Positions 1-64,000 of a stretch of 64,000 nt of DNA are shown piece by piece. Source of the DNA: an uncultured Poribacteria bacterium (lineage in GTDB: Bacteria; Poribacteria; WGA-4E; WGA-3G); assembly GCA_951812525.1 (NCBI GenBank), contig OX638316.1, positions 1,624,506 through 1,688,505 on the forward strand. Reading direction: 5' to 3'. The first letter of the stretch is position 1, and each line of letters opens with the position of its first letter. The notes beneath the pieces are model-generated. The model was not told where the DNA came from. It saw only the letters and a program-made list of their open reading frames with translations, and made no database searches. The position numbers were made by a program, and so were the translations under genes.

Positions 1-63
1 TGGTATCCTTAAAGGCAAAAATCCCAAATACCCGAAAGTCCTTCGCAAATAGAGAACACCATT

Positions 64-480
64 GTGAAAACCGATCCCATTCAATGTCTACCTCACATCA
101 CGATTGAAGGAGCTAAAAGAGGAATCAATAGTGTCGCTTTCAGCCCTGATGGCATAACACTCGCGAGTGATAACGACAACACGATCCGACTCTGGGATGT
201 TGTCACAGGACAAAAGAAGAAAATATTCTGGGTCGATATAGGAAGGAATATCACCGCGGCTGTTGATAGCGTTGCCTTCAGTCCTGATGGACTAACACTG
301 GTAACTGGGAGTGAAGACCAAACTATTCGTCTCTGGGATATAGCCACAGGTGAAAAATGCCTGACAATCAAAGGACATACAGCACCTGTCATGAGTGTTG
401 TCTTTAGTCCAGACGGACAGTTACTCGCAAGCGGTAGTAAAGATGGTACAGCACGCCTGTGGAGACTAAGAAAATGTTGA
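64..480 (+). CDS. WD40-repeat protein, short (fragment?)
   Basis: The product is 138 residues from a GTG start and contains about three WD40 repeats with the usual 'VAFSPDG' and 'IRLWD' strings. A WD40 propeller normally needs about seven blades, so this is probably the 3' remnant of a longer gene or a protein that oligomerises. No signal peptide is visible. The stop codon overlaps the start of the serine hydrolase gene downstream. The 60 bases before it contain the end of another reading frame (residues ending KVLRK) that stops near position 51 and cannot be identified. Confidence 0.6.
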   Translation: MKTDPIQCLPHITIEGAKRGINSVAFSPDGITLASDNDNTIRLWDVVTGQKKKIFWVDIGRNITAAVDSVAFSPDGLTLVTGSEDQTIRLWDIATGEKCLTIKGHTAPVMSVVFSPDGQLLASGSKDGTARLWRLRKC

Positions 481-1718
481 ATTCTAATCTAACCGCAGCA
501 CCTCACGAAGTAGGGCTATCAAAAAAGCAGCTTGAGCACATCTCTGATACCGCGCAGAGGTTTATTGACGAAGATCGACTCGCTGGTGCGATCACGGTTG
601 TAGCACGACGCGGCAAAGTTGCGCACTTCGAGGCGTTCGGTATGATGGACATTGAAACAAACAAACCGATGCGAAAGGATACCATCTTCCGAATCTACTC
701 AATGACCAAGCCAATCGCCGCCGCTGCAGTGATGATGCTCTGTGAGGAAGGAAAACTACAACTTGATGCTCCGGCTTCGGTCTACCTGCCCGAATTAGGT
801 GGATTAAAAGTCGCTAAGGACCCCGATGCCGAAACACTCACACTGGTTGAAGCAGATCGAGAAATAACCGTTCAGGACCTAATGCAGCATACAGCCGGAC
901 TGCCCGGTGCCGCCCGATACATGGCAGGTCAAACTGCTGTCGATAAATACTACCGCAAGGTGGGACTACACCATCTGCATGCATGCAACCTTCAAGAGAT
1001 GGTTAAGAGGCTTGGCAAGATCCCGTTGTTGTACCAACCCGGATCCAAGTGGCACTACAGCATCGCTGCAGATGTCTTAGGCAGACTAATTGAGGTAGCT
1101 TCTGGACAGTCCTTTGATGTATTTTTAGCCGATCAAATCTTCCAGCCGTTAGGCATGCATGACACCGGATTTTATGTGCCGGAAGAGAAGATAGACCGTT
1201 TCTCGGGCATGTACGGTCCAAAACCAGGTGGAGGTTTGCAGGCTATTGATGCACCAGAGGGCGGAACCGGTAATGTATCCAAAACCAGTTTTAAACGGAA
1301 ACCGAAATTCCTGTCTGCGGGTGGCGGTTTAGTCTCTACTGCAACCGATTTTGCCCGATTTTGTCTAATGCTCTCTGGCAAAGGAGTACTCGCCGGGAAA
1401 CGACTGATGAAAGCCGAGTCTGTCGAATTGATGACGCGCAACCATTTGCCAGATCACTTAATACCGTTGGACAAAAAACCGGAGGCACGTTACGCCGGGC
1501 TCGGTTTTGGACTGGGTGTCTCGGTTCGAGTCAAACAAACGGACTGGATACCTGCCTCCCAAGTCGGTGAATATGGCTGGATCGGCGGAACAAGCACCGA
1601 ATTCTGGATTTCACCGGGAGATGAATTAATAGCAATCACGCTCGCGCAGCACATACCTTTTTCGGAGCTCAGCGAGAAAATCAAACCACTCGCCTACGCC
1701 GCCATCTTGACAGAATAG
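474..1718 (+). CDS. Serine beta-lactamase-like hydrolase (CubicO/EstB type)
   Basis: This 414-residue protein belongs to the beta-lactamase/transpeptidase-like serine hydrolases (PF00144). The nucleophile motif S-M-T-K is at about residues 76-79. A downstream 'HTAGLPG' segment, a 'WHYSIAADVLG' tyrosine region and a C-terminal 'GYGWIGGTSTEFW' segment match the EstB esterase-like branch. There is no signal peptide, which suggests a cytoplasmic esterase or amidase rather than a resistance beta-lactamase. The ATG at 474 is preferred over a GTG at 459 because a GGAG lies eight bases upstream. The start overlaps the WD40 stop. The substrate cannot be told. Confidence 0.85.
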   Translation: MLNSNLTAAPHEVGLSKKQLEHISDTAQRFIDEDRLAGAITVVARRGKVAHFEAFGMMDIETNKPMRKDTIFRIYSMTKPIAAAAVMMLCEEGKLQLDAPASVYLPELGGLKVAKDPDAETLTLVEADREITVQDLMQHTAGLPGAARYMAGQTAVDKYYRKVGLHHLHACNLQEMVKRLGKIPLLYQPGSKWHYSIAADVLGRLIEVASGQSFDVFLADQIFQPLGMHDTGFYVPEEKIDRFSGMYGPKPGGGLQAIDAPEGGTGNVSKTSFKRKPKFLSAGGGLVSTATDFARFCLMLSGKGVLAGKRLMKAESVELMTRNHLPDHLIPLDKKPEARYAGLGFGLGVSVRVKQTDWIPASQVGEYGWIGGTSTEFWISPGDELIAITLAQHIPFSELSEKIKPLAYAAILTE

Positions 1719-1870
1719 TGCTCAGTTATGATAATTCCGATGCATCTCTTGTCTCAAGATGAACACACGCTTATCTCTCTCGTAAAGTGGATAGCGGATA
1801 ATTTCTTGAAGTACTTATGCGTTTTCGGATTTGACTATAATGATGTGAGTTTGATAGAGAGAACTTGTAC

Positions 1871-1889
1871 CGCAAACTGTTAGTTTGCG
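1871..1889. repeat. Short hairpin in intergenic region
   Basis: A perfect 8-bp inverted repeat (CGCAAACT / AGTTTGCG, 3-base loop) sits in the 243-base gap between the hydrolase and the glycosidase-like gene. It has no T-tract, so it is not a clear terminator. About 45 bases downstream (1932-1955) is a short sequence resembling, in reverse orientation, the repeat near 17950. Confidence 0.4.
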
Positions 1890-1961
1890 ATACTTTTGAG
1901 GAACACTTAATAGACATCCGAAACCTCTTTAACTGAAAACTGACAATCGATAACTACCAAA

Positions 1962-3418
1962 ATGATTATCAAAAACACCCCGGAACATGTAAGCACCAAT
2001 CATATTGTGCTGTTCCCATTCGACGACCACAGTATTCCATTCCAACACGGTGTCTGTTTACAACTTGTGCCTTATAGAGCCGGTGTCGATCGGACCCGGA
2101 TTGTGGTACATCCCGGTTTACCTGGTACGCCCGACTGTTCTCGCGTCATCTATTACGGATCTGTCCATCGCGTCGGCGATGAACTTTGGATGTGGTATCT
2201 CGGACAGGGAGAGGATGACCATTGGCACCAACGGGTCTGTTTCGCAAAAAGCCGAGACGGATACAACTGGGAGAAACCGGAACTCGGGTTGGTAGAATAC
2301 AACGGCTCTACCCGAAACAACCTTGTCGATATCCAAGGCGGACAACACCATATTCAGGCATGTGTCGTCTATTATGATCCCGATGATCCTGACCCTTCAC
2401 GTCGGTTTAAAGCCATCATTGAAACCTCTAAGTATACCCCAAAATTCGCCGTCATGTTCAGTGAAGATGGACTCCAATGGCACGAAGCCGAACGGCATCC
2501 CCACCCGCCATCCTGCGAGATGTCCGGTATTACGAAATTCAACGGTTGCTACTATCTAAGTGGGCATGGCGGTAGTCATATAGGTCCAACACGGCAGATG
2601 GTAATGTATGCCTCTTACGATTTTGAGCATTGGATCGAAGCCTCGTGTTTAGGTTTCAGGCGTGGCAACATCCCGCCGCGACCTGTGGTGTATGGTGCTC
2701 ATCAAGGGGAACAGGTCCATCTCGGTGCCGCACTCTGGAATCGCGGGAATGTTATTCTCGGCTTCTATGGACAATGGCAGGACCGGAAAACAACGACCGG
2801 CGCCACGTGACAATGGATCTCGGTTTAGTCGTCAGCAACGACGCTCTCCACTATCGAGAACCGATTCCCGATTTTCAGATGGTAGAGGCAGCAGAAGACG
2901 ATTTTGAACATCTACCGACACCAATGAATTTCAAACATGCTGGACTTATGCAAGGACAGGGCTTTGAAAACGTTGGTGACGAAACACTTTTTTGGTATGC
3001 ACCGTGGCCAGAGCAGCTCAGCAATGGCGTTAGAATCGCAGCGTGGCAGCGCGATCGGCTCGGATACCTTCAAGCAGCTAATATGACTCGAAAATCGGCA
3101 CAACCTCGACATGTCATTTCAGCACCCATTGATCTTGAAGGGCAGTCTTGCACGGTGTCTCTGAATGTTGATGGTCTGTCTGAGTACAGCCAGATTACCG
3201 TTGATATCCTAAACGAGCATTTCCAGCTACTCGAAGGGTATTCCACGGAGGATTGCCTTCCTCTTTCGTCAGGATTTCACCAGACGGTAAGGTGGAAACA
3301 CGGAGAGCAGATCAAACATCAAGCCGATCCAATCCGCATCCGGCTCAATTACACTGGGATTCGCCCTGAAGATCCGAAGCTCTACGCTATTTACGTGGAA
3401 AAAGTAGGTATCCCTTGA
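1962..3418 (+). pseudogene. Glycoside hydrolase-like five-bladed propeller protein, frameshifted
   Basis: Two overlapping reading frames encode one protein. The first (1962-2810, 282 residues) has features of GH32/43/68-like sugar-active propellers, such as 'VIYYGSVHRVGDELWMWY' and 'CFAKSRDGYNWEKPELGL'. It runs out of sense at about 2780. The second frame takes over at once with 'RRHVTMDLGLVVSNDALHY', the expected next blade, and continues to 3418, ending in a beta-rich domain. A single indel near 2775-2790 would restore about 485 residues. There is no signal peptide. The gene may be a real pseudogene or carry a sequencing indel. No catalytic acid can be assigned with confidence. Confidence 0.65.
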
Positions 3419-3469
3419 TCCGAATCACAATTTCTGCTAAAATATAACGGAGAGATGGAGGAAGAAATT

Positions 3470-4018
3470 ATGACTTTTCTATACGGACTGAACACGTTAC
3501 GCCCCCGTGTGCTGCTGTCAATCGTAGGGTTGGTATTCTACCTGACCGCCTGCGGTCCGAAACCCATCCCCTATTCACAAAGTGCAGAAACGCCTGAACC
3601 CAGCGAAGTCGCTGTGGCACACTACAACTGGGGTATGGCATACGCCGATAAAGGCAACTTCGGACAAGCTATTACGGAACTCACTTTAGCGATTCAGAAC
3701 GAACCTGGATGGGTAATGCCGTTTTTCACGTTGGGTGTTATCTATGGAAACCAAGGCGATCTCGACATGGCTATTCAAGCGTGGGAGCGCGCCACCCAGT
3801 TAGATGCTGACTTCGCAAAGGCACACTACAATCTCGCTGTCGCTTATTCACATAAGGCGGAGAAAACACTCTCAATTGCCTCGTTACGTGAAGCAATTCG
3901 GGTGGACGAAGCAGCATTTACCGCTGCAAAAACAGAACCCGCATTTGATCTCATCCGTAACACAGCGGAATTCCAGGAATTAGAGCACTCGACTGAAGAG
4001 AAGCCCCCGCAAAAGTAA
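3470..4018 (+). CDS. TPR-repeat lipoprotein
   Basis: The 182-residue product begins with a lipoprotein signal peptide ending in the lipobox 'LTAC', so it is probably anchored to a membrane facing the periplasm. Three tetratricopeptide-like helical pairs follow ('AHYNWGMAYADKGNFGQAI', 'PFFTLGVIYGNQGDLDMAI', 'AHYNLAVAYSHKAEKTL'). TPRs mediate protein-protein contacts, but no partner is evident. The ATG at 3470 is chosen over 3455 because GGAGGAAG precedes it at good spacing and it starts directly into the signal peptide. The kinase gene follows 18 bases downstream, so the two may be co-transcribed. Confidence 0.8.
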   Translation: MTFLYGLNTLRPRVLLSIVGLVFYLTACGPKPIPYSQSAETPEPSEVAVAHYNWGMAYADKGNFGQAITELTLAIQNEPGWVMPFFTLGVIYGNQGDLDMAIQAWERATQLDADFAKAHYNLAVAYSHKAEKTLSIASLREAIRVDEAAFTAAKTEPAFDLIRNTAEFQELEHSTEEKPPQK

Positions 4019-4036
4019 TACAGCATCCGGCAAAAT

Positions 4037-4993
4037 ATGGCACGCTACACAACCCTTTCATCATCAGAGCTCGTACACATTGTGGCGCAGTACCCCATCG
4101 GGATGCCATTGAAACTTGAAGAGATTTTCGGCGGATTTGGCAACAGCAACTTCAAATTGATAACTACAGATGGTGAGTTTCTGCTGAAAATTTGCGATGA
4201 GAAAGACCTCACAGAACTCGAAATGCAGATTTCACTGTTGCAGCATCTCTATAAATACGAGTATCCAACAGTGTATCCAGTTCTAACGAAAGATCAGAAA
4301 CCTCTCACACACGAGCCGGTCGGCAGCGTAATGCTCTATCCTTTCCTGAAAGGGGAGCAACCACAGTCTTCACCAACTACCTTGGCGCAACTCGGTGAGG
4401 CGTTGGCAAAACTGCACCGCATTCCACCAATCACCGGACTTCCCTGCTTCGCCATGGGCATCTCACAAATGCTCCCTTTTTTCAAAGAGATTCAAGACAC
4501 ACGATTTGCAGGGCATCCGTTTGTTGAATCGCTGAAATCGCAATTGGAATCGATGGAACCACAACTCAATGCATCCCTTCCAGTCGGGCTTCTACACGGA
4601 GACCTTTTTTTGGACAACACACTCTTTGATGGAGATCAGTTGGTAGCGATTCTTGACTTTGAGGAAGGATGTTATGATACGCTACTAATTGATGTCGGAA
4701 TGACACTCATTGGGTGTTGTTACTCACCACAGCACGAACTGAATCTTAAGGCTGCGCGTCGGTTTTTAGAGGCTTACAATGCAGTGCGTCCCTTGACTGA
4801 AGACGAATGGGAACATCTGGATTGTTTTGTTCATTATGCTGCCCTCTCTATAGCGTTCTGGCGGTTCAGGCAGTTTAACATCCGTCGACCAGATACACGT
4901 CGCGCCGATACGTATCTGGAGATGATAACTCGTAGCGAGCAATGGACAATCGCTAATAGAGACAAACCTATCAAGGCAGAAATATGTCTTTAG
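4037..4993 (+). CDS. APH-family phosphotransferase (homoserine kinase type II-like)
   Basis: This 318-residue protein has an aminoglycoside phosphotransferase/choline kinase fold. The catalytic 'LLHGDLFLDNTLFDG' loop and the metal-binding 'ILDFEEG' motif are both present, as is an N-terminal nucleotide-binding region ('GGFGNSNFKLITTDGEFLLKI' area). Length and motifs fit ThrB2-like homoserine kinases, but the family also phosphorylates other small alcohols, and no threonine genes are nearby. It overlaps the next gene by 10 bases, so it is probably translated with the ABC-F ATPase. Confidence 0.75.
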   Translation: MARYTTLSSSELVHIVAQYPIGMPLKLEEIFGGFGNSNFKLITTDGEFLLKICDEKDLTELEMQISLLQHLYKYEYPTVYPVLTKDQKPLTHEPVGSVMLYPFLKGEQPQSSPTTLAQLGEALAKLHRIPPITGLPCFAMGISQMLPFFKEIQDTRFAGHPFVESLKSQLESMEPQLNASLPVGLLHGDLFLDNTLFDGDQLVAILDFEEGCYDTLLIDVGMTLIGCCYSPQHELNLKAARRFLEAYNAVRPLTEDEWEHLDCFVHYAALSIAFWRFRQFNIRRPDTRRADTYLEMITRSEQWTIANRDKPIKAEICL

Positions 4994-6720
4994 TACGATT
5001 AGAACACGTTACCAAATTGTATGATCCAGACCTAATTCTCGACGATATATCGGTCTCAATTGAGCATGGAGACAGAATCGGATTAATTGGTCGTAACGGA
5101 ACTGGAAAAACTACGTTAATTAAAATTATTAACGGTATGCTTGCCAATTTTAAGGGTAAAGTTGTTTCGGCAAGGGGAGTACGCATCGGATATCTCAGCC
5201 AAGAACCCGATCTTGCACGTGACTGTACCTTAAGGCAGGAGATGCTCAAGGTTTTTGAAGAACGTCGCGCACTTGAAGATGAGATGCTCCTGCTGGCAGA
5301 GGAGATGGAGACACACGAATCACCAGATCTCCTCGCACGCTACGCACGGATTCAGGAACAGCATGAACGACTCGGCGGCTACGATTATGAGCATGAGATT
5401 AACCGTATCCTTGGTGGCTTAGGTTTCAACCAATTAGACTTCAATCTCCCAATCGGCGTCCTGAGCGGAGGTCAAAAAAGCCGAGCAACCCTCGCCAAGC
5501 TACTCCTCGAAAAGCCAGATCTACTTCTTTTCGATGAACCAACAAATCACCTCGACATCAACGGTATTGAATGGCTCGAAAATTACCTCAATAACGAATA
5601 CAACGGCGCAGTACTCGTCGTTTCCCACGACCGGTATTTTTTAGACAAGGTTGTCCGAAAAGTTTGGGAACTCGAAGAGCATCAGATAAAAATTTATCGC
5701 GGGAACTACTCCAAGTACATTGAAACCAAAAAAATTGAACAATTAGTCGGGGCACGCGCATTCAAAAAGCAACAGGCTTTTATTGCACACGAGGAAGATT
5801 TCATTCGCCGGAACATCGCAGGACAGCGTACACGAGAGGCACAGGGCAGACGCAAAAAACTGGAACGTTTGGAGAAGTTTGAAAAACCCCAACGTGATGC
5901 GCCTACCTTCAAACTCTCTTTCACACCTGAAACACGCGGTGGAAACGACATTCTCCGATGTCAAAATGTTGGCAAAGCATTCGGCGACAAACTCATCTTC
6001 ACAGACCTAAATTTTGAGGTATACCGCCGCGATATTATCGGAATTATCGGGGCAAACGGCACCGGCAAGACAACGCTATTCCGTATGATTTTAGGCGAAG
6101 AACCCCCAACAGATGGCGAAATATGGGTAGGACCGACACTCAAATTTGGATACTACGCACAAGAATTAGAAGGGCTCAATCCAGATAATGAAGTTATTGA
6201 TGAAATCTGGGAACTCCGTCCACAGCAGACACAAGGTGAAATACGCAGCTTCCTCGGTAAGTTCTTATTCTCTGGTGATGATGTGTTCAAACGGGTTGGA
6301 AGTCTAAGTGGGGGCGAGCAGAGTCGTGTGCTACTCGCAAAGTTACTATTAGCGAACGCCAACGTTTTGCTACTTGATGAACCCACTAACCATCTTGATA
6401 TCCCAGCACGTGAAGCACTTGAGGCAGCATTAGCAGAATATCCCGCAACCCTTTTCATTATTTCTCACGATCGGTACCTCTTGAGTAATCTCGCAACTAA
6501 ATTACTGGTTTTTGATGGTAAACCTGGAGGAACCGCAGATCTCTTTGAAGGCAATTACGCTGAGTACGCTGCACGGCAACAACAAGCACTTCAGGAAGAT
6601 CAGCCACCATCTGAAAGCGTTCAAGAATCACAACCGGTACAATCTTCTCAACCCAAAGGTAAGTCGAAATCCAAGCGCAAGCGGAAGATAAAGGCGCAAC
6701 GTCTGATTGGAAGCAATTAA
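4984..6720 (+). CDS. ABC-F family ATPase (Uup/EttA-like)
   Basis: The 578-residue protein has two ABC ATPase domains in tandem and no membrane segments. Walker A motifs are 'GRNGTGKTT' and 'GANGTGKTT', signature motifs 'LSGGQKSR' and 'LSGGEQSR', and both Walker B strands read 'DEPTNHLD'. The inter-domain linker is rich in Arg and Lys ('RRNIAGQRTREAQGRRKK'), as in ABC-F proteins that act on the ribosomal E site. A basic, low-complexity C-terminal tail follows, also common in the Uup branch. It overlaps the upstream kinase gene by 10 bases. Confidence 0.9.
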   Translation: MSLVRLEHVTKLYDPDLILDDISVSIEHGDRIGLIGRNGTGKTTLIKIINGMLANFKGKVVSARGVRIGYLSQEPDLARDCTLRQEMLKVFEERRALEDEMLLLAEEMETHESPDLLARYARIQEQHERLGGYDYEHEINRILGGLGFNQLDFNLPIGVLSGGQKSRATLAKLLLEKPDLLLFDEPTNHLDINGIEWLENYLNNEYNGAVLVVSHDRYFLDKVVRKVWELEEHQIKIYRGNYSKYIETKKIEQLVGARAFKKQQAFIAHEEDFIRRNIAGQRTREAQGRRKKLERLEKFEKPQRDAPTFKLSFTPETRGGNDILRCQNVGKAFGDKLIFTDLNFEVYRRDIIGIIGANGTGKTTLFRMILGEEPPTDGEIWVGPTLKFGYYAQELEGLNPDNEVIDEIWELRPQQTQGEIRSFLGKFLFSGDDVFKRVGSLSGGEQSRVLLAKLLLANANVLLLDEPTNHLDIPAREALEAALAEYPATLFIISHDRYLLSNLATKLLVFDGKPGGTADLFEGNYAEYAARQQQALQEDQPPSESVQESQPVQSSQPKGKSKSKRKRKIKAQRLIGSN

Positions 6721-6998
6721 AACCGCTAATTTTCTGAATATGTCCGTAATTTTATCCAAATATCAAATTTTTGCTCACAAAGTGCGTCAAAATCAACATT
6801 TTTCGCACTTTAATTTGACATTCTGATAAAATTGATATATAATTATTATATCCTATACGACATAAATAATATCGCATATAGGATATATTATTTCCGTGAT
6901 AGGTTCAACTTACACGTTAAAAACATAGGGAGTATGGAAACTATGCCCTATAACACAGACTACTAACAGCAAGTTTCGGTTTGCGAGTGCCGCCAAAA

Positions 6999-7877
6999 AT
7001 GTCTAAAGATCAGGAATTCCATAACGAGATTGACATTATAATGCGCGTGATGCGCCATGCGCAAGCAGCTGTCAAATCCAGGTTTCTTCAGGAGATTGTT
7101 CCTAATCGTCTGACGATTGTCCAATTTAACGCCTTACAGCACCTTCATTGGTACGGGCGTGAGAATGGGATGTCAGTCAGTGAGTTGGGTGAGCATTTGG
7201 GGCTTGCCCATAACACGACATCTGGCTTGGTGGGTCGTCTTGAGCGACACGGTTGGGTTATCCGCCGTAAATGCGACGAAGATCGGAGACGTGCTCGGAT
7301 TAAACTCACGCCGCAGTCCGAAGAACTTTTCCATGAAGGCGTAAAACGCGCCACGAGCTTCTGGCGGAGCACTTTTGGGCAGCTATCCACGCAAGAGCAG
7401 GAAAGCCTAATTGAAGGCCTAAAACGCCTGAAACAGGTGATGGCGAAACCGGTGTGGCCCAGTTATGCACAACTGCACCCACGTGACGCAGATCACCTCC
7501 AAGAACGGTTTGAAGCCGATTTGGACGAACTCGCACAGGCAAAGCTCAAGCTCGTAGGGATGCGCTTGATTCTCGCGCAGATCGCCGAAAAACGCGATGA
7601 ACATGAACTCGCCGCATATCTGAACCAAGCTGCATCCGAAGAAACACGTCATGCTAATCAATTGTTAACTCTGCTCGGCCACGGTGAAAATTTCAAGGTC
7701 CTACTCTCAACCCTCGCACATGAAGACAATGTAGTCTATGAGGAACTGTTAGCTTTACTTGAAACTGCACCTTACGCCGAAGAAGATGAAGAATTAACGC
7801 TCTTACAACAGATGGTTCAAGATAACCAAAGATATAGACGTTGGTTTCGCAGTGTCCACAAACAAACGAATCAGTGA
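6999..7877 (+). CDS. MarR-family regulator fused to a ferritin-like helical domain
   Basis: Residues about 1-145 form a MarR winged helix, with recognition-helix region 'LGLAHNTTSGLVGRLERHG' and wing 'RRKCDEDRRRARIKLT'. Residues about 165-290 are an additional all-helical region resembling a rubrerythrin/ferritin-like bundle. It contains 'ASEETRHANQLL', an E-x-x-H iron-ligand type motif, and a later 'LAHEDNVVYEELLALLE' helix. A second E-x-x-H is not clear, so a diiron site is only a possibility. MarR proteins are usually about 150 residues and this is 292. The ATG at 6999 is used, but an upstream TTG at 6981 is possible. An AT-rich upstream region (6830-6900) could hold the promoter and operator. 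Confidence 0.75.
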   Translation: MSKDQEFHNEIDIIMRVMRHAQAAVKSRFLQEIVPNRLTIVQFNALQHLHWYGRENGMSVSELGEHLGLAHNTTSGLVGRLERHGWVIRRKCDEDRRRARIKLTPQSEELFHEGVKRATSFWRSTFGQLSTQEQESLIEGLKRLKQVMAKPVWPSYAQLHPRDADHLQERFEADLDELAQAKLKLVGMRLILAQIAEKRDEHELAAYLNQAASEETRHANQLLTLLGHGENFKVLLSTLAHEDNVVYEELLALLETAPYAEEDEELTLLQQMVQDNQRYRRWFRSVHKQTNQ

Positions 7878-7981
7878 CTTCTATTTCGTCAACAGCCACC
7901 CAGAGTTTCTGGTTTTACCCAACCGCGGGCTACGAAAAAATCGGAATCCTTTTCCCGGCTGATGACCCCTAAGAGGAGAAC

Positions 7982-8596
7982 ATGCAGTCCCAAAGCCTTG
8001 AAAGCGTTCCACTAGACTGTTACGATGACGCTGAACTAATTGAGCAATTTCAAAACGGTGATACCGCTGCCTTTGATACGCTCTTTACACGTTACCAAAA
8101 ACGCACCTTTCGACTCGTGCAACGTTTCGTCTCTAACCCCGAAGATGCCTCGGATCTGACCCAAGATGCCTTCATTCGTGCCTACCAAGGTTTAGGAGAT
8201 TTCAAAAGCCAGTGCCAGTTTTATAGTTGGCTTTACCGCATTACGGTGAATCTCTGTATCGATTTCCTAAGGAAAAAATCAAGATCAGAAGTGCTTTTAT
8301 ACGACTCCGATGAATCCGGTGAATTGCGGATGGCAAATATCGCCGACCCTCGCTCAGAATCGCCAGCAAAAGCGGTGGAAAATAAAGAACTGAGGGCACA
8401 CATCCGGAGAGCAGTCCGACGGCTCCCGCCAAAACAACGGAAAATTTTCATTTTGCGACACTGGAACGGATTATCGCTTAAAGATATAGCCGCTGTTGTT
8501 GGCAGATCCGATGGGACAGTCAAAGCACATCTGCTTCACGCACACCGCAATCTCCGCAAACATCTTCGCTCTTATTTGCGAGAAGCGGAATTCTAA
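7982..8596 (+). CDS. ECF-type RNA polymerase sigma factor
   Basis: This is a conventional 204-residue extracytoplasmic-function sigma factor. Region 2 covers about residues 20-95, with 'NPEDASDLTQDAFIRAYQ' and 'SWLYRITVNLCIDFLRKK'. Region 4 covers about 135-195, with 'LPPKQRKIFILRHWNGLS' and the helix-turn-helix 'DIAAVVGRSDGTVKAHL'. AGAGGAGA precedes the ATG at good spacing. No anti-sigma gene follows, because FtsY lies downstream on the other strand. It is distinct from the sigma-propeller fusions at 43-53 kb. Confidence 0.93.
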   Translation: MQSQSLESVPLDCYDDAELIEQFQNGDTAAFDTLFTRYQKRTFRLVQRFVSNPEDASDLTQDAFIRAYQGLGDFKSQCQFYSWLYRITVNLCIDFLRKKSRSEVLLYDSDESGELRMANIADPRSESPAKAVENKELRAHIRRAVRRLPPKQRKIFILRHWNGLSLKDIAAVVGRSDGTVKAHLLHAHRNLRKHLRSYLREAEF

Positions 8597-8617
8597 TACA
8601 TGCCTGGACACTGAAAT

Positions 8618-8650
8618 TAAAGACCGGATCTCTTTCATAACCGGTCTTTA
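8618..8650. terminator. Hairpin between convergent genes
   Basis: A perfect 10-bp stem (TAAAGACCGG / CCGGTCTTTA) with a 13-base loop lies between the convergent sigma factor and ftsY genes. The stem ends supply A/T-rich flanks on both sides, so it probably acts as a bidirectional terminator. Confidence 0.65.
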
Positions 8651-8713
8651 AACGCATAATTGCTAATTCAGTGATGTGCAGCATGGGTATCCATGAGAAC
8701 CGCCGGAAACGCA

Positions 8714-9709
8714 CTATATATCCTCAGTTTCAGCGGTAAAGAGTGCCTCGACGAAGTCCGCTCCCGCGAAATCTCGTAAGTCATCAATCTTCTCACCGAT
8801 CCCGATAAGTTTAACAGGCGCGCCGATCTCGGCGTTCACGCCAATGACTATCCCGCCTTTAGCGGTTCCATCCAATTTTGTAACGGCAACACTTGTGATC
8901 GGGACTGCATCGTTGAAAATTTTCGCCTGCATCAGGGCGTTCTGACCCACTGTTCCATCAATGACAAGTAACACTTCATGTGGGGCACCGGTGTGTGCTT
9001 TCGTCATGACACGGCCGATTTTGGACAACTCATCCATGAGTGGTTTTTTGGTATGTAGCCTTCCGGCGGTATCCACTATTAACACGTCAGCGTTCCGATG
9101 TTTCGCTGCGTGAATTGCGTCGAACACAACCGCGGCAGGTTCGGCGCGTTCGCCGCCCCGAATAAGTTCTGCGCCAGCGCGTTCACACCAAATCGCGAGT
9201 TGGTCCTCGGCTGCAGCGCGGAATGTATCTCCGGCGGCTACAACCACGCGCTGTCCATCCGTGATGAAGCGGCTCGCAAGTTTACCAATAGTCGTCGTCT
9301 TGCCAGCACCGTTCACACCCAGAACCAAAATCGTATACGGTTTCTCATCTTTTATCTCCAGCGGCACATCTTCCCCAAGCAGATTCAAAATCTCTGATTT
9401 CAGGACCGATTCTAACTCCGAGGAATCGCTTAACCCTTCTGCCTTCACCCGCTCTCTGACATTATCCATTAGCACCAGGGTGGTATCAACTCCCACATCC
9501 GACTGGATTAAAATCTCCTCAATCTCTTCCATTAAATCTTCGTCAATTTTTCTCCCGACTCTGAGGAGCCCTGACATCTGAGACAAGAACTGATCCCGGG
9601 TTTTCGTCAAGCCGGATTTGAGCCGATTAAACCAGTTTCCCTGTTTACCTTCGGCATCGGATTCGATGTCGCTTTTATTATCACGACCTTTAAGTAGATT
9701 TCTTAGCAT
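8714..9709 (-). CDS. ftsY: Signal recognition particle receptor FtsY
   Basis: FtsY is the membrane-associated SRP receptor GTPase that docks ribosome-SRP complexes for co-translational insertion. The 331-residue protein has a charged N-terminal segment, the helical N domain and the SRP-type G domain. Visible motifs include G1 'GVNGAGKTTT', 'GDTFRAAAEDQL', G3 'DTAGRLHTKKPLM', G4 'TKLDGTAKGG' and the closing 'GIGEKIDDLRDF'. The ATG at 9709 follows AAGGGAAG; 33 upstream codons in frame look like leader sequence and are not included. The acidic A domain is short. Confidence 0.97.
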   Translation of the reverse strand: MLRNLLKGRDNKSDIESDAEGKQGNWFNRLKSGLTKTRDQFLSQMSGLLRVGRKIDEDLMEEIEEILIQSDVGVDTTLVLMDNVRERVKAEGLSDSSELESVLKSEILNLLGEDVPLEIKDEKPYTILVLGVNGAGKTTTIGKLASRFITDGQRVVVAAGDTFRAAAEDQLAIWCERAGAELIRGGERAEPAAVVFDAIHAAKHRNADVLIVDTAGRLHTKKPLMDELSKIGRVMTKAHTGAPHEVLLVIDGTVGQNALMQAKIFNDAVPITSVAVTKLDGTAKGGIVIGVNAEIGAPVKLIGIGEKIDDLRDFAGADFVEALFTAETEDI

Positions 9710-9898
9710 TATCTTCCCTTGTTTGAGTAGCCTTTCGTGTCTATAATCTCTAGCAGAAAACACACCTGCTTTCTTGATATAATACAGTAACAGCAGGTGG
9801 AAAGGCAAACGAAAAAAGTGTTTTTCTTTATGGTAATGTCAATATCAGTCAGGTAAACTATTTATTTTGTGATACGTTGGTACACTATACAAATTCCG

Positions 9899-9927
9899 TT
9901 GCAATACTTACTGTTTTGTCGTATACT
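9899..9927 (+). promoter_or_regulatory. Sigma-70-type promoter for the cytochrome unit
   Basis: TTGCAA, a 17-base spacer and TATACT lie about 80 bases upstream of the P460-like gene start. Match to consensus and position support it as the promoter of the two-gene unit. Confidence 0.6.
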
Positions 9928-10007
9928 AAGGAATATTCTAACGCAAGTTCCTTAAGAAATTTTACAAAACTCATTAGTTTTTATACACACAAATTGAGGA
10001 ATCAATC

Positions 10008-10580
10008 ATGAAAACCCAAACACAGTATCTCCTACGAAATCTGGTGATAATAATGGCATTGTGTCTACTCTTTATCACCTGCACCAGTGAAAAGCAATTG
10101 GAAGAGCTCGTACAAACACCCGGAGAAGAGACGATAGTAGAAGAACCTGTCCAGCCTGAAGAAGTGGCAGCTCCGCTTCCGGGTCTCCCCGCAGATGTGG
10201 CGGGATACACGCAGTGGTTAAAATTAAATGCTGAGCCTATACCGCCTGCCGGTGGCGGTGATCCACATAACGGCACAAAAAACGTTTATGTTAACCAAGC
10301 ACGAGAAACTATCGCACCCGATGGTGAACAGCAGTTTCCATATCCAAATGGTAGCATTGTTATAAAAGAGGCATCTCGTCCTGGTAAAGACTTTATTGGA
10401 CTCATCGCAATCATGCGGAAAAAAGAGGGCGTGGACCCTGATCATAACGATTGGGAATTCATTGAATACGTCCGAAGCGCGTCCGATGCCGAGTTCAGAG
10501 AAATAGCCAGAGATGGGGTCTGTTGGGGATGCCACGCCCGAGTTGAAGATATCGATTATGTTTTTACAGAACTTGAGTGA
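10008..10580 (+). CDS. Cytochrome P460-like c-type heme lipoprotein
   Basis: The 190-residue protein has a lipoprotein signal peptide (lipobox 'FITC', Cys25), an acidic Pro/Glu-rich linker, and a domain ending in one covalent heme site 'CWGCH' at residues 172-176. The layout 'YTQWLKLN...P', a central beta region with 'VYVNQ' and 'GKDFIGLIAIMRK', and the C-terminal CxxCH match the cytochrome P460 family, which includes hydroxylamine-oxidising enzymes. The P460 Lys cross-link cannot be judged here. The stop overlaps a possible GTG start of the porin-cytochrome gene, so the two are co-transcribed. Confidence 0.8.
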   Translation: MKTQTQYLLRNLVIIMALCLLFITCTSEKQLEELVQTPGEETIVEEPVQPEEVAAPLPGLPADVAGYTQWLKLNAEPIPPAGGGDPHNGTKNVYVNQARETIAPDGEQQFPYPNGSIVIKEASRPGKDFIGLIAIMRKKEGVDPDHNDWEFIEYVRSASDAEFREIARDGVCWGCHARVEDIDYVFTELE

Positions 10581-10597
10581 AAGATAAGGAGGAGCTT

Positions 10598-11818
10598 TTG
10601 AAACCACATTACGATGACGTTGTGAGGTGTTTTGGCAACACCCTTACGAAAGCGGGCACGGTCAAAAGATTATTTCTACTGCTCGCACTCGTAGCCAGTG
10701 TGGCAATGTGTCTCTTTTTGCCTGAAACAGCGGAGGCGCGTCCTGAATTTGCCACTGAGCTTGAGAAGGAGTGTAGTTTCTGCCACATTGACCCGGCTGG
10801 AGGCGGTCCCCGAAATCGCATCGGTGAAATCTTTGAAGAGAACTATTTTGAATTTCCCGAAGATTTCGACATGGAGGCTGTAACCGAAGAAGCAAAAGAG
10901 GTCGTCAAGCAGCTCACAACTTCACTTGATTTGCAAACTGCATTTATCAAAACTACACATGTGAATGAGGACGAGAACGCCATAGCTGGATGCAATTCAT
11001 GCCACTCTTCGATTGACAGGTTTCTTCTCATGCAGGCAGAGGTAACCTTCAACGCACAAGCCTCTGAACACGTTCGGCTTACCCTTTCCAACAACGCTGG
11101 GACAACAATGAATGCATTTGCAACAGTAGATGCTATTCCGAAACATCTTTATGTCAAAATTGGGCAATTCCGGCTCCCGTTCGCTATCAAACAGAAAGAC
11201 CACAATATTCTCGTCCGACAGGGCTATGGACTCGGTTCTAACAAGCGGGATGTCGGCATTGAACTCGGCGGTAGCGCAGGGAAACTTTTTTATAATGCAG
11301 CTTTCTTTAACGCCGACAACGCAGCAGCAAAAGGCGGGCTCGGCACAATCGGTGCCCAACTCGGACCGATTCGAGCGGGCTTCTCTGGTATGTTTGAAAA
11401 TCCGGGCGAAGACTGGGAACGCCTCATCGGAGTGTTTCTCACAGCCTCCTACGCCGGACTGAGTCTTGAAGGCGAATTCAATTGTGGAAACATCGGAGAG
11501 GTAGCCTCCTTCTCACCCGATGCCGTTGACTCAAAAGGTTACTATATCGGCGCAAAATACCGACTATTTCCTCAACTCACAATCGCCGGTCGATACGGTT
11601 TGTTTGATCCCGATAGGACAGTTAAGGGCGATGCAAGCCAGCGCGTGACACTCACTGCTCAATACAATTTTATGGAAAATGGAGCAATCTCCCTATTTTA
11701 TTGGGGAAACTTGGCTAATGCTGACCGCGCCGCCGATAATGTCATCGGTGATAAAGGCACATTGAGGCAACTCCAAGGTACCGATCAGATTATTTTGATG
11801 TCCCGTTTCTGGTTTTAA
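10598..11818 (+). CDS. Di-heme cytochrome c fused to outer-membrane beta-barrel
   Basis: A signal peptide (residues about 22-47, ending 'ETAEA') is followed by two c-heme sites: 'CSFCH' at about 59-63 and 'CNSCH' at about 132-136. From about residue 140 the sequence turns into alternating amphipathic strands typical of a porin (phosphate-selective porin-like), ending in the terminal aromatic 'MSRFWF' that the BAM complex recognises. Heme domain plus barrel in one chain suggests electron transfer across or at the outer membrane. AGGAGG lies five bases before a TTG at 10598, which I prefer. A GTG at 10577 overlaps the upstream stop and is the alternative. Confidence 0.75.
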   Translation: MKPHYDDVVRCFGNTLTKAGTVKRLFLLLALVASVAMCLFLPETAEARPEFATELEKECSFCHIDPAGGGPRNRIGEIFEENYFEFPEDFDMEAVTEEAKEVVKQLTTSLDLQTAFIKTTHVNEDENAIAGCNSCHSSIDRFLLMQAEVTFNAQASEHVRLTLSNNAGTTMNAFATVDAIPKHLYVKIGQFRLPFAIKQKDHNILVRQGYGLGSNKRDVGIELGGSAGKLFYNAAFFNADNAAAKGGLGTIGAQLGPIRAGFSGMFENPGEDWERLIGVFLTASYAGLSLEGEFNCGNIGEVASFSPDAVDSKGYYIGAKYRLFPQLTIAGRYGLFDPDRTVKGDASQRVTLTAQYNFMENGAISLFYWGNLANADRAADNVIGDKGTLRQLQGTDQIILMSRFWF

Positions 11819-12282
11819 AGATTGTGTGAATCAACATCAATTGGCAAAAGGCAGGATTTATTGGACACCAGTTCTGCCCTGTGTTTAATACTGTGCAATT
11901 TTTGTAAGGACGGATCGTTGCATCCGTCCTTATGTGTTTATATTTACACATAATGTCACCTAAAGACACCTTATTCCTTTCCAACTAATACTAACAGGAT
12001 GTGGAATCCCATCAGGACTTGATTATTCTGCCTTAAATGTCTAAGGGAAAAACGCAACGCAATTGGCATAGAAATTGCTTATCTTCTATACGCGTATCTT
12101 CTGTTTCCTTGTACTCGTTAAGTTTTTAATGATTTGCAACTGCTTTGATAGCGGCATTGGAAATCGGGAACCGACATTCACAATAGGAATAGTGGTCAGC
12201 GGATCGCTCTACAACGGTTCCTTAAATCGATCTGAAAAGAAACCTGTAAAGACAGATCCTTTAGAGCGAAGGGTACTTTATC
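11819..12282. other. Intergenic region, no gene supported
   Basis: This 464-base gap holds the hairpin at 11906-11931 and nothing else I can support. A 72-codon open frame at 12075-12293 overlaps the next gene, has no ribosome binding site and looks like chance. The alpha-2-macroglobulin promoter is presumably in the 3' half. Confidence 0.5.
11906..11931 (+). terminator. Hairpin terminator after porin-cytochrome gene
   Basis: A perfect 10-bp stem (AAGGACGGAT / ATCCGTCCTT) with a 6-base loop lies 88 bases after the porin-cytochrome stop and is followed by a T-rich stretch. It probably ends the cytochrome transcript. Confidence 0.65.
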
Positions 12283-15200
12283 ATGGTAGTTAACCTTTCC
12301 AAAAACTTTTTGATCGGTGTGATTGGGCTGATGGCACTAATCCTTGTTGCCTGTATTTTCTACATTGTACAGGATAACATAGGTGCGCGAACACGGTACA
12401 GCGTCAAGACCTTCACGCCGCAGGGAGAAGTACCACAATGGGTTGATTTTTCAATTACGTTTTCCGAGGCGATTATTGATAAGTCGCGCGTCGGGACTGA
12501 AGTCCCAGCCGAAGCATTTCGGTTTACGCCAGCTGTTCAAGGGACTGCACGCTGGATCGCACGCGATAGAATCGGATTTTTCTTAGACGCTCCTTTAGCA
12601 CCCGCCGCACAGTATACTATACAACTTACACCCGATCTTAACCCATCTGAGACATTTTTACTAACGGGACAAAAAGAGTTCAAATTTGCTACCGAGCCTT
12701 TCACAGTCGAGCAAACACGCATGGAATTTACCACCAATGATGCGCGTGAAGATGCAACAGGTTTCGGTACAATAGCTTTCAACTATCCTGTAACTACCGC
12801 TGATTTAAAGGCGCACCTCTCTATTGAATTGGATGACGGAACAGAAATACCCTATCAGATTGAAACCGGTGCCCCCACCGCACGAACGGTGAGGTTTGAA
12901 ACTAAACGGATAAAGCGCGGGAGCGCAGACCGAGAAATAAAAGTTAAGATTGAAAAGGGTTTCAAATGCATAGGCGGACAAATCGGTCTCGAAAAAGCAA
13001 ATATTACACCCGTTATACTCCGTGGTAGAGGGACGCTCGGTGTAACATATTCGGATGTTTGGGAAAGTGATGGCACCCCCTATATTTCAGTCAGTTTTAG
13101 CGCACCTGTACTCAGCGATACCGTTGAACCCTATCTGGAACTTACACCAGCAGTAGAATATCAAGTCATAGCCGACTATCGGAACATAGAGATCCACGGT
13201 AATTTTAAGCGGCGCACTACCTATACACTAAAAATTCGACGCGGTTTGACAGCACGAAACGATGCCGTCTTGAAGCAAGACTATATGACCAGGCTCACGA
13301 TTCCAGATATTCGACCGCAACTCCGATTCCTCGGGGACGGTTTCTTCCTCGCCAGAAAAGGACAATTGAACCTCGGACTCGCAACGATTAACGTTGAACG
13401 CGTGGAACTTAATATCGAAAAAGTTTTTGCAAACAATCTTATCTATGTCTCAAAATTGGAGAGATGGAGCCGCTGGAGTCAGAACTTAGGTAAGTCTATC
13501 CATACAGAGACGCTTGAGGTACCAGCCCAATTGAACCAAGAAGTAACGGTACCGATCTCCTTGGAGGGCTATCTTTCAGACGAACATGTGGGTATCTTCA
13601 AGGTTGTGGCACGCAACGCACGGCGGGGGTGGGATAGCGCACACCAATGGGTACTCATCACAGATTTGGGAATCAGTGCTAAGCGTGCTGGCGATAGGCT
13701 TTATGTTTGGGTGAAATCTCTCGCTACTGGTGCAGCAGTCCCAACAGCGCGCGTGAAACTCATCAGCGACAATAATCAGACACTCCTCAGTGGCACAACC
13801 AACTGGGCAGGATTCATCGAGTTTAGGGATGTCACGGAAAAGACCGAAGACTTCACGCCGTTTATGATTACCGTCGCGAAACATGACGATCTCGCTTTCA
13901 TTCAATTAGATCGGCACGAAATCGCAACCGCCGATTTCGACATCGCAGGACCTGCCTATTTGGAAAAAGGCTATGAAGCTTTTCTCTACACAGGTAGGGG
14001 GGTCTATCGACCTGGTGAAACTGTCCAACTCGCTGGTGTCGTCCGCGCATCGAAACAGGGAACACCAGAACCGCTACCTACCCGCATTGAGGTGATCGCA
14101 CCGAATGGCAGGATCCTACGAGAATTAAGACAGCACACAACAAAAACTGGAATCTGCGAAGTGCAAATTTCGATCCCTGATTATGCGCAAACAGGCAACT
14201 ATATCGCCAAGATGCTAATTGCCGATAAAGTCGTTGGGAGAGCTTATTTTCAGGTTGAAGAATTCATGCCTGACCGGATGAAGGTCGCTATCACTACAGA
14301 CAAATCTATCTACAGACTCGGAGACAAGCTTGATATTCAAGTGGATGCTGTTAATCTGTTCGGACCCCCAGCTGTAGGACGGAAGGTTCAGGCTTCATGC
14401 GAATTGAAAGCGGTCTCCCTCGTGGACTCCGACAGTCATAGTACTTCTCCAGCGGATACCGAGGCAACAGCGTGGCGTTCCTTCGTCTTCGGAAACACCG
14501 GATCGAAATTTGCTAAACAGTTTGAGAGCCAACGAATTGAATTGGGAGAAGCCAAAACCGATCCAGCGGGTAAGGCACACTATCAATTCACACTTCCGGC
14601 AACCCTGAAAGCACCATCTCTGTTAAATGGTATTCTCACAGTTACCGTCAGTGAAATTGGAGGCAGAGCTGTCACGGCTTCACATGGAGTCGTTATCCAC
14701 CCATATTCGCATTACGCTGGACTTCGACGCACAAATACTGGGGAAGCGAAAATTAACCAACCCATTCGCATCGACTATGTAGCAGTTGATGATACGATGA
14801 CTGTTGCTCCCGGGCGAGCTTTACGACTAAGCCTCCACAAAGTCCATTGGAATACAATCCTGCGGCAGAATACAGCCGGGCGTTACGAGTACGTTTCCGA
14901 ACCACAGATGACTGAGGTGGAAACGCAGATGTTAACTTCAACAGAGACAGCGCAAACCGTGACGCTAACCCCTTCAGATTACGGTGAGTATCGCGTCCGA
15001 CTTGAGGATCTCGAAGCAACGGCAACAGCAGAAATCGGATTTTACGTTAACGGTTGGGGAAACACCGCCGTGTCTATGGAGCATCCTACCCGCTTAGATT
15101 TGACGCTCAATAAACCCACCTATCGTCCCGGTGAAACAGCAAAACTGTCCATTAAGGCTCCGTTTCCAGGTACACTCCTCTTCACTGTTGAGCGAGAAAA

Positions 15201-17931
15201 AGTGCTGAGGTACCGCACGATCGTGATGAAAGAGAATACTGCAACTTTGTCGATTCCGATACGATCCAGTTATAGACCGAACGTCTATCTCTCTGCAACA
15301 CTGATTCGCGCTATTCCTGCCGATACCGTATCAGTAGGCGACCGTCAACCCCTACCAGCACGAGCGTTTGGTGTAATTCCGTTGAAACTCGATGCAGCTC
15401 GCAGGAATCTCTCCGTAAATATGTTTCTCTCACAAACGGATGAAGCCGGTGTATCGGCGGAGATTCCGCTTTCCAGGGACGAAAGGAATATGGAGGATGG
15501 AAAGGACGCTGAGATTACAGTCCGTTCAAACAGCGATGTGAACATTGCATTTCAGGTAAAAGGCACGCGCTCGTGGCAAAAGTATGAGGTCTGTATCGCA
15601 GCTGTGGACGAAGGAATCCTCGCGCTAACCGATTTCCAGACACCTAATCCACACGATTATTTCTATCGGCAACGCGGATTAAAAACACGCACTTTTGACC
15701 TGTATAGCGGGATTTTGCCTGAAATCGCTAATGTTACTGATAACTCCAGGACCGGGGGCGACGGGGTACTGCAAGCAGCACGAAGGAAACGGATTAATAC
15801 CGGCAGCATCAGACGCGTAAAACCCGTCTCGCTTTGGTCTGGATTCGTGAAAACCGATGGAAGAGGACGGGGCACTGTTCAATTTAAGATTCCGCAATTC
15901 AATGGAAAATTACGGTTGATGGCTGTTGCCTTCGCCGGAGCAAATTACGGTGCTGCGGAAGCATACTTGACCGTCCGTGAACCTATTGTCTTAACACCGA
16001 CATTCCCCCGATTTTTGGCAGGTGGTGATAAACTCCGGGTCCCTGTCACGCTTTTTAACGGTACAGGTGAGGATGGAGAATTTACCGTCAAATTGCAAGC
16101 GGTAGGTGATCTGCAGCTACTTTCGGCAAGTCCTACGAATATATCTGGAATGCCGCCTCAAGATGGTTTAGGGACACCTCCACAGTCCCCATTACATGAA
16201 CTCAGCGTAGATAAAAGCGTTGAAGCCGGGACAGAGGAACAAGTCTTTTTTGACATTCGCGTTCAGGATGCGATAGGAGATGTCAGTTTTAATCTGTCTG
16301 CGCACGGTAATACCGAGACAACACAGATGGACGTCCAGCTTCCACTCCGCTCTACCGCTCCACCAATCACAAAAACAGGGCATGGCGTAGTGCGCGCCGG
16401 TAAACCCGTTGATTTCATTTTCCCCGCTGATTTGATACCAGATGCGTCCGAATTCAGTCTCACGCTATCGCCGTTTCCAAATATCGCTTTTGCCGATAGC
16501 CTTCGTTATCTTGTCCGTTATCCCCATGGATGTTTGGAGCAAACCACGAGCAGAGTCTTTCCGCTACTCTATTTCAGCGATCTGGCGCGAAGCGTTGAAC
16601 CGATGCTTGCAGATGATGATTTAGTGGATTACTATATTACATCAGGCATCATTAAACTAGAAAGCATGCTGACATCAAGAAATCAGTTTGCCTACTGGCC
16701 CGGCGGGACTTACATCAATCCGTGGAGTAGTATCTACGCATCCCATTTCCTCGTTGAAGCGAGAAAAGCAGGCTATGAGGTGGCAGACCGCGTTTACGAT
16801 GCAATGCTGGACGGTTTGAGGGAACAGGCAAAATTCTCGCCTGGGAGGGAAAGCCAAGATAGTCCTAAAGAGATAAAGACGAATATCGCACTTGCGACCT
16901 ATGCCTCTTATGTCTTAGCCGCTGCTGGACAGCCCGATCGTGGAACGATGAACTACCTCAAGAATAGAGGTTTAAGCGGACTCAGCGATTATAGCCACTT
17001 CCAACTCGCTGGGGCATTTGCCCTTAGTGGTGAATTGGAGACCGCACTCTCGATGCTACCCGTGTCAGTTTCACTGAGTGTTAATGGTAAGGATAATGAA
17101 CAGTGGGAGACAGGTGGCACCCTTAATTCTCCGATTCGAGCACAAGCGATCATGTTGGATATGCTTGCCGAAGTCAACGAAAATCATCCATCAATCCCGA
17201 TGCTTGTTAAGAATCTGAGAGAGGCAGCATCCGACGGAAACCGATGGAGGACAACCCAGGATAACGCTTTTGCTTTCCTTGCACTCGGCAAGATTATGAA
17301 AAAGCAGATGGATAGGAACTACAACGGCACCCTCAAGCTCAATGGTCAACACTTCGCTGACTTCGATGCAACACAAGTGCAGTACACTGATGACGCGTGG
17401 GACGGTGCCCGCATACAACTTTCCGTCAAAGGCGAGGGAAGCTGCTACTATTACTGGAGTGCATTCGGCATTCAACGCGGCTCATTTGTTGAGGAATACG
17501 AGCGCGAGTTACAAGTACGCCGCCGATACTTCAACAAAGATGGCGAAGAACTCACACGACAGTTTGTACATGGAGACTTAATCGTCGCAGAGATAACCGT
17601 CAAAGCACTCACTGCTAATTTGGAGAACGTTGTTGTTGTAGATATGTTGCCAACCGGTTTTGAGATTGAGAACCCGCGATTGGAGTCTCGAGCGGGCATT
17701 CCGTGGTTGAAGGCACAGGACTTCAAACCCGACTACCTTGACATTCGCGATGACCGACTCATTTTCTTCGGCACGTTCCCGCGCCAGCGCGAACGTAAAT
17801 TCTACTACGCACTACGGGCAGTCACACAAGGCGAATTTACCTTACCACCCATCGCCGCCGAAGCAATGTACGATGTAACAAAATCTACTGTAACGGGTAG
17901 CACACGCATTGAAGTGGTTACAGAGCAATGA
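12283..17931 (+). CDS. yfhM: Bacterial alpha-2-macroglobulin family protein
   Basis: The 1882-residue protein is a bacterial alpha-2-macroglobulin, a periplasmic protease trap that works with PBP1C. An N-terminal hydrophobic anchor contains 'LVAC' (Cys24), which may be a lipobox or simply a transmembrane anchor. Multiple MG-type beta domains follow, with 'TGRGVYRPGETVQLAGVVR' typical of the MG2/MG3 region. The thioester motif C-L-E-Q is intact at about residue 1417, inside 'YPHGCLEQTTSR', so the active-thioester form is expected. The length is slightly above that of E. coli YfhM. Its last four bases overlap the pbpC frame as annotated. Confidence 0.93.
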   Translation: MVVNLSKNFLIGVIGLMALILVACIFYIVQDNIGARTRYSVKTFTPQGEVPQWVDFSITFSEAIIDKSRVGTEVPAEAFRFTPAVQGTARWIARDRIGFFLDAPLAPAAQYTIQLTPDLNPSETFLLTGQKEFKFATEPFTVEQTRMEFTTNDAREDATGFGTIAFNYPVTTADLKAHLSIELDDGTEIPYQIETGAPTARTVRFETKRIKRGSADREIKVKIEKGFKCIGGQIGLEKANITPVILRGRGTLGVTYSDVWESDGTPYISVSFSAPVLSDTVEPYLELTPAVEYQVIADYRNIEIHGNFKRRTTYTLKIRRGLTARNDAVLKQDYMTRLTIPDIRPQLRFLGDGFFLARKGQLNLGLATINVERVELNIEKVFANNLIYVSKLERWSRWSQNLGKSIHTETLEVPAQLNQEVTVPISLEGYLSDEHVGIFKVVARNARRGWDSAHQWVLITDLGISAKRAGDRLYVWVKSLATGAAVPTARVKLISDNNQTLLSGTTNWAGFIEFRDVTEKTEDFTPFMITVAKHDDLAFIQLDRHEIATADFDIAGPAYLEKGYEAFLYTGRGVYRPGETVQLAGVVRASKQGTPEPLPTRIEVIAPNGRILRELRQHTTKTGICEVQISIPDYAQTGNYIAKMLIADKVVGRAYFQVEEFMPDRMKVAITTDKSIYRLGDKLDIQVDAVNLFGPPAVGRKVQASCELKAVSLVDSDSHSTSPADTEATAWRSFVFGNTGSKFAKQFESQRIELGEAKTDPAGKAHYQFTLPATLKAPSLLNGILTVTVSEIGGRAVTASHGVVIHPYSHYAGLRRTNTGEAKINQPIRIDYVAVDDTMTVAPGRALRLSLHKVHWNTILRQNTAGRYEYVSEPQMTEVETQMLTSTETAQTVTLTPSDYGEYRVRLEDLEATATAEIGFYVNGWGNTAVSMEHPTRLDLTLNKPTYRPGETAKLSIKAPFPGTLLFTVEREKVLRYRTIVMKENTATLSIPIRSSYRPNVYLSATLIRAIPADTVSVGDRQPLPARAFGVIPLKLDAARRNLSVNMFLSQTDEAGVSAEIPLSRDERNMEDGKDAEITVRSNSDVNIAFQVKGTRSWQKYEVCIAAVDEGILALTDFQTPNPHDYFYRQRGLKTRTFDLYSGILPEIANVTDNSRTGGDGVLQAARRKRINTGSIRRVKPVSLWSGFVKTDGRGRGTVQFKIPQFNGKLRLMAVAFAGANYGAAEAYLTVREPIVLTPTFPRFLAGGDKLRVPVTLFNGTGEDGEFTVKLQAVGDLQLLSASPTNISGMPPQDGLGTPPQSPLHELSVDKSVEAGTEEQVFFDIRVQDAIGDVSFNLSAHGNTETTQMDVQLPLRSTAPPITKTGHGVVRAGKPVDFIFPADLIPDASEFSLTLSPFPNIAFADSLRYLVRYPHGCLEQTTSRVFPLLYFSDLARSVEPMLADDDLVDYYITSGIIKLESMLTSRNQFAYWPGGTYINPWSSIYASHFLVEARKAGYEVADRVYDAMLDGLREQAKFSPGRESQDSPKEIKTNIALATYASYVLAAAGQPDRGTMNYLKNRGLSGLSDYSHFQLAGAFALSGELETALSMLPVSVSLSVNGKDNEQWETGGTLNSPIRAQAIMLDMLAEVNENHPSIPMLVKNLREAASDGNRWRTTQDNAFAFLALGKIMKKQMDRNYNGTLKLNGQHFADFDATQVQYTDDAWDGARIQLSVKGEGSCYYYWSAFGIQRGSFVEEYERELQVRRRYFNKDGEELTRQFVHGDLIVAEITVKALTANLENVVVVDMLPTGFEIENPRLESRAGIPWLKAQDFKPDYLDIRDDRLIFFGTFPRQRERKFYYALRAVTQGEFTLPPIAAEAMYDVTKSTVTGSTRIEVVTEQ

Positions 17932-20507
17932 GAAAAATCAAAATAGTGATCGGCTACTGGTTGTCAGCTTTCAGTAAAAGGTTGAGTGCTTCTTTTCTGA
18001 TTGCCCATTGCCGACTGCTGATGGTTTCCAGTATCAGAAAACTATTGTGGTTGCTACTACCGTTCTCTATCGTTGTGCTCTTTGTTACTGCGAACTGGTG
18101 TTTCCCCCTGCCCAAAGCACGTCTCCATCTGCCAGCGTCCCCTATCGTCTTGGATAGAAACGGAGAATGGCTCCGCGCATTTTTAGCTGCTGACGGCATG
18201 TGGCGGATGCCCGGAGTTGTGACAGACAGTTCTCAAGATTCGCCCTATGTAAATGTAACACACGAGAATGCCAAAAAGAGTGTCTCGCCATTGTTACACC
18301 AGGCGATGCTAACGTCAGAGGACAGGTGGTTTTACTATCACTGGGGCATTAACCCAGTATCCATCGCAACTGCCTTTTATGACAACCTCACAGCGGGCAA
18401 GGTAGTACGCGGCGGTTCAACAATTACCATGCAGCTCGCACGACTGATGGAACCCAAAGAGCGGAACGTCCCAAACAAACTTTATGAAATGTTCCGTGCA
18501 CTCCAACTTGAGCTTACTTATTCCAAATCTGAAATTTTAACCTTTTACTTCAATATGCTTCCTTACGGCGGAAACATCGTCGGTACAGCAGCGGCATCGC
18601 GGTTTTACTTCAACAAACCCCAGCATTTGATTAGTCTCGGTGAAGCAGCACTCCTCGCCGCGATTCCAAACTCCCCTGAACGTCTACGTCCAGACAGGTT
18701 CCCAGAAAATGCGAGAAAGGCGCGAGATAAGGTGCTGAACCGACTTCTCTTACGTCAGCAGATTTCCAAACAACAGTGGCGGGAAGCATTGCAAGAACCG
18801 ATCCCAACAAAACGCTACCCTCTCCCTTTCAAAGCACCGCATCTTGCGCGCATGCTGGTCAGAGGAAAAAGACAGGCCGCCGAACCGACAACAAGTAGCA
18901 GAATATACACAACGATAGACGCGAAAGTCCAAGAGACAGCGCTGCGTATCCTTCGAGAGTATCTCGATACTTCACTCGCAAGCGTTGTCCGCCATCGCTT
19001 GCCAAGCACAGGGGCTGTCGTCGTTATGGACACGCAAAGCCGGCAGGTCTTAGCAATGGTGGGTTCCCACGACTTTTTCGACCGCCAGGCATCAGGACAG
19101 ATAAACGGCACACTTGCCCCCCGCTCTCCTGGCTCTGCATTAAAACCTTTCGTCTACGCGCTCGCAATAGAGCAAGGCTTGGTTACACCGGAGACACTCT
19201 TATTCGATGTCCCTGTCACCTATGCTGAATATGAACCGGTTAACTACGACGGAAAATACAGCGGCTACGTTACCACGCGTCAGGCACTTGCACGCTCTCT
19301 CAATGTGCCAGCCGTCAATCTTAATGCGCGTCTGGAAGACTATACACTGCATGCTTTTCTCAAACAGGCGCGGATCTCGACGCTGGCATCTGCGAAAAAG
19401 TATGGGCTCTCTATGGTTCTGGGTGGATGTGAAGTGAATTTGCTTGAGCTAACAACGCTTTACGCTGGGTTGGCGAATATGGGAGAATTCGCGGCTTATC
19501 AATTAACACTCCCCCAACCTATCAATAAACGAAATCTTCAGGATACTGTGCCTGCAGACTTCGTAGAGCGGAAGCGCACCCCAAAACGTCTATTCCGGCA
19601 GGAGACCAGTTTCATCATAACTGAGATGCTCACGACTTCGCAACTCCCCACCAACACCGTTAAAAATCCTGAAGCCTTTGAAAGCACCATGAATCTACCG
19701 AAAATTGCTTGGAAAACCGGGACCTCCTATGGGCACAGAGATGCGTGGTGTATCGGATACTCACCCAAGTTAACAATTGGTGTGTGGCTGGGAAACTTTG
19801 ATGGGAAGGGTTTGTCAATGATGAGCGGTACGGATGCAGCGACCCCTATTTTATTTGCGCTCTTTACCGCGCTAACAGGACAAGATACACATCGCTGGTT
19901 CACAAAACCGGAACAACTGAAAACACGACAGGTATGTACGCTCAGTGGTGCTCCTGTTTCTCCGCACTGCCCTACTCGTAAAAGCGATGTATATATCCCG
20001 GGTATCTCGCCTGTCGCCACCTGTACAATGCACAAACGCGTTTATATTGATGAGACAACGGGCTACAGTCTCTGCTCTCACTGTCGGAATCTTCCGAAGG
20101 CAGCGTCGCAAAAGGGTGATAAGGCTATTATTTTTGAGGAATGGACCGCCGAAGCAGCAACGTGGTTGGCGAAAAATGGATTCGCTGTGCCTGTTCTACC
20201 AGAGCATAATCCTTTGTGCAACGGCGCAATCGCAGGCACTGCCCCCATCATCTTGTCCCCTACAAAAGACACCGTCTATTATATTAGGGCTGGGGTGCCG
20301 CTGGAAAACCAAAAAATCCGCCTCTCTGCCTCTGCTTCTAATCGGACACAGGAACTGTTCTGGTTTCTGGATGGTGAGTTGATTTTCAAAGGCAACGCAG
20401 GACGGCAATACTGGCTTACGCCAGTCAAAGGGAAACACCTGCTAACCTGTGTGGATGCGGAGGGGCGCTCAGTAAGCCTTCCGCTCCGCATTTCAACGAT
20501 ACCCTAG
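17928..20507 (+). CDS. pbpC: Penicillin-binding protein 1C
   Basis: A bifunctional peptidoglycan synthase: GT51 transglycosylase ('EDRWFYYHWGINP', 'GGSTITMQLARL'), then transpeptidase with S-x-x-K in 'SPGSALKPF', 'SLNVPAVN' and K-T-G in 'WKTGTSYGHRDAW', then a biPBP_C C-terminal domain with several cysteines. Pairing with alpha-2-macroglobulin is the known yfhM-pbpC arrangement. The first 31 codons (17928-18020) read through a dispersed noncoding repeat, so the native start may be ATG 18021, just before the hydrophobic anchor 'LLWLLLPFSIVVLFV'. Neither start has a strong ribosome binding site. Confidence 0.92.
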   Translation: MRKIKIVIGYWLSAFSKRLSASFLIAHCRLLMVSSIRKLLWLLLPFSIVVLFVTANWCFPLPKARLHLPASPIVLDRNGEWLRAFLAADGMWRMPGVVTDSSQDSPYVNVTHENAKKSVSPLLHQAMLTSEDRWFYYHWGINPVSIATAFYDNLTAGKVVRGGSTITMQLARLMEPKERNVPNKLYEMFRALQLELTYSKSEILTFYFNMLPYGGNIVGTAAASRFYFNKPQHLISLGEAALLAAIPNSPERLRPDRFPENARKARDKVLNRLLLRQQISKQQWREALQEPIPTKRYPLPFKAPHLARMLVRGKRQAAEPTTSSRIYTTIDAKVQETALRILREYLDTSLASVVRHRLPSTGAVVVMDTQSRQVLAMVGSHDFFDRQASGQINGTLAPRSPGSALKPFVYALAIEQGLVTPETLLFDVPVTYAEYEPVNYDGKYSGYVTTRQALARSLNVPAVNLNARLEDYTLHAFLKQARISTLASAKKYGLSMVLGGCEVNLLELTTLYAGLANMGEFAAYQLTLPQPINKRNLQDTVPADFVERKRTPKRLFRQETSFIITEMLTTSQLPTNTVKNPEAFESTMNLPKIAWKTGTSYGHRDAWCIGYSPKLTIGVWLGNFDGKGLSMMSGTDAATPILFALFTALTGQDTHRWFTKPEQLKTRQVCTLSGAPVSPHCPTRKSDVYIPGISPVATCTMHKRVYIDETTGYSLCSHCRNLPKAASQKGDKAIIFEEWTAEAATWLAKNGFAVPVLPEHNPLCNGAIAGTAPIILSPTKDTVYYIRAGVPLENQKIRLSASASNRTQELFWFLDGELIFKGNAGRQYWLTPVKGKHLLTCVDAEGRSVSLPLRISTIP
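17948..18022 (+). repeat. Dispersed short repeat at the 5' end of pbpC
   Basis: The pattern GGCTACTGGTTGTCAG, CTTTCAGTAAAAGG, then TTCTTTTCTGATTGCC recurs in looser form at 62063-62125, in reverse at 28785-28860 and as a short reverse piece at 1932-1955. It lies at gene boundaries and encodes nothing conserved. I infer a small noncoding repeat family. The identity between copies is only partial by eye. Confidence 0.4.
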
Positions 20508-20542
20508 GAGCACTTTTCAAACAAGTTTGCCGAGCAAGATGC

Positions 20543-21307
20543 TTAAGGCCTACTGGAATTGGACTTGAGTTTACCCCACGTTGTCGTCAGCTTACCGCCC
20601 GCTTTCACGGCGAGAGTTTTCTCCATGCTGGCTACGACATCGTCCTCGGTAAATGCTACGCTCCAAATCTTAAATTCATCAATTATACCATTGAAGAAAT
20701 TCCCGTTGCCTTGATTTGATGCAATGCACATACCTTGGTCACCAAAGTCCATACGGACATCACCGCCAGCTTCTGCTTCGGAATCAAGCTCTCCGTTAAT
20801 GTACATCCAGGTAGTCTTTTTGCTCTGCGACCCGACAAAATAGTACCATTCCGGTTCAAACTTATCATAATTCGTGAGTGCCTCTAATTCTACCCCTTGC
20901 GTCGCAAAGTAGAATCCGAATAACACGCCGCCGCGGTTGAAAGTAATATGTGGTCGTCCACCACCAATGAGACGATACAGTAGATCGATACGGGCACCAC
21001 CCTCAATCTCATCGTCGGGTTTGAACCAAAATTCAATCGTCATCTCGTCCGGATGATCAATTTTGAGCGGATCGAAGTTGACAGTTCCGTTGTTGAAGTG
21101 GAGTGCTTGGCCAACAACACCTTCTACCCATTTCGCATTTTTTATATCGCCAACGAACGCATTGGGAGAGGTATCTTCTGCTTTTTTACCTTGTCCTTCG
21201 TCAAAAGGTAGGTACATAAGTAAATCTGTCGCCGGATCGGCTGCGTACCCGGTCATGCAACTCAACAAGAACACCGCAGCTGTCAAAAAATATGCCAATT
21301 GTTTCAT
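20543..21307 (-). CDS. Secreted LamG-domain protein with TTTWG tail
   Basis: The 254-residue product has a signal peptide (ending around 'GYAA'; an 'LLSC' could also be read as a lipobox) and a concanavalin/LamG-like fold: 'DLLMYLPFDEGQGKKAEDTS', 'MTIEFWFKPDD', 'MYINGELDSEAEA' and 'NGIIDEFKIWSVAFTEDDV'. LamG domains bind glycans or act as sticky modules on surface proteins. The protein ends with the motif K-L-T-T-T-W-G-K-L-K-S shared with ten other loci here. The Met at 21307 is used because it starts the signal peptide. It converges with pbpC across a 35-base gap. Confidence 0.85.
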   Translation of the reverse strand: MKQLAYFLTAAVFLLSCMTGYAADPATDLLMYLPFDEGQGKKAEDTSPNAFVGDIKNAKWVEGVVGQALHFNNGTVNFDPLKIDHPDEMTIEFWFKPDDEIEGGARIDLLYRLIGGGRPHITFNRGGVLFGFYFATQGVELEALTNYDKFEPEWYYFVGSQSKKTTWMYINGELDSEAEAGGDVRMDFGDQGMCIASNQGNGNFFNGIIDEFKIWSVAFTEDDVVASMEKTLAVKAGGKLTTTWGKLKSNSSRP

Positions 21308-21375
21308 CTTTCTTTTCAAAGGGCATCTTATGTGCACGCCCCTCTGTTTCCTCCAGTTTTTACTGGTATAGTCGT

Positions 21376-21413
21376 AAGGGAATTGTAATCTGAGGTTAGA
21401 TTATAATTCCCTT
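21376..21413. terminator. Long A/T-rich hairpin
   Basis: A 16-bp inverted repeat (AAGGGAATTGTAATCT paired with AGATTATAATTCCCTT, one G-U-type mismatch) with a 6-base loop lies between two minus-strand genes. No clear T-tract follows on the minus strand, so terminator function is probable but unproved. Confidence 0.5.
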
Positions 21414-21453
21414 CGCTTTATATAAAAGACACTACGTTTGAGACTTGTACACC

Positions 21454-22305
21454 TTAATGTGGGGATTTCAACTTACCCCATGTCGTCGTTAATTTATCAG
21501 TCGGTTCAACCGACAAAACCTCTGGTAGATAGTAGTTGACGATGAATTCACCCATAATCGCGCCCCACGAGACACCCGGATGCGGAACGTCACCAACGTA
21601 GACCTGCACAAAGATACCAAGGCGACCACCAGTGTCTTCGTTGAGTAGGACAGCCGGATCGACTCGTAAATCATCATCCTTATTTTCAGCCAGCGCGATC
21701 TCTAACTCCCACGGCGATTTCTCGTAATCTTCCACGTGGAAAGGATAAGACGTATTATACTTTTTTAGGCTCGGCACATGGTCTTTGCCATCCTGTGTCG
21801 GGGTCATTTCCACTGGAGCGGCTTGCCAAGCGTCCGGACCTCTACCCATCCACACGAAAGCTTCTGGAACGTCGATGATGTTGGGTAATCCATTTTGTCC
21901 GTTCGTTTCTGAGGGTCCTTCCGATGTGTAGAAGGTGTATTCACCCGTGTTGAAAACCGTGTTACCGGCATCAATGAACTCTTCGAGAAGCGAGCCATCG
22001 GGCTTTGCGTTGCCGATCGGATAAATCGTTGAGGGAGTGATGCCTGTCAGAATCAGGGTATTTCCGCCACCCTCCGTATGTGACGCAACCCAATCTGCTA
22101 ATCCCTTAATATCCTTGGGACCAAAAACCTCCAGATTTACCTTATTCTCAATATTCTCGATTAAGGTATCAATTTCCTCTTGAGCACCTTTCGCGTCCTC
22201 ACGTGCCCACGGATGCGAGTCCGTGTGGACCGCAAAATTGTAATTGGCGTCCGCTTGACTGGCAACCAGAACTATAAAAAAAAGAATACTCAGTTTCTTT
22301 AACAC
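21454..22305 (-). CDS. Secreted protein of unknown function with TTTWG tail
   Basis: The 283-residue product starts at GTG 22305, preceded by AGGAGGAAG, and opens with a signal peptide ('ILFFIVLVASQADA'). The mature part contains 'GGGNTLILTGITPSTIYP' and 'FIDAGNTVFNTGEYTFY', reminiscent of the ThuA/class I glutamine-amidotransferase-like alpha-beta fold, but no catalytic Cys or His can be assigned and the comparison is weak. It ends with D-K-L-T-T-T-W-G-K-L-K-S-P-H, the shared tail. Immediately upstream is a decayed gene end with the same kind of tail. Confidence 0.75.
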   Translation of the reverse strand: MLKKLSILFFIVLVASQADANYNFAVHTDSHPWAREDAKGAQEEIDTLIENIENKVNLEVFGPKDIKGLADWVASHTEGGGNTLILTGITPSTIYPIGNAKPDGSLLEEFIDAGNTVFNTGEYTFYTSEGPSETNGQNGLPNIIDVPEAFVWMGRGPDAWQAAPVEMTPTQDGKDHVPSLKKYNTSYPFHVEDYEKSPWELEIALAENKDDDLRVDPAVLLNEDTGGRLGIFVQVYVGDVPHPGVSWGAIMGEFIVNYYLPEVLSVEPTDKLTTTWGKLKSPH

Positions 22306-22352
22306 TTTCTTCCTCCTGCATGTCGTAGGCGGGGAAAGAACCCGCACTATAT

Positions 22353-22523
22353 TTATCTACTTTTCAACGCACCCCATGTAATAGCCAATTTGTCAACAGG
22401 TTCAACTGCTGTTGGTGGGATGCCTACACCATTAATTTCAACGTATTCATAGAGCACAGTCGAGTCTCTACCACCTAAGTCAGAATTGTAGGGTGAACTG
22501 AAGCTCCTTCTCTCACGGCTTTC
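22353..22523 (-). pseudogene. 3' remnant of a secreted protein ending in the TTTWG-type tail
   Basis: Between two intact genes an open frame of 56 codons without a start reads '...GGRDSTVLYEYVEINGVG...' and ends V-D-K-L-A-I-T-W-G-A-L-K-S-R stop. The 'YEYVEING' part resembles the edge strand of lamin-tail-like domains. An in-frame TAG at 22524 cuts it off upstream. It is therefore the C-terminal end of a lost gene, and another instance of the shared tail (T-T-T replaced by A-I-T). Confidence 0.6.
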
Positions 22524-22632
22524 CTACGTTACTTTGTTGAACTTCTCACAACAAATTCAGGCAACCTTCAAGCCGTACTATAAAGTGAAATTAGTTTATA
22601 CTAAAACGTATAATCTGTCAACCTTCTATCTA

Positions 22633-23004
22633 TCATGCGCCTCGGATGGCGGCAATAGTTAGGCAGCCCCACCCGACGATAAATGCCAATCCACCGATTG
22701 GCGTAATCGCACCAAGCCATCGAATACCTGTGAGACTAAGTATGTAAAGACTTCCAGAGAAAATCAGAATGCCAGCAAAAAAGCACCATCCAGACGTAGC
22801 CGTGAGTTGATTCTGCCACTGTGATGCCGCCCACGCCGCAGCAATCATCCCCAAACTATGGTACATCTGATACCTAACCGCTACCTCAAACGTCGCAAGC
22901 ATCTCTGGCGAAAGTTTTGACCGTAAGGCATGTGCGCCAAATGCACCAAAAACAACACCAAGTAAACTCAAACCCGAACCGAGTGCAAAGAAAAGATTTG
23001 GCAT
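22633..23004 (-). CDS. DUF423 small membrane protein (YgdD-like)
   Basis: The 123-residue protein has four hydrophobic segments and the DUF423 signature 'GVVFGAFGAHALRSKLSPE' near the N-terminus and 'ITPIGGLAFIVGWG' at the end. It is an inner-membrane protein of unknown role found widely in bacteria. GGAGA lies upstream of the start. Confidence 0.9.
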   Translation of the reverse strand: MPNLFFALGSGLSLLGVVFGAFGAHALRSKLSPEMLATFEVAVRYQMYHSLGMIAAAWAASQWQNQLTATSGWCFFAGILIFSGSLYILSLTGIRWLGAITPIGGLAFIVGWGCLTIAAIRGA

Positions 23005-23109
23005 GGATGTCTCCTTTCGGAAAGTACAACTTTACTCAATTATAACTTAAATCAAACTGATTGTGTCAGATGTTTTTGGCATCACTGTAATATTCACAGA
23101 AATATTTTC

Positions 23110-23138
23110 TTGACATTTTTGACACGCTATGCTAAGAT
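23110..23138 (+). promoter_or_regulatory. Sigma-70-type promoter for the EF-G-like gene
   Basis: TTGACA, a 17-base spacer and TAAGAT lie 69 bases before the EF-G-like start. The -35 box is a perfect match. Confidence 0.65.
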
Positions 23139-23206
23139 GTAATGTTAAACGGCATAGCTCGCTCTATTCCGTGTGGTTAATAGTAAAAGGAGAAACTTTA
23201 GGACGT

Positions 23207-25279
23207 ATGAAACAATACAGGACAGACCAGATCCGGAACATTGCAATTATCGCGCATTCAGGAGCAGGCAAAACCTCACTCGTTGAAGCGATGCTTTACA
23301 ACGGCGGTGCCATTGAGCGCATGGGGGCTGTCGATAGCGGAAATTCTGTAGCTGACTATGCCGCTGACGAGATAGAACGCAGAACGACCCTTAACTGTTC
23401 AGTCTGTATCGCAGAATGGGAAGAACATAAACTAAATCTGATTGATACCCCGGGCGCAGAAGATTTTTATGGGGACCTCCATAGCGTACTCCGAATTGTT
23501 GACGCTGTTATCGTCGTTGTTGATGCAACGACCGGCGTCGAAGGTGGAACCGAAAAGGTGTGGGAAGTCGCCGACAAATATGAACTGCCACGCCTTATCT
23601 TTATCAATAAGATGGATAAAGAGAACGCCAGCTTTGAAAATGCACTTGCAAGTGTTGAAGAAATCTTAGAGACCCGAGCAGTTCCGATTCAACTTCCGAT
23701 CGGTAAAGAAGACCAGTTCGCCGGTGTTGTCGATGCCATACAGATGGCTGCCTATCTGGGACCCGATGGCAACAAACGTGCCGCAAAAGCTGAAATTCCA
23801 GCAGAATTGGAAATGCAAGCTGAAGAGACACGTGAGGCACTCGTTGAAGTCGCTGCAGAGAGCGATGATGAACTCATCGAGAAGTTTTTTGAAGGCGAAT
23901 TGTCCGATGAAGAAATTCAGAACGGCGTACAACTCGGCATTCTCCAGAATCAGTTTACACCTATTCTCTGCGGGGCTGCATTGAATAACGTCGGCGTGCA
24001 ACAATTGATGGATATGTTGGTGACTGGGTGTCCATCACCCATTGATACCGGTCTCGTAAAAGACGTTGAGAATGAAGAAGAGACGCGTGAGCCCTCAACA
24101 GAGGCACCTATGTCTGCTGTCGTTTTCAAATCTATTGCCGACCCATTTGCTGGGCAGCTCAGTTTCTTCCGTGTGTATTCCGGCATCTTGCAAGGTGATA
24201 CCCAGGTCAGGAATTCGACGCGCGGAGAAATTGAACGGCTCGGAAAAACAGTATTCATGAACGGTAAGGACGCGATGAGTACGCCACAAGTAGAAGCAGG
24301 CGATATCGGTGCCATCACCAAGCTTGCTGCAACCCAAACCGGCGATACACTCTGCGATAGAGACGCACAGATTCAACTCCCAGGCATTGAGTTCCCTAAT
24401 TCCGTTATCTCTTATGCGATCCGCCCGACACGCGAAGGCGATGATGAAAAACTAATGACATCACTTACGCGTATGTCCGAAGAAGATCCAGTATTCAGAA
24501 TTGAGCGTAACGATGTCACCAAGCAGCTTCTCATCTCCGGACTCGGCGACTTGCACATTAACATCAATCGCGAGCGAATGGCGGATAAATTCGGTGTAGA
24601 GACAGAAATCTCACCCCCGAAAGTACCCTATCGGGAAACCATTCGTCGGAACGTTCAGAGCGTCAATGGACGACACAAGCGCCAATCCGGTGGCAGAGGA
24701 CAGTTTGGCGATGTTTGGATTAATATCGGTCCCCTGCAACGCGGTGAAGGCTTTGAATTTATCAACAACGTCGTCGGTGGCTCAATTCCACGCAACTATA
24801 TACCTGCCGTAGAAAAGGGTATCCGTGAGAGAATGGACAGAGGTTTACTTGCTGGTTTTCCAGTCGTTGACATCCAAATCGACTTGTATGACGGTAAATA
24901 CCATCCCGTCGACTCTTCGGATATGGCGTTCCAGATTGCGGGTTCCATTGCTTTTGCCGCTGCCGCTGAACAAGCCAATCCCGGCTTGCTTGAACCTGTT
25001 ATGAACGTCTCAATCACCGTCCCAGAACAGTTTATGGGAAGTATCATCGGTGACCTAAATGGACGGCGGGGACAAGTGATGGGTGTTGAACAGATCGGGA
25101 GAAAGCAGGTGATTCAGGCGAACGTCCCGCTCTCGGAGATGCTCCGGTATTCGATTGATCTCAAGTCGATGACGAGTGCTCGTGGCAACTTCACGATGGA
25201 ATTCTCGCACTACGATATCACACCTGATGATGTCGCACAGAAAGTGATTGCTGAGGCTAAAACAGAAGCAGAAGAGTAG
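23207..25279 (+). CDS. EF-G-like translation GTPase (paralogue type)
   Basis: The 690-residue protein has all EF-G domains: G domain, domain II, and domains III-V ending near 'YSIDLKSMTSARGNFTMEF'. The G1 loop reads 'AHSGAGKTS' rather than the 'AHIDAGKTT' of the housekeeping factor, G3 is 'DTPGAEDF' and G4 'NKMD'. These features fit the EF-G-like paralogue subgroup, so it is probably not the main elongation factor; no rpsL, rpsG or tuf genes are adjacent. The ATG at 23207 begins the conserved protein, and 26 upstream in-frame codons overlap the promoter region and are excluded. Confidence 0.88.
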   Translation: MKQYRTDQIRNIAIIAHSGAGKTSLVEAMLYNGGAIERMGAVDSGNSVADYAADEIERRTTLNCSVCIAEWEEHKLNLIDTPGAEDFYGDLHSVLRIVDAVIVVVDATTGVEGGTEKVWEVADKYELPRLIFINKMDKENASFENALASVEEILETRAVPIQLPIGKEDQFAGVVDAIQMAAYLGPDGNKRAAKAEIPAELEMQAEETREALVEVAAESDDELIEKFFEGELSDEEIQNGVQLGILQNQFTPILCGAALNNVGVQQLMDMLVTGCPSPIDTGLVKDVENEEETREPSTEAPMSAVVFKSIADPFAGQLSFFRVYSGILQGDTQVRNSTRGEIERLGKTVFMNGKDAMSTPQVEAGDIGAITKLAATQTGDTLCDRDAQIQLPGIEFPNSVISYAIRPTREGDDEKLMTSLTRMSEEDPVFRIERNDVTKQLLISGLGDLHININRERMADKFGVETEISPPKVPYRETIRRNVQSVNGRHKRQSGGRGQFGDVWINIGPLQRGEGFEFINNVVGGSIPRNYIPAVEKGIRERMDRGLLAGFPVVDIQIDLYDGKYHPVDSSDMAFQIAGSIAFAAAAEQANPGLLEPVMNVSITVPEQFMGSIIGDLNGRRGQVMGVEQIGRKQVIQANVPLSEMLRYSIDLKSMTSARGNFTMEFSHYDITPDDVAQKVIAEAKTEAEE

Positions 25280-25322
25280 ATGAGTGTAAAATCCACGACT
25301 AGCGCGGTTTGAACTTCGCCTT

Positions 25323-25378
25323 CCCTCCTACTTGTAGGCGCGGTTTCTAACCGCGCTTTTTCCTTTTCTGTAGGAGGG
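25323..25378. repeat. Inverted repeat enclosing a terminator
   Basis: CCCTCCTAC (25323-25331) and GTAGGAGGG (25370-25378) form an outer inverted repeat around the inner hairpin at 25338-25356. The nested arrangement looks like a small mobile or REP-like noncoding unit that supplies a terminator. Confidence 0.5.
25338..25361 (+). terminator. Intrinsic terminator after the EF-G-like gene
   Basis: An 8-bp GC-rich stem (GCGCGGTT / AACCGCGC, loop TCT) is followed directly by TTTTT. This is a textbook intrinsic terminator 59 bases after the stop. Confidence 0.8.
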
Positions 25379-25450
25379 ATTTCCGAATCCCGACGTATTC
25401 TCGCAGATGCCTAATGTATACGTAATTCTAAAATTTACCATAAATACGAT

Positions 25451-25476
25451 AAGGGGTGATACGAATATCACCCCTT
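25451..25476 (-). terminator. Hairpin after aldehyde dehydrogenase gene
   Basis: An 11-bp perfect stem (AAGGGGTGATA / TATCACCCCTT) with loop CGAA lies 41 bases beyond the stop of the minus-strand dehydrogenase. It probably terminates that transcript. Confidence 0.65.
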
Positions 25477-25517
25477 ACATTTTGCAGTCTCAAAAATCCA
25501 ATTCACCGTCTTTAAGC

Positions 25518-26936
25518 TTAACTGTCCAAATGGAAGATTGCCATCTTCAATTCGGTCATCTCTTCTATAGCGTACTTCGGTCCTTCCTTGCCCATACCGC
25601 TCTCTTTGACACCACCATACGGCATCAGATCCGCACGCCACTGCGTACCCCAGTTCACCATCAGATTGCCAGATTCAACTTCACGGACGAACCGCATCGC
25701 CCAATCGATATTCTGCGTGAAAATCGCGGCACTCAGACCATAATTCGTATCATTGGCGAGAGCGATAGCCTCGTCAATGTCGTTGACTCGTGTCACACCG
25801 ACAGCTGGTCCGAAGACTTCATCACAGGAGATCTTCATCTCCGGTTTAACGTTGGCGAGGATCGCTGGTGTAACAAACTGATCCTGCTTCTCTCCACCAG
25901 CGAGGAGTTCTGCACCGTCCGAAACTGCCTCCTGAATCCATTCAGCGACACGCGTAGCATCCCCTTCTCGGATCATCGGACCCATACGTGTCCCTTCTGT
26001 CAGTGGGTCACCAGTGTTGATTTGGGCAACCTCTGCTTGGAACGCATCTAAGAAATCGCCGTAAATTTTCTCGTGTGCGATAACGCGTTGCGTTGAGATA
26101 CAGACCTGCCCCGCATTAGAGTAACCCGATGCTGCAGCAGCACGCGCAACTTTCTCCGGATCCGCATCCGGCATGACGATCAGCGGTGAATTCGAGCCGA
26201 GTTCCATTGTGACACGCTTCAACCCCGCGACCTTACAGATATGCTCACCGACATCACGGCTACCAGTGAAGGTAATCTTCCGAACGCGCTGGTCTGCACA
26301 GAGTGAATCACCGATTTCACCACCGGGTCCTGTCACACACTGAATCGCCTCAGGCGGTGTGCCCGCTTCCAAAAAGAGTTCGACGAGTTTTAGTGCCGAG
26401 AGGGGTGTATCTGTCGCAGGTTTGATGATAATAGCGTTTCCACCAGCAATCGCCGGACCCGCTTTGTGACAGACAAGGTGCAACGGGAAGTTGAACGGAC
26501 TAATGCCGGCGACGATACCGCACGGGACGCGCACTGTAAACCCAAGTTTATCTTTAACACCCGGCGCGCCTTCAAGAGGGATGGTTTCACCCGTTAATCG
26601 TTTCGCTTCTTCTGCGGAAAGCGCGATAATTTCAGATGCGCGGGTCGCCTCAATCGTCGCTTCCGCTAAGATTTTCCCCTCTTCGCGGGTAATAACCTCG
26701 GCGAGTTCGCCCGCCTTCTCCACCATCAGATCCGCAACTTTGCGTAGGATTTCGTAACGTTCATAGCCGGTCAAGCCTGCCATGATTTTTGCGCCACGTT
26801 CTGCTGTCTGAATCGCGGTTTCAACATCGCCCGCATCTCCTCTCGGAACGGTGTCAACAACCGAACCGTCGAACGGACTAATTACGTCAATTTTATTGGA
26901 TTTATCAATCCATTCTCCGCCTACATGCATTTGCAT
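25518..26936 (-). CDS. NAD(P)-dependent aldehyde dehydrogenase
   Basis: The 472-residue protein is in the ALDH superfamily. The catalytic Cys lies in 'GYSNAGQVCISTQR', the general-base Glu in 'TMELGSNSPL', the NAD(P)-binding region in 'TFTGSRDVGEHI', and 'VSPFNFPLH'-type residues occur in 'AGISPFNFPLHLV'. The overall pattern is nearest the lactaldehyde/succinate-semialdehyde and non-phosphorylating GAPDH branches; substrate is not determined. The Met at 26936 is the start. Codons further upstream belong to a decayed LamG tail read in another frame. Confidence 0.9.
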   Translation of the reverse strand: MQMHVGGEWIDKSNKIDVISPFDGSVVDTVPRGDAGDVETAIQTAERGAKIMAGLTGYERYEILRKVADLMVEKAGELAEVITREEGKILAEATIEATRASEIIALSAEEAKRLTGETIPLEGAPGVKDKLGFTVRVPCGIVAGISPFNFPLHLVCHKAGPAIAGGNAIIIKPATDTPLSALKLVELFLEAGTPPEAIQCVTGPGGEIGDSLCADQRVRKITFTGSRDVGEHICKVAGLKRVTMELGSNSPLIVMPDADPEKVARAAAASGYSNAGQVCISTQRVIAHEKIYGDFLDAFQAEVAQINTGDPLTEGTRMGPMIREGDATRVAEWIQEAVSDGAELLAGGEKQDQFVTPAILANVKPEMKISCDEVFGPAVGVTRVNDIDEAIALANDTNYGLSAAIFTQNIDWAMRFVREVESGNLMVNWGTQWRADLMPYGGVKESGMGKEGPKYAIEEMTELKMAIFHLDS

Positions 26937-26986
26937 AATACATTTTTCTCCGTTTCTGCTACGACACACACCGTGTGCCTGCTTCT

Positions 26987-27127
26987 TTAGTTTTTCATTT
27001 TTAGCAAAGCCCATGTTGTTGTCGCTTTGCCAGTCGGATCGACTGCAGTATAGCCTATCAATCCGTCATCCATAACGTCGTTAAGTTCATCTTCAGAGAG
27101 TGCTTTCCTGAAGAAGCCCACTTCAGA
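26987..27127 (-). pseudogene. 3' remnant of a LamG-type protein with TTTWA tail
   Basis: A start-less frame reads 'EVGFFRKALSEDELNDVM', the final strand and helix of a LamG-type domain (compare 'DEVAIWSRALREGEIKQAM' in the gene at 39110). It ends G-K-A-T-T-T-W-A-L-L-K-M-K-N stop. The enolase-superfamily gene's stop codon (27123-27125) lies exactly at its upstream edge, so the rest of the LamG gene has been replaced or lost at this point. Confidence 0.65.
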
Positions 27128-28127
27128 ACCGACAATTGTCAAGCGCGTCCTCATTTAATTCGACCCCTAATCCTGGTTTGTCTGGAATAGTTGCGTATCC
27201 ATCAACAAGTGGGATAGTCGAAGGAGTGACAAGGTCAAAGGCGCGTAAGGCATTTAGTGTAATCGCTGGCATCGTCGCATTCGGCATTACTGCCGCAAGA
27301 TGCATGACATAGCATGTCGTTATACCAAGCCCGACGATCTGTATCCAGATAGGGAGGTGTGCTGCGTCTGAAATAATCGCCTCACGTTTGGCATTGGCGG
27401 GGCGCGAATCCGGATAAGCGATAATAAATGAATCGTTCATTTTTGCACGAATGGCTTCAATTGGATCCGGATTACCGAAATGGATTGTTATAGGTATATC
27501 AGTATTCCGCTTGATTTCTTGGTATCCGGCAATATCTGCCTGTGGGATCGGGGTCTCAAATGACTCTATATTGTAATCTTGGAGTTGGCGCGCAACCGCA
27601 AGGGTATGTGCTGGCGTTTCAAACGAATCATTTGCGTCAACGCGAAGTCGATAATCATCAGGGACCACTGAGGTGATCGCTGCCACCTGCTCAAGTACTT
27701 CAAACCAAGGACGGGCTTTGATTTTATGGAGCCGATAGCCGAGAGCGTAAGCGTGCTGTGCTTCTGCTGCCCACTCGTCTGGGGTCATATCAATCGACCA
27801 GTAACCGAACGATGTTTTGTCATGAATTTTTTCGCCTAAAAGTTGATGCACCGGTACGCCAAGTGCCTTACCCATGATGTCGTAAAATGCTTGCTGAAGA
27901 GGTGTCGGTGCCCAACCGTCCATGAACTCAAACGGATTCCTACCGATATATCGCTGAACAACATCATCCGGTTGAAGCGCACCATCGCCGATCCCAATGA
28001 ATCCAGCATCAGTATACACTTTGTAGACATAATCAATCTGATAAAGATTGCGACGCGTCATCAGTTCGTTAATGCCTTCATGATACGGCACTTTCACTTT
28101 GATAACATCAATATCGGTAATCTTCAT
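27123..28127 (-). CDS. Enolase-superfamily enzyme (mandelate racemase/muconate-lactonizing type)
   Basis: The 334-residue protein has the capping domain and TIM barrel of the MR/MLE branch. 'KIKARPW' contains a K-x-K-type motif, 'RLRVDANDSF' carries the first metal Asp, and 'SFETPI' gives the second acidic ligand. The third ligand is not obvious: 'TIHFGNPDP' and 'IIAYPDSRP' sit where a conserved Glu/Asp would be. Enzymes of this group abstract a proton alpha to a carboxylate, often from sugar acids; the reaction is unknown. GGAAG precedes the Met at 28127. It reads toward the aldehyde dehydrogenase. Confidence 0.82.
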   Translation of the reverse strand: MKITDIDVIKVKVPYHEGINELMTRRNLYQIDYVYKVYTDAGFIGIGDGALQPDDVVQRYIGRNPFEFMDGWAPTPLQQAFYDIMGKALGVPVHQLLGEKIHDKTSFGYWSIDMTPDEWAAEAQHAYALGYRLHKIKARPWFEVLEQVAAITSVVPDDYRLRVDANDSFETPAHTLAVARQLQDYNIESFETPIPQADIAGYQEIKRNTDIPITIHFGNPDPIEAIRAKMNDSFIIAYPDSRPANAKREAIISDAAHLPIWIQIVGLGITTCYVMHLAAVMPNATMPAITLNALRAFDLVTPSTIPLVDGYATIPDKPGLGVELNEDALDNCRF

Positions 28128-28190
28128 AAGTGCTTCCCATTTTTTCGTATAGTTTTTCAATCCCTTTAAACACGGGTGGTACTTTAGGAA

Positions 28191-28643
28191 TTATTCATCA
28201 CGCCGAATCCAACTGACGACATCTTCCGCTTCACCTGTTCCACCTTCAACCCCATCGCTGCCGAAAGAGATGAGATCGTATCCGTATTGGTCGTGGTTAC
28301 CCGGACGAATATAGATATAAGGATTTCCCCACGGATCTTCGGTGATCGGGATTTGGATGTACGGTTCTTCCCACTTTATAGGAATCGGTGATGCTTCAGG
28401 TTTTTCCCAGAGAGCCTTCAAACCTTGTTCAGTTGAAGGATAATCGCCGTTATCTTTGGCGTACCTATCAAGAGCAATACCAAGTGTTTCAATTTCTTCA
28501 GCAGCTTGTGCCTGTAAAGCACGTCCCGCCTGTCCAAGCAGGCGAGGTGCCAAAAGCACTGCAGCAATAATTCCAAGGATAACAACGACAACTAAAATTT
28601 GTACGGATGTTAAACCTGCTTGTTTAGGATCAATCGGTTTCAC
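28191..28643 (-). CDS. GspG-like type II secretion pseudopilin
   Basis: The 150-residue protein starts at GTG 28643 behind GGAGGAAA. It has a short basic leader, a prepilin cleavage site 'QAG' before 'LTSVQILVVVVILGIIAA', and a GspG-like globular domain ('LDRYAKDNGDYPSTEQGLKAL', 'DPWGNPYIYIRPGNHDQYGYDLISFG'). The G-like calcium-loop area 'SDGVEGGTGEAEDV' is present. The fifth residue of the mature helix is Gln where nearly all pseudopilins have Glu. It stands alone, with no other gsp genes near, so it may work with a machine encoded elsewhere. Confidence 0.85.
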   Translation of the reverse strand: MKPIDPKQAGLTSVQILVVVVILGIIAAVLLAPRLLGQAGRALQAQAAEEIETLGIALDRYAKDNGDYPSTEQGLKALWEKPEASPIPIKWEEPYIQIPITEDPWGNPYIYIRPGNHDQYGYDLISFGSDGVEGGTGEAEDVVSWIRRDE

Positions 28644-29071
28644 ACATTTCCTCCACAGTCTACGAATGCACACCTAACTAACATAGCAAAGACAAAATAG
28701 CCATCAGGGCGTTCCGCTGCACTCCACTCTCAGGCATCAGTAAAGAGATTTTGTGGTATGGACAAACGTTCACAACTATCAAACGACTTAACTGACTGCT
28801 GAAAGCGTAGCGGCCTGACCGCTGATTGCTATTCCTCTGACGACTGATAACCATTTTTAAGTGTATCACATCTCCTGAATTGTGTCAATTTTATTTGAAA
28901 ATCCCTTGACAGACCTCACCATGCCCCCTATAATAGTCTACTATAGTTACGACAACAGTAGATACAGAATTCGATAAACCTCGTCGAAAACATACCCATC
29001 CGACACTGCGACAAGTCCGAGAACAAAGCTTAAGGACGCGTCGTTCCACTATTCACAGGAGAGAAAACAAC
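28644..29071. other. Intergenic region with repeat and promoter
   Basis: This 428-base gap between divergent genes holds the reversed copy of the short dispersed repeat (about 28785-28860) and the promoter at 28906-28934. I see no gene in it. Confidence 0.5.
28906..28934 (+). promoter_or_regulatory. Strong sigma-70-type promoter
   Basis: TTGACA, a 17-base spacer and TATAAT are perfect consensus boxes, 138 bases before the start of the secreted protein at 29072. The implied 5' leader is about 130 bases, long enough for regulation, but I recognise no riboswitch in it. Confidence 0.75.
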
Positions 29072-29856
29072 ATGAGACATGATATTCTAACGCGAATCAT
29101 GAACGCCATAGGAATGCTATTGATTATTGTACTATTTGTGACCTCGACTGAAGCCGTTGAAGAATTGAAAGTTTCTGAACTCAACGGTGGAATTCAGTAT
29201 TGGTGGGAAGTCGAAGAATTCGATGAACGGGATGAGGACGTGTTCTTTCTCAATGATGAAAAAGGACACTTGGTTGATGACTTAGATGGTGCCTCAGGAG
29301 AGAGTTACCTCGTGCATAATTCGCCTAATCCACCAAACAACCTGCCCCCAGCAGAAGATGTATTTTTTGTGAAGTATACAATTGACGGTATTGCTTCAGG
29401 CGGTACTTACTTTGTCTGGGCAAGGACATCTTGGGATCGAAACGCAAGCGGTCGTGCTCACAACTCTTTCTTTGTTCAGGTGAATGGAACGCCTGACCTC
29501 GGAAAGTTTGATCGACACATTAATACGCTGGGTGATGCGACCTGGCTTGATAAGTGGATGACAAAAATCCTTGGACATGGATTGGGGATTCCGCACAACC
29601 ACAGGCGTTGCAGGGACAAGCAGGTGGCGGTCTCCAGAACGGCTGGAAAACTCGACTCGATGCTGGCGAAAATACGGTGTTGATATATCATCGTGAGGGT
29701 GGGCTTAATGCCCAAACCATGTGTTCCGATGTGTTGATGGTCTCGACGGTCGATTTTGCACCGACGGACGACGATTTTGCCCAGGCAGCTCCACTGCCTG
29801 TTCAACCCAAAGATAAGTTGACTACGGTCTGGGCGCAAGTGAAAGCTCGGAACTAA
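29072..29856 (+). pseudogene. Secreted carbohydrate-binding-like protein with TTTWG-type tail, frameshifted
   Basis: The first frame (29072-29683) has a signal peptide ('MLLIIVLFVTSTEA') and a beta-rich region ('GGTYFVWARTSWDRNASGR', 'NSFFVQVNGTPDLG') like carbohydrate-binding or DUF-type jelly rolls. It loses sense near 29557. The second frame continues at once with 'DDKNPWTWIGD', 'LDAGENTVLIYHREGG' and ends D-K-L-T-T-V-W-A-Q-V-K-A-R-N, the shared tail. One indel around 29555 would restore about 261 residues. Either the gene is newly broken or the assembly has an error here. Confidence 0.7.
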
Positions 29857-30045
29857 CACTCATGCTGATCGGTACGCTCACTCTACAGATCTCCTTCACT
29901 GTTCTGATCAAAGAAGACTCCGTGACTCTCTAACTGAATCGGGTGTTTCCAATGTATGAGCACCCGAACTCTATTATATCTCATGGACTTGAGTAAACTG
30001 TACGCGGCAGCGTTGAACCCGAGTAAACGAAAGGAAAATAAACGT

Positions 30046-30861
30046 ATGATGCCACCCAAGAAGGTGCTTGTTACAGGCGCAACTGGACAGATTGGTTACA
30101 TGATATACAAACGACTGAAAGAACAGTCGGAAAAGTACGATGCGTATGCGCTCGACTACAAACGGGAACCGTCCGTTCGCGTTCCGGGGTCATGGACGCT
30201 CGAAATTCCTGATGAAAAATTCATCCTGTGTGATATTGCTGATTTTGATCAGGTTCGACAAGCCGTTAATGGCATGGACATCGTCGCTCACCTTGCCGCA
30301 GATCCAAGCGGGGAGAGTTGGGAGAGTTTGCTGAACAACAACATTGTTGGGACTTACAATGTCTTTGAAGCGTGCAAAGTCACGGGTGTTGAGCGTATCG
30401 TCGCCGCCAGCAGCATTACGGTCTCGCAAGGGCATCGCGAGCAAGAGCCGTACAAGGCAATGATGGAACGCCGACATGCAGACATACACGACGGTGTTGA
30501 AATAATTACACCCGATATACCTGCGGAGCCGAGAGGTCTATACGCCGCAACCAAAGTGTGGACGGAATCTTTGGCACGAACCTACGCCCATCGTCATCGG
30601 TTGTCGTGTATCTGCGTCCGCATCGGCCAAGTCGAGCGAGATCGTCCCCGCCCACCACAAGGGGCAGATATCTACGTGAGCCAACGAGACATCGTCCAGA
30701 TATTCGAGCGGTGCATCAATGCTGATGATAGTTTGCGGTTTGAGATTTTCTACGGCATGTCAGACAACGACTTACGTTGGGTGGATATCTCAAATGCACA
30801 GCAAAAGGTGGGGTTTGTACCACAGGATCGAGCCGAGGATAATCATGACTACGACGCGTGA
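30046..30861 (+). CDS. NAD-dependent epimerase/dehydratase (extended SDR)
   Basis: The 271-residue Rossmann protein has 'VTGATGQIG' for NAD(P) binding, 'DIVAHLAADPSG', catalytic Ser/Thr in 'AASSITVS', and 'YAATK' (Y-x-x-x-K). The family acts on nucleotide sugars or uronates; 'Rossmann plus WVDISNAQQKVGF' resembles uronate dehydrogenase-like members. Substrate is not certain. The Met at 30046 follows AAAGGAAAA; earlier in-frame codons are unlikely to be translated. Confidence 0.87.
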   Translation: MMPPKKVLVTGATGQIGYMIYKRLKEQSEKYDAYALDYKREPSVRVPGSWTLEIPDEKFILCDIADFDQVRQAVNGMDIVAHLAADPSGESWESLLNNNIVGTYNVFEACKVTGVERIVAASSITVSQGHREQEPYKAMMERRHADIHDGVEIITPDIPAEPRGLYAATKVWTESLARTYAHRHRLSCICVRIGQVERDRPRPPQGADIYVSQRDIVQIFERCINADDSLRFEIFYGMSDNDLRWVDISNAQQKVGFVPQDRAEDNHDYDA

Positions 30862-30880
30862 TTAATCAGAGAAAATATAC

Positions 30881-30909
30881 TTGACTTTCTTCTAAAAATG
30901 GGGTATACC
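30881..30909 (+). promoter_or_regulatory. Sigma-70-type promoter for the Tm-1-like/PhyH pair
   Basis: TTGACT, a 17-base spacer and TATACC lie 112 bases before the Tm-1-like gene. The -10 box is imperfect. Confidence 0.45.
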
Positions 30910-31021
30910 TAATAATACTTCGTGACGATAGATATTACCTTCCAATTAGAAGTGCCACCGCACTATTTCCCAGTGGCATCACAATATAAAAGAATCTATG
31001 AGACAATGGAGGAATCCGGGG

Positions 31022-32230
31022 ATGGCGAAAACAGTTTGCATTGTTGGAACAATGGACACAAAGGGCATGGAATTCTCATTCATCAAATCGCAGATAGAAT
31101 CAACAGGGGTCTCAACGTGTGTTATCAATACAGGCATCTTGGGAGAACCACAATTAACGTCGGACGTTTCTGCAGATGAAGTCGCGCAGGCTGGAGGTTC
31201 ATCTTTACAGGCATTGAGAGACGAAGGTGATCGCGGTAACAGCGTCGCTGTGATGGCACAAGGTGCCGCTACGCTTGTTGCTGAAAAGCAGGCTGCAGGC
31301 GAAATTGATGGGATCATCTCACTCGGTGGCTCCGCAGGAACGACCATCGGCACGACAGCGATGCAGGCAGTGCCAGTCGGCGTTCCGAAAATTATGGTCT
31401 CAACCCTAGCATCGGGTGATACGAGTCCTTATGTACAATCGAAAGATATTTGTATGATGTACTCCGTCGTGGACATTGCTGGCATCAACCGCTTGTCACG
31501 TCAGATTCTCGCCAACGCCGCTGGAGCAATCGTCGGGATGGTGAATGCAGAGGCACCCGCAGCGACAGCGGACAAACCCCAAATCGCAGCGACAATGTTC
31601 GGTGTGACAACTCCGTGTGTTACAAAAGCACGCGAAATCCTCGAAGCCGCTGGTTATGAAGTACTCGTATTTCACGCAACCGGCACTGGCGGGCAGGCGA
31701 TGGAAGATTTCGTGAAAGGTGGGTTCCTCGCTGGTGTGTTAGATGTAACGACGACAGAACTCGCTGACGAATTGGTAGGTGGCGTTCTCAGTGCGGGGCC
31801 CGCCAGATTGGAAGCTGCAGGGGAAGCCGGATTGCCGCAAGTCGTCGCACCCGGTGCATTGGATATGGTGAATTTTGGTCCTCCTGACACAGTACCGGAC
31901 CAATTCAGTGATCGGTTATTCTATCAACACAATCCTACAGTGACGCTAATGCGGACAACGCCTGAAGAGACTGGTGAGCTTGGACGTATCATGGCACGTA
32001 AACTCAGTGAGGCACAAGGTCCCACAACGGTCATCATTCCGACACAAGGTGTCTCGGCGATTGACAAAACAGGTCAACCCTTTGACTCTCCCGAAGCGCG
32101 GACTGCATGGATCGAGAATCTGAAAGCACATATCGGGGACAACGTCACGGTTATTGAGATGGATGCTCACATCAATGACGACGAGTTTGCGACGAAACTC
32201 GTAGAAACGTTATTGGAAAGTATACAATAA
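31022..32230 (+). CDS. Tm-1-like ATP-binding domain protein (UPF0261)
   Basis: The 402-residue protein has the Tm-1-like/UPF0261 layout: N-terminal 'VCIVGTMDTKGMEF', a glycine-rich 'SLGGSAGTTIGTTAM', and a C-terminal half with 'ATMFGVTTPCV', 'FHATGTGGQAMED' and 'PTQGVSAID'. Plant Tm-1 binds ATP and a viral replicase; bacterial members are of unknown function and often sit beside small-molecule catabolic genes. GGAGG lies nine bases before the ATG at 31022. The PhyH gene follows by 11 bases, indicating an operon. Confidence 0.88.
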   Translation: MAKTVCIVGTMDTKGMEFSFIKSQIESTGVSTCVINTGILGEPQLTSDVSADEVAQAGGSSLQALRDEGDRGNSVAVMAQGAATLVAEKQAAGEIDGIISLGGSAGTTIGTTAMQAVPVGVPKIMVSTLASGDTSPYVQSKDICMMYSVVDIAGINRLSRQILANAAGAIVGMVNAEAPAATADKPQIAATMFGVTTPCVTKAREILEAAGYEVLVFHATGTGGQAMEDFVKGGFLAGVLDVTTTELADELVGGVLSAGPARLEAAGEAGLPQVVAPGALDMVNFGPPDTVPDQFSDRLFYQHNPTVTLMRTTPEETGELGRIMARKLSEAQGPTTVIIPTQGVSAIDKTGQPFDSPEARTAWIENLKAHIGDNVTVIEMDAHINDDEFATKLVETLLESIQ

Positions 32231-32241
32231 AGAGGCAATAG

Positions 32242-33141
32242 ATGGGAAAAACTTACAAAGCACTAACAGAATCGGATGTTAACCACTTCATTGAGAAGGG
32301 ACATGTTGTCCTGAAAGGCTGTTTCTCACGAGAGATGGCAGAAGAATGGCGAGCATTTGCTTTTAAGCGACTCGGTTATGCTCCAGACGATCCGACGACC
32401 TGGGAACAACCCCGCGTTCACCTGCCCTCTATGAACAGGGTGCTGATTGAAGATGTCGCACCGAGAGCATGGAATGCCATCTGTGATCTGCTCGGTGGTG
32501 AAGACAGAATTGTCAATCTTTGGGGCGACGGCAAACCCGGATGGAGCGATGGCTTTATTATTAACTTTGGGTTAGGGGCAGACCAACCTTGGCAACCGCC
32601 TTCCCCGAATGTTGGTGGCTGGCATAAAGATGGTGATTTCTTCCGCCACTTTCTGGATAGCCCAGAACAGGGATTGCTCACGATCGTCGTCTGGTCGGAT
32701 ATTTATCCAAAGAGCGGCGGAACCTTTGTGGCGTGCGATTCAGTTCAGCATGTTGCACAGCGACTGTATGAACATCCAGAAGGATTGTTGCCGGGTGGTT
32801 TTGGACAACTTATTGACAAATGCCAGGATTTTGCAGAAATTACTGGAGAAGCAGGTGATGTTGTGCTGCTGCACCCGTTCATCTTGCACGCCGCTTCACA
32901 GAACCCATCGGGTCGCGCACGTTTCATCACGAACCCTCCAGTTGGTCTCAGGGAACCGATGAATTTCAATCGTGAGAACCCAGACGATTTCTCACCTGTG
33001 GAATTAGGCGTCCTGCACGGGTTGGGAAAGGATCGCTTGGACTTCAAGCCGACGGCACCGCGAGAGCGTTTAGTACCAGAACGCGTCAAACGTCAACATA
33101 AAATGCTCGAAGAGCAGAAAAAGCGACTCGGTATGGAATAA
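32242..33141 (+). CDS. Phytanoyl-CoA dioxygenase (PhyH) family oxygenase
   Basis: This 299-residue protein is an Fe(II)/2-oxoglutarate oxygenase of the PhyH family. The iron-binding H-x-D is at residues 128-130 ('GWHKDGDFF') and the distal His at 211 or 216 ('LLHPFILHAASQN'), with Arg in 'GRARF' for 2-oxoglutarate. The substrate is unknown; in bacteria such enzymes hydroxylate diverse metabolites. It is the second gene of the pair with the Tm-1-like protein. Confidence 0.88.
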   Translation: MGKTYKALTESDVNHFIEKGHVVLKGCFSREMAEEWRAFAFKRLGYAPDDPTTWEQPRVHLPSMNRVLIEDVAPRAWNAICDLLGGEDRIVNLWGDGKPGWSDGFIINFGLGADQPWQPPSPNVGGWHKDGDFFRHFLDSPEQGLLTIVVWSDIYPKSGGTFVACDSVQHVAQRLYEHPEGLLPGGFGQLIDKCQDFAEITGEAGDVVLLHPFILHAASQNPSGRARFITNPPVGLREPMNFNRENPDDFSPVELGVLHGLGKDRLDFKPTAPRERLVPERVKRQHKMLEEQKKRLGME

Positions 33142-33467
33142 GAGTTAGACTAGATTTTGCTCAGCTAACCCGTACGATTAGAAGCCATCCCACTTGCTAC
33201 TGGAAAAGGTAAGCATTAGTTGATTGCGGAACAATTGCGAGACTCAAAGATGGCAAGTTGCGATAGCATACATCGGCGAGGCAGCCATCTCCATATTAAG
33301 TTTACGACTCGCTGACTGAACTCACGCCCAATCATCCTTTTTTTTGAACGCAGATGACAGGTCAAATTGTATCGTAATCCGTAGTTTTGAACTTGATTAA
33401 AGAAACGGATCATAATCAAGTAGATACTTCATTTGCCTTATACTGTCGAGTTCTTTCTTGACATGTA
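33142..33467. other. Intergenic region, nothing recognised
   Basis: This 326-base gap between convergent genes has no supportable gene, no strong hairpin and no promoter that I can see on either strand. Confidence 0.5.
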
Positions 33468-36400
33468 TCAACGTGCAGGGCGGCGTAGGATAATGCCCAA
33501 CTGTCCGACTGCCCAGAGGGTATCGCCCTCTTTAACGTGCGTGATTGCATAGAGGTTATTATTAATGCCGGTATACTCTCGTTCCCATGTTTCCCCGCCG
33601 TCTGTTGAATGGATGATGGTTCCAGCGGCACCGACGGCGTAGATTTCTTTTTCAGAGATTGCGAGGACATCGTAAAGTGTTTGGTTAACACCACTTTCCT
33701 TTGATGTCCACGTGAAACCACCGTCGGAGGTGGATAGGATAATCCCGGCACGTCCGACAGCCCAACCTTTGCGTTTGGTGATGAATGAGACTGCGTATAG
33801 GTCAGAGCCGGTGTGGGTTTCGTGGAATTTCCAGTAATCACCGGCGTTGACGGTTCTCTGGATGACACCGTTGGTGCCGACAGCCCAACCGAGAGGTGCG
33901 AATTTCATATCAATCCCTGTGAGATTTTTGCCGGTTGACGTACGCTGTAGGGTCCAAATTGGACCGCCGTCTGGATTGTGGAGAATCTCTCCATTTTCAC
34001 CGGCAGCCCAGCCTTCAGAAAAATTACCGAAGGCTGCCTCATTTATGGAGAGTGGAGGAGGCTCCCGTTTGGGGAGTTCTTGACTGTCGTCCGTTGACCA
34101 GTCGTTGCCATCAAGGGTATAGAGCAAGGTTCCGTCTCTGCTCATTGCCCATCCCCATTTTGGATTGAGACTGATGAAGTGAATATCGACGATACGATCA
34201 GTGGTGCCGGTGTGTAAGCGTTTCCAAGTTTTCCCAGCATTTTCTGTTGATAACAAGGCACCGTTATCTCCGGCAACCCAACCGTGGTGTTCATTGAGAA
34301 ATAGCACATCACGGAAGTTATCGGAAGGTTCGCTAAGTTGGTGTTTCCAAGTCTTTCCAGCGTCTGTAGTGGCATAAATCTGCCCAGCGAGTTTTTGCCT
34401 GCCTTCTGTGCCGCCAACATCAGCCGTATAGACCACTCTATAGGGGGTCTGCTCCGCGCCAACAGCCCAACCGTGTCCATCTGGCAAGAGGTGTGCGTTT
34501 GTAATGCGGATTGAAGTTGGCTGTGCCTGTTCACTCGCCATTCTATCTATCCAACTTTGCGTTTCACCAGTTTCATTTTCGTTTTTGGATGTGGCATGAA
34601 TGGGTTTCCAAGTTTTTCCTTGGTTATGTGTGGTGAATATCGTTCCGCTGATATCAATTCCCCAGGCGTTAGAGTGGTTGCGAAATTTCACGGTTCGGAG
34701 ATACGTTTCAATATTCATACTGGCATCGGCTCTGGGTGTTTGTTTCCATGTTACACCGCCATCTGTTGTGAGTAGTGATGTGGTGTTTTCCATGACCACC
34801 CATCCCGAAGTCGCATCGAGAAAATGGATCCCGACACCGCGTTGATGTGTTTTTGCTTGGATTTGCCAGTAATTGCCACCATCAGCCGTGTGCAGAATCA
34901 ATCCCCCGGATCGGCGTTGTGGTGCGACTGCCCACCCTTCACGACTGTTTATAAAATATATGTCGGTGACGGGTTGATGGGTTGTTCCTGTTTTCTGAAG
35001 CGTCCAAGTTTTTCCGCCATCGCTGGTGCGTAGGGTTTGTCCTTCATCTACACCGATCCAACCTTGCTTTGGGTTGATGAAGTGGATTGCACGCATACTG
35101 CGAAAATCTTTTAATCCATCGCGGACAATCTGCCATGTTTCGCCCCCGTTTTCGGTTCGTAGTAGGATGCCTTGACCGGTAATCCAACCGTGATTATCAT
35201 CAATAAAAACAATGCGTTGTAGGGTATTTTTCACACCGATGTGTTGTGTGTGCCATGTGGTGCCACCGTCTGTGGTATGTAAAAGGGTGCCACTATGTCC
35301 GACAGCCCAGCCTTCGTAAACAGATAGAAAATAGGTATCGGTAAAGGCGGGTTGCCAGTTTCCTTGACGGACAATCTCCCAATGATATTCTATGGGTTCA
35401 ACGTGTTTTGTGTCTGATGCCATTTCTTGTGCGGCGGGTGGCAATTCGACGGTAAACTTCTCTGTGTCTACGGAATAGCGCATTGCAATGCCGCCTTCAC
35501 CTACGGCGAGGATACCGTCGTGTGAAAGCGAGAAGCTGTAGAGATCGTTGGACGTGCCGCTGTTCTGTGATTCCCACGTTATACCGCCGTTGATGGTGGT
35601 CAAAATGATGCCTTCATCCCCGACGATGAGTCCGTGGTTTGCGTCGGCGAAATAGACTTTGTTGAGATTCGTCCGCGTCCCACTGCGTTGGAATTTCCAA
35701 GTTTTTCCGCCATCAAGGGTGTGTAGGATCTCGCCGAGTTGTCCGACGACCCAGCCGGTATGCCGGTCGATAAAGTATGCTGCGAAGAGTTCGTTATAAG
35801 TGTTGCTATTTTGGCGTTTCCAAGTTTTTCCGCTATCAGTGGTGTGAAAAATAATACCTGGCCAACCGACGACCCAACCTTCTGTTTCATTGAGGAAGAA
35901 GATCCCTTTAATCATTTCGTGGAAGTATCGGGGTGCTTGTTGCGCCCATGTCTTACCACCGTCGGCTGTGTGAAGGACAGTGCCTAAATCGCCAACGATC
36001 CAGCCTTTTAGCGGATCAATGAAATGTAGGGCGTTGAGGGTGTACCACCATCCGCTGGTTTGCCGTTCCCAAGTTAGCCCTGCATCGGTAGTATGAAGAA
36101 TGAGTCCGCCATCGCCAACAGCCCAGCCTTCTTGGTCAGTGACAAAGGATAAATTGCGGATGCGATGCCACGTGTCCATCTCGATGTCGGTCCAGGTCTT
36201 ACCGCTGTCGTCGCTCATGGTGATTGTGCCCTTCTCACCGACGGCGACTGCGCGGTCGGCATCTGCAAATGCGACGCTCTGGAGTGCATTAGCAGTGGTG
36301 CCACTTTTCAGGTCCCATGTCTGCCCTGCATCGGTAGAGTGTAGAAGGGTTCCGTTCATACCGACCGCCCATGCCTCTTTTGGTGTTGTGAACTGAACGC

Positions 36401-37298
36401 CCATCAAGTCGTTCTTGGTTGGACTTTCTGTGGGTTTCCAATTGTCGCCACCGTCTTCAGTACGTGTGATAAACCCACCTTGTGCGACTAACACACCATG
36501 GTCCTCGTTAATGAAATCGAAATCGTGGACGGTTGCGCGTATATGTCCATAAATCGGTGGGAGTCTGCTGTCCTGGGAGTGCCACTCTGCACCGCCGTTG
36601 CTGGTATGAAAAATGGTGCCATCTGTGCCACCACACCACCCCTCATAAGGTGTTGTAAAGTATACTGTGTGGAGGTCGCAAACAGTCGTCGTGTCTTGTT
36701 CTGTTCTAATGAGTTGCGTCTGTCTCCGCCATGTTTTGCTGCCATCAGTGGTATCAAAGATTCGGTCGTAGTCTCCAACTGTCCAGCCGCGCTGTTTATC
36801 TACGAAATGAATCCCCTTAAGCCCAAACTCGCTTGTTTGCTGATGATGCCACGTTTTTCCGCCGTTTTGTGTGTATTGGAGACCGTCCTGTCCAGCGATC
36901 CAGCCGGTCTTTGAATTAAGGAAAAAGACATCTAAAAACAGTGTAGAGATCTCACTTTTTTCGACTGTCCAGTGCAGTCCGCCATCGTCGGTGGTGGCGA
37001 TTCTCCCTTTATCGCCAACCGCCCAGCCGTTGCGAAGGTTTGTGAAATAGACTGCTTTGAGATCCTCATTGGTATTCACTGTCTGTTTTTCCCAGTTCAC
37101 GCCGCCGTCAGCGGTATGTAGAATCCATCCGCCGTGTCCGACGATCCATCCGTGTTTAGCATCGGCGAAGTGGATGTCTGTAAAATGGGTTTTCCAGTCG
37201 GCTTGTCGAGTGATTTCTTTTTTCACACAACCGCCTAATAGGAACACAATCCAAAAGAGAATCAAAAAGCAGATAATGTGTTCAAGAGTCTTTTCCAT
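33468..37298 (-). CDS. Giant Ycf48-type propeller lipoprotein (about 28 repeats)
   Basis: The 1276-residue product has a lipoprotein signal peptide with lipobox 'LGGC'. Almost all of the rest is repeats of about 40-45 residues with core 'GWAVG..G.ILHTTDGGKTW', the Ycf48/HCF136-like (photosystem II assembly factor-like, BNR-related) repeat. I count about 28 copies: 14 before a linker rich in Pro/Ala/Glu near residue 620 and 14 after, which suggests four seven-bladed propellers made by doubling. It probably faces the periplasm or surface as a binding scaffold. It follows the regulator-propeller gene by five bases and shares its sigma-54-type promoter. Confidence 0.85.
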   Translation of the reverse strand: MEKTLEHIICFLILFWIVFLLGGCVKKEITRQADWKTHFTDIHFADAKHGWIVGHGGWILHTADGGVNWEKQTVNTNEDLKAVYFTNLRNGWAVGDKGRIATTDDGGLHWTVEKSEISTLFLDVFFLNSKTGWIAGQDGLQYTQNGGKTWHHQQTSEFGLKGIHFVDKQRGWTVGDYDRIFDTTDGSKTWRRQTQLIRTEQDTTTVCDLHTVYFTTPYEGWCGGTDGTIFHTSNGGAEWHSQDSRLPPIYGHIRATVHDFDFINEDHGVLVAQGGFITRTEDGGDNWKPTESPTKNDLMGVQFTTPKEAWAVGMNGTLLHSTDAGQTWDLKSGTTANALQSVAFADADRAVAVGEKGTITMSDDSGKTWTDIEMDTWHRIRNLSFVTDQEGWAVGDGGLILHTTDAGLTWERQTSGWWYTLNALHFIDPLKGWIVGDLGTVLHTADGGKTWAQQAPRYFHEMIKGIFFLNETEGWVVGWPGIIFHTTDSGKTWKRQNSNTYNELFAAYFIDRHTGWVVGQLGEILHTLDGGKTWKFQRSGTRTNLNKVYFADANHGLIVGDEGIILTTINGGITWESQNSGTSNDLYSFSLSHDGILAVGEGGIAMRYSVDTEKFTVELPPAAQEMASDTKHVEPIEYHWEIVRQGNWQPAFTDTYFLSVYEGWAVGHSGTLLHTTDGGTTWHTQHIGVKNTLQRIVFIDDNHGWITGQGILLRTENGGETWQIVRDGLKDFRSMRAIHFINPKQGWIGVDEGQTLRTSDGGKTWTLQKTGTTHQPVTDIYFINSREGWAVAPQRRSGGLILHTADGGNYWQIQAKTHQRGVGIHFLDATSGWVVMENTTSLLTTDGGVTWKQTPRADASMNIETYLRTVKFRNHSNAWGIDISGTIFTTHNQGKTWKPIHATSKNENETGETQSWIDRMASEQAQPTSIRITNAHLLPDGHGWAVGAEQTPYRVVYTADVGGTEGRQKLAGQIYATTDAGKTWKHQLSEPSDNFRDVLFLNEHHGWVAGDNGALLSTENAGKTWKRLHTGTTDRIVDIHFISLNPKWGWAMSRDGTLLYTLDGNDWSTDDSQELPKREPPPLSINEAAFGNFSEGWAAGENGEILHNPDGGPIWTLQRTSTGKNLTGIDMKFAPLGWAVGTNGVIQRTVNAGDYWKFHETHTGSDLYAVSFITKRKGWAVGRAGIILSTSDGGFTWTSKESGVNQTLYDVLAISEKEIYAVGAAGTIIHSTDGGETWEREYTGINNNLYAITHVKEGDTLWAVGQLGIILRRPAR

Positions 37299-37303
37299 CG
37301 GTT

Positions 37304-38539
37304 TTACCGCCTTTCCTTGAGATCTTCAGAAGCGTGGTAAACGCCCACAGCAACACCGGCATCTGTAGCGAACCAGAGTTTGCCGCTGCTGTCCTCGAAT
37401 ACCGACCAGACGCGGTTGCTCGGCAGACCATCGTCTGTGTTAAAGTTATGGAACGTCTCACCGTCATAGATGCTTACACCTGCCCCGATTTCAGGATAAA
37501 TCATGGCAATATTGTCTTCAGTTTCGTGTATTGTCCCGGGCAGGTTCTTCACACCAGCGAACCAAAGGTTTCCGTTGCGGTCCTCCATGATGTTGTCAAT
37601 GCAATTCATAGGAAGTTCTTCACTTTGTGGGAAGGTAACCAGCGTTTTTCCATCGTATCGGAGGATGCCGCTGTTTTCCTCACCAACTTCTTCTCGGGTA
37701 ATCCAGAGGTTATCGTTTGCATCAAACAGTAAGTCTGTCACATTTCCTGTTGGCGACTTTTCCATCTCTTGGAAAGTGTTGAAATTGACATCAAAGTATC
37801 GGAAATCAAACGTTTTGACGTTGTAGTAGGTGATGCCTGCGGTGCTGCCAAACCAAAAGTTCCCGGCTGTATCCTGTGTAATGGCTCTGACTTGATCCCA
37901 CCAGTCGGGTAATACATCCATTCCAATGGGTCCGTTGAGCGTCATGGTGTTGAAAGTTTCACCGTTGTATTGGCTCACACCCGACGAAGTTGCGAACCAG
38001 AGCGTGCCTGCCTCATCCTCGAATATGTCTTTAACGGAGTCGCGTGGGAGTCCATCGGCTGTTGTGAAAACTCGGAAGGTATTCCTATCGTAGCGACTGA
38101 TGCCTTTTAGCGGTGTGTTTCTTGTTATTTCTTCTGATACTTCTTCATCCAGTTCTTTAGCGATTTCACTGAGTGGTGTTATCATCCATGACATATCTTG
38201 GGGCTTACCTCTCTCCAGATAGTCTGAGAGTAGACCGGTGCCGAACCAGAGCATACTGTTGCTATCTTCAAAAATGCGTCCTATTGTGTTGCGTGATAAT
38301 CCGTCTTCTGTTGTGAAGGTTTGGAAGTTGTTTCCGTCATAACGTGTGATTCCATCGGTTGTTCCAAACCACATATTGCCGTGGCTGTCTTCAAAGATCG
38401 CGAGGACAGTATTGGATGCCAACCCGTCTGCTTGGGTTAGGATATTTTCGATGTTCAGTGATGCTGCATGAAGGCTATATATCACTCCGTTTAACAGAAG
38501 GCAGATAACAAATCCTATGGCACATAATCTGATTCGCAT
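37304..38539 (-). CDS. Secreted two-component-regulator-propeller (Reg_prop) protein
   Basis: The 411-residue protein starts with a signal peptide and is built of Reg_prop repeats such as 'GLASNTVLAIFEDSHGNMW', 'WFGTTDGITRYDGNNF' and 'FTTEDGLSRNTIGRIFED'. In hybrid two-component sensors these repeats form the periplasmic sensing propellers. Here there is no membrane helix after the signal peptide and no kinase part, so the protein is a free propeller, perhaps a partner for another sensor. AAGGAGA precedes the ATG. A sigma-54-type site lies 53 bases upstream. Confidence 0.85.
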   Translation of the reverse strand: MRIRLCAIGFVICLLLNGVIYSLHAASLNIENILTQADGLASNTVLAIFEDSHGNMWFGTTDGITRYDGNNFQTFTTEDGLSRNTIGRIFEDSNSMLWFGTGLLSDYLERGKPQDMSWMITPLSEIAKELDEEVSEEITRNTPLKGISRYDRNTFRVFTTADGLPRDSVKDIFEDEAGTLWFATSSGVSQYNGETFNTMTLNGPIGMDVLPDWWDQVRAITQDTAGNFWFGSTAGITYYNVKTFDFRYFDVNFNTFQEMEKSPTGNVTDLLFDANDNLWITREEVGEENSGILRYDGKTLVTFPQSEELPMNCIDNIMEDRNGNLWFAGVKNLPGTIHETEDNIAMIYPEIGAGVSIYDGETFHNFNTDDGLPSNRVWSVFEDSSGKLWFATDAGVAVGVYHASEDLKERR

Positions 38540-38812
38540 GGAGTAGTCTCCTTATATTAAAAAGTCGTTTATGATGTGATATAAATATATGAGCAATTTT
38601 TGTGCCAGTTCGTAATAGGGCAAATTGTGGTGCTGACAGTTTCAAGCTGCCCGATTTGGTGCAGGAACGAAAATAAATGCACGCATGTGTGCTATTGGGA
38701 TGTTATTATTCAGGCATTTTTCTAGTGTTAGCGTCTATAGAAATATTCGCGATGCAAAGATTGGCACACTCTTTCACATTGCGCTCATTACCAATAGTGC
38801 CTAATATAAAGA
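38540..38812. other. Upstream region of the propeller operon
   Basis: These 273 bases contain the sigma-54-type site at 38592-38607. The remainder shows no coding signal; the adjacent start-less frame begins at 38813. Confidence 0.5.
38592..38607 (-). promoter_or_regulatory. Sigma-54 (RpoN)-type promoter
   Basis: On the minus strand the sequence TGGCACAAAAATTGCT matches the -24/-12 consensus TGGCAC-N5-TTGCW exactly. It lies about 53 bases before the Reg_prop start, so it should drive the Reg_prop-Ycf48 pair. Sigma-54 promoters need an enhancer-binding activator, none of which is encoded in the window. Confidence 0.65.
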
Positions 38813-39092
38813 TTATATCTTCTCAAAATGATGTGTGATTCTCGCTGTCTTACCGTTCGGAGTTTCTATCGCTAATGCAAGCACGGTTTTTGGGATTCCA
38901 ACTATGGAGAAAGCATTGTCGTCTGATAACAGGATGAAAACACCGTGAGCCTCGGTCCTCCCTACCCAGGCACCAATAGTAATCAGACCGCCGTTTTTGA
39001 AGGCTATGACATTAATTTCAACGACAGCATAACCTTGATTACCTGCTTCTGGAGTCCGAAAAACGCCAGTACTTCCTGTGAAGAGTGAGTAT
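38813..39092 (-). pseudogene. Start-less coding remnant, unidentified
   Basis: A 92-codon open frame on the minus strand has coding-like composition ('GNQGYAVVEINVIAFKNGG', 'LITIGAWVGRTEAHGVFIL') but no start codon, and is closed upstream by TAA at 39093-39095. Just beyond, another frame reads 'YVVLNNTHSS', suggesting a frameshift into a longer ancestor. I do not recognise the family. It lies downstream of the LamG gene in the same direction. Confidence 0.4.
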
Positions 39093-39109
39093 TATTGAGC
39101 ACAACATAG

Positions 39110-39931
39110 TTAAGGAGCGATCAGTCTCTTTTTTACATCCGCCCAAGTCGTGATGGCTTTGTCACTGGGTGAAACAGCGAGAAAATTGCCTGCCATTGCC
39201 TGTTTGATTTCACCCTCCCTGAGCGCACGACTCCATATCGCCACTTCATCAATGAGACCATCTTCAAAGGCATATTCGGGTTTACCTTTAGCACACCCAA
39301 TCCGCAAATCCTGGTTATTTATACCCCTGAATTCAAATGGGGTCTCAGTCTCAACAAGGATTTCTCCGTCAAGATAGATTTTGACACTCGTGCCCTCGCA
39401 GGTCCCAACAATGTGATGCCACGTTTTATTTTCCATACTATTTTGAATTATGATTCGCACTTGGTGTTCACCGCCCAAGATGAGCCCGATAGCAGAACCA
39501 TTGTCAAGCCATCCTCCACCACCAGCATCGTTTTCATTGTAGACCGTCATACCGTAGGTACTGTTGAAGTCCTCGCTGTAAGTCCCCTTATCAAACCAGT
39601 GGGAAGACTGTCCCGTCCAATCCTCGTGATACACCCACGCCATCATCGTAATCGCCTCGCCAATTTCCAGTTCATCATCAGCGGACACATTCACACAATC
39701 CTCAGTCTCACGCGTGATGTGAATTGCATCCCCGTATTTGCCTTTGGCAAATTTGGTATTTTCGATAACCTTGGCATCCAGACCGTTGCCGGATTCATCA
39801 ATAACCCGTTTGCCTTTGACATTGTCGAACGTAAAGTAAATAACGAGATCATCGGCAAGATCTGCCGTGGCAGGTCCGACTGTGATAAATATCAACAAAA
39901 GGAGCACGGTATAATCAAGTAAATACTTCAT
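39110..39931 (-). CDS. Secreted LamG-domain protein with TTWA tail
   Basis: The 273-residue protein has a signal peptide (ending near 'GPATA') and one LamG/concanavalin-like domain: 'DDLVIYFTFDNVKGKRVID', 'EAITMMAWVYHEDWTGQ', 'TWHHIVGTCEGTSVKIYLDG' and 'GLIDEVAIWSRALREGEI'. It ends D-K-A-I-T-T-W-A-D-V-K-K, a variant of the shared tail. It is a paralogue of the gene at 20543 and of the remnant at 26987. Upstream AGGAGGATA supports the start. Confidence 0.87.
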   Translation of the reverse strand: MKYLLDYTVLLLLIFITVGPATADLADDLVIYFTFDNVKGKRVIDESGNGLDAKVIENTKFAKGKYGDAIHITRETEDCVNVSADDELEIGEAITMMAWVYHEDWTGQSSHWFDKGTYSEDFNSTYGMTVYNENDAGGGGWLDNGSAIGLILGGEHQVRIIIQNSMENKTWHHIVGTCEGTSVKIYLDGEILVETETPFEFRGINNQDLRIGCAKGKPEYAFEDGLIDEVAIWSRALREGEIKQAMAGNFLAVSPSDKAITTWADVKKRLIAP

Positions 39932-40159
39932 TTTGTTTATCCTCCTATGAGACCCTTTTATATTGAAGTGCTAGCCGACACAAGCGAGAGCAGTTCATGC
40001 CTCAGTATTGAGTAAACTGGATGCCAACGATTGTTATCGCTTTACGATTATCTCTGCTGCTCACCCTTCAGTTCACCGCAAAGCGTAGGTAATTTGCCGT
40101 TCACCTCAACCGTTAGAAAGCAGGCGTCAAATGCTTCATCAATTGGCGAAATACTCCAT

Positions 40160-41149
40160 TTACTGCTTAAGTCGTCCCCATGTTGTGGTGAGGGAGTGTG
40201 GTTGTGGCGAAACCGGCAAAGCAAATGCCGGATCGAACCAATCCGCACCGTAATTATCACCTCGGCGCGTGAGTCGTTTCGGAATACCATCTCCTAAGGC
40301 GATTTTGAAGAGTTGTCTGTCTTCACGGTCCCATTTCACATAAACAAGTTCATCCGCATGTGGTGACCAGACAGGACTGGACGTTTTCGCATCAACAATC
40401 TGCTTTAGTTCACTACCATCCCGATTCGCAAGGTAGATCGCCGCGGTTTCCGCCGGATCTTTTCCTGCTACGAGATCTTCCACCGGAATAGCATCCAGAT
40501 CTATCCAAGAAAAAGCTATCTTGGTACTATTGGGAACCCAAGCGGGACCAAACATCAATTTCTTCCGTAGAAATGGATCATCTTCCACATTGGTCTGGAC
40601 ATTGATGAACTGAATCCTGGGATTTGACGCTTGGAGTCTTCCGTCACCAATAAGCGCAAACGCTTCATCTCCTACATAGGCTATCTCAGATCCGTTAGAT
40701 GACCAGACAGGCCATAAACCATTTGTAAGTTTCTCCTCGTTATTCCCGTCCTTTGAGGCAATGTAAATAGCCAGTTTATTAAATCGGTGGTAAGCCAACT
40801 GTTTGCCATCGGGTGACCAAGTTGGGCTTTCTCTACCTACTGATTTTCGGAACACCTTACGCACGCGCGTCCCATCTGCCTTCATCAAGTAGAGATCCTC
40901 TGCTCCGCCTCGATCAGAGACAAAAAGGATTTCCTCACCCGTCGGCGACCAGACAGGGTCATAATCAGCGGCAGGATGTTTGCTTAAGTTTACCTGCTCA
41001 GATCCATCCGGATTCATGATGTAAATTTCGGGGTTGCCATTGCGTTCTGATGTAAATATGATTTTGGGAGTTGCCGGTGCCTTAGCGAAAGCGGTAGAGA
41101 GGATTCCAAAAACGAGTAGCACCTTAAGTGAAAAAAAAATGCGTTTCAT
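40160..41149 (-). CDS. Secreted PD40/TolB-like beta-propeller protein with TTTWG tail
   Basis: The 329-residue protein has a signal peptide (ending 'STAFA') and TolB-like PD40 repeats such as 'IIFTSERNGNPEIYIMNPDG', 'DPVWSPTGEEILFVSDRGG' and 'SPTWSPDGKQLAYHRF'. It ends S-L-T-T-T-W-G-R-L-K-Q. It is a close paralogue of the gene at 48903 and more distant from that at 42099. There are no Tol-Pal genes nearby, so it is not TolB itself. The candidate ECF-type promoter at 41233-41260 lies upstream. Confidence 0.87.
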   Translation of the reverse strand: MKRIFFSLKVLLVFGILSTAFAKAPATPKIIFTSERNGNPEIYIMNPDGSEQVNLSKHPAADYDPVWSPTGEEILFVSDRGGAEDLYLMKADGTRVRKVFRKSVGRESPTWSPDGKQLAYHRFNKLAIYIASKDGNNEEKLTNGLWPVWSSNGSEIAYVGDEAFALIGDGRLQASNPRIQFINVQTNVEDDPFLRKKLMFGPAWVPNSTKIAFSWIDLDAIPVEDLVAGKDPAETAAIYLANRDGSELKQIVDAKTSSPVWSPHADELVYVKWDREDRQLFKIALGDGIPKRLTRRGDNYGADWFDPAFALPVSPQPHSLTTTWGRLKQ

Positions 41150-41232
41150 ACTGCTTCCTCCACGAAGTCTTCTGTATTGTCTTATAACCTAAGTCATTGG
41201 ATTTTTAATATCAAACTCACATTGATTTGAGT

Positions 41233-41260
41233 GACGGATTTTAGGAGTCGAAAGGTTGCA
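41233..41260 (-). promoter_or_regulatory. Candidate ECF-sigma promoter (site A)
   Basis: On the minus strand TGCAACCTTT is followed, 18 bases after the AAC, by CGTCA. This is the usual shape of ECF promoters (AAC-containing -35, CGTC -10). It lies about 85 bases before the PD40 gene start. Similar sites occur at 46367, 48481 and 50015. Confidence 0.45.
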
Positions 41261-41284
41261 TTATTTTTTCGAGCGTTTCCTGTT

Positions 41285-42025
41285 CTAAAATCGTTTCAAG
41301 TTTCCCCATGTTGTCGCGAGTTTACCTTTAGGGGTTACGGCTAACCCGCCCCTGTTTGGAATACCATCGCCGGTGACAGGGATACTATCAAACCGTGCTG
41401 TGTAATTCGCAAGACCGAAACCGACACCACCTGTTTGAAAGTTCGGAAAGCCCAAGGCTTCAAGAACTTCTGGGATTGGAAGCTTTGTAGGTTCCATAAC
41501 CTGTTTTCCATTAACCCAAAAGGTGAGAATATAGTTTTCAACTCTTAATTTTAGATGTGATCACTTATTCAATTTTAGAAGTGGGTGAGGGAAAGAACCA
41601 ATCAGTATGAACAGAGTATCGTGCAAATCACCTGTCAGACAATCCACTCGTGGCTCGTGAATTGGCGGTTTATCACCCATTAGAACCACTGGATCATGGA
41701 CACGACAATAAACTACCCAAGTCCCTTTTACCCGCGCAGCAATTGAGATTGCGCCTATACCGTGCTTCTTCAGCGGTTTGACATCAAATTCAACAGTATA
41801 GTTTTCCCAAGTTTCATCTCCGGTTGTAAGTAAACGAACAAACGTTTCGCGACTTATAGCGTGAAATTCATTATTGATAATTTCCCATGAACCAGGGGCG
41901 TTATTCAACTGGACAACCTCCCGCCATTCTTCCAGATTTCGATCATCGAATGTCTCCACAAGTGTCCCTGCCGAGACAGAGAGAATAAAGAGAAATATAC
42001 CACTTCCAATAAGTGTGATTTTCAT
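41285..42025 (-). pseudogene. Secreted 3-keto-disaccharide-hydrolase-like protein, interrupted by in-frame TGA
   Basis: A signal peptide ('IFLFILSVSAG') leads into a concanavalin-like domain of the DUF1080/3-keto-disaccharide hydrolase-like type ('LVETFDDRNLEEWREV', 'ENYTVEFDVKP'). A TGA stop occurs at codon 155 (41561-41563). The same frame continues without break: 'HLKLRVENYILTFWVNGKQ', 'VGFGLANYTARFDSIPVTG', ending G-K-L-A-T-T-W-G-N-L-K-R-F. So one nonsense codon splits an otherwise intact 245-residue gene. No SECIS-like structure was looked for in detail. Readthrough, recent mutation and sequence error are all possible. Confidence 0.7.
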
Positions 42026-42098
42026 TAGAACCTTCTTAATGTTGAATAAAAAATCTGGATACAATAGAGGGTATCTCACGGGCACTGTCTAATCAAAG

Positions 42099-43142
42099 TT
42101 ACTGGCTTGTTTGCTTGAGTTTCCCCCAGAGGGTGGTTTGTTTCTCAGCTGCAGGAGAAACGGAAAAGAAAGTTTCCGGTACCCATGCTGGATCTAAACC
42201 GAGTGAGAATCCCTTCGCCAGCTCAATGGGTTCATTGGCATCACCTGTAGCCTTTACGAGATGGAGGGCACTATCACCAAAGACTTCAGCAATAGGGACT
42301 CTCTCACCGGGTTTCGGCCAGCGGACTATCTTTTTAAAGGCATAGGCGATCCACCTCCCATCAGGCGACCATACCGGATCACCCGCGTATGCGCCTGCCC
42401 CCACTTGCGTCAGTTTTCGGAGATTGCTGCCATCAGCATCCATAATGTAGATGTTGATGCCTTGATCTCCAAGATTCCCAGCAGCATAGGTAATCTGTTT
42501 GCCATCGGGTGACCATGAGCAGCCCGATAAGTTTCGAGCACCTTTGAGTTGTTTCGACCTACCTCCATCGGCGGCCATTCTATAGAGAAAATGCCGTCCA
42601 GGAATGCCTGCGTCATGGTTCCCACCGCGATAGGAATCATAGACGATCCATTGGCTGTCTGACGACCAAGCGGGGTTTCGGTTGTCTCCCTTATTTGTCA
42701 ATCGCCTGAGATTTGAACCATCTACATTAATTCTATAGATATCCATATCCCCCGTCCGATCCGAGACGAAGGCGATCCATCTTCCATTCGGCGACCACGC
42801 CGGCCATAGATCTCTACTGGGATGGTCTATCAACTTACGGGTCTCCTTGTTCCTGATGTCCATCACGTAGATGTCCAGACTCCCAGCATGATTGGAGTGA
42901 TAGGCAAAAAAACGTCCATCTGGTGACCATGTATGAGACCTTTTATTTCCGTTGTCGGTTTCGAGCCTTTGGAGATTCCGCCCTGTGCTATCTATAAGAT
43001 AAAGATTAGACTCTCCTTCGTGCTTCGAAGTAAAAGACAGTGTTCCGACAATAGCAACTTGCGCGTTTTTAGCCAAAAGGCAGCTACTTAACATCAATAC
43101 AATCCCTAACACCACATAAATCCGTGTACGTTTCGTTTCCAT
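42099..43142 (-). CDS. Secreted PD40/TolB-like propeller protein with TTLWG tail
   Basis: The 347-residue protein starts at the Met at 43142 (CAAGGAGCAC upstream) with a signal peptide 'VVLGIVLMLSSCLLAK'; 'LSSC' could also be a lipobox. PD40 repeats include 'RSHTWSPDGRFFAYHSNHAG', 'DIYVMDIRNKETRKLIDHP', 'WPAWSPNGRWIAFVSDRTG' and 'NPAWSSDSQWIVYDSYRGG'. The end reads K-Q-T-T-L-W-G-K-L-K-Q-T-S-Q, a variant of the shared tail. It is likely extracytoplasmic and ligand-binding; the target is unknown. Confidence 0.86.
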   Translation of the reverse strand: METKRTRIYVVLGIVLMLSSCLLAKNAQVAIVGTLSFTSKHEGESNLYLIDSTGRNLQRLETDNGNKRSHTWSPDGRFFAYHSNHAGSLDIYVMDIRNKETRKLIDHPSRDLWPAWSPNGRWIAFVSDRTGDMDIYRINVDGSNLRRLTNKGDNRNPAWSSDSQWIVYDSYRGGNHDAGIPGRHFLYRMAADGGRSKQLKGARNLSGCSWSPDGKQITYAAGNLGDQGINIYIMDADGSNLRKLTQVGAGAYAGDPVWSPDGRWIAYAFKKIVRWPKPGERVPIAEVFGDSALHLVKATGDANEPIELAKGFSLGLDPAWVPETFFSVSPAAEKQTTLWGKLKQTSQ

Positions 43143-43277
43143 GAGTGCTCCTTGTTCAATTTCATTAAAAACGGATAGATGCTCATACAAATAGTGGGAC
43201 TCCTATAATGCAAAGGCACCTTCTGTTCAGTTTTTCTACGATTTTACCGGCAACGAATTTAGATCCAACGCGCTGCT

Positions 43278-46250
43278 CTATTCGTGAGATGACACATCCA
43301 TATATTCATTTTCAAGCGGGATGTAAAAGATACCACGGAGTTGAGTTGCAATGTAGAGTCTATCGTTCCTGACGACGAGCGAGATAACTGTATCAGGAAC
43401 ACTTGGTAAGATTTGTTCCCACTTACGATGTGTATCCAAGTGATAGAGCCCTGTGGCACCCGCACCATAAACCGTCGTGCCATTGACAGCGAATCTGTCT
43501 ACGACGATGTGCCTTCCCGTTCCATCAGTGAGCATGCGCCAATGTTCTCCGGTTTCTGAAGTCAAGACGCCGGTATCGGTTGCGACATAAACTGTTGAAC
43601 CGACAAAAACAATCTCATTAAAACAGGTGAAGCCAAGCGGGAGGATTGGTGTAATGTCTTTCCAACTATTTCCACCATCGCGTGATTGGAAGAGTTTGCC
43701 ATCGCGTTTACCCACATAGACAGTTTCTGCGAAGACCGCCAACTTAAACCCACTTTTCAAACGGACATAAGACCCTTTACTAACTCGGTTACTCGTGTCT
43801 ATGAGTCCTGTCTCTTCCCACCTTGGATTATCTGGTGTCCATTTAAGAAGCCTGCGGTTGTATTCAATGTAAAACGTATTGTCCCTGACAGCAAATGCGC
43901 CAGTTTCCACACTATCTTCAAGAAAGTGTAATATATCTCGTAACTTATCGTCTTCTTCGGGATCATTGGAAAATCGAGTGGTAGAGGGGTCTGCGATAGC
44001 TCTCTCTGTCAGTACTTCCAGGACTTCAGGGGGCAGCTTTTCCCGATCAAAAGTGGGGATTTTTTGAACCGGAACAAGTGCATTTTTATCGGTGGGTAAA
44101 CGGAATATAGATAGATTGTCTCTCACAAAAACCATACCATAAAGCGCGTTGTCAGAAATCACTAACTTCATATCCGGATAGAAACTGTCGCCAAGGATTT
44201 TCGATGTTGAGGATTCCGATGAGTTCTGGCTGAAATGTATTGGAACAGTTTTCCACGATTCGCCATCGTCAACAGATTGAACAACCCCATTAAGGGTATG
44301 CCCATAGAGTCTATTATTGAATGCCACAAGCTCCAGGATTCCGGTTCCCACCATACCATCCATAAATGGATGCCACGATTCGCCCCCATCGGTTGTGCGA
44401 TGAATACCGTATATCCCAGCTTTGTAAAATATATTTTCGTTGAGTGCCGCGAATGTAATGAAATTAACGTCCTCTCCGAGGTCTGTCCACGTCTGTCCAC
44501 CGTCTCTGGAACGAAATAATCCAAAGCCCCGCACTAAGATTGTTTCACCGGTGACCGACATGCTTATCCCCGTTGGTGCCATGAAATGTCCGCTCTCGTT
44601 TTTAGGAGTTATTTCAGTCCAAGAGGCACCCACATCGCTTGACCGGAAAATTCTACCTGTCCGTGAATCATCAGCTCTCATGACCATTTGTACATTGCGT
44701 CCAGTTCCAACATAGAGATTATTTCCAGAAACTGCCAAGGCGTGGACAGCTTTGGAGGGATCCACCGGTAATTGTTCCCAAACATCTGCGTTGAGACGAA
44801 AGAGCCCCTTGTTTGTGCCAGCAAACACAGTATTTCCAACAGCAACGAGTTTGTGAACCTGCCGATCCGTCAATCCACTGTTCACGGATCTCCATTGGTT
44901 GCCAAGATCCCTAGATCGAAAAATACCCTTGTCTCGAAAAGCGAGATACATAATAACAGGGGCATGTCGGTTACGTTCTGGTGCTCCGTCTATTGCTACG
45001 AATCCTGCAGGAATTCCATTAGGTCGGGTTCCCAGCGTATTCAATGTTTTACCACTATCGGTTGAAGCAAATACTTTATCATCAGAGACAACGTAGAGAG
45101 TGTCCGAATGCTCTGTCATGAGCATCTGGAAATCTCTAATTGGGGCATCAATGTTTACTTGTTCCCACGCAGTTGCATCTGGTGTCAACTTATAGACCCC
45201 CATTGATGAATAGGTGTAGAGGGTACTGTCAGACATCGCAAATATGTCACGTATGTGATTGCTACGAGGTCCACGGACCTGTGTCCACTGCGAAGTCGAA
45301 AATTTAGAACGGACATCTGTCTGCGTTGTATGTGCCGGGAGCGTCTGAGAGGTCTGCATGCCAGCACCACGGCTTTGGTTGGGTGACATAGCCTGTCCGA
45401 TCTGATTTCTGAGATCGGGTTCAGCATCGATATTGAGAACGACAGCAGTATCAACGATTTCAATAGTCGGTTCAGAGGCTGCATCGAAATTGTACGGTTT
45501 CTGAAAGCGGGTGAGGTGTAAGTTGCTTGCACCTAACAGGAGTATAATGAAAACGGCAGCGGCACCCAAAGCCGCCCATAGCGTGATGGGTTTGGGTGCC
45601 GGCGGGGATGCAGGATTCATGTCAGCGACATGTCGCATAATGTTCTCGGTGAGGTCCGAGGGGAACTGGACGCTACCGAGTATTTCGCGAATCATAATTT
45701 CTTCTTTTCCCTGTAAACGCTTTCGAGCCCGATGGAGACGACTTCTAATGGTGCTCACTGATACACCTAAGAACTTACCGATCTCTTTCACCGGCATCTC
45801 ACCCAGGTAATAGAGTGTCACGACGGTGCGTTCGCTCTCTGGGAGTTTTTCGAGAAGTTTTTTAACGATTGCATAGCGTCGTCCGATCGCTTCTGATTCA
45901 CGCTGCTCGGCGACATAACCCTCGTAAGTTAACCTATCTATTTCTTTCACAGACAATTCTTCCAGCGACTGCATCACATCTTTTCGTTTTTGGAACCAAC
46001 GCAAACAGAGTCGATTGGCGATGACATAGAGCCAACCTGCAAATAGATTGGGGTTCCTGAGTCTTGAGAGATTTTTGTAAACTTGGATGAAGGTGTCTTG
46101 TGTTATCTCTTCAGCATAGTGAAAATCGCCGACCTTCCGCCACGCCAAGGCATGAACGCTTTTTTGATATTTTTTAACTAAAGTACTGAATGCCTCGTCA
46201 TCTCCTGAGAGTATATCGTGAATTAACTGGACATCGTCTACTCTTGCCAC
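43278..46250 (-). CDS. Membrane-anchored ECF sigma factor fused to beta-propeller (copy 1)
   Basis: The 990-residue protein starts at GTG 46250 behind AGGAGGAAA. Residues about 20-90 are sigma region 2 ('DFHYAEEITQDTFIQVYK', 'FAGWLYVIANRLCLRW') and about 130-180 region 4 ('LPESERTVVTLYYLGEMPVK', HTH 'IGKFLGVSVSTIRSRLHR'). A Pro-rich joint is followed by one membrane helix at about 222-242 ('LWAALGAAAVFIILLLG'). A linker and a large BNR/Ycf48-like propeller occupy about 330-985 ('STDSGKTL', 'RTTDGGESWHPFMDG', 'SRDGGNSWKDITP'). The sigma part should be cytoplasmic and the propeller outside. A separate anti-sigma gene is absent. A candidate ECF promoter lies upstream. Confidence 0.88.
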   Translation of the reverse strand: MARVDDVQLIHDILSGDDEAFSTLVKKYQKSVHALAWRKVGDFHYAEEITQDTFIQVYKNLSRLRNPNLFAGWLYVIANRLCLRWFQKRKDVMQSLEELSVKEIDRLTYEGYVAEQRESEAIGRRYAIVKKLLEKLPESERTVVTLYYLGEMPVKEIGKFLGVSVSTIRSRLHRARKRLQGKEEIMIREILGSVQFPSDLTENIMRHVADMNPASPPAPKPITLWAALGAAAVFIILLLGASNLHLTRFQKPYNFDAASEPTIEIVDTAVVLNIDAEPDLRNQIGQAMSPNQSRGAGMQTSQTLPAHTTQTDVRSKFSTSQWTQVRGPRSNHIRDIFAMSDSTLYTYSSMGVYKLTPDATAWEQVNIDAPIRDFQMLMTEHSDTLYVVSDDKVFASTDSGKTLNTLGTRPNGIPAGFVAIDGAPERNRHAPVIMYLAFRDKGIFRSRDLGNQWRSVNSGLTDRQVHKLVAVGNTVFAGTNKGLFRLNADVWEQLPVDPSKAVHALAVSGNNLYVGTGRNVQMVMRADDSRTGRIFRSSDVGASWTEITPKNESGHFMAPTGISMSVTGETILVRGFGLFRSRDGGQTWTDLGEDVNFITFAALNENIFYKAGIYGIHRTTDGGESWHPFMDGMVGTGILELVAFNNRLYGHTLNGVVQSVDDGESWKTVPIHFSQNSSESSTSKILGDSFYPDMKLVISDNALYGMVFVRDNLSIFRLPTDKNALVPVQKIPTFDREKLPPEVLEVLTERAIADPSTTRFSNDPEEDDKLRDILHFLEDSVETGAFAVRDNTFYIEYNRRLLKWTPDNPRWEETGLIDTSNRVSKGSYVRLKSGFKLAVFAETVYVGKRDGKLFQSRDGGNSWKDITPILPLGFTCFNEIVFVGSTVYVATDTGVLTSETGEHWRMLTDGTGRHIVVDRFAVNGTTVYGAGATGLYHLDTHRKWEQILPSVPDTVISLVVRNDRLYIATQLRGIFYIPLENEYMDVSSHE

Positions 46251-46366
46251 GGATTTCCTCCTAATGAACAGGTTCGGACATGCAACCTCAATTTTTCTTT
46301 TCCTGTCTCTCTATGAACGCTGATTTGTGTACGTGTATGCTCAAACATAAGCGGTATATTATTAAT

Positions 46367-46393
46367 GATACAATTTTGTGCGGAAATGTTGCA
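46367..46393 (-). promoter_or_regulatory. Candidate ECF-sigma promoter (site B, sigma-propeller copy 1)
   Basis: TGCAACATTT on the minus strand is followed, 17 bases after the AAC, by TATCA. It lies about 117 bases before the sigma-propeller start and resembles the sites at 41233, 48481 and 50015, so autoregulation is possible. Confidence 0.4.
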
Positions 46394-46446
46394 TTTTTTG
46401 AAAAAGTGGACTTAATAATGACGAGTAGCGTCTGTTCAGATCCTCT

Positions 46447-46961
46447 TTAATAAAATGAAAGTAGGTAATATCCATCGCGTCGCGAGTTATCACAGTATAC
46501 TTCTAAGAATGCAATAATAATCTCGGTGAGGTTATCAGACGCTGTGATCGCTTCCTTCAACTTCGTCAGCAAGTTTTTGACGAACTCGCGTTTTGTTTCC
46601 GCTGCACTTTCAGCCTGTTCTGCGGCGACATGTCTCGAATAAGAACGTCCCTCTGCCATTGTTATATCTATCTCCTCCAAGGGTTGCATTTGAACTCGTT
46701 TTTTGCGGATCCATGCAAGGCAGCGGCGATTGGCAATCACATAAAGCCACCCCCGAAACTGGCTTGGGTCTTTCAATGTCGGCAATTTCCGATAGACTTG
46801 TAGGAACGTCTCCTGCGTAATATCCTCAGCGATATGGAAATCCCCTACTTTCCGCCATGCAAGCGTGTGAACCCGCTTCTGGTACTTGCTAACCAAGCAC
46901 GCAAAAGCAGCGTCATCCCCTCAAGGATACGTTGAATCAGTTCAGCATTGTTGTTTCTCAT
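46447..46961 (-). pseudogene. Truncated and frameshifted ECF sigma fragment of the propeller-fusion family
   Basis: An ATG at 46961 (AGAGGCATTTG upstream) opens 'NNNAELIQRILEG' and then meets a run of four C/G (46917-46920), where one missing base breaks the frame. The next frame continues 'VSKYQKRVHTLAWRKVGD', 'AEDITQETFLQVYRKLPTL' and 'QFRGWLYVIANRRCLAW', a full sigma region 2 closely like the two fusion proteins. Region 4 is missing: after 'KLKE' the sequence becomes unrelated and stops at 46447. No membrane helix or propeller follows. Probably a decayed copy; the homopolymer indel could be a sequencing error. Confidence 0.7.
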
Positions 46962-47452
46962 CAAATGCCTCTAAAAAAAGTGCTTCATTTCGTATGGTAT
47001 ATAGTGACGCGACTTGTGGATAAAAATTGACACAATTCTACAAGAAAGTGGAATTTCTATGCAAAAATATCGGTTGGAAGGGGTCTAAAAACAGAAAGGT
47101 AGGAAAGGATGAAGTAGAAAACTCCGTCCGCAAAACAGGAAAAACCAATTTCTGGTCGGTTGTCAGTGGGAAAAGAAGGTGACAAAATTCTATTTCGTTA
47201 CATTCAACAACACAACAATTAGTCCATCCGCCGCCACCCCCGCACAAGCCGGCACAACTGTCGTCGATATGCAAGTCACAGGACGTTGGAAGTTGTCTGA
47301 GATGCCTGCCCATTACACCAAGACAGAGTTAGCCGAACGGGACACTATCGCACGGTTTAAGGATGGGAAGCGATAATAGTTACATAGAATCAGGCATCGG
47401 AGTAGTACGTAAGCACACCACACGAGTTCCGCAAATTATCCGCTCAATCGGT
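46962..47452. other. Intergenic region, no convincing gene
   Basis: This 491-base stretch has one short plus-strand frame (47179-47376, GTG start, 65 codons, ending 'AERDTIARFKDGKR') whose amino-acid composition is plausible, but there is no clear ribosome binding site and no recognised family. It may be another gene fragment. A sequence with ECF-like features (TGTCAATTTTT, then CGTCA) lies near 47000-47030 on the minus strand, upstream of the truncated sigma gene. Confidence 0.4.
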
Positions 47453-48388
47453 CTACTCGGATGAAGATTTCTCTGCATCGTCCGCATTCAAGTATTTCAG
47501 CGGACTTTCGAGGATGTAATCCCCTGATTCCTCAAGGTACTGCTGCACCAGATAGACATGTCCAGCACCAATAATCAGCATAATTCGATCATCGGCAGAT
47601 TCGGTGATACGCGTCAGGTTGGCGAAAATCTTCAGGTTCCGAGTGTACCAAAGATGCCCAACCCAATTCGCACCCGGATATTGGTCCCCTAACCCAATCC
47701 GCGCGCTTCGCAGATATTGCTGATGGTCAGCGAGCCTCCCTTCAGGCTCGTTGAGCCGTATGTACATATCAATGATCGGTTCGTATTTCTCAGGCTCAAT
47801 CCAAGTTGTACCATCCTTATCCTTGATAATTTTCCCCTCTGTTACAGGTAGCGGACTAAGGAGATGTTCCTGATTGTAGGCTTTCGCGAACTTGTAGGAG
47901 TCTACCAAATCCCAGTCAAAGTTCTTTGGATAAAGACCGTCAGGTTCCCGCGAATAATTTCTGAAAAAATCAACGCAGTATACTTTAGAATGCCCGATCT
48001 GCTTGGCTAACCGAAATCCAATTTGATCGCCTTCCCCGCGTTTGAGTTGATATGTTCCTTCCAAATATCCTTGATAATTTGTATTAATTTTAGCGTCGAA
48101 CCTAGGATCTACCTCAAGTGCTATCTTAGTAGGTTGAAACGCTTTGAGCTGTTCGACCAATTGTTGAATCTCGCGCTGACGTTTGGGAGCGAGGACATCA
48201 TCCATTTTGGTATTGATACCATCCATTCCGGGATTCGATAAATGTTCACTGCCCAGAATCATGATTGTCGGTTTTTGGGTCATCCGCTTGCCCCCTCCTG
48301 TAGATATATCATAATTGTTACTTGTAGCTGTGCCGACAATAAATAGCACAGCAGCGAGTAGTATTATCAAACAAAGTTTGCCTTGCAT
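47453..48388 (-). CDS. DUF5694 (TraB/GumN-related) secreted protein
   Basis: The 311-residue protein has a signal peptide ('LIILLAAVLFIVGTATS') and the DUF5694 pattern: 'IMILGSEHLSNPGMD', 'LKAFQPTKIALEVDPRFD', 'QIGFRLAKQIGHSKVYCVDF' and a terminal 'IMLIIGAGHVYLVQQYLEES'. The family is related to TraB/GumN (Tiki-like) proteins, some of which are metal-dependent proteases, with the E/H-containing N-terminal 'GSEH' and C-terminal 'GAGH' motifs. Activity here is unknown. It lacks the TTTWG tail. A candidate ECF promoter lies 93-120 bases upstream. Confidence 0.82.
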   Translation of the reverse strand: MQGKLCLIILLAAVLFIVGTATSNNYDISTGGGKRMTQKPTIMILGSEHLSNPGMDGINTKMDDVLAPKRQREIQQLVEQLKAFQPTKIALEVDPRFDAKINTNYQGYLEGTYQLKRGEGDQIGFRLAKQIGHSKVYCVDFFRNYSREPDGLYPKNFDWDLVDSYKFAKAYNQEHLLSPLPVTEGKIIKDKDGTTWIEPEKYEPIIDMYIRLNEPEGRLADHQQYLRSARIGLGDQYPGANWVGHLWYTRNLKIFANLTRITESADDRIMLIIGAGHVYLVQQYLEESGDYILESPLKYLNADDAEKSSSE

Positions 48389-48686
48389 ATAATTTTCTCC
48401 TATCTGTAGTGCGATTACTCGGATCCCAAATGGGTTAGATTGGTTCCCAAGAATCTTGTAAGAAACTTATGATTAATCATACTACAAACGGGGAGTAAAA
48501 AAGTTGCACCTTTTTTCATCCTCGAAAGAGAAAGAATTATAGCGCTTAGACACTCTTGGCGTACATTTTCCTGCTATTCTTGCATGCCATTCGTCGATTT
48601 GTGTGGTCAATTACAAGTCGCCCTCAAAAACAACATCATATCCATTAGGAGACTTCACTATAAACGAATACCCATGAAGCGTCATA
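48389..48686. other. Upstream region of the DUF5694 gene
   Basis: This 298-base gap holds the candidate ECF site C and otherwise no gene that I can support. Confidence 0.45.
48481..48508 (-). promoter_or_regulatory. Candidate ECF-sigma promoter (site C)
   Basis: TGCAACTTTTTTACTCC on the minus strand strongly resembles site A (TGCAACCTTTCGACTCC). A GTAGTA lies 17-18 bases after the AAC. It is about 100 bases before the DUF5694 start. Confidence 0.4.
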
Positions 48687-48902
48687 TTAGTCTACCTTGT
48701 TTCGTGCGTTCTGCCATAACCACCACAACACTGTTGGAATAAGGGGTAATGCTCCCATTCCCCATAGGATCGTGCGTATATCGTCTGACCGGTCTAACGG
48801 TACTCCTATGAGTGCTGAGCCAATGCTTCCGGTGAGTGTAAAAAGTGAAAACTCGGTGCCAAAGATCCGACCTCTGATTTCATCTTTGTTGTCTATCTTG
48901 CA
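48687..48902 (-). pseudogene. 3' remnant of a major facilitator superfamily transporter
   Basis: A 71-codon frame without a start reads 'DEIRGRIFGTEFSLFTLTG', a hydrophobic 'SIGSALIGVPLD' and then 'TILWGMGALPLIPTVLWWLW', ending 'NARNKVD'. 'R-G-R-x-F-G' followed by a helix is typical of the last two helices of MFS exporters. It begins directly after, and in the same frame as, the TGA of the PD40 gene, so the junction is at a gene end, as with the LamG remnant at 26987. Confidence 0.6.
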
Positions 48903-49919
48903 TCAGTCTTGCGTTTTCATGTCTGCCCATGTTGTGGTGAGAAAGTGCGGTTGGGGTGCGACGGGTAAAGCATAGTCGGGATCAAACCAGTCTCCACCAA
49001 CATTTGCTTGGCGAAGTGATAAACCAATGATATGTGTCAATTGCGTCTGAATTTCGTTGTTCACGTTGACTTTGAAGATTTGGAACTGATCATTAATTTC
49101 CTGTGTATAAAGGATTTCGTTTCCGTCTGGTGATAACGCCGGATATAGTGCCATAGGTTCCCCCTCATCGACGAGTTGTTTAAGATCCGTGCCGTCACGA
49201 TTGACAATGTAAATCGTCTCCTTCTCTGCCCACTCTCTGGGCACTTGATCAACTCCGAATTTATGGTCCGGCGGTAGCGGATTCTTATTCCAAGAAAAAG
49301 CAAGTTTGTCGTCTATGACAGACCATGACGGATTATATTGCCAAAACATTGCGTTCTTGGGTAGGAGTCGTTCTTGCTTTTGTGTGTCAACATTGACAAG
49401 TGTAACTCTGCTACCCACAACACAGGCGATTTCTGTCCCATCCGGCGACCACGCCGGGTCAACTCCCTCAACGAGATGATCTTCTTCTTCTTCTCCAAGG
49501 GTCGCAATGTAGATAGTGGGTATGAACCCCACCCAGTTGATGTTTGTGTAAGCGATTTGTTTTCCATCGGGCGACCACGTTGGATTTTCTCTGTAAGTTT
49601 CTCTCTTGAAAATGCGTTGGACATTGGTTCCATCAGATTCCATTAGGTAGAGGTCTCGAACGCCGTCTCGATCAGAAACAAAAAGGATCTTCTCGCCGGA
49701 CGGAGACCAGACGGCTTCAAGATCATCTGCGCGATGTTGTGTTAGGTTTACCTGCGCAGAACCGTCGGGATTCATAATATAGACTTCGCGATTGCCATCT
49801 CGTGCGGAGGTAAATAGTATTTTGGGGGTAGTTGGTGGTTTTGCGAGAAGCGGGGCGACGCTGATATTCAAGAGCAAGACGTTAAATATGCAAAAGACAA
49901 AGAATCTCATCGTTCTCAT
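48903..49919 (-). CDS. Secreted PD40/TolB-like beta-propeller protein with TTTWA tail
   Basis: The 338-residue protein has a signal peptide (ending 'APLLAK') and PD40 repeats nearly parallel to the gene at 40160: 'ILFTSARDGNREVYIMNPDG', 'AVWSPSGEKILFVSDRDG', 'NPTWSPDGKQIAYTNINW' and 'DPAWSPDGTEIACVVG'. The end, L-T-T-T-W-A-D-M-K-T-Q-D, is the shared tail. AGGAACGG precedes the ATG. Candidate ECF site D lies upstream, as site A does for the paralogue. Confidence 0.87.
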   Translation of the reverse strand: MRTMRFFVFCIFNVLLLNISVAPLLAKPPTTPKILFTSARDGNREVYIMNPDGSAQVNLTQHRADDLEAVWSPSGEKILFVSDRDGVRDLYLMESDGTNVQRIFKRETYRENPTWSPDGKQIAYTNINWVGFIPTIYIATLGEEEEDHLVEGVDPAWSPDGTEIACVVGSRVTLVNVDTQKQERLLPKNAMFWQYNPSWSVIDDKLAFSWNKNPLPPDHKFGVDQVPREWAEKETIYIVNRDGTDLKQLVDEGEPMALYPALSPDGNEILYTQEINDQFQIFKVNVNNEIQTQLTHIIGLSLRQANVGGDWFDPDYALPVAPQPHFLTTTWADMKTQD

Positions 49920-50014
49920 GTGCCGTTCCTAATGTGGGATAGCGTTCGATTTATGTGATGTAAGGCATGTTCTCAATAGATGCCTCGCATAAGGTTTTTC
50001 CTGTAATGTTTTAA

Positions 50015-50041
50015 GACGCTTTTTTTTGCAGAAAAGGTGCA
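50015..50041 (-). promoter_or_regulatory. Candidate ECF-sigma promoter (site D)
   Basis: TGCACCTTTTC on the minus strand is followed, 17 bases after the ACC, by CGTCT. It lies about 95 bases before the PD40 gene at 48903-49919. Together with site A it marks two paralogous PD40 genes with the same element. Confidence 0.42.
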
Positions 50042-50156
50042 TAATGCTGAAAAAAGTCGTTTGGAGTTGTTGCGTGTGGGGTGTAAGCGAAGTATCCATG
50101 CGATTTTCATCACTGGCTGTGTAGCGGAAGGACTTCTACATTTTAGATGAAATTTC

Positions 50157-53000
50157 TCAATGAGATTCTTCTGCAAGCGGTATATGAAAGATGCCGCGTT
50201 GCTGGGTGGCGATGTAAAGTTTGTTATTGTTGATAACGAGAGATATAACTTTATCTGGGATACTTGGGGATATCTGTAGCCACTGCCCACGGTTATCCAA
50301 ACGGTAGAGCCCGGAGTCGCCGGCACCATAAAGCGTGGCGTGATCGACAGCGAATTTATCTATGACGAGGCGGGTCCGTGTTGCATCGGTGAGGACATGC
50401 CAATGTTCGCCGGTCTGTGAAGTGATGATGCCTTTGTCGGTGGCGACGTAGACGGTTGCATCGGCAAAAGCTATCTCATTGAAACGGGTAAAGCGTAACG
50501 GTAGGCTTGGGGTAATATCTCTCCAATTGTTGCCGCCGTCGAGGGACTGAAATAGTTTTCCATTGCGTTTACCGGCGTAGACGGTATCTGTTGAGACTGC
50601 CAACTTGAAGCCGGTATCAGGTCCATCATTATATGGTTCACCGGTATCTATTAAACCGGTATCTGTCCATTGTGTATCGCCTGATTTCCACCTGAAAAGG
50701 CGTCGCTTGTATTCCATATAGAATGCGTGTCCACTGATTGCGAATGCGCCTGCTTCTCTATGTTTTTCGATAAGGTTGAATGTCTCGTCAAGCTTTTCAG
50801 GCTTTAACGCAACTACAAAGGGTTCTCGTTGAAAAGTGGGCATCCCTTGAACAGGGACGAGAACATTGTTATCTTCAGATAGATGAAAAACGCGCAAGTG
50901 ATCTGATTCAAAAGCTATCCCATAAAGCATATTGCCAGCGGTTACTAATTGTGAAGGAAGCGAAAAGTTGGGGAACTTAGACAGTTTTTCTGTTGTTTTT
51001 AGTGTAGGATCGACAGTGCCAATCCGAACGGTTTCCCATGTTTCACCGCCATCATCGGATTCAACGAAATCCCTCCCGGTAAGTGCATAAAGTCTATTGT
51101 TGATTGCAGCTAGGTCCCGAATCGTCGTCCCTATGATCCCATTCATAAATGGATGCCATGATGCACCACTATCGGTTGTGCGATGGATGCCAAATGGACT
51201 GGCTCTATAAAAAGTATTTTCGTCCACCGCGACAACCCCTTGTGGCAAGAGCTTTTCACCGGTATTTGGCAAAATCACCATATCCAGTCCCAGACTCATA
51301 AAGCCAAAGGTATTTTCAGGTATTATCTCAGTCCACGTCGCGCCAAGATCAATCGAACGAAAAATTCTGTTTGACTCTGGATTGCCACTAAGGACTATCT
51401 GTTCGACATTCTTTTCTTTTGACCCAAGCTGTTCTGTGGGGAAAATATCGGATCCTGTTGCAATATAGAGATGGTTTCCAAATCCTGTTAGAGCATAGAT
51501 AGATTCGGAGGGTATTCCGGGTAATTGTTGCCAAGTATCTGAATTGAGACGGTAGAGTCCGTCGTTTGTGCCAGCAAATACTGTGTTTCCAATCGCAGTC
51601 ACCGCGTGAATATTTGCGTTTACCAGCCCATTTTCTAAAAGATTCCACTGAGTGCCGGCATCCGTAGATTGGAAAACGCCTCTGTTCTGAATAGCGAGAT
51701 ACATAACAATGCTTGGGGGTGAATTGTGAGTTTGTGCGCCATCGGTGATGATGAGTCCAGCGGGGTACCCTTTGGGGCGCGGACAAAAGACATTCCACGT
51801 TTCGCCGTTATCGGTCGAGGTGAAGATTTCATCAGCGGAGACAATATAGAGTGTATTGGCATGTTCTGCCATCGGCATTCTGAACTTTGCGATAGGTATA
51901 TCCGTGTTGATACGTGTCCATGTTGTTGTGTTTGCTGCGAGTCGATAGAGCCCAGTCGGTGCAGCAGCGTAGAGATTTTTATCGGATGTGACGAGGATGT
52001 CGTATATTTTTCCCCCATAGGTCAGATTTGTTTGGACCCACTGTGAAGTAGAGAATTGATCAGTGTCTGATTGTGTGTTAGATGGCAGAAGTGTCTCAGA
52101 AGTCTGTGATCCCGTACTGCTATTTTCACTGATGGGTATATCCCGTCCGGTCTGGCTTCGGAGATCGGGTTTTGAATCGATATCAAGGACGATAGGCGCA
52201 TCAATAATTTCAATAGTAAGTTCAGAAGATGCCTCGAAACTGTAGGGTTTCTGGAAACGGATGAGGTATTGATTGCCAGCAGCCAATAGGATCGCAATCA
52301 AGCCGATGGCGGCACCCAAAGCGAACCATGGGAGGAGAGGCTTGGTGGTCGAGGGCGGTGAGAGAGTCATATCAGCGACGTGTCGCATGATGTTCTCCAT
52401 TAGATTCGAGGGGAACTGGACGCTGCCGAGTGTTTCGCGAATCAAGAGTTCTTCTTCGCTTCGTAAACGGTTTCGTGCCCGATAGAGTCGACTGTGAATG
52501 GTATTCACCGATACCCCTAAGAATCTACCGATCTCTTTAGTGGACATTTCACCGAGATAGTGGAGTGTTACGACCGTGCGTTCGCTCTCTGGTAGTTTTT
52601 CGAGGAGTTTTTCGATGATCGTGGACCGGCGTTCAATTGACGCTGTTTCCAACTGTTCAGAAACATACCGCTGATAATTTAATCTATCAATTTCTTTCAC
52701 AGAGGTGTTCTCCAGCGACTGCATCGCAGGTTTTTGCTTCCGCAACCAAGTAATGCAGCATCTGTTAGCAATGACATACAACCACCCAGCAAACTGATGT
52801 GGATTCTTGAGGGTCGGGAGCTTCTGATATGCCCGAAGGAAAGTGTCTTGGGTTATCTCCTCAGCATGGTGGAAGTCGCCGATTTTCCGCCACGCAAGGG
52901 CGTGAACGCCATTTTGGTATTTTTCCACTAAGGTGCTGAATGCTGTATCGTTGCCGGATAATATGTCGTGAATCAATTGGGCATCGTCTGCTCTTTCCAC
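50157..53000 (-). CDS. Membrane-anchored ECF sigma factor fused to beta-propeller (copy 2)
   Basis: The 947-residue protein starts at GTG 53000, right after AGGAGG; 21 further in-frame codons upstream are discarded because copy 1 starts at the same position. Sigma region 2 ('DFHHAEEITQDTFLRAYQ', 'QFAGWLYVIANRCCITW'), region 4 ('LPESERTVVTLHYLGEMSTK', 'IGRFLGVSVNTIHSRLYR'), a membrane helix at about 222-243 ('LGAAIGLIAILLAAG') and a C-terminal propeller ('RTTDSGASWHPFMNG', 'SLDGGNNWRDITPSLPL') repeat the design of copy 1. Conservation runs through the whole chain, including the helix and linker. It lies 81 bases after an ABC permease gene on the same strand and may share its transcript. Confidence 0.88.
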   Translation of the reverse strand: MERADDAQLIHDILSGNDTAFSTLVEKYQNGVHALAWRKIGDFHHAEEITQDTFLRAYQKLPTLKNPHQFAGWLYVIANRCCITWLRKQKPAMQSLENTSVKEIDRLNYQRYVSEQLETASIERRSTIIEKLLEKLPESERTVVTLHYLGEMSTKEIGRFLGVSVNTIHSRLYRARNRLRSEEELLIRETLGSVQFPSNLMENIMRHVADMTLSPPSTTKPLLPWFALGAAIGLIAILLAAGNQYLIRFQKPYSFEASSELTIEIIDAPIVLDIDSKPDLRSQTGRDIPISENSSTGSQTSETLLPSNTQSDTDQFSTSQWVQTNLTYGGKIYDILVTSDKNLYAAAPTGLYRLAANTTTWTRINTDIPIAKFRMPMAEHANTLYIVSADEIFTSTDNGETWNVFCPRPKGYPAGLIITDGAQTHNSPPSIVMYLAIQNRGVFQSTDAGTQWNLLENGLVNANIHAVTAIGNTVFAGTNDGLYRLNSDTWQQLPGIPSESIYALTGFGNHLYIATGSDIFPTEQLGSKEKNVEQIVLSGNPESNRIFRSIDLGATWTEIIPENTFGFMSLGLDMVILPNTGEKLLPQGVVAVDENTFYRASPFGIHRTTDSGASWHPFMNGIIGTTIRDLAAINNRLYALTGRDFVESDDGGETWETVRIGTVDPTLKTTEKLSKFPNFSLPSQLVTAGNMLYGIAFESDHLRVFHLSEDNNVLVPVQGMPTFQREPFVVALKPEKLDETFNLIEKHREAGAFAISGHAFYMEYKRRLFRWKSGDTQWTDTGLIDTGEPYNDGPDTGFKLAVSTDTVYAGKRNGKLFQSLDGGNNWRDITPSLPLRFTRFNEIAFADATVYVATDKGIITSQTGEHWHVLTDATRTRLVIDKFAVDHATLYGAGDSGLYRLDNRGQWLQISPSIPDKVISLVINNNKLYIATQQRGIFHIPLAEESH

Positions 53001-53081
53001 AGTATTCCTCCTAGAGACAACTTGAGGGGAGTTGCACGTTACTCCTATGACGAAGCGTACCAAAAACCGAACGTTCTGTCA

Positions 53082-54509
53082 TCAAATATCCGATCTGAAG
53101 AATTTCAGAAATGCGACAGTCATCAATGCACCTGCGAAGAAGCAGAGGAATAATAAATCTATAGCGGCGTGTTGAAGTGTCTCTGCCAAGGTCAATTTCA
53201 CGAGCGGCGGTGGTGGCATCGGTGACGAGATCCCTTCTTTTTCCGTCACACCACCTTCTGACATTTTGCTGAACATTTCGGCATCGAGGGTATCATAGTA
53301 GCGATTTCCTGTTTGAAAGTAGGTATTTCTTATTACCTGTCCGGTTTGTGTGGCATCCGTTGCGAGCGAAATGAAAGAAGCTGTAGGCGTGATTCGGGAT
53401 AGGTTTATGCCGATCTTATCTTGGTGCCTTCTTTTTTGTTGATAACGCCCATCAAGCTGCTCAGCAAGGTCGCGGTATTTAAGACGAGCTGCCTCTTCGA
53501 GGGGTGCCATCTTCTCATTTATTTTCTCCATGAAATCTGGACCGACTCCAACCATACTGACACCGGACATTATATTCATGTCTTGTATCAATTCAGAACT
53601 GATTTTGTTCCTTTCCGCTTCGAGGGATGCACGCGATTCTGCGCGCTGCGCTGCTTTTTCTCTGTAGACACTCTCCGCTGTTGGCGCAGGTGCGACGACT
53701 TGTGCTGTAAGAAATCCGACGCGGGGTAGTATCAGGACAGCGAAGACCCAGACGGTGAATGCGACGATGAGAGCGGTCTTGGAGCTGTCGAAATAGATCG
53801 AGATCACTGCCCCGACTGCAAAGAAGACACCGATATAGAGAAGCGAGACGCAGATGAGCCAGAGGAGGCGCGGAAAGATGTCGGTTTCCCCCAACGGGAA
53901 TCCTTGAAAGACCAGCAGGAGTAAGCCGATGAGGAGCGAGACTAAGAAAGGGATGATGAAAATGAGGTATCCGCCGATGAGTTTGCTCCACAAAAAGATA
54001 TCGCGTGGCAAGGCATTGGCGAGAGTTACCCGAACTGTGCCTGCCTCTTTTTCTCCGGCAACGGCATCGAAGGTAAACAGGAGTGCAAGGAGACTGAAGA
54101 CGGTGCTGACGACGAACACAAAGTCGAGATGTCCAAAAAGAAAGGCTATTGGTGCGGTAGAGAGTGCCGCCTCACCCCGCTGTATGCCATTGCGTGTCAT
54201 GCCGAGATAACTGGGGAGAGCCGATTCTAAACCCGTTCCAAACACACTTAAAGGGGTCGGCTTAAGTATGAGTTTGGAAACCGCAAGATTTGGATCTGTT
54301 ATCTGTCTACGTGTCCACGGTTGCTCCGCTGGATCCTTATTGTTTTCCTTTTTAACGACTTCTTGATAGTCAATTTGGCGTTGGAGATAACGATGGTAAT
54401 TAATATGAAAGTTCAGCGGGATGAGTAACGCACACATCACAAGCAGTGCGATAAAACGGACACTGAGAATATGATGCATCATCTCTTTCTGAATTAAGGT
54501 TATTAACAT
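53082..54509 (-). CDS. ABC-2 type transporter permease (DUF3526-like)
   Basis: The 475-residue membrane protein has an N-terminal helix, a long extracytoplasmic loop, five or so helices in the centre ('FVFVVSTVFSLLALLFTFD', 'LIGGYLIFIIPFLVSLLIG', 'LLYIGVFFAVGAVISIYF'), a second soluble segment with a coiled-coil look (Glu/Lys/Arg-rich around residues 290-370), and a final helix. 'FDAVAGEKEAGTVRVTLA' is the ABC-2 permease signature of NosY/GldF-like proteins. No ATPase gene is adjacent, so the partner must be elsewhere. It may be the first gene of a transcript with sigma-propeller copy 2. Confidence 0.82.
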   Translation of the reverse strand: MLITLIQKEMMHHILSVRFIALLVMCALLIPLNFHINYHRYLQRQIDYQEVVKKENNKDPAEQPWTRRQITDPNLAVSKLILKPTPLSVFGTGLESALPSYLGMTRNGIQRGEAALSTAPIAFLFGHLDFVFVVSTVFSLLALLFTFDAVAGEKEAGTVRVTLANALPRDIFLWSKLIGGYLIFIIPFLVSLLIGLLLLVFQGFPLGETDIFPRLLWLICVSLLYIGVFFAVGAVISIYFDSSKTALIVAFTVWVFAVLILPRVGFLTAQVVAPAPTAESVYREKAAQRAESRASLEAERNKISSELIQDMNIMSGVSMVGVGPDFMEKINEKMAPLEEAARLKYRDLAEQLDGRYQQKRRHQDKIGINLSRITPTASFISLATDATQTGQVIRNTYFQTGNRYYDTLDAEMFSKMSEGGVTEKEGISSPMPPPPLVKLTLAETLQHAAIDLLFLCFFAGALMTVAFLKFFRSDI

Positions 54510-55008
54510 TTAAATGCCTCCACTCCGATTAGGAGCATCGTAAAATTCTATAAAAAGTGGATGTATTAGGTGTGGAAGTTACAAAGAGTGCCAACTTTAG
54601 TGCGATTCGCGCTTCAATGACAGATCACCGGTGCTGAAAGGATGCGTAATAGATGCGGTCAATTTCTATCCTGCTCAACAAAGTGTGTTGATTATGTTTT
54701 TTGTTGCAAATCGTGGCACAAGATTTAAAACCAAACCCACTTAAAATGCACATCGGTCGTTAAAGACGCGCTTTTGGGAGGTATGCTTGCATAAAATGAA
54801 AAAATTGTGTTTTTTCCGGTTATTCAATAAGATTGATGTTCGTAGGTCTCTTAGAGTTATTTATCACTGATGGTGGGTCATTAAATAGAGAACTACACAG
54901 AGGTGCTACCTAATGTCCGATCAACGCAGGTGATTTTGCTTATCTTTTGTATCAGTAGAAAGTATTTAAGGTTTTCGGTTCTATTGAAAAGAAATCAAGG
55001 AATATACA
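54510..55008. other. Intergenic region, nothing recognised
   Basis: This A/T-rich 499-base gap between divergent genes shows no supportable gene. It must hold promoters for the permease, but I see no convincing sigma-70 or ECF pair. Confidence 0.5.
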
Positions 55009-55226
55009 ATGATATATATCCATTATAGCACTGCTTTATTTCCTTTAACCTTAGAATCCTTACATGGATTCCCTGGCTTTCCAGCAGGTAGAACCGGGTT
55101 AGGTCTCGCCAATTATACGGTAAGATTCGATAATTTCAAGATCACAGGTCCCGATATTCCACATAGGGGTGGATTATCAGTAACACTCCAAGGAAAACTC
55201 ACAACAACATGGGGGAACTTGAATCA
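55009..55226 (+). pseudogene. C-terminal fragment of 3-keto-disaccharide-hydrolase-like protein with TTTWG tail
   Basis: The frame contains 'GLGLANYTVRFDNFKITG' and 'IPHRGGLSVTLQGKLTTTWG', closely matching the end of the gene at 41285 ('FGLANYTARFDSIPVTG...GKLATTWG'). No signal peptide or N-terminal half is present. Where the tail should stop, the sequence runs into a propeller fragment in another frame. So this is a gene end joined to an unrelated piece. Confidence 0.65.
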
Positions 55227-56461
55227 AGATCAAGACTCTTTCTGGCATCCAACCGAACTCTCTACCTGATTGCAAAAACAGGGCTTTATCAACTCTCAGA
55301 ACAGGCAGACACGTGGACACTTACCTATCCGAGCGATTCAAATCAGGAATTAGCACCAGTTATGGCAGAGCGTAGCAATACCCTCTACCTTCTCACGTCC
55401 GATGAACTCTTAGCCTCAACCGATCGTGGTAGCACATGGGATACCCTCGACGATCGACCTAACGGACGCGCCATCGCCCTGATTATCAGAGAGGCACCTG
55501 AAAAACCCAACTCACAGAATGAGGATATGACGATGTGCCTCATTCTCCAGACATTGGAAAAACGTTAACATGACTGCCGGTGATAAACTTTTGAATCCAA
55601 GACTTCAAACAAACGGCGATACCCTCTATGTAAGTAACATTGCGATGAACCGTGTAAATAACATTGCAACGAATCAGACGCAACTCTTTCATGTCCCTGT
55701 CGGGCACAATGCCTTGGCACTTGTTCAAGGAGTTCCTGATTTCGATGAAGACTACCTATACACTGAATGGAAGAAAAAACTCAGGGAGGCGAGAGACAAA
55801 CGTTAATGTACCTGAAACCGAGCAGTGCTGGCGGGAGAGTTTACCACTTATCGCTAAAGAGGACGTGACGAACGGAGGGTTTACCCTCGACGGAGAAACC
55901 GTCTTTATGGAACACCGGCGGAAACTTTACAGATGGCGACCCGGCGAAACGGCGTGGCATTACACAGGCTTGGAAGATCAAGGGGCACTCTCGTCTATTG
56001 ACGCAAAAGGCTTCACCCTCGCCGTTTCACAGAACGTCGTCTATGCCGGTAAGCGCGATGGCGAACTCTTTCGATCCCTTGACAGTGGCGACACTTGGAA
56101 CGATGTCACCGAAAACCTCGCTTTTTCGTTTGAATACTTCAAAGAGATACTATTTGCCGATTCAACCGTCTACATCTCAACGGATGCTGGCGTTATGAAT
56201 TTGCACGACGGCGAAAACTGGCACGCAATCACCGATGCTGATGACAACAGAATTGTCATGGACAGAATTACGACCGACGGTACAACGTCTTACGGCTTGT
56301 CTGCTAACGGTGTTAATCAAATAGATTATCGGACAAACACTTGGAAACCTATTTCTCCAAGTGTGCCATACCGAGCAACATCTCTCGCCGTTGATGGCAA
56401 TATGTTCTACATCGGCACAGCACACAACGGCGTATTTAGATTTCAGCATGGGAAGCACTAA
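55227..56461 (+). pseudogene. Broken propeller part of a sigma-propeller gene (copy 3)
   Basis: Three frames in succession match the propeller of the sigma-propeller proteins. The first (to 55568) reads 'TLYLIAKTGLYQLSEQADTW' and 'NTLYLLTSDELLASTDRGS'. The second (55570-55806) matches the region 'TAGNMLYGIAFESDHLRVFH' of copy 2 ('MTAGDKLLNPRL...FHVPVG'). The third (about 55800-56461) carries 'NVVYAGKRDGELFRSLDSGD', 'AFSFEYFKEILFADSTVYIS' and the final 'MFYIGTAHNGVFRF'. About 300 residues in the middle and the whole sigma/membrane part are missing. It is on the opposite strand to copies 1 and 2. Confidence 0.75.
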
Positions 56462-56585
56462 AACAGGGTCGCTAAAGAAAATTCTGGAAAATGGAGAATT
56501 CCGGAATTGGAGAAGTTTGATACTCGGTAAAAAGGTAAAACAGGAAAGACAATACAGCTCGCACTTGACCAAGCGCAAGTTAACA

Positions 56586-56858
56586 TCAGTCGCCGCGATT
56601 CAGCTCCGGTATCACAGACGGCGATGTCCCTTGCAACGGATACGGTGCATCGGCGTGTTCCTGCGGATGACGCGCTTCATGCTCACACAGCGGACAATAC
56701 CGTGTGCCAACGCTGCCGAGATCACTCACACCCTGAAAAAATACCTCTCCATGTTTTGGACACTTAATTTTCACTGCATCACGCATTTCGGTTTTCAACT
56801 CCTGTTCTGTGTGGATAGGGGGACCTAACACTACCCTACAGCGCGCATCGAAGTTCAC
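56586..56858 (-). CDS. Small zinc-ribbon-like protein
   Basis: A 90-residue frame from GTG 56858 contains 'IKCPKHGEVFFQGVSDLG' and 'RYCPLCEHEARH', giving a C-x-x-H and C-x-x-C pair about 20 residues apart, as in small zinc-ribbon proteins. Function unknown. The start is uncertain and no strong ribosome binding site is visible; the motif is the main support. Confidence 0.55.
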   Translation of the reverse strand: MNFDARCRVVLGPPIHTEQELKTEMRDAVKIKCPKHGEVFFQGVSDLGSVGTRYCPLCEHEARHPQEHADAPYPLQGTSPSVIPELNRGD

Positions 56859-56909
56859 ACCGCTTACTGGGGACGGAAAAGAACATCTACTGGATTGGGG
56901 TGATAAAAT

Positions 56910-58118
56910 TTACTCATACTGGTGGCGGCTCTGACGGCACGCCTTACCCTTACCCCGAATAATATCGTCTCGCTGCCATGTCTCAACAGCACGACAGATA
57001 GTGTCACTCTCACCGAGACGCTGTTTCAACTCAGATTTCGTGAACCACTCACAGCCACCATTGGCGAGTGCATCAGTGTCCAGATTTTCATCAGAAAAAC
57101 CGTAGACACGGCAGATACCCTCATCTTCTTCAATATCTTCTATGTAAGACATCCAAGGGATTTCTAAACCGAGTTGTGTTTGGGTGATTTCTTGCAGTGA
57201 ACCAATGCGTGCGCCGACATCCCAACCGACTCCTTTCTCCTCTTCCCAACCCTCGCCACCCGGCAGTTCCCAGTGATGCCTTTCCGCATCACGGCGGAGC
57301 AAGAATTTCGATGCCGCGCTTGACGCATCCTCGATAAGCAGGCGCGTCGTCGTAATCGGTTTATCAAAACAGGTGGGAATGAGACGTTTGCTATCATCGC
57401 TTAATGCGTCCAAAGCGGCTGGATTGTAAGGATAATATCCCGCTGCAGGCGGTGCGTCTACTGCACAATATTTATTGAAAATCCCGCACCGGTCTTCAGT
57501 CGTAGTGCCAGAAGGGGCTTCGTGCCAGACGTGCTCGTTGACGACGAGTAAGTCACCCGCCTTGAGCTCCGGGTCGATGAAGGGCGGTAGTTCTTCTGGA
57601 TTAGGACGAGTGAGATCCAAAATGTGTGCGTCCGGATCAATGACTTCCGTCAATTTGTGTGATTTGGGAGACACGAGAAACGGACCGTACGACGTATCGA
57701 AATCCGTCAACGGAATGATGGCGAATACCCAATTCAGAGATGAGCCGACAGGTCGCCAACGTTTATAGTCGCAATGTGCCCTGCCACCTTTATCCCCAGG
57801 GGTCCGCAAATACGCAACGTATGCAGTAAGATGCGCCGGTTGACCGAGTGCCGACTCTACAGCATTGATAACTGTCGGGTGTTCGGCAATCTCAGTGAGG
57901 CCGGGATCAGCGATCCGGTTACCACTAACTGTGTATTTCGCCGGTTCAGGATATTTAAGCGAGGCTGGATACGCATCGCGTTTCACCTCGTGTTGCACGG
58001 TGCGGCGAAGTTCATCCGCTTCCTTAGCAGATAAGACATTGCGCACGATTAGATAGCCGTCCTCATGGAAATCGGCTATCTGCTGTTTACTAAGAGATGC
58101 AGTTACCGTCATACTCAT
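56910..58118 (-). CDS. PhyH-family dioxygenase fused to a degenerate Nudix-like domain
   Basis: Residues 1-255 form a PhyH Fe(II)/2-oxoglutarate oxygenase: 'FHEDGYLIVRNVLSAKEAD', iron ligands H115-x-D117 ('RAHCDYKRW') and distal H199 ('VNEHVWHEAPSG'). Residues about 256-385 look like a Nudix fold ('KFLLRRDAERHHWELPGGEG', 'ICRVYGFSD', 'CEWFTKSELKQRL'), but the Nudix box R-E-U-x-E-E-x-G-U is replaced by a segment ending 'ITQTQLGL', so hydrolase activity is unlikely. The start at 58118 overlaps the GNAT stop as ATGA, indicating translational coupling; GGAGG precedes it. Confidence 0.8.
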   Translation of the reverse strand: MSMTVTASLSKQQIADFHEDGYLIVRNVLSAKEADELRRTVQHEVKRDAYPASLKYPEPAKYTVSGNRIADPGLTEIAEHPTVINAVESALGQPAHLTAYVAYLRTPGDKGGRAHCDYKRWRPVGSSLNWVFAIIPLTDFDTSYGPFLVSPKSHKLTEVIDPDAHILDLTRPNPEELPPFIDPELKAGDLLVVNEHVWHEAPSGTTTEDRCGIFNKYCAVDAPPAAGYYPYNPAALDALSDDSKRLIPTCFDKPITTTRLLIEDASSAASKFLLRRDAERHHWELPGGEGWEEEKGVGWDVGARIGSLQEITQTQLGLEIPWMSYIEDIEEDEGICRVYGFSDENLDTDALANGGCEWFTKSELKQRLGESDTICRAVETWQRDDIIRGKGKACRQSRHQYE

Positions 58119-58657
58119 GATACCAATTCCTCCAAGGTAGGGTGTTCCAAAATGGATGCGATTTCCGCCCAAGCCTCTCGGCTATTTTCACGCGAATGGT
58201 CTGGAATAAACCCGAAATCGAGATAGAGTTTGACTGCAGGAATTCGTCCTGTTGATGTGTCGAGAAAACAACGTTCGTGGGACTGTTTTAGGCGTTCCAT
58301 CGCCACGGACATCATCGGCTTGGAAAGCCCATGTCCCTGATAATCACGGTGGATGGCAACCCAGTGAATCTGTCCCCATCCATCGTCTTGCCACCATGCT
58401 GTGATTGTCCCGATTTCTTCGCCTGTGTCTGTAGTTAGGTAAAAACTTCGATCCTCCATCGCCAAGAGATCGCGACTGAATTCACGCATAAAAAGTCCAT
58501 CATCAATGTCGATATACGGTTCCGCTGCTTTCTGAATCCGCGTCCAGATATGCCCTTCGTTCCGGCGATAATTCCGGATTGCAAATCCCTCTGGAATAGG
58601 GAAGTGTGGGATATTTTCCATGTTCTCGCGAATCATTCTGACACTATAATTTTTCAT
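58115..58657 (-). CDS. GNAT-family N-acetyltransferase
   Basis: The 180-residue protein has the GNAT core with acetyl-CoA loop 'HWVAIHRDYQGHGLSKPMM' (R/Q-x-x-G-x-G/A type) and the C-terminal 'TGRIPAVKLYLDFGFIPDH'. The substrate is not known. It is the first gene of a two-gene unit with the PhyH-Nudix-like protein, with overlapping stop and start, so the two probably act on related molecules. Confidence 0.87.
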   Translation of the reverse strand: MKNYSVRMIRENMENIPHFPIPEGFAIRNYRRNEGHIWTRIQKAAEPYIDIDDGLFMREFSRDLLAMEDRSFYLTTDTGEEIGTITAWWQDDGWGQIHWVAIHRDYQGHGLSKPMMSVAMERLKQSHERCFLDTSTGRIPAVKLYLDFGFIPDHSRENSREAWAEIASILEHPTLEELVS

Positions 58658-58790
58658 CGATGGGTATGAGACGTGGAAGATAAAGTTTTAAAAACCTGAT
58701 TTCATTTCGCATAATATAGCACATACTGTAGAAAAATGGCAAGGATATTTGGGAGCAGCGTCGTTTAGTTTTTCTGTCTCAACAGCGAAT

Positions 58791-58819
58791 TTGACTCGAT
58801 TTCTGTAGTTTGCTATACT
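58791..58819 (+). promoter_or_regulatory. Sigma-70-type promoter for amidohydrolase
   Basis: TTGACT, a 17-base spacer and TATACT lie 45 bases before the amidohydrolase start. Confidence 0.65.
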
Positions 58820-58863
58820 GCAAGACAGGTACGTATCTAACTGGTAGGCGATGAGGAGAATAG

Positions 58864-59703
58864 ATGTTAAAAATCATTGATACACACCAACATCTCTGGG
58901 ATACCGCAAACTTGGAATATCCGTGGTTGGAAGGGTTTGATCTGTTAGGTAAGCGGTACACGGCACAAGACTATCGGGAGGCGATTGGCGACCTTAACGT
59001 CGTTAAATCCGTTCATGTTGAAGGAGATCCAGCCGAAGCAGATGCCGTCAAGGAGGTCGAGTGGCTAACACAAATCTCGGAAGCAGATGGCATGATAGGG
59101 TCAATAGCAGCGGCTGCACCTCTTGAGAAACCAAATGCCGAGGTGATCCTTGAGCAGCTCGCTGAATTTCCGCTTGTTGTCGGGGTTCGTCGGATGGCGT
59201 GGCATCATCCCGACCCGCAGTTCTATGCGACTCCTGAACTGATTAACGGCGTGAAATTACTGGCGAAGTTCAACTTCTCTTTTGAACTCTGTGCGAATCA
59301 TGCGCAGCTTCCGGCGGCGATCACGTTGGTGAAAGCGACACCGAATCTGCGACATGCCGTCAATCACTGTGGCGGACCCGATATAAAAGGCGGGCAATTT
59401 GAGCCCTGGGCAACCCATATCCGAGAACTCGCCTCGTTTGAGAACGTACACTGCAAGGTATCGGGGATTGTGACAACGGCGAGCGAAAACTGGACGCGTG
59501 AGGAGTTGAAGCCATACATCCAGCATCTCGTGGAGACGTTCGGTTATGAGCGGTTGATGTTTGGAAGTGACTGGCCCGTCTGTACTTTAGCATCTACCTA
59601 TCAGGACTGGGTAGAGGCACTCTTATGGGCTGTTAATGATGCTTCGGATGCCGAAAAGAGCCGGCTTTTCTATGAAAATGCTTCGGAATTCTATTCGATT
59701 TAA
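58864..59703 (+). CDS. Amidohydrolase-2 family lactonase-like enzyme
   Basis: The 279-residue TIM-barrel protein begins 'IIDTHQHLWD' (H-x-H metal site) and has 'VNHCGGPDIK', 'CKVSGIVTTA' and the terminal 'LMFGSDWPVCTL' with the catalytic Asp. This pattern matches the L-fuconolactonase/2-pyrone-4,6-dicarboxylate lactonase type of Amidohydro_2, so a sugar lactone is a likely substrate. AGGAG lies before the ATG. It is a single-gene unit. Confidence 0.88.
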   Translation: MLKIIDTHQHLWDTANLEYPWLEGFDLLGKRYTAQDYREAIGDLNVVKSVHVEGDPAEADAVKEVEWLTQISEADGMIGSIAAAAPLEKPNAEVILEQLAEFPLVVGVRRMAWHHPDPQFYATPELINGVKLLAKFNFSFELCANHAQLPAAITLVKATPNLRHAVNHCGGPDIKGGQFEPWATHIRELASFENVHCKVSGIVTTASENWTREELKPYIQHLVETFGYERLMFGSDWPVCTLASTYQDWVEALLWAVNDASDAEKSRLFYENASEFYSI

Positions 59704-59738
59704 GCCGTATGTGTTCACTTTGTCCTGCTATGCGAAAT

Positions 59739-59767
59739 TTGACTTTTCAACGTATATATGCTATAAT
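59739..59767 (+). promoter_or_regulatory. Sigma-70-type promoter for the cysteine cluster
   Basis: TTGACT, a 17-base spacer and TATAAT lie 63 bases before cysteine synthase. The match is close to consensus. Confidence 0.7.
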
Positions 59768-59830
59768 TAAGCGTGCTGAGCAACGATATATTTGCCATAG
59801 CGGTGAGCACCCGCTGCTTGTAACGAACAG

Positions 59831-60781
59831 ATGAGAATCGCCAAAAATATAACAGACCTCATCGGAAATACGCCAATGGTTCGTCTGAACGGCTTGCCCG
59901 GTGAGGACGATGCGACTATCTGCGCGAAATTAGAGGCTTATAACCCCGGCGGTAGCATAAAAGACCGCATTAGTTATGCGATGATAGTTGATGCTGAAGA
60001 GCGAGGTATCCTCAGAAAAGGGGATACAATCGTTGAACCTACAGCTGGGAACACCGGTTTAGGGCTTTCGATTGTCGGAATCGCGCGGGGCTATCCTGTG
60101 GTTTTGACGATGCCTGAAAATGTGAGCCGTGAGAAATATGAACTCCTCTCTGCGTTTGGTGCGAGAATTGTCCTAACACCCGAACACGGTGGCATGGCAA
60201 GTGCGATCTGGGAAGCCGAAGAGATTGTCAGGCAGCATCCGAGACACTATATGCCGAACCAGTTCACGAATCCTGCAAATCCGGAGATTCACCGCCGAAC
60301 TACCGCTGTTGAAATTCTTAAGGCGGTCGGTAGTGACATCGATTTTTTTGTTACAGGCGTAGGAACAGGCGGCACATTGACAGGCGTTGGAGAAGTTCTG
60401 AAAACCGAGTGTCCCAATGTGAAAGTGATTGCGGTGGAACCGAAAGTTTCGGCTGTGCTTTCCGGCGGTCCCCCCGGACCGACACGGATTGATGGACTCG
60501 GTGCCGGGATGGTTCCTGAAGTCCTGAACGTAGAAGTTATCGATGAAGTGATCGCAGTTCCTGAAGAGGTAGCTTACCAGACAATGAAATCAATTTCAAC
60601 AGCTGAAGGGTTGTTGGTGGGAATGTCGTCTGGTGCGAATGTTTACGCAGCATTACAAGTCGCCAAGGCGCAAGGACCGGATAAAACCGTTGTAACAATT
60701 CTCCCGGACACCGGCGAACGTTATTTCAGTTTGAGTCGTTATTTTGAAGTCGAATCAGACATTGTGGAGATGCTCCCATAG
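59831..60781 (+). CDS. cysK: PLP-dependent cysteine synthase
   Basis: The 316-residue enzyme belongs to the cysteine synthase/cystathionine beta-synthase family. The PLP lysine is in 'YNPGGSIKDRISYAM', the substrate loop reads 'PTAGNTGLGLS' (the usual motif is T-S-G-N-T-G), and the phosphate loop is 'GTGGTLTG'. Late 'MSSGANVYAAL' completes the PLP site. Ala in place of Ser in the loop is seen in some cystathionine synthase-like and alternative cysteine synthase branches, so the acceptor (O-acetyl- or O-phosphoserine) is uncertain. The gene leads a cluster with a sulfur carrier and JAMM peptidase, which suggests thiocarboxylate as a possible sulfur donor. Confidence 0.9.
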   Translation: MRIAKNITDLIGNTPMVRLNGLPGEDDATICAKLEAYNPGGSIKDRISYAMIVDAEERGILRKGDTIVEPTAGNTGLGLSIVGIARGYPVVLTMPENVSREKYELLSAFGARIVLTPEHGGMASAIWEAEEIVRQHPRHYMPNQFTNPANPEIHRRTTAVEILKAVGSDIDFFVTGVGTGGTLTGVGEVLKTECPNVKVIAVEPKVSAVLSGGPPGPTRIDGLGAGMVPEVLNVEVIDEVIAVPEEVAYQTMKSISTAEGLLVGMSSGANVYAALQVAKAQGPDKTVVTILPDTGERYFSLSRYFEVESDIVEMLP

Positions 60782-60874
60782 CGTTACCAACTGTGGGAAG
60801 ACTATGCTCCATGCTTCGGCAATAATACAAGGACAAATACTAACACGGTTTCTATGTTTTAAGAGGCATTAGCA

Positions 60875-61648
60875 ATGACCGCGAAGCCAATTAGCCAGAA
60901 ATTGAACCAGTCAGTAGATAACGCGCTCTGCCAAGAGATTATATTAGCAGAGACACCACAAGAAATCCTTTTCTCTCTCTTTAAGCGATTCAAAGAACGT
61001 GCTGCAATTGTTACAAGTGGACAACTTTCAGGTATGGTCTTGATTCACTTGGCTGCTGAGAACCAGCTGCCGTTCCGGGTCTGCACACTTGACACACTGC
61101 GACTCTTCCCGGAGACCTATGCCTTCTTTGAGAAGGTGGAATCGCGCTACGGCATTCAGATTGAGCAGATTCAACCCGATCCACAAGAAGTCCAGCAGAT
61201 GGTCACAGAGCACGGCGAATATCTGTTTTTTGACAGTAAAGCGAAACAGGAATTTTGCTGTAACATTCGAAAAGTCCGCCCGATGCAACAGCTTCTGGAA
61301 ACGTTGGATGTCTGGATAACAGGTTTACGCCGCGATCAGTCCGACGCAAGACAACAACTCCGTAAAGCAGAAATCATATCATCAACGACACATCCCGTTC
61401 TGAAGGTCAATCCGCTCTTTCAGTGGACAACTGATGAGGTGTGGCAGTTTGTCCGCGATAATGATATTCCGGTGAACCCGTTGCTTGAAGCCGATGCCGA
61501 TGGACACTATTATGAATCGCTCGGTTGTATTGTTTGCACGACACCTATAAAACCCGGAGAACCGAAACGCGCCGGACGGTGGCGTTGGCAGAACGCAGCT
61601 CCTACAACAGAAAACGACAAAGAGTGTGGATTACACTACTCAATTTAA
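60875..61648 (+). CDS. cysH: APS/PAPS reductase (CysH family)
   Basis: The 257-residue protein reduces adenylyl sulfate to sulfite in the assimilation pathway. It carries the C-terminal catalytic 'ECGLHY' and both halves of the iron-sulfur ligand set, 'EFCCNIRK' and 'LGCIVCTTP', so it is the 4Fe-4S type that usually prefers APS. 'ITGLRRDQSDARQQL' is the conserved substrate-binding segment. A 'TSGQLSGMVLIHLA' N-terminal loop is the PP-loop region. It follows cysK by 93 bases. Confidence 0.9.
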   Translation: MTAKPISQKLNQSVDNALCQEIILAETPQEILFSLFKRFKERAAIVTSGQLSGMVLIHLAAENQLPFRVCTLDTLRLFPETYAFFEKVESRYGIQIEQIQPDPQEVQQMVTEHGEYLFFDSKAKQEFCCNIRKVRPMQQLLETLDVWITGLRRDQSDARQQLRKAEIISSTTHPVLKVNPLFQWTTDEVWQFVRDNDIPVNPLLEADADGHYYESLGCIVCTTPIKPGEPKRAGRWRWQNAAPTTENDKECGLHYSI

Positions 61649-61656
61649 TGGAGGCT

Positions 61657-61707
61657 CGGTTAGGGTGCTGTCGGTGAGATTGTCAATCTCGTGTATGCCC
61701 TAATCCG
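61657..61707 (+). repeat. Nested inverted repeats after cysH
   Basis: An outer pair (CGGTTAGGG with CCCTAATCCG, one bulge) encloses an inner perfect hairpin GAGATT-GTC-AATCTC (61676-61690). The nested layout resembles a small noncoding repeat rather than a simple terminator. Confidence 0.5.
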
Positions 61708-61712
61708 TAAAG

Positions 61713-61738
61713 TAATGCGAATCTTAATATTCGCATTA
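61713..61738 (+). promoter_or_regulatory. Perfect hairpin before the sulfur-carrier gene
   Basis: TAATGCGAAT and ATTCGCATTA form a 10-bp stem with a 6-base loop, 35 bases before the carrier gene. It could attenuate or terminate the cysK-cysH transcript. No T-tract follows directly. Confidence 0.45.
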
Positions 61739-61773
61739 ATACCGTTAATACAAAAAAGGAGAAAATTTATTCC

Positions 61774-62061
61774 ATGTCTGTAACAGTCCGTATTCCAACC
61801 CCGCTGAGACGCTTGACACAAAACTTAGCAGAAGTCGAGACAGAAGGTGCCAATATTGAAGGCATCATTGACAATCTTGAGGCGAATTATCCGGGAATGA
61901 AAGAACGTCTCTGTGATGAAGGCGGAAATATCCGTCGGTTTGTAAACATCTATCTCAATGATGAAGACATCCGTTTCCTTGATGGGAAAGCCACCGCTGT
62001 CACAGACGGTGCTGAGATCTCCATTATTCCCGCGATCGCAGGTGGAAGAAACCTGTCTTAA
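61774..62061 (+). CDS. MoaD/ThiS-family (CysO-like) sulfur carrier protein
   Basis: The 95-residue ubiquitin-fold protein resembles CysO/MoaD: 'VTVRIPTPLRRLTQN', 'RFVNIYLNDEDIRFLDG' and 'GAEISIIPAIAGG'. After the diglycine come four more residues (RNLS), so the C-terminus would have to be trimmed to expose Gly-Gly for adenylation and thiocarboxylation. The JAMM peptidase gene right after it is a good candidate for that or for releasing cysteine, as Mec does for CysO. AAGGAG precedes the start. No E1-like (MoeB/ThiF) gene is in the window. Confidence 0.88.
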   Translation: MSVTVRIPTPLRRLTQNLAEVETEGANIEGIIDNLEANYPGMKERLCDEGGNIRRFVNIYLNDEDIRFLDGKATAVTDGAEISIIPAIAGGRNLS

Positions 62062-62062
62062 T

Positions 62063-62125
62063 AGCTATTGGCTGTCGGCTGTTAGAGGGATTATTGGCGT
62101 TTCTTTCTGACAGCTGATGGCGTGC
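62063..62125 (+). repeat. Dispersed short repeat before the JAMM gene
   Basis: TAGCTATTGGCTGTCGG, CTGTTAGAGGG and TTTCTTTCTGACAGC resemble the repeat at 17948-18022 at the start of pbpC. Similarity is partial. Confidence 0.35.
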
Positions 62126-62134
62126 TGCTATCCG

Positions 62135-62593
62135 ATGTTAACTTTGCAACCAGAAACCCTCAGCGAAATCTATGCCCATGCGAAGTCGGAATTTCCCGAT
62201 GAGTGCTGCGGTGCTGTTCTAAGTAATGACACGCAAGAATTCGTCCGGAAGTGCCGGAATATACAAAACCAACTCCATCAGGAAGATCCTAACACATATC
62301 CGCGCGATGCCCGCACAGCGTACGTCATCCACCCTGATGATTTAATCGCTATTCACAAAGAGACAGAAACGCAGCATCGACAGCTTAAGGTTTTTTACCA
62401 CTCACACCCGAACCACGAAGCTTACTTCTCCGAAAAAGATAAATCAGACGCGATGATGTGGGACGAGCCGCTCCATCCGAGTACCACATATTTGGTTATC
62501 TCCGTTTATGACACTGAAATACGCGCCGTGAAGGCTTTCGCATGGGATGAAGCAACCAGAGATTTTGTCGATGTACCCCTTGCAGCAACTTAA
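62135..62593 (+). CDS. JAMM/MPN+ metallopeptidase (Mec-like)
   Basis: The 152-residue protein has the full JAMM signature: an upstream acidic residue in 'FPDECCGAVLSN' and H-S-H-P-x6-S-x-x-D in 'YHSHPNHEAYFSEKDKSD'. Such peptidases cleave after the Gly-Gly of ubiquitin-like proteins; bacterial Mec removes cysteine from CysO. The start is uncertain: the ATG at 62117 lies inside a dispersed repeat, and ATG 62135 is preferred here. It follows the carrier gene by 73 bases. Confidence 0.88.
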   Translation: MLTLQPETLSEIYAHAKSEFPDECCGAVLSNDTQEFVRKCRNIQNQLHQEDPNTYPRDARTAYVIHPDDLIAIHKETETQHRQLKVFYHSHPNHEAYFSEKDKSDAMMWDEPLHPSTTYLVISVYDTEIRAVKAFAWDEATRDFVDVPLAAT

Positions 62594-62627
62594 TATCAAA
62601 AGCCTTCTCTAAAAAGAGGCAAGAACC

Positions 62628-64000
62628 ATGCAACGCTTGCAAGCTTATCTTCAGCATTTTATGCCGGACATGCGTGTTCTCAAAGCCTCTACCCTCCGAT
62701 CCTACATTGGACTCATCACTTTCTCTGCTGCCTCTCTTGCAGTCGCTCTCGGCATAACCCTCAGCAAGATTCTTGTTTTTGAATACCATTCAAACGCCGG
62801 CGTAGTCGGATGGCTCAGTGTTAACACCTATCCGAAACGACAAGAATACTTTTACTATCTCTTGGCACTGCTTGGTGTTCCGACAGTAATTTGGCTGTAT
62901 TGGCTCGGATGGTGTATCTATTCACACTGGTGCGCCAAGGTAACTGCACTGCCGATACAGCGTGTCCTGAAAGCAAATGCGTTGGCATCCATTCCGTTGT
63001 GGCTCTGTTGGATACAAGTTTACCACACCGGGCAACAGATACTGATAGGTCTACTCTTACCAATTGGCTTATCTGTTTTACTCAAATTGGGGATGCTATC
63101 CAAGCGTTACTTCCCTACGCTCTGGTATTCAGACGTTCGTGCTGATGGCGACGCGGATGAGTTAGGAAACGGCACAAGCGAAGAAGATAGAGAAGTCCGT
63201 GCTGGTAGTTATAGATTCACAAAGGTTTGGTGGATCGGGTTTGTGTACGTTGTCCTTCCGGTTTTTATCTACCTCCTTACTTATTCAGCCGATATTCATA
63301 AAGAGATTGATCTGTTTCATGAAGGAGAAAGGCTCGCGCCGCTTGATGAGATGTTACGCGGTGGATTGCCGTTTCGAGACATCTATATCCAGCATGGTGT
63401 CTTCCAAAACGCCTACTTGGCATGGATTGCTGGTGGGCTTTTTGAGCCGACTTTGTGGGGTCTACGTTCAACCGAAAACATATTGGGTCCATTCGGTTAT
63501 GTCGCACTCTATCTGCTCGGACTGCAAGTATTCAAGGGCGGGTTCTTTACCGCCTTTATCTGTGTACTTATAGCCTCTGGAACGGAATTCTGGGTATCGC
63601 CCCGACATAGCCTGGGTTTGATTAGTTTTGTCTTTGTTGCCAGTTTTCTTACAAGCGTCCAAAACACACCAACAAGCAGAGCCTTTCCGTGGCGACTCCT
63701 TCTCTCCGGGCTTTTCGCAAGTCTGGCATTTTGGTACAGCACTGAAATCGGGCTCTATACGTTAGCTGCTGTCGGACTGTTTCTGTTCATATATACCTTC
63801 CTGCAAAGCGAAATATCAGCACACAAACGCATTTTGCCCTTAATCAGTTATAGTTGCGGGCTGCTGTTAGGTTTTCTACCTGTCAGTGTCTATTTTCTGT
63901 CTCAGGGTGCATTAGATGATGTCCTCTGGAATTCCTATATCCAGTGTCGCTATCAACTCGCAACCTGGGGACTCGCCTTTCCATCTCTATCAGAAACAAT
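62628..64000 (+). CDS. Large multi-pass membrane protein, GT-C-like (3' end outside window)
   Basis: An open frame starts at ATG 62628 and runs without a stop to the window edge (457 codons). It shows many hydrophobic helices, among them 'SAASLAVALGITLSKILVF', 'YYLLALLGVPTVIWLYWLG' and 'IGFVYVVLPVFIYLLTY', and a loop after a helix with 'DLFHEGERLAPLDEML', 'GGLPFRDIYIQHGVFQNAY'. The acidic loop then 'P-F-R-D' is reminiscent of GT-C glycosyltransferases that use polyprenyl-linked sugars, but I cannot assign a family. It follows the JAMM gene by 34 bases. Confidence 0.7.
   Translation, partial: MQRLQAYLQHFMPDMRVLKASTLRSYIGLITFSAASLAVALGITLSKILVFEYHSNAGVVGWLSVNTYPKRQEYFYYLLALLGVPTVIWLYWLGWCIYSHWCAKVTALPIQRVLKANALASIPLWLCWIQVYHTGQQILIGLLLPIGLSVLLKLGMLSKRYFPTLWYSDVRADGDADELGNGTSEEDREVRAGSYRFTKVWWIGFVYVVLPVFIYLLTYSADIHKEIDLFHEGERLAPLDEMLRGGLPFRDIYIQHGVFQNAYLAWIAGGLFEPTLWGLRSTENILGPFGYVALYLLGLQVFKGGFFTAFICVLIASGTEFWVSPRHSLGLISFVFVASFLTSVQNTPTSRAFPWRLLLSGLFASLAFWYSTEIGLYTLAAVGLFLFIYTFLQSEISAHKRILPLISYSCGLLLGFLPVSVYFLSQGALDDVLWNSYIQCRYQLATWGLAFPSLSET

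Follow-up and report, generated by a model that had tools for sequence, protein, structure and literature searches.

Does a single polypeptide of Poribacteria combine an outer-membrane barrel with two c-type hemes, and could it, together with the heme lipoprotein encoded just upstream, carry electrons across the outer membrane? The locus that raises this question lies in a window of 64,000 nucleotides, the whole stretch of DNA analyzed, within a 5.06 Mb genome whose named relatives are Candidatus Poribacteria, largely sponge-associated. Our preferred reading, to which we assign a probability of roughly one half, takes the porin for a diheme version of the Cyc2-type proteins, a superfamily of fused cytochrome-porins, that works as a two-heme outer-membrane electron relay with a lipoprotein cytochrome as its partner. 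The locus is a compact two-gene unit on the plus strand, in which both reading frames are open and the P460 lipoprotein gene precedes the porin-like gene:

10008..10580, plus strand: P460-family lipoprotein gene, 190 aa (open frame; Pfam PF16694, E 3.6e-11, above the cut-off)
10587..10592, plus strand: Shine-Dalgarno-like AGGAGG preceding TTG 10598
10598..11818, plus strand: diheme cytochrome-porin gene (the longest frame starts at GTG 10577)
11903..11934, plus strand: terminator-like hairpin 3' of the two-gene unit, 13 pairs

Of the two candidate starts of the barrel gene, TTG 10598 is more probable than the listed GTG, because the AGGAGG element lies five bases upstream of the former. The hairpin pattern occurs at a frequency close to the shuffle mean and is therefore weak evidence for a terminator. 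The unit is flanked by ftsY on the other strand and by an alpha-2-macroglobulin/PBP1C pair; the latter, at 12283-20507 of the window, consists of a bacterial alpha-2-macroglobulin followed, with a four-base overlap, by a class A penicillin-binding protein of the PBP1C type. No multiheme gene adjoins the porin, and the two genes of the unit are the only plausible CxxCH genes in the window. Cytochrome c assembly genes (PF01578) are found in the genome.

The N-terminal part of the porin chain holds the following elements:

10598..10738, plus strand: predicted signal peptide, cut between AEA and RPEF (from sequence; homologues have the same x-A-x-A/PEF junction)
10772..10786, plus strand: heme 1 site CSFCH in an N-terminal Cyc2-like module, AxPxFA..C..CH..P.GGG.RN..G (from conservation and a Cyc2-type profile match)
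10991..11005, plus strand: heme 2 site CNSCH, kept in 63 of the 64 sequences of the Poribacteria set

CSFCH lies 11 residues past the predicted cut, which places heme 1 outside the leader, and CNSCH follows 73 residues after CSFCH. Heme 1 is kept in all 64 relatives and heme 2 in all but one, so the CxxCH sites are not chance occurrences; heme 1 is likewise invariant in a set of 70 sequences with other phyla included.

We modeled the porin with AlphaFold2 using 34 relatives. Mean pLDDT is 52, reaching 70-85 across much of the C-terminal half and falling below 60 in the heme domain, strand 1 and loop 1. The model nevertheless matches 16-strand porins (Foldseek, E to 5e-9), and VIA-align aligns residues 48-58 to 359 with nearly the full length of OmpF, PorB, OprO and OprP (Z 16-17). 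Sequence searches returned less: the barrel has a weak Porin_4 match under the curated cut-off and no match among solved-structure sequences, profile search included, NCBIfam yielded sub-threshold matches only, and plasmid tblastn yielded none. Porin_O_P (Pfam PF07396) has no match in the genome, though the model superposes on OprP and OprO. The chain ends in FWF, with a terminal F, and this ending is conserved in relatives. The barrel is laid out as follows:

10916..10954, plus strand: predicted barrel strand 1 (AlphaFold2 strand at residues 60-72, low local confidence; amphipathic alternation; aligned with the first residues of PorB and OmpF)
10955..11017, plus strand: loop 1, predicted to be extracellular, between strands 1 and 2 and bearing heme 2, a position occupied by heme only in Poribacteria
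11018..11815, plus strand: barrel strands 2-16, ending in FWF (from the model, structural alignment and conserved terminus)

In the model, strand 1 spans residues 60-72 and strand 2 residues 94-109, with the heme 2 site at 85-89. Since the structural alignment begins at residue 48-58, heme 2 would follow strand 1 and sit in loop 1; strand 1 also has support from an amphipathicity profile. Numbering the strands backwards from the C-terminal end makes the short turns periplasmic and the long loops external, and by this pattern loop 1 would be outside. Heme 1 alone thus probably precedes the barrel, while heme 2 probably occupies loop 1, normally extracellular, a placement we infer from a model that is weakest exactly there. 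Should strand 1 lie outside the barrel instead, residues 1-93 would form a diheme plug, both hemes would be periplasmic, and the protein would dock periplasmic cytochromes or gate the pore. Low pLDDT over residues 1-98 agrees with such an arrangement, as does the linear order as the earlier note had read it. However, a barrel stripped of strand 1 would have an odd number of strands, the VIA-align superposition of 16-strand porins has their first residues matched from residues 52-58 of the model onward, and strand 1 is amphipathic and present also in monoheme relatives from other phyla; we consider a wholly periplasmic pair of hemes doubtful, if still a serious contender.

Much of what the earlier note had described is thereby borne out. 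Two c-type heme sites and a barrel share one chain, by sequence, conservation in 64 relatives and model; the C-terminal part, ending in F, is predicted as a barrel of the 16-strand porin kind; and the hemes lie outside the predicted leader. Its placement of both CxxCH motifs between signal peptide and barrel holds for heme 1 but not for heme 2, which strand count, loop pattern and structural alignment put in loop 1. The suggestion that the heme domain is a plug or an electron entry point is plausible for heme 1.

Resemblance to a known class of electron-transfer porins extends over the whole chain. Aligned by hhalign with Cyc2-type proteins, a set gathered by motif (AxPxFAR plus PxL), seeded by one adjoining a monoheme member and including no named Cyc2, the Poribacteria family gives probabilities of 98.7-99.8 over the whole length. 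The N-terminal module is significant alone (Prob 96, E 1.6e-9 for the heme 1 module), as is the barrel (E 1.8e-10), and a control of module against barrel was negative. This homology bears on a reading in which the barrel is mainly a channel for solute uptake or export, gated by hemes that sense redox state or a small gas, and the P460 lipoprotein is a ligand-binding accessory. The barrel does resemble general and anion porins, and P460 and cytochrome c'-beta folds bind NO and CO (PMC11928373), but the Cyc2-type homology covers the heme module besides the barrel, and a Cyc2-type gene with cytochromes adjoins a monoheme member. We regard a gated solute pore as unlikely.

The diheme porin is a near-universal single-copy gene of sponge-associated Poribacteria. 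Of 85 Poribacteria genomes, 78 match the family profile, as do 55 of the 56 good ones; some of these matches are partial or heme-1-only. The query protein has a match in 80 of 146 relatives. Conservation of the two hemes together with phylum-wide matches shows a genuine feature under strong conservation. Many other phyla, as well as family f5 within this class, have homologues that carry heme 1 alone; the N-terminal motif of the monoheme relatives is approximately A-L-P-R-F-S-x3-G-x2-C-x2-C-H-x-N-P-x-G-G-G-x-R-N. All homologues examined outside Poribacteria lack the loop 1 heme site. One gain of heme 2, placed in the common ancestor of families f1, f2, f3, f4 and f8, and one loss, in the long-branched L088, suffice for the tree; a frameshifted copy from f7 also has heme 2. 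The member that lost heme 2 (L088:5020-6102) belongs to the Poribacteria order. A distant member, L124, has two CxxCH motifs, both in the N-terminal module, and represents a separate route to two hemes. In another genome, G238, a Cyc2-type gene adjoins a GGGxRN-type monoheme cytochrome-porin gene (L145:2624-4117 and 4648-5763), with a diheme cytochrome nearby.

The same distribution touches on the nature of the second site. Four residues were considered as a sixth ligand of heme 2 (H74, H136, M98 and H155 in alignment A1 numbering), and none tracks heme 2; the alignment of relatives contains no conserved sixth ligand specific to it. Since monoheme relatives too have M98 and H155 without exception, these two may serve heme 1 or the fold. 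The loop 1 CxxCH could accordingly be read as a disulfide or metal site, consistent with the lack of an evident sixth ligand and with the motif being missing from all examined homologues outside Poribacteria. Yet 63 of 64 sequences retain the two cysteines along with the histidine, and the motif transits the periplasm, where cytochrome c assembly, whose genes are present, attaches heme to CxxCH, which leaves a site of this kind quite improbable.

By Pfam, the upstream lipoprotein belongs to the P460 family (44 bits against a cut-off of 27), and it contains a CxxCH motif. Pairing of the porin with a P460-like lipoprotein, as proposed before, thus stands, the gene lying directly upstream. Its own model (pLDDT 47) is too poor for use, and its residues are read from alignments:

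10080..10082, plus strand: lipobox cysteine C25; the lipobox (FTAC, LSAC, FTSC and the like) is kept in homologues
10266..10268, plus strand: His87, on the distal 'capping' position (Phe32 in cytochrome c'-beta) or one residue away from it; invariant in 21 sequences
10365..10367, plus strand: Lys120, in the place of the Lys that cross-links heme in P460 (Phe61 in c'-beta); invariant (alignment; residue table in PMC11928373)
10407..10409, plus strand: Ala134, where active P460s have the catalytic Glu or Asp; invariant in the alignment
10521..10535, plus strand: CWGCH, the lipoprotein's own heme site; its two Cys and its His are invariant

In E. coli, the Lol rule is that a lipoprotein with no Asp at +2 favours the outer membrane. 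Homologues of the P460 lipoprotein have no Asp at +2 after the lipobox Cys, and the kept lipobox together with this residue favours an outer-membrane location under that rule. The cross-link position is held by Lys70 in Ne, Lys78 in Mc and Phe61 in McCP-beta, and the catalytic carboxylate position by Glu96 and Asp102, by Ala131 in inactive NsP460 and by Gly82 (PMC11928373). Lys120 has a Gly at -5, as in McP460. Because Ala134 replaces the catalytic carboxylate, oxidation of NH2OH by the known mechanism is not expected of this protein, and the hydroxylamine chemistry that the earlier note had drawn from the P460 partner is not supported. Least credible of all is a surface unit in which the P460 protein oxidizes hydroxylamine or NO and hands the electrons to the diheme porin for transport inward: the invariant lysine at the cross-link position and the conserved pairing speak for it, but the invariant Ala, as in inactive NsP460, and the Poribacteria porins without an adjacent P460 speak against it. 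A second P460 protein of the same genome (L102:4054-5208; G000:C1 about 539053-540207) is a lipoprotein with two P460 domains and Asp/Met-rich stretches between them; it adjoins a small lipoprotein (L102:5524-5892), made up mostly of DDGMM repeats, which may bind metal.

Of the 54 Poribacteria loci with enough sequence, a count that includes one contig twice, 46 have a P460 gene directly upstream of the porin in the same orientation; one of the eight exceptions is the duplicate, which leaves about 53 loci. The arrangement also appears beside monoheme porins: in G341 a P460 gene precedes the porin, and in G148 the porin is followed by a fusion lipoprotein of P460 and PSCyt1 and by a tandem P460 lipoprotein. 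Next to the porin of G134, G091, G186 and G341 lie small lipoprotein cytochromes, PSCyt1-like or of other types. In several lineages that are unrelated, the porin thus has P460 or another lipoprotein cytochrome as a neighbour. Because P460 is not adjacent to the porin in most other phyla examined, the association is recurrent but not general. At L143:3808-4614, 25 bases after a monoheme porin, lies a lipoprotein with a weak P460 domain fused to PSCyt1 and a Cys at the position of the cross-link lysine.

Sequence or model thus gives the porin a signal peptide, a Cyc2-like monoheme module and a 16-strand barrel with a c-heme site in loop 1; from these we infer heme attachment, topology, electron path and partnership. 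In the relay we prefer, the heme 1 module would be a plug at the periplasmic mouth of the barrel, and loop 1 would hold heme 2 on or in the outer mouth. Electrons would hop between the two hemes, inward or outward, and so pass the outer membrane with no need of a separate multiheme cytochrome, and the P460-fold heme lipoprotein, anchored in the same membrane, would be the redox partner on one side. A dissolved metal, an organic redox compound or an NO-type ligand are candidate donors or acceptors outside. More tentatively, and at somewhat less than even odds, the protein is a minimal wire: one 16-strand chain with a periplasmic-side heme and an extracellular-loop heme, which evolved once in Poribacteria from a monoheme cytochrome-porin and is coupled to a His-capped P460 lipoprotein. 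Electron tunnelling has a usual limit of about 14 Å; the heme-to-heme distance, in a protein whose model contains no heme, may lie above it. The description of Poribacteria as carbohydrate degraders in a study of sponge symbionts (PMC8941161) counts against the electron-relay reading.

If the relay reading is true, one CxxCH added to a loop can turn a monoheme Cyc2-type protein, in which the single heme leaves the electron path through the pore unsettled, into a two-heme conduit. A near-universal surface redox activity would also be implied for a phylum described as carbohydrate-degrading sponge symbionts, and the monoheme GGGxRN family with its lipoprotein cytochrome partners would constitute a large, little-noticed set of possible outer-membrane electron-transfer systems. 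We know of no biochemistry for any family member. In open-licence literature our searches turned up neither a diheme fused porin nor a P460-porin pair, nor any account of extracellular electron transfer by Poribacteria.

Among known systems, the partner shares with cytochrome P460 and cytochrome c'-beta the Pfam P460 fold, a CxxCH motif and the position of the cross-link lysine, but differs in being a lipoprotein encoded by a porin-linked gene, with Ala for the carboxylate and His near the capping position. MtrCAB, MtoAB and PioAB likewise carry hemes through a barrel across the outer membrane, but with a 26-strand barrel and a separate decaheme protein (PMC8406198), whereas the Poribacteria protein has 16 strands and two hemes in one chain. 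The GGGxRN-type monoheme cytochrome-porins of many phyla (L079, L081, L084, L106-L115) are of the same family (profile E to 1e-126) and have the same heme 1 motif, but they lack the loop 1 heme and, in place of P460, often have a PSCyt1-type lipoprotein as partner. Known porin-cytochrome conduits are not always separate chains, contrary to what had been stated for this locus: Cyc2 is a fused cytochrome-porin, with the motif AXPXFAR[QK][TY] before CXXCH and PXL after it (PMC8406198). It is an iron oxidase, the barrel through which iron bacteria move electrons. Cyc2 and the Poribacteria porin have in common a signal peptide, an N-terminal CxxCH module, AxPxFA in the same register and a 16-strand porin in one chain; the predicted barrel follows the cytochrome module as in published Cyc2, with low confidence near strand 1. 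Unlike Cyc2, which is defined by a single N-terminal CxxCH, the Poribacteria protein has two conserved CxxCH motifs, the second heme being placed in loop 1, and a P460 lipoprotein as neighbour. Its ARPEFATEL fits AXPXFAR[Q/K][T/Y] at the first six positions and differs at the last three; the PXL that soon follows CxxCH in Cyc2 is missing, the sequence there being CSFCHIDPAGGGPRN, and GGGxRN stands in place of the R[QK][TY] and PxL parts of the motif. Since module and barrel are each significant alone and the cross control is negative, the Poribacteria porin is, as judged from sequence, a member of the Cyc2 superfamily, but not a Cyc2 by the published criteria.
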